DNA of 13,751 bases from Acidimicrobiales bacterium (lineage in GTDB: Bacteria; Actinomycetota; Acidimicrobiia; Acidimicrobiales; JABEUL01): the NCBI GenBank assembly GCA_027451605.1, contig DAIDJA010000011.1, forward strand, positions 1 through 13,751. Direction: 5' to 3'. The translations under genes and the position numbers were made by a program. Each line of letters opens with the position of its first letter. Positions within the stretch are counted from its first letter, which is position 1. Below, piece by piece: positions 1-13,751 of this stretch. Below the pieces are notes generated by a model. It was not told the origin of the DNA. It searched no databases and was given only the letters and a program-made list of their open reading frames with translations.

Positions 1-217
1 TTGTAGCTATAGCCGAATGAAATCCTCCTGCCACTATATTTATATTATCGGGCAAGTTGGTCGAGGAACTAAGTTTTGATTTTATGATTTGGTTTTGATC
101 TGTATTGGGTACAAATTGAATGACTCCCAGAATCAAAAGTATCATAATTGAGAAATTTATGATTACTGACTTGAAGATACTTGTATTGGTAGAACTTGCC
201 TTTTTATTTTTAGTCAT
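1..217 (-). CDS. Membrane-anchored RCC1-repeat protein, N-terminal 72 residues (runs off left edge)
   Basis: Reading leftwards from an ATG at 217-215, the frame stays open to the window edge, giving 72 codons. The product begins MTKNKKASSTNTSIFK, a short basic and polar cytoplasmic head. Next comes a hydrophobic helix (about residues 17-35, VIINFSIMILLILGVIQF), then a polar linker, then NINIVAGGFHSAIAT. That last motif matches the start of an RCC1 repeat (consensus roughly V-A-A-G-x-x-H-S-x-A-L), so the missing part is expected to be a seven-blade RCC1-type propeller outside the membrane. A GAAGG ribosome binding site sits at 228-224, 6 nt before the ATG. The gene starts 30 bp after the stop of the preceding gene, so it is the third gene of the operon. 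The helix is not followed by a lipobox. I am confident of the gene and start; the RCC1 call rests on one motif. Confidence 0.8.
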   Translation of the reverse strand, partial: MTKNKKASSTNTSIFKSVIINFSIMILLILGVIQFVPNTDQNQIIKSKLSSSTNLPDNINIVAGGFHSAIAT

Positions 218-223
218 ATTGAA

Positions 224-228
224 CCTTC
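224..228 (-). promoter_or_regulatory. Ribosome binding site of the RCC1-repeat gene
   Basis: GAAGG on the minus strand lies 6 nt before the ATG at 217. It lies in the 30-bp gap after the upstream stop codon. It decides the start of a gene that is otherwise easy to miss because it runs off the window. Confidence 0.7.
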
Positions 229-247
229 ACTATACCTTAAAACGACT

Positions 248-1495
248 CTACTTAACGGTCAATAACGTAGAACCGCTATTAATGGCTGGACCGATAGTAC
301 CTCCTAGCAAACAGTTATCAGAACCGAGACAATATATTGAATCCAGGCTTCCCGCACTTTTGGATAAAGCAATAGGATCAAAAGTAGCCGAACCAATGGT
401 ATAGGCAAACAGGAGACCTGTATTTGAATTGGTCTTGCCCGCAATAAAGCATTTCGTTGAAATACAGTATCCGCTTAACAGAGCACCTGCATTTGGTATT
501 TGAATTTCATCGGTTATTGAATCCGAATAGGTAAAAAGAGCACCATTGGTAATTGGCGGAGTTGAAGCGTTTACATTTGTACCAGTAACCGCAGTTGAAG
601 ACTCCATTAAACAGCTGCTGTTTAAACAGGTAATCCCATCTATCGTCGTAGAAGTAGGTAAAATTACAGGCGGGGCCCATGTTTTTCCAAAATTATCTGA
701 GACATAGTAAATACCTATCTGTGATACAGAAATAGTTGTGGCTTGACCACCGGCAACACATATTCCGTTTGTTTCACAGCCGACAGAAGTTAAATAGCCG
801 GTTGAATTTGGCAGATTGGCAATACTTAAGGTAGTAAAGGAACTGCCTGAATTGCTTGAAAATAATATTACAGGTTGAATTGATTTAAAATAATCCTGCC
901 AGCCTACCGCAACACAATTGTCCATACTACAGATAATACTACTTATATTAATTATTTGACTTGGAATTGATATATTTGTCCAAGTTGATCCTTGATTATT
1001 AGTATTTAAAATAACTCCCGATCCCCTATTTGCACCGACTGCAATGCAGTCGATGCTAGTAATGCATGTAACACCTTCCAGATCACCGGCCTTGCTTGTT
1101 CTCAGATCGATCCAAGTAGAACCGGAATTATTAGACTTTAAGATTACTGAATAATTATGAGAGGCTCCGACGGCAATACAGTTAGATGAAGACGGGCAGT
1201 AGATGGATTTAACCGTATAAGTCTTATCGCCGGAAATTGATACCGGAATCTGTGAGTTGCCCACTGCGATACTTCCGGTCATTAAAGTTGTTGCAGTTGG
1301 TAGGTCTGTAGCTGTGGTACCAGCTGAATCTGAAGCAGCCTGTGTGGATGTTGTGGAACTGACAGTCGGAGAGGTAGTAGCTGTTGTTAAGCCGGACCTA
1401 TTTAAAGAACACTTAATTCCTAAAGCCGATAAGACTAATATAACGAATAAAATTATGACAATAGGCAATTTCTTATTTGTTTGATATCGTTTCAT
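248..1495 (-). CDS. Membrane-anchored seven-blade Cys-pair beta-propeller protein
   Basis: This 415-residue product starts with a basic head (MKRYQTNKK), a hydrophobic helix at about residues 10-27 and a Ser/Thr/Ala-rich linker (about 31-75). The rest is a propeller. Seven copies of a blade signature of the form hydrophobic-x-C-x(4-5)-C-hydrophobic-x-x-G are visible. Their Cys pairs are at 100/106, 144/150, 189/194, 240/246, 290/295, 344/349 and 389/395. Several blades also show the BNR/sortilin-like strand S-x-x-S-G-S-T-W (SNNSGSTW, TNNQGSTW, SDNFGKTW). Seven pairs equal one complete seven-blade ring with one predicted disulfide per blade. No sialidase catalytic Arg triad is recognisable, so a binding or structural role is more likely than hydrolysis. 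Cys29 follows the helix, but Lys at -1 makes a lipoprotein unlikely. The gene starts 12 bp after the giant gene's stop, so the two are co-transcribed. The fold is inferred with good confidence; the ligand is unknown. Confidence 0.85.
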   Translation of the reverse strand: MKRYQTNKKLPIVIILFVILVLSALGIKCSLNRSGLTTATTSPTVSSTTSTQAASDSAGTTATDLPTATTLMTGSIAVGNSQIPVSISGDKTYTVKSIYCPSSSNCIAVGASHNYSVILKSNNSGSTWIDLRTSKAGDLEGVTCITSIDCIAVGANRGSGVILNTNNQGSTWTNISIPSQIINISSIICSMDNCVAVGWQDYFKSIQPVILFSSNSGSSFTTLSIANLPNSTGYLTSVGCETNGICVAGGQATTISVSQIGIYYVSDNFGKTWAPPVILPTSTTIDGITCLNSSCLMESSTAVTGTNVNASTPPITNGALFTYSDSITDEIQIPNAGALLSGYCISTKCFIAGKTNSNTGLLFAYTIGSATFDPIALSKSAGSLDSIYCLGSDNCLLGGTIGPAINSGSTLLTVK

Positions 1496-1503
1496 CTTTA
1501 ATT

Positions 1504-1509
1504 CTCCTT
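1504..1509 (-). promoter_or_regulatory. Ribosome binding site overlapping the upstream stop codon
   Basis: AAGGAG on the minus strand overlaps the TAA stop (1510-1508) of the giant gene. It lies 8 nt before the ATG at 1495. This arrangement indicates translational coupling between the giant propeller protein and the small propeller protein. Confidence 0.85.
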
Positions 1510-4500
1510 AGGTTCCGTATGAATTAAGTTCAACAAAGCGGATCCTGTAATTATCAGCATTTATAGTTGAACCAAAAAATCCATTACATTGTCCGTTGGT
1601 GTTGATCGAATACGATAAAACAATGTTTGATCCGGTTTCTAACTCAGGCAGTTCATGAGCTAAATAAGTCCACAATTTACACGAACTAAATTGAGAATAT
1701 GCTGAAGCAGCGGCGTTCAAAGCAGGACTAGTGGACGTTGATGAATTTATTAAATCCGGATTCATCAATTCCGGCGGATTGAAACTTTGCACAATCTTAA
1801 ATGGCCCCTCGGGGCTGGGAGCCGTTAAAATTTCAATTGGTCCCCTACTATCAACCTGTCCAACCATTCTAAAAGTTGATCCAACCTGAGTTACTGAACC
1901 GCCGTCCAACTGACCCTGAAGTTGACTTGTACCGTCTGGCTGTTGATAGGAAGTTGCCAGAGGTACAGCTGGAAGCGTAGAGGTAATTTGGTTATAGCAG
2001 GTAAATACGGCAGGGTTTCCATTTTCGGGAGGTTTCGTCATGAATGACCAGTCATAGCTCTGAGAGCTAGTACAGGGGTCAGATGGACCACCGGAACCTC
2101 CAGGAGTATTAAAGGATGTCGTGTAGAACCGAGCAATAAAGCTATAATTAAAATAGCTTTCATTATTAATGCAACTAACCAATCCGTAAACATAAGTTGT
2201 GCCATATTGACTATTCGAACCAGTAGTTAAAAAGGAAGATATCAGGTTGGCATCAATATTAGTAGCCGTATTGCTATCGGTCGTATCGGTACTTACGTCT
2301 ACTGTTCCACAATTTTGAGTTTTAACATATATCCCACTCAGGTCACCTAGAACTCCAGAACTCGGATCATTAACTTGCGCTATGCCTGCTTCCAGTTGAG
2401 GTGAATTTAGATTAATTGTACCCAGATAGTAGTCGCTACCACTTGTATTGGATAATTCAGCGGTTAGGGATATTTGAACATAACTATTTCCGTTTACGAA
2501 TGACGCTACTGCTGCACCGCCCCAAAAGTATGAAATAGTATTGCCGTTATTGTCTTTACTATTAACGGTACAGGGTTCAAAATATTCGCTGTTGATCCCA
2601 TAGTCACTGGAACTGCAATAACTACCTGGACGAATACTTGTTACATACATATTTTGCATAACCGGGGAATTCTTCGAACTTTGAATCACGAATTGATTAT
2701 GAAGATAAATGGTCGACATCTCTTCATTATTTGACTGATTGACCTGACCTATGGCCGAATCCCCGTAGAACCAGCCGATCTGCCCGTTCGGAAGTGAAAC
2801 GGGGTATCCCCCGTCTGATTCTATCCAATTCTCCTGACCTCCTAAGTATCCAAGATCAGAGTTTCCGTATTGGCTAAATGCATTTTGCTCGGCAGTATAA
2901 TTCGCAAAATTACTTTGATTGGATGACGCAGACGACGGAATACTCCAATTTATACCGCTATTAAACGTTGTACTAATTACGCTATTGCCTGTTGTGCCTA
3001 TTCCGGCTGCCATACACAGATAGGACGAATTGACCAAACACTGGAATGTCGTGATGTCGGTAATTGATGACGGCGAATTTACAGCGCTCCAGGTAGAACT
3101 ATTCCCGTTATCAGCTGTAGCATCCACGATAAAAGTTGCCTTGTTCTGATAAGTACCTCCAGCTATACAAACAGTAACTGACGTGCAATCAATTGAGCTA
3201 ACTGTACTTAACGTTGATGGAATCGATGAATAGGTTGACCATGTCGATCCGCTATTGGTAGTATAGATTATCGCGGGGCTTCCGGTATTTGTGCCGACAC
3301 CGTAGCAGTCTGTAGTGCCGGGACAGCTAAGCGAATTCACGAGTGTTATTGGCGTGTTTTGTAAAGTTCCGGTCCAGGATCCTGATGTGTAGTCAATTGA
3401 ATAAATATCTTGGCCCGCAGCTTCACAAGACGTTGACGTACTACATGAAACGGTATTAAAAGGTGAAGTGCCTAAAGTACCCATGCTTACCCACGCAGTT
3501 CCATTATAAGCAATTGCAGTTCCGCCTGTTGCATTTGAACCGACAGCTACACAGGTATTTACCGAAGGACATGAGACACCGCTGAGACTATTTACCCCGG
3601 ACGGAATTGTCTCAAGCCATGTTGCATTGGTACTATTTGCATTATTAGTGGTATAGATAACGCCAGTTTCAGCGGTGCCAAAATTGTTAGCAGCAATTGT
3701 GCATGTGTTTGTAGAAGAACACGATATTGAATTCAGCTCAATATTATTTAGACCTAAATTGTTCCCGCCTAAGCTTTCGGAAATCCAACTGCTTCCAAAA
3801 TCCGTGGTTAACATCACGGTTGGAGTAATCCCTAAATCACCGGTGGCTAAACAAATACTATAAGTCGGGCACGATATGGAACTAATCGATGTCAAAGTCT
3901 TAGGCGGTGTTATCTGTGATTGACTATTCATGGGAGTTTCTGAAACCAGCTGTGTTATCTGCCGAATAATTTTTGATGCTGGATCTGAAATTAGCAGATC
4001 ACCGCTTTGATTAAAATAAAGCTGACCGGGGTCAACACCCACATCAGTAGCAATTCCGTCTAGAGATAGACTGCCTACAGGATCTATTCCGTTCCCCGCA
4101 ACGGTGGTTATTGTCCCGCCTGAGTCCATCCGAATCCTATAGTTTCCGGTATCTGAAATTACCAAATTATTTGAACTGTTTACGGCTACAGACTGCGGAT
4201 CATTTAACTCTGCGTTAAGAGCCGATCCGTTATCTCCGCCGTAACCTGCTGTGCCTGTGCCTGCAACCGTGTATATATCACCCTGGGTTAATGAACTTAG
4301 ACCGTAAGGACAACCGGTTGAACATGTACTGTTTGTCACCAACCGTATACGATTATTGTTGGAATCGGCGATTATTAAATCTCCCCGTGAATCAATAGCT
4401 AAGCCCTGGGGGTTATTTAACTCAGCCGCAACCGCTGATCCGTTATCTCCGCTGTAACCTGGAGTGCCTGTCCCCGCAACTGTTGTAACTATACCTCCCT

Positions 4501-7500
4501 TATTTAGCTCATCTATCTTATTGTTGGCAGTGTCCGAAACAAATGTATTGCCAAAACTGTCCTGAGTAATCCCATTGGGATGGTTCAAACTAACCGAATT
4601 GCCGGTTTGAGGAGTCGGAGTCGGAGTGTCTTGAAGCGGAAAATAACCGGCTAACGACACTTGGATGTTGACAATATCATTACCGGTGGAATCATTCGAC
4701 GTAATGGCAATTTCATTATCCGTAGTCACCGGGGTTATTATCTGAGTGGTAAATGAATTATTTGCAGGAGCCGAGAAGCTACCGGATGTAAAATATGACA
4801 AACTAGCGTCTGCAGTTGAAGTGCCTCCTGCGGTAACACTCAAACTACCACCGAAACAACCGGGAGGCTGCTTGTTCTTACAACTGCTATTATTTACTAT
4901 CGCCGTCACATTTAAAATCGCCGCATACATATTTGGCAAAATTGTATTTGGCGCTGAATAATTGCAAGTAGGTGATGTACTGTTATTAAGTGCATTCGGA
5001 ATATTCACGTCCAGCTGATCTGTAGCACCGGTATGATAAGGATATGTGTTGCCACTGGCCGTTAAATCATCATTTAAAGGTCCAAAAGTTGGCACTTTAT
5101 AATCACTTGGTTCTGGCGAATAACTAAAGTTGTTATTGTAGTATGGCATACCCGGAGGCATTGCATACAGAGGTGATTCTCCCGTATAAGTTTGTCCGGT
5201 TGCTGGGTCATTACAGGTGGAATCTGCTATGCTGTAAGGAGCTACTGATGTATAACCGGAATTATAGTAGCTGTTTGGTCCATAAAATCCGACTACACCT
5301 ATTGACAGATTTAGTGATCCGGTTGAAGCAGAATCCGCAATGTCTATCAAATATTGTGAATTCAGGTTAACCGTAACATAGCCGGTAATAAGCTGTCCGG
5401 GTTCAAAATAAATTGACGGAGCATTTGTCGGCTCTGTCAATCCCGCTTGATAAAGAACCAAATCACCCGCAGCTCCACCCGATGGTTCATTTACGGTAAC
5501 CGTTAATTCGACTGCCGCAACGCCTAATGACGGCAATCCATTGTTTCCGACTACCGGACAGATACCGTTATTTGAAGCCCCTATCGGATAAGCCTGCTCA
5601 ATGTTTAAGGTATCTAATGATGGCTGACTGCTGCCACCCAAAGATTGAAACGACGAAGGCATATTACACGAGCTGTCAGCAATTTTAACGGGAGGTAGTG
5701 GTGTATAAGAATAAGGCAGGTTGGTGCCGTAATAGCCATCGACTGAAACGGTTACGTCAATCGGACCTGCGGTTGCAGAAATACTGATTTGTCCGACAGA
5801 TGATAGTCCGACAACAATCTGAGAAGAGACGGATTCCGAGGACTGATAGTTAATATTTTGAACATTTGGCTCAGCGGTGCCGGCTTGATAAACCGTAAGG
5901 CTTCCCGGAACTGTAGTACCATATGAAATAGCAGTTACTATAAGTTGAACTGCGGTCGCCCCTGTAGACGGAATAGGTCCCTGTCCTGCAACCTGGATAG
6001 CCGGAGTAAAAGTACCACCGGTTGAACTTGTGAGAGTTTCATTTAAGCATGGAGTTGCATTGCCGTTGTTTCTAGTATCACATATTAGAGTCGAATTAAC
6101 CGGCATAAAGTCACCGTTACTGGACGTTGATGCAACATTTTGATTTCCTCCGCCAATTAATTCCGTTATAGATTTGTTGGAGCCTAAATAGTAACCGAGT
6201 GCATCGAATTGAATACCGATTCCACAGGGTTTGTTCAATAGACTGGCCTGATCTTGTTCATTTGAAAAAGTTATTGTACCGTCTTTGTAGTTTATGGCCG
6301 TTAATTGATTTGTGACAATTGAGTCAGAACCGTAACTTATAGCAACCGATGGTGTTGTATTCATTCCCGAATATACGTGGACCACTCCGGCGTAGTTGAG
6401 ATCAAAACAACTAGGGTTATTGTCATTATTTAGGGCAGTAATTGATCCCACGACCGCCGCGACATCCGATGAGGGTATGGATTCTGTATTTGAGTTACCG
6501 ACAGTCTGACAGGTTTGGCTCTGGGACAACACCGGTGAAGTTGAAGGGTTTAAAGCCACAGGACGCCCCGTTATTAACGGTAAAAACGAAGATGGCAATG
6601 ATGCGCCTGAGAAACCGCAAGAGCTGTCTGCTATTCGTTGAGGATCAACCGGCATATATAAATCACCGCCGGATGATACATAGTAGCCGACAACATCTAC
6701 GCTCACATTAACCGAACCCGTTCCTACATATCCGACGACCAGCTGGTTGTTTGTATTTGTCGTAGTTACGACCTGATTCGTAGTAGATTGGCCACTTAGC
6801 ACATAAATATCGGCTTCGGTTGAATTTCCATTATTAACGTAAATATAACCCGAATCAGCTGTATTTGTAGAAGACGTTCCAGTAACATCTAATACAAAAG
6901 CCGTATCAGAGGAGCTTAAACCGGAAGGCTTAGTATTGGGACTTAAAATATTAACAGAAGTTACCAAATTATATGCATTGGAACTATTTTGAGCAACAGT
7001 ATCTAATGTGGCGTTTGCCAAATTCGTCGCATACACTGCATTATTGGTTGAAGCTGATGAAGTATTTGCGGCAATTGAAGATAAGCCACCAATATCCTGA
7101 ACAAAACTACAGGTAAAATTGGAACAGTTGGAATTTGTAACCAAATTTGAAGTATTAATGGCAAGTACTGCAACCTGAGAATTACTCGATGCATCTAACG
7201 ACGAAACATAAATTAGATCTTGAGTATTTGAGGGATTTTGGTTTGAGCCTCCCGGAATTAAACTTAACTTTGATGGGGAATTGCCAAACCCGCTTAGAGT
7301 TGACGTTACCTGATAGTTTGACGATACTTGTGAAATTACTGAAATATTATTTGACCCTTGGTTTGCGGAATAAATAAGACCGGTTTTAGGACTGTATGCA
7401 ACAGATACCGGATCCGTACCGACAGATATGGTTTGACAAACTGTTGAACAGCTAGTAGGAGGAGAACTTGGATTCACGGGTATTTCAATTACTTGATTAG

Positions 7501-10500
7501 TCTTTGATGAGGTCACAAATAAAGTGTCCGTATTGGCACTGCTCTGCGGATCAATAGCAATTGAGGCTGGATCGGAACCGACTCCTGTGATTGTGCCAGT
7601 AGTCTGGAATTGCCCCGAAGTAGAATTATAAGTTAAAACTGAAATCATGTTTGATCCTGAATCAACTACGTAAATTGTGTTTGTATCGCCGGTAGCGTCA
7701 CCGCTGTAAACTATTCCTGTAGGATCAATGGGACTATTTGTACTTTGATCTAAGCTCACAAAGTACTCACTCGCCTGTTTACCGGCATCCAATACGCTTA
7801 CAGTTGCATCTTGGGAATTTGTAACAAATAATGTATCAGGGGTAAAAAACACTCCAGGTTTAAGCGCAATTCCCTGTGGGTCATTGCCGACCTTTTCAAC
7901 AAAATCAATAGAATTTGTTTTGGTATTCATATTGGTATTCATAGCATAAACATCTGAAGAGGCCGGGTCGGTGACATATACGTCGCTTGAAAAACTACTA
8001 AATGCAGAATCACCAACGCAGCCGGAGGAAAGTGAAAGGGGTGAATTCATACTTATGGTTTCGTTAGGCGAATTAGACAAACTTAAAAAATTACTCGGCG
8101 ATTGACATTTTGAGTTTGCAATTTGAATTGGATTTATCGGCACATAACTTTGAGATGAACCGGATGAATAATATCCCTGTACGTCAATCCTGAAATTTAC
8201 CGGACCCGGATTATTTGTGCCGTCTGATGCTACTTTATTAAGCTCAACGTTGATTGAATTATTGGTATTCATGTTTAGATCCATATCTATAGTTGAAACC
8301 GCTGAAAATGACTCAGTAGAAGTGGTGGCATTAGTCGGAAACGAGAGACTTGTAGCAAGCGGTTCAGATGATAGATCGCTTGGCCAAAGAGTAAGCGAAC
8401 CTGCATAAGAACCGGCCGGAACAATTGCCGTAGCGTTTACTACCACCGCCGCTATTCCTGAAGCAGGTAGCCCGGCGGACTCTACGCTACAGTTGTTTTC
8501 GAAAGAGCTGCCATCGACCGTAACAGTATCTGTGGTATTCGGAGAGGCTAATTCCTTATAATTTGATCCGCTACACGTGGAATCGGCAATAGTCGTGCCC
8601 GGATTTGAGGATGTCGGAACTATCGGAGTGAAATTATATCCGTAATTTGACACAGGCGGCGTTGTGACAAAATAGCCGGCTAAATCAACCTGAAGATTAA
8701 TACTTGTCGAATCTGTTGATAACAGATTCGCAGCAAAAGTCAAGCTCGAATTTGAATTGGGCATAACTACAGATTCATTACTTGTTTGAAGTATCGCAGA
8801 ACCGGATGCCGGAAATGAAATATTTTCAGTATCCGGTTTGGTGGGCCCCGATGAATAAATCGTAACCGAGCCACCTTGTGTCGAAGAGGATGTTGATGCA
8901 GTGACCTGCAGAATCGCAGCCTGTATCCCGGAAGCCGGAAGCCCGCTTAATTGGACATTTGAACAGGTAGTGCCTGTATAGGAACTTGCCGAATCTAACG
9001 AGAGAACAGCTGAATTGCCGTAGATCAAAGAGTTAAATCCGGATGGAACAGGACAGGTGGAGTCAGCCAGTCTAACCGGATCCAAAGAGATGTATGAGTA
9101 GCCGGCCGTATTCATCTGGTAATAGCCAAGGACATCTACTTCCAGATTCAAATCAAGCAGATCACTGCTAAAACTTATTTCACCGCTTGATCCCAAGCCT
9201 AAAGTCACCTGTGAAGTTAAAGTTTGACCCTCTCTAAATGTAATATCCTGAGAATTGCTTAGCTCATTTGATCCGTATGAATAAATATTTAATGTGCCGA
9301 CGGGATCGGCAAAACCTATCCCAGTCGCAGGCCCTGAGGGAAGCGTACCTGAATTAGGAGTATAGTCCGTAACGGAAACACCATGGCTTGCTGAAAATTG
9401 TGATACCTCACCTATAGCTGAACAGTTGGTGCAGGTTGAACTTTCAGTAACATAGATACTACTGCTGCCAGACGGAGCTATAACTTGACCGACAGTACCA
9501 TTTGAGTCGGCCCCATTAATCCATGAGTCGTAGTTAACGGTATTATCGGTTAGGTTTATTTCAGTAAGAGCATCTCCGGGAATGTCAGACCCTATATAAC
9601 CAATATTTCCGTTAATTGCTATTGTCAGCGGCGTTGTTAAAGATTGATTGCCGATTGGTCCAATATTAATAGGAGGTTGGATACACGGTGCTGTCGCACA
9701 ATCTGAATTCGATACCAGAATTATCGGAATAACCGCATCGTCGGCGGCATTTAGCGCATACGCAGTATCCGTATTACTTGCTATAGAAGTCAAATTAGAA
9801 AATATCGACCCGCTACCAATCGGGTTTCCCACACAGGGATAACTGCTGCAGTTGACTTCACTAGCGACAAAAGAATTTGGCTCAAGAGCAATCGGAAGAA
9901 TATTATTAGACGAGTTATCAGCTACCAATAAAGTTGCGTTATCCGGAGTAACCGATAGAGACATCGGATTAGAACCTACTGAAATAGGATTTGAAAATAT
10001 AATTGTTCCGGTTGTTTCATTAACGGTGAACGGAAATACTTGCCCGGTACCAGTAATATTATTACTCACGAATCCTTGACCATCGGATGCAAATACTATC
10101 GCATAGGGTGTGCATGAACTACATGAGGTCGGCATCGTAACCTGATTTAGAACAGGAGTCGTAGTGGCTGCATTAGTTATGACATCCAATATGCCTCCCG
10201 ACTGGGTCACAACTGCCGTAGATCCATCTGGCGTAACGGCGATTTGTACGGGGGCATTTATATTGGACGACGATCCCCATTGAGCTACTACAGAATTATT
10301 TATGGTATCAATGCCAGTCAATTCATTGGATTGACTGGCTACCCAGAGGGTCGGTGAGGTTTGGCTCCCGGGCGAATTTGCAGTAACTTCAAGTGTCACG
10401 GCCGAAGCTGAATTCGGTACCACAGTTGAACCGTTAGTACAGTTTGAACTAAGGGACGTTGAATTCGTAACGGTCAGTGAATCAGTAGGATTGCCAGGAG

Positions 10501-11185
10501 TCAACTCATTAAATCCCGAAGGCGAGGGACAATTGCTGTTTGCAATTTGAGCCGGATTAACCGGATAATATGTTGAAGATGAAGACAAAATCGCAGGATT
10601 GTCGCTATAATAGCCTGCTACAGTAATTTGAAGGTTTATCTCACTCGTATCATTATTGAAAAGATAAGCTCCGAGTTGAACTTTACCGGCGGCTGAAACC
10701 GATACCGTCTGCTCTGTTGAATTAGTTGAATTGGCAGCTATTGTTAACGAGTAAGAAGATAACGCAATGATACTTGGATTAAGATTTGGACTATTATCCG
10801 ATAATGTTCCGTCTCTGGACATGAGTAACTCAGCGGTATTTGAACGTGATTCATTCGTAGCTTGAACATTTAATATTACGGCTGTAATTCCTGATGACGG
10901 AAGCCCACTAGGCTGAGAAATAGGCACGCCCCCCCCCGCCGGACAACCGCTGGGATAACTGGGAGCATTATCTAAATTTAGTATCCGCGGATTGGCGGTT
11001 GTTATAGGTTCAATTCCTAAATTACAGGCACTATCGGCAATCAACGGGTTGTCTAAAGGAAAAAAAGTGGCGGCTAAATTTTGTTGGCCGTTCCCGGATA
11101 TTTGTAGTGATTGCGCCACCTCTATTTGAATCAATACAGATAAAATAATCATGACGGCAATGAGCATTTTCAAAATGTGCTTCAT
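1508..11185 (-). CDS. Giant secreted mosaic protein: nine beta-sandwich modules, four beta-propellers, DUF4185-like C-terminus
   Basis: The product is 3225 residues from the ATG at 11185, chosen for its GAGG site 6 nt upstream and the promoter just behind it. A signal peptide (about residues 1-26) has a hydrophobic core and a likely cleavage site after V-A-Q-S. Nine modules of one family follow, at about 41-194, 206-689, 696-840, 851-1007, 1013-1503, 1510-1666, 1693-1819, 1826-1968 and 1978-2182. Each opens with a line like P-V-x-P-x-x-I-A-D-S-x-C and closes with V-x-V-x-G-Y-Y; the seventh keeps C-D-T-R of the canonical actinobacterial form. Modules 2 and 5 carry inserted YVTN-type propellers. 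After a TPTPTP linker come an NHL propeller (2200-2412), a seven-blade Cys-pair propeller (2433-2754) and a DUF4185-like domain (2761-3225). No sortase signal or C-terminal membrane helix is seen, so the protein is probably released or bound non-covalently. It is very rich in Ser, Thr and Asn and very poor in Lys and Arg. Function unknown; surface adhesion or matrix structure is inference. Confidence 0.9.
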   Translation of the reverse strand: MKHILKMLIAVMIILSVLIQIEVAQSLQISGNGQQNLAATFFPLDNPLIADSACNLGIEPITTANPRILNLDNAPSYPSGCPAGGGVPISQPSGLPSSGITAVILNVQATNESRSNTAELLMSRDGTLSDNSPNLNPSIIALSSYSLTIAANSTNSTEQTVSVSAAGKVQLGAYLFNNDTSEINLQITVAGYYSDNPAILSSSSTYYPVNPAQIANSNCPSPSGFNELTPGNPTDSLTVTNSTSLSSNCTNGSTVVPNSASAVTLEVTANSPGSQTSPTLWVASQSNELTGIDTINNSVVAQWGSSSNINAPVQIAVTPDGSTAVVTQSGGILDVITNAATTTPVLNQVTMPTSCSSCTPYAIVFASDGQGFVSNNITGTGQVFPFTVNETTGTIIFSNPISVGSNPMSLSVTPDNATLLVADNSSNNILPIALEPNSFVASEVNCSSYPCVGNPIGSGSIFSNLTSIASNTDTAYALNAADDAVIPIILVSNSDCATAPCIQPPINIGPIGNQSLTTPLTIAINGNIGYIGSDIPGDALTEINLTDNTVNYDSWINGADSNGTVGQVIAPSGSSSIYVTESSTCTNCSAIGEVSQFSASHGVSVTDYTPNSGTLPSGPATGIGFADPVGTLNIYSYGSNELSNSQDITFREGQTLTSQVTLGLGSSGEISFSSDLLDLNLEVDVLGYYQMNTAGYSYISLDPVRLADSTCPVPSGFNSLIYGNSAVLSLDSASSYTGTTCSNVQLSGLPASGIQAAILQVTASTSSSTQGGSVTIYSSGPTKPDTENISFPASGSAILQTSNESVVMPNSNSSLTFAANLLSTDSTSINLQVDLAGYFVTTPPVSNYGYNFTPIVPTSSNPGTTIADSTCSGSNYKELASPNTTDTVTVDGSSFENNCSVESAGLPASGIAAVVVNATAIVPAGSYAGSLTLWPSDLSSEPLATSLSFPTNATTSTESFSAVSTIDMDLNMNTNNSINVELNKVASDGTNNPGPVNFRIDVQGYYSSGSSQSYVPINPIQIANSKCQSPSNFLSLSNSPNETISMNSPLSLSSGCVGDSAFSSFSSDVYVTDPASSDVYAMNTNMNTKTNSIDFVEKVGNDPQGIALKPGVFFTPDTLFVTNSQDATVSVLDAGKQASEYFVSLDQSTNSPIDPTGIVYSGDATGDTNTIYVVDSGSNMISVLTYNSTSGQFQTTGTITGVGSDPASIAIDPQSSANTDTLFVTSSKTNQVIEIPVNPSSPPTSCSTVCQTISVGTDPVSVAYSPKTGLIYSANQGSNNISVISQVSSNYQVTSTLSGFGNSPSKLSLIPGGSNQNPSNTQDLIYVSSLDASSNSQVAVLAINTSNLVTNSNCSNFTCSFVQDIGGLSSIAANTSSASTNNAVYATNLANATLDTVAQNSSNAYNLVTSVNILSPNTKPSGLSSSDTAFVLDVTGTSSTNTADSGYIYVNNGNSTEADIYVLSGQSTTNQVVTTTNTNNQLVVGYVGTGSVNVSVDVVGYYVSSGGDLYMPVDPQRIADSSCGFSGASLPSSFLPLITGRPVALNPSTSPVLSQSQTCQTVGNSNTESIPSSDVAAVVGSITALNNDNNPSCFDLNYAGVVHVYSGMNTTPSVAISYGSDSIVTNQLTAINYKDGTITFSNEQDQASLLNKPCGIGIQFDALGYYLGSNKSITELIGGGNQNVASTSSNGDFMPVNSTLICDTRNNGNATPCLNETLTSSTGGTFTPAIQVAGQGPIPSTGATAVQLIVTAISYGTTVPGSLTVYQAGTAEPNVQNINYQSSESVSSQIVVGLSSVGQISISATAGPIDVTVSVDGYYGTNLPYSYTPLPPVKIADSSCNMPSSFQSLGGSSQPSLDTLNIEQAYPIGASNNGICPVVGNNGLPSLGVAAVELTVTVNEPSGGAAGDLVLYQAGLTEPTNAPSIYFEPGQLITGYVTVNLNSQYLIDIADSASTGSLNLSIGVVGFYGPNSYYNSGYTSVAPYSIADSTCNDPATGQTYTGESPLYAMPPGMPYYNNNFSYSPEPSDYKVPTFGPLNDDLTASGNTYPYHTGATDQLDVNIPNALNNSTSPTCNYSAPNTILPNMYAAILNVTAIVNNSSCKNKQPPGCFGGSLSVTAGGTSTADASLSYFTSGSFSAPANNSFTTQIITPVTTDNEIAITSNDSTGNDIVNIQVSLAGYFPLQDTPTPTPQTGNSVSLNHPNGITQDSFGNTFVSDTANNKIDELNKGGIVTTVAGTGTPGYSGDNGSAVAAELNNPQGLAIDSRGDLIIADSNNNRIRLVTNSTCSTGCPYGLSSLTQGDIYTVAGTGTAGYGGDNGSALNAELNDPQSVAVNSSNNLVISDTGNYRIRMDSGGTITTVAGNGIDPVGSLSLDGIATDVGVDPGQLYFNQSGDLLISDPASKIIRQITQLVSETPMNSQSQITPPKTLTSISSISCPTYSICLATGDLGITPTVMLTTDFGSSWISESLGGNNLGLNNIELNSISCSSTNTCTIAANNFGTAETGVIYTTNNANSTNATWLETIPSGVNSLSGVSCPSVNTCVAVGSNATGGTAIAYNGTAWVSMGTLGTSPFNTVSCSTSTSCEAAGQDIYSIDYTSGSWTGTLQNTPITLVNSLSCPGTTDCYGVGTNTGSPAIIYTTNSGSTWSTYSSIPSTLSTVSSIDCTSVTVCIAGGTYQNKATFIVDATADNGNSSTWSAVNSPSSITDITTFQCLVNSSYLCMAAGIGTTGNSVISTTFNSGINWSIPSSASSNQSNFANYTAEQNAFSQYGNSDLGYLGGQENWIESDGGYPVSLPNGQIGWFYGDSAIGQVNQSNNEEMSTIYLHNQFVIQSSKNSPVMQNMYVTSIRPGSYCSSSDYGINSEYFEPCTVNSKDNNGNTISYFWGGAAVASFVNGNSYVQISLTAELSNTSGSDYYLGTINLNSPQLEAGIAQVNDPSSGVLGDLSGIYVKTQNCGTVDVSTDTTDSNTATNIDANLISSFLTTGSNSQYGTTYVYGLVSCINNESYFNYSFIARFYTTSFNTPGGSGGPSDPCTSSQSYDWSFMTKPPENGNPAVFTCYNQITSTLPAVPLATSYQQPDGTSQLQGQLDGGSVTQVGSTFRMVGQVDSRGPIEILTAPSPEGPFKIVQSFNPPELMNPDLINSSTSTSPALNAAASAYSQFSSCKLWTYLAHELPELETGSNIVLSYSINTNGQCNGFFGSTINADNYRIRFVELNSYGT
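1511..2905 (-). other. C-terminal domain resembling DUF4185-type (five-blade, GH-like) proteins
   Basis: This covers residues about 2761-3225 of the giant protein. It opens with ENWIESDGGYPVSLPNG followed by W-F-Y-G-D, close to the pattern D-G-x-Y-S-x-x-L-P-D-G-R-x-x-W-x-F-G-D that begins DUF4185/DUF5005-type domains. It ends with HELPELETGSNIVLSYSIN and, further on, DNYRIRFVEL, matching the H-P-E-L-x-x-x-G-x-L-L-V-S-Y-N-x-N and Y-R-P-R-F closing motifs of the same group. These families are predicted propellers related to glycoside hydrolases, and no activity can be assigned. The assignment rests on recalled motifs, not on a search. Confidence 0.6.
2924..3889 (-). other. Seven-blade Cys-pair propeller module of the giant protein
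   Basis: This covers residues about 2433-2754. Seven copies of I/V-S-C-x(5)-C-x-A-x-G are visible, with Cys pairs at 2439/2445, 2489/2495, 2539/2545, 2581/2587, 2621/2627, 2667/2673 and 2716/2724 (the last has seven residues between the cysteines). BNR-like strands (TTDFGSSW, TTNSGSTW, TFNSGINW) alternate with them. The count, spacing and motifs match the stand-alone protein encoded at 248-1495, so the two are paralogous modules in one operon. Confidence 0.8.
3950..4588 (-). other. NHL-repeat propeller module, four visible blades
   Basis: This covers residues about 2200-2412. Four NHL-type blades can be read: HPNGITQDSFGNTFVSD, NPQGLAIDSRGDLIIAD, DPQSVAVNSSNNLVISD and DPGQLYFNQSGDLLISD. Each of the first three is followed by N-x-x-I-x/R-I-R and then an I-x-T-V-A-G-x-G linker. 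NHL propellers usually have six blades. Either two are too diverged to see or the ring is incomplete. The module follows a TPTPTPQTG linker that separates it from the nine-module region. Confidence 0.75.
4203..4481 (-). repeat. Direct repeat of an NHL blade linker, period 213 bp
   Basis: Two 66-bp copies, at 4203-4268 and 4416-4481, are alike along their length and share the core gatccgttatctccgc. They encode the linkers with T-V-A-G-T-G-T-x-G-Y-x-G-D-N-G-S-A. The period equals 71 residues, one blade plus its loop. This degree of DNA likeness points to a fairly recent blade duplication by comparison with the other, strongly diverged repeats of this gene. Confidence 0.7.
6923..7987 (-). other. 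Second nested YVTN-type propeller, inserted in module 5
   Basis: This covers residues about 1067-1421. Blades of the form D-x-x-x-V-x-V-T-x-x-x-x-x-x-V-Y-x-x-N are repeated: DVYVTDPASSDVYAMN, DTLFVTNSQDATVSVLD, NTIYVVDSGSNMISVLT, DTLFVTSSKTNQVIEIP, GLIYSANQGSNNISVIS, DLIYVSSLDASSNSQVAVL and NAVYATNLANATLDTVA. That makes seven. G-x-D-P-x-x-I-A linkers (GNDPQGIALKP, GSDPASIAIDP, GTDPVSVAYSP) separate several of them. The host module resumes afterwards with SSDTAFVLDVTG and closes with VSVDVVGYYV. Confidence 0.75.
9332..10357 (-). other. First nested YVTN-type propeller, inserted in module 2
   Basis: This covers residues about 277-618. Blades include PTLWVASQSNELTGIDTINN, STAVVTQSGGILDVITN, QGFVSNNITGTGQVFPF, ATLLVADNSSNNILPIAL, DTAYALNAADDAVIPI, NIGYIGSDIPGDALTEINL and SSIYVTESSTCTNCSAIG. 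The linkers are of the type A-P-V-Q-I-A-V-T-P-D-G and N-P-M-S-L-S-V-T-P-D. The host module's strand SAVTLEVTA lies directly before it and its next strand GTLNIYSYG directly after, so the propeller sits in a loop of the beta-sandwich. Confidence 0.75.
10929..10937 (-). repeat. G9 homopolymer within the giant gene
   Basis: Nine consecutive C on the plus strand read as nine G in the coding strand, in codons for Ala-Gly-Gly-Gly (residues 83-86 of the product). It lies about 250 bp after the start codon. It is much longer than other G or C runs in this window. Confidence 0.9.
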
Positions 11186-11191
11186 CTTTTG

Positions 11192-11195
11192 CCTC
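11192..11195 (-). promoter_or_regulatory. Ribosome binding site of the giant gene
   Basis: GAGG (within CCGAGGC) lies 6 nt before the ATG at 11185. It settles the start at this ATG instead of the in-frame TTG at 11233, which has no such site. Confidence 0.8.
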
Positions 11196-11206
11196 GGTTC
11201 TATATT

Positions 11207-11241
11207 TAGTACAATTTTACTAGCCAAATTCAATTTGTCAA
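11207..11241 (-). promoter_or_regulatory. Sigma70-type promoter of the propeller operon
   Basis: On the minus strand a perfect -35 hexamer TTGACA (11241-11236) is followed by 16 nt and then TAAAAT (11219-11214), one mismatch from TATAAT. Transcription would begin near 11207, leaving an untranslated leader of about 22 nt with the GAGG ribosome binding site. No operator-like palindrome is evident between the hexamers. This is the only strong promoter I see in the window and it would serve all three operon genes. Confidence 0.75.
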
Positions 11242-11778
11242 ATGTAGCAGAAAAATAATTTAAGTGCCGGTAATTAGAATTGCCTCTTAGTGAGAACGGA
11301 TTCTAAAGTTGTGGAATTCCAAGGTCTTGGAGTGTTATAAAACACAACATCTGTACTCTGTATTTCTTCGCCTTCCGTTTCTAGGGCCAATTCGATGGTC
11401 GGATGTAACCAGAAGTAATGTGACATTGCACAATAGCAACTTTTTAATCCAAGATTCATCGACGCTTGTAACAGGCATTGTTCATAGCTTCCCAATGGTT
11501 ATCGTAATCAATTTTAAGTAGCTTGCTTTCTTTCGAATGAAAAAGCCCGAATAATTTTTTTATTTAAGTGATACTTACCATTTATCAGACGTGCCACGGA
11601 TAACTACAACAATATTTTGAGTTCCCATCATGGTCGTTTTAGCTTGCATTGTATTTTGAAATTAGCAACAATTTGCGACTTTCAAGGTTCACAATTTGAT
11701 CACCTATCAAAGCGACTACCGTGGAAGCTATGATTTAGTTTTCTCATAATATTACAACTGGTCGCTTGCAAAAAGAAA
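11242..11778. other. Intergenic region between acylase and operon
   Basis: About 540 bp without an intact gene. Its left part holds the probable nitroreductase fragment described separately. In the right part (11496-11778) the minus-strand frames are short and interrupted; the longest stretch that looks peptide-like is a 24-codon frame with no ribosome binding site (stop at 11575). No tRNA, riboswitch or convincing Rho-independent terminator was found, so how transcription of the acylase gene ends is unclear. Confidence 0.6.
11274..11495 (-). pseudogene. Probable eroded C-terminal fragment of a nitroreductase-family gene
   Basis: The frame is open for 73 codons, with a stop two codons before the first TTG and no ribosome binding site. 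Its product reads like the C-terminal third of an FMN-dependent nitroreductase. PLGSY resembles the P-L-G-S-W motif. CLLQASMNLGLKSC resembles the L-M-L-A-A-R-A-L-G-L-D-T-C helix. HPTIELALETEGEEIQ resembles the following H-P-x-I-R-E-x-L-x-I-P-x-D-E segment. WNSTTLESVLTKRQF resembles the closing N-S-x-R-x-E-R-x-P-L-x-E-F. About six residues are missing between the first two motifs, and the upstream match (LITI) is in another frame. The likeness is by memory of the family, so this is tentative. A short orphan protein starting at the internal ATG at 11459 is the alternative. Confidence 0.35.
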
Positions 11779-13751
11779 CTATTTGAATGACACAACTTGT
11801 TGAAACGTAGAACGATTTTGCCAATCCATAGTTGGAGCCTTAATGACACCTATGGTTTGATAAGAAATTTCATCCATAACCGGAATGCTTTTGTGGCTTG
11901 CTACGGATACGGTATCTTGCGTCCAGGTAGCTACGTTTGAATTTCCGTTAGCCGCAATCAGTGCGGCTTCTGTGGCCGCAAACGCCTCATTTACCGCATT
12001 CTTGCAATTACTAAGACCCTTATTTTGGCAGACATGTGACACCAATGCAGAAGGGTAAGGTTGTGCGACTGATTTATTTTCTGCTTGAAGCAACACTTTA
12101 AGTGTCACACCTTCAATACCGCCGTCATAAGCACTACCCTCTGAACCCGGTTGGTTAATAAAGCTGCCAAACATTTCGGAGAATCCGGTAGGGAATGTTC
12201 CGTTAATATAGTTCACTCCGTTTGAACCCAAAAGCGAATCAAATAGGTAGTAGTTTAAATAGTTAAAGAATTCATCCCCTATGGCTACGCCTGCCGCATT
12301 TTCATATTGAGTAGCGGACGGATTAGCTCTAATTCTGTGACCTCCGGCAGCTATCCAGGTATTTAATGCCGCGAGCATCTGACTCTGCGTGGTATCTGTC
12401 GGTGTAACCAAAGACAATGCATCCGGCATGACGTCTACCGCATCTAGATCAGTGGTTGCCGCAGATTCCATTGCCTTAACCAAATCGGCAGAGGAGATCT
12501 TATTATTATGTAGTTTGAGCTGTTGAGAAATTGCCGTTTGCAACATCATTGACCGATAGACTAACCCATAATTAAAATTACCGTCGGAAGCCGAAAAATC
12601 GGGGGCTGGTTTATTGTTCCACGATATCAATATTCCGCTCGGTGGGTTTATTGCGTGAGGGTGTCCTTCGAAACTCAAAAAGCCTGTCCAATTAGTATTT
12701 GAACCGGTTCCCCAGATCGGTAAATTGGGATTAACGTCGCTCGGCCTAATGGGATCAAGTCCGCTCTCATAAAAAGCGATATTATTTCTTCCCGCATATA
12801 ACCAGTTAAATGTGAAATCAATATGAGATGCACTTTTTTCAAATGTTTGAGCATTATAAGTTACTGATGGCATCCCCAGATCCAAAAAGCCGATAGCAGA
12901 ATCACTGTCATGCATATAAGTGCTTCGAACTTGAACAACGGCAACAGGCTTGCCGTTGTCGGCAGTCGTGAAACCCTGAACTATTCCCTGATTTGTAAGG
13001 TAAACATTGTGTACGATCGTCGTCATCGTGCCTGAACCCGCAACGGTAGGCTTAGCGGTTTCACTAAATACCTCTTTGGTCATCGGGATGCATTTGTTAT
13101 TGTATTCGTAGTAGGTAGATTCCGGAGCTACCGCTCCGCCATCGGGATTACAAAGTAGGTCCACGTAAACATCTATATCGTCGGCGCTGGCTGAAGTGGC
13201 CGACCATGCAAAATTCTGTCCACGCCCCATCTCCACAACAAAAGACGTTCCGATAACACCCACGCCGGCGGCTTCATAATCAGGGGCATGCAGATCTTCC
13301 TGGATGAAAATTTCCGGTTCGAAATAGCTTACCTGAGGACCGAAAACTGCCAAAGGATGACCGGTACTTGAATATTTGGAAGCCACCAATAGCGCATTGG
13401 ATTCGGTCGGAGGAAATTGAACTGATTGAGAGACCTGTTTGATCTCATAGCTGACTGCATCTGAAATAAGGCTTGCATTATAATGACCCGAATTTCCTGG
13501 CAGCAAAGTTATCTTGGGACTACCCGTTGACGACAACGTTATACCCGAAGATGAACCCGCTACCCCTCCTCCGCATCCGGGAAGACTCCCGGGAATTTGC
13601 CCCTGTAGGGACTGATTGGGATGATCTAGGTTGGCCGTTAATGCAGGGTTTATTTTCCCCGGAATCATATAAGGGAAGGGTTGATTTACTGTAGTCGGCG
13701 CTCCCGGATCGTTCTGTTCTTTGAGGGCCGTTAAGATACTACTTCCTTGAG
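11779..13751 (-). CDS. Penicillin acylase family protein (Ntn hydrolase), 5' end outside window
   Basis: The frame is open from the right edge to a TAG at 11781-11779, giving 656 residues; the ATG at 13668 is internal, since 27 open codons precede it. Counting from that Met, residue 90 is the Ser of ESNALLVASK, the autocatalytic cleavage site and N-terminal nucleophile of the beta chain in this family (usual motif S-N-A-W/L-x-V). STGHPLAVFGPQVSYFEPEI and GRGQNFAWSATSA follow, as in actinobacterial members. ISWNNKPAPDF at 348-358 holds the Asn that lines the oxyanion hole. About 90 residues before the Ser are the end of the alpha chain and the spacer peptide; the signal peptide and most of the alpha chain lie outside the window. 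Such enzymes hydrolyse amide bonds of acyl side chains (beta-lactams, acyl-homoserine lactones or other N-acyl compounds) outside the cytoplasm. The substrate cannot be read here. The gene is separated from the operon by about 590 bp and a promoter, so it is a separate transcription unit. Confidence 0.92.
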   Translation of the reverse strand, partial: QGSSILTALKEQNDPGAPTTVNQPFPYMIPGKINPALTANLDHPNQSLQGQIPGSLPGCGGGVAGSSSGITLSSTGSPKITLLPGNSGHYNASLISDAVSYEIKQVSQSVQFPPTESNALLVASKYSSTGHPLAVFGPQVSYFEPEIFIQEDLHAPDYEAAGVGVIGTSFVVEMGRGQNFAWSATSASADDIDVYVDLLCNPDGGAVAPESTYYEYNNKCIPMTKEVFSETAKPTVAGSGTMTTIVHNVYLTNQGIVQGFTTADNGKPVAVVQVRSTYMHDSDSAIGFLDLGMPSVTYNAQTFEKSASHIDFTFNWLYAGRNNIAFYESGLDPIRPSDVNPNLPIWGTGSNTNWTGFLSFEGHPHAINPPSGILISWNNKPAPDFSASDGNFNYGLVYRSMMLQTAISQQLKLHNNKISSADLVKAMESAATTDLDAVDVMPDALSLVTPTDTTQSQMLAALNTWIAAGGHRIRANPSATQYENAAGVAIGDEFFNYLNYYLFDSLLGSNGVNYINGTFPTGFSEMFGSFINQPGSEGSAYDGGIEGVTLKVLLQAENKSVAQPYPSALVSHVCQNKGLSNCKNAVNEAFAATEAALIAANGNSNVATWTQDTVSVASHKSIPVMDEISYQTIGVIKAPTMDWQNRSTFQQVVSFK

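Follow-up and report, generated by a model that had tools for sequence, protein, structure and literature searches.

What is built by three closely packed genes of a bacterium of the order Acidimicrobiales, the first of which encodes a secreted protein of giant size? The window analysed here, that is the whole stretch of DNA, is one complete contig of 13,751 bases from a 2.18 Mb draft genome (476 contigs, 83 % complete). A preliminary description had seen in it an operon made almost entirely of beta-propellers, with one promoter, a secreted scaffold and two tethered propeller partners. The three genes are co-directional on the minus strand, to which all window coordinates below refer: the frame of the giant occupies 1508-11233, that of a Cys-pair protein (gene 2) 248-1495, and gene 3 starts at 217. 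Both the intergenic gaps of 12 bp (giant to gene 2) and 30 bp (gene 2 to gene 3) and the ribosome-binding site over the stop codon were confirmed, the latter as a Shine-Dalgarno-like TAAGGAG recognised by eye, which overlaps the stop of the giant. A common strand, short gaps and ribosome sites, the last of these judged by eye, are thus the features that speak for an operon.

The proposed promoter fared less evenly. A sigma-70-like site at 11214-11241 (TTGACA-16-TAAAAT) agrees with the consensus at 11 of 12 positions and is the best of 28 promoter-like sites in the window; however, it stands out by quality only, as shuffled sequences contain 34.1 such sites on average and the number in the window is not above this. 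As the TTG at 11233 sits within the promoter-like site, translation of the giant probably begins at the ATG at 11185; the gene then spans 1508-11185 and its product comprises 3,225 residues, the same length as in its protein database record. The expectation that every product carries an export signal or an anchor is supported by hydrophobic N-termini, seen by hydropathy for the giant (signal peptide or N-terminal anchor, 11105-11185) and for gene 2, and by eye for gene 3. None of the three genes matched PHROGs at E≤0.01, and no sugar transporter or further sugar enzyme was recognised within the window. Outside the operon lies a penicillin amidase gene cut at its 5' end (11779-13749; PF01804, E 1.1e-64), which served as an anchor for synteny.

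Only the first 72 codons of gene 3 (2-217), including an N-terminal hydrophobic stretch, lie within the contig, which stops at base 1. It had been taken for an RCC1-type protein, and we found no support for this assignment: the 72 residues have no Pfam match at E≤1, the RCC1 models PF13540 and PF00415 gave no hit above cut-off in any of six genomes of the family (PF13540 was found in two of four other genomes, outside the family), and no relative of gene 3 was detected at E≤0.1 in 11 genomes.

The giant itself departs from an all-propeller design. Following the N-terminal signal, its backbone is a chain of nine copies of a repeated beta-sandwich-like domain, named ADTR by us, with an IADSxC-like motif close to its beginning and a VGYY-like one where it ends. 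By profile, A1 lies at 10598-11068, A3 at 8666-9100, A4 at 8162-8638, A6 at 6182-6658, A7 at 5720-6112, A8 at 5273-5713 and A9 at 4640-5254. The two remaining copies are interrupted, by ~340 residues in A2 and by ~360 in A5, and in both cases the interruption is a propeller of YVTN or Lactonase type. The first half of A2 (10340-10573; boundary approximate) and its second half (9110-9313; boundary by eye) enclose propeller 1, of YVTN type (9314-10339), which was recognised by eye and from the split of A2 and whose boundaries could shift by some tens of residues. The halves of A5 (8009-8149, boundary approximate, and 6674-6922, boundary by eye) enclose propeller 2, of Lactonase/YVTN type (6923-8008), which holds the best stretch for PF10282. 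Profile matches of the second ADTR halves start further upstream than drawn here, and the boundaries of both insertions are therefore approximate. After A9 come an NHL propeller (3929-4621; PF01436, PF25021), a Cys-pair propeller of Asp-box type (2918-3907; Cys-pair pattern and blade model) in which the pattern finds six pairs, a seventh and wider one lying at Cys2732/2740, and finally a C-terminal end of 457 residues (1511-2881). Instead of the four propellers described before, the giant thus contains five propeller-type modules. Within the boundaries drawn by us, these make up 1,722 of 3,225 residues (~53 %) and the ADTR copies 1,379 (~43 %), so that "almost entirely beta-propellers" overstates the case and a scaffold consisting of propellers throughout is ruled out.

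The ADTR profile was built from the seven intact copies, with the two split domains held out; it recovered all seven as well as both held-out domains, and three shuffled giants had whole-sequence scores of -113 to -123 bits, with three domain rows listed for each, all of them negative. Known families offered little help, as the piece with A7 to A9 had no Pfam match above cut-off and the profile had no match at E≤1 among PDB sequences. We take the domain to occur more widely in actinobacteria. In loci fetched mostly for their Cys-pair matches rather than from whole genomes, with those of G003, G004 and G005 being a selection, 19 of 20 other complete ADTR genes encode three ADTR domains per protein; one frame entered this count twice, from the two ends of one contig (L088 and L089). 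At these two ends (G001:C288) one set of genes appears twice, in opposite directions, which may be an artefact of the assembly. The alignment of the domains included the window and 20 of 23 listed stretches, the three left out (one in L050, two in L086) having incomplete domains. Models specific for the first, second and third position were correct for 61 of 63 domains of other proteins when these were left out.

It is tempting to read the nine copies of the giant as three regular triads. The position-specific models assign them to 2,1,2,2,2,1,2,3,2, so that a three-times-three reading finds no support in the sequence of the giant. The sole feature agreeing with it is the A6-A7 junction, 24 residues long as compared with 3-10 residues at the other ADTR junctions. 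On Foldseek searches with the model of one ADTR domain, 43 matches reached E≤0.001, but with TM-scores by query length of 0.12-0.20 among the 50 matches listed, and this list is not taken as evidence. The tip of a Bdellovibrio surface fibre came out as the best fold match. The tip of these mosaic adhesive fibres, Bd2133, is a trimer according to PMC10769870, whereas ADTR domains follow one another in tandem within one chain. One may speculate, with considerable doubt, that ADTR is a trimer-forming beta-sandwich and that three of them in one chain would make up a trimeric knob, the covalent counterpart of a bacterial fibre tip. Members of the order would then equip many secreted proteins with this cassette as a standard unit of surface display or attachment, its three domains differing by position and being passed on together as one block, and the giant would be three knobs in series, the first two each with a propeller, followed by a glycan hydrolase. 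Such a scheme would at least offer an explanation for a domain lacking a Pfam match above cut-off that occurs in threes.

The C-terminal domain alone had no Pfam match at E≤10, and a search of PDB sequences with this single piece found no match, whereas PF16396 (DUF5005) is precomputed in the database entry of the full protein. A relative was found in G005, as a frame of 1,694 residues cut at its 5' end, whose end aligns with that of the giant at 27 % identity over 476 columns and whose NHL part aligns too; it matches DUF5005 at E 8.1e-6, below the curated cut-off. An alignment was made of ten sequences, the window included, which represent 10 of the 14 matching genomes (partial or divergent sequences of G004, G157, G179 and G319 were left out), and the resulting profile detected the putative hydrolase 4hbs at E 3.2e-23 and, of the GH183 endo-alpha-D-arabinanases, EndoMA1 (8hhv/8ic1) at E 1.8e-7. 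On this profile evidence the end of the giant is assigned to the DUF5005 proteins, which are distantly related to the GH183 endo-D-arabinanases.

All ten aligned sequences share a pair of Asp residues spaced by 18, in the giant Asp2807 (2813-2815) and Asp2825 (2759-2761). According to PMC10509167, the D33N, D51N and E243 mutants of EndoMA1 are nearly inactive. PMC10115798 reports that D170 and D188 mutants of DgGH4185b are inactive and that the mutant of the Glu corresponding to E243 broadly keeps activity, and gives residues 39 and 56, spaced by 17, for Rv3707c. The spacing of 18 in the window is thus that of D33/D51 and of D170/D188 as given in these sources. The profile match to EndoMA1 spans residues 181-289 of that enzyme only and stops short of the Asp pair, and the equivalence is therefore one of motif and spacing only. 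With the GH183/DUF4185 endo-D-arabinanases and DUF5005 (PF16396; 4hbs), the domain shares profile similarity and an Asp pair with this spacing, but it differs in ending a multi-module protein of 3,225 residues and in showing no third Glu: at the position aligned with E243 of EndoMA1 the window has no Glu and the alignment is gapped. The predicted structure of the DUF5005-type domain, for which a five-bladed propeller fold is at issue, is of poor quality, with a pLDDT of 44.5, and unfit for a structure search. Among 397 genomes of the order, 14 contain a match to the domain at E≤0.001, and in only two of these, that of the window and G005, does it lie at full length inside a giant; seven others carry it as free-standing proteins of 402-461 residues, and G004 has remnants. 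The decayed DUF5005 ends of G004 (L106:8031-8237 and L105:2564-2962) are probably what is left of lost giants.

Gene 2 encodes a protein of 415 residues with about nine residues ahead of its membrane segment. It had been described as a membrane-anchored, seven-blade Cys-pair propeller, and its hydrophobic N-terminus and seven Cys pairs by pattern agree with this, although the blade model finds only five of them; seven pairs make seven blades plausible. It had no match among PDB sequences, and no orthologue stands out in relatives. One 99 %-identical relative was detected, on contigs no longer than 5,812 bp that may include more of gene 3; other matches have at most 35 % identity. What does recur is its arrangement with a DUF5005-type end, which in the window precedes the anchored Cys-pair gene by 12 bp. 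In G004:C3 a DUF5005 remnant of ~60 residues is followed after 19 bp by a Cys-pair protein of 472 residues with the plan of gene 2, namely a short N-terminus, a membrane segment, a Ser/Thr linker and Cys-pair blades. In G005:C243 a giant collinear with that of the window (ADTR chain, NHL, DUF5005) precedes first an ECF sigma gene and then a membrane Cys-pair protein of 485 residues, and in G065 the DUF5005-type and Cys-pair domains are fused in one protein of 801 residues. Neither the partner in G004 nor that in G005 is a clear orthologue of gene 2, the two are not each other's best match, and the two cases are not independent events, as both genomes belong to one genus. For the first two genes, then, relatives speak for linkage.

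We give a probability of about 45 % to the reading that the operon encodes a secreted, surface-acting giant that processes glycans, as a putative hydrolase, together with a membrane-tethered propeller partner. This reading starts from what is observed, namely the gene layout, the module content, the Asp pair and the recurrence of the gene pair, and from there we infer the activity of the enzyme, its substrate, the binding between both products and the role of gene 3. The giant would be exported via its signal peptide, and its nine ADTR domains would form an elongated stalk with the two YVTN propellers as side insertions. The NHL and Cys-pair propellers would lead on to the DUF5005 domain, which may cleave a polysaccharide of furanose or similar type, with Asp2807 and Asp2825 serving in a retaining mechanism. 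The product of gene 2 would be a seven-blade Cys-pair propeller, anchored in the membrane through a Ser/Thr-rich linker, that may hold the giant or the glycan substrate at the cell surface. Of the scaffold with two tethered partners proposed at the outset, the giant and one partner are retained, backed by the recurring pair and the fusion; the third gene is not, nor is a propeller-only picture, in which the ADTR chain and the probable enzymatic end have no place.

The same gene order was sought in related genomes and did not appear. In six relatives the amidase has best matches with 75, 75, 57, 56, 55 and 43 % identity (weak matches in G013 and G038 and second amidase copies were left out), and none of the six has a Cys-pair or ADTR gene, hence none has the trio, beside this match; downstream of the amidase, the contigs of G003, G004 and G005 run on for 1.4, 2.3 and 5.5 kb before they end. 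A search for close relatives of the giant among 7,992 scored candidates was negative. Their lengths lay between 0.55 and 1.75 times that of the giant, a range outside which the shorter G005 protein fell; 43 others reached E≤0.001, each covering 5-9 % of the giant and annotated with NHL repeats. As all six relatives lack the trio, and the giant and gene 3 lack close relatives, the trio is, among the genomes covered, confined to this one. Heavy shuffling of these modules by the lineage is the best reading of such a pattern.

The modules could instead form a pure set of adhesins or surface antigens whose targets are glycans or proteins on other cells; the C-terminal domain would then be a dead enzyme used for binding, and fast shuffling of the modules would give rise to strain-specific surfaces. 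Such a set would agree with a giant that has neither a close relative among scored proteins nor a counterpart beside the amidase, with numerous Cys-pair and ADTR matches (identities to gene 2 mostly 25-48 % among the Cys-pair matches listed) and with the fibre tip (PMC10769870) as best fold match of an ADTR domain. The Asp pair, however, is invariant in 10 of 10 sequences, which is unexpected for a dead enzyme, and we consider this explanation possible but rather unlikely.

Alternatively, the anchored Cys-pair propeller may sense in which state the giant or its substrate is and relay this inward. Sigma and anti-sigma genes often overlap, and the ECF sigma gene that stands between giant and Cys-pair gene in G005 overlaps the latter by 11 bp, much as in sigma/anti-sigma pairs with a sensor ectodomain. 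The window differs from such pairs in having no recognised sigma gene. The few residues of gene 2 ahead of its membrane segment, the lack of a sigma match in the cut gene that follows it, and the partner in G004, whose N-terminus is also short and whose preceding gene is a DUF5005 remnant instead of a sigma gene, make surface sensing improbable here. Still less probable is contact-dependent competition of the RHS/polymorphic type, by which the giant would present a C-terminal active domain to neighbouring cells. The giant does share an NHL propeller (TEN_NHL match) and a large multi-module design with the secreted giants of RHS/teneurin type, and in a congener an anchored Cys-pair propeller is encoded 2 bp upstream of RHS-repeat genes bearing Cys-pair blades; however, it has no match to RHS repeats or DUF6531, its C-terminal domain is hydrolase-like and no immunity-like gene was recognised. 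That the three genes are no operon but chance neighbours, as the unconserved trio and the 20 to 64 places matching gene 2 in each genome of the family might suggest, is the least probable reading given gaps of 12 and 30 bp, an overlapping ribosome site, and a pair that recurs in G004 and G005 and is fused in G065.

With the glycan-processing giant and its tethered partner as the preferred reading, the set looks more like a shuffled surface kit for handling glycans than like a known machine. Its combination of modules and the near-strict ADTR triads are new to us, the single parts being of known kinds; in the open-access literature, as represented by titles and abstract openings, no description of this set was found. 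The locus draws attention to a set of secreted modular proteins that is abundant in one bacterial order, provides the giant with a testable, putative enzymatic end and links the Cys-pair propeller to hydrolases.

Cys-pair genes were also observed in other company. In L047:5284-7285 (G005:C243), the protein with the membrane Cys-pair ectodomain whose gene the ECF sigma gene overlaps is possibly an anti-sigma factor. In L054:7125-15378 (G002:C205), where the anchored propeller gene precedes the RHS-repeat genes, the second RHS frame runs past the contig end. A conserved Cys-pair gene of ~410 residues overlaps the end of the preceding gene by 16 bp in three congeners (L081:3693-5902, L092:4073-6282 and L059:2-1743), the preceding gene being one of 328 residues in L081 and L092 and a cut frame in L059. 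In two species of the genus of G004 and G005, a gene for a GxGYxYP putative glycoside hydrolase runs into the beginning of a Cys-pair propeller gene, by 10 and 14 bp (L078:6382-9332 and L055:7180-12631), in keeping with the preferred reading. Finally, L082:2777-4726 joins a Cys-pair propeller and an SGNH/DUF459 hydrolase domain in one protein, by a Pfam scan that covered L082 only, and L087:8378-10348 holds a gene of 656 residues with a flanking gene similar to that of L082.
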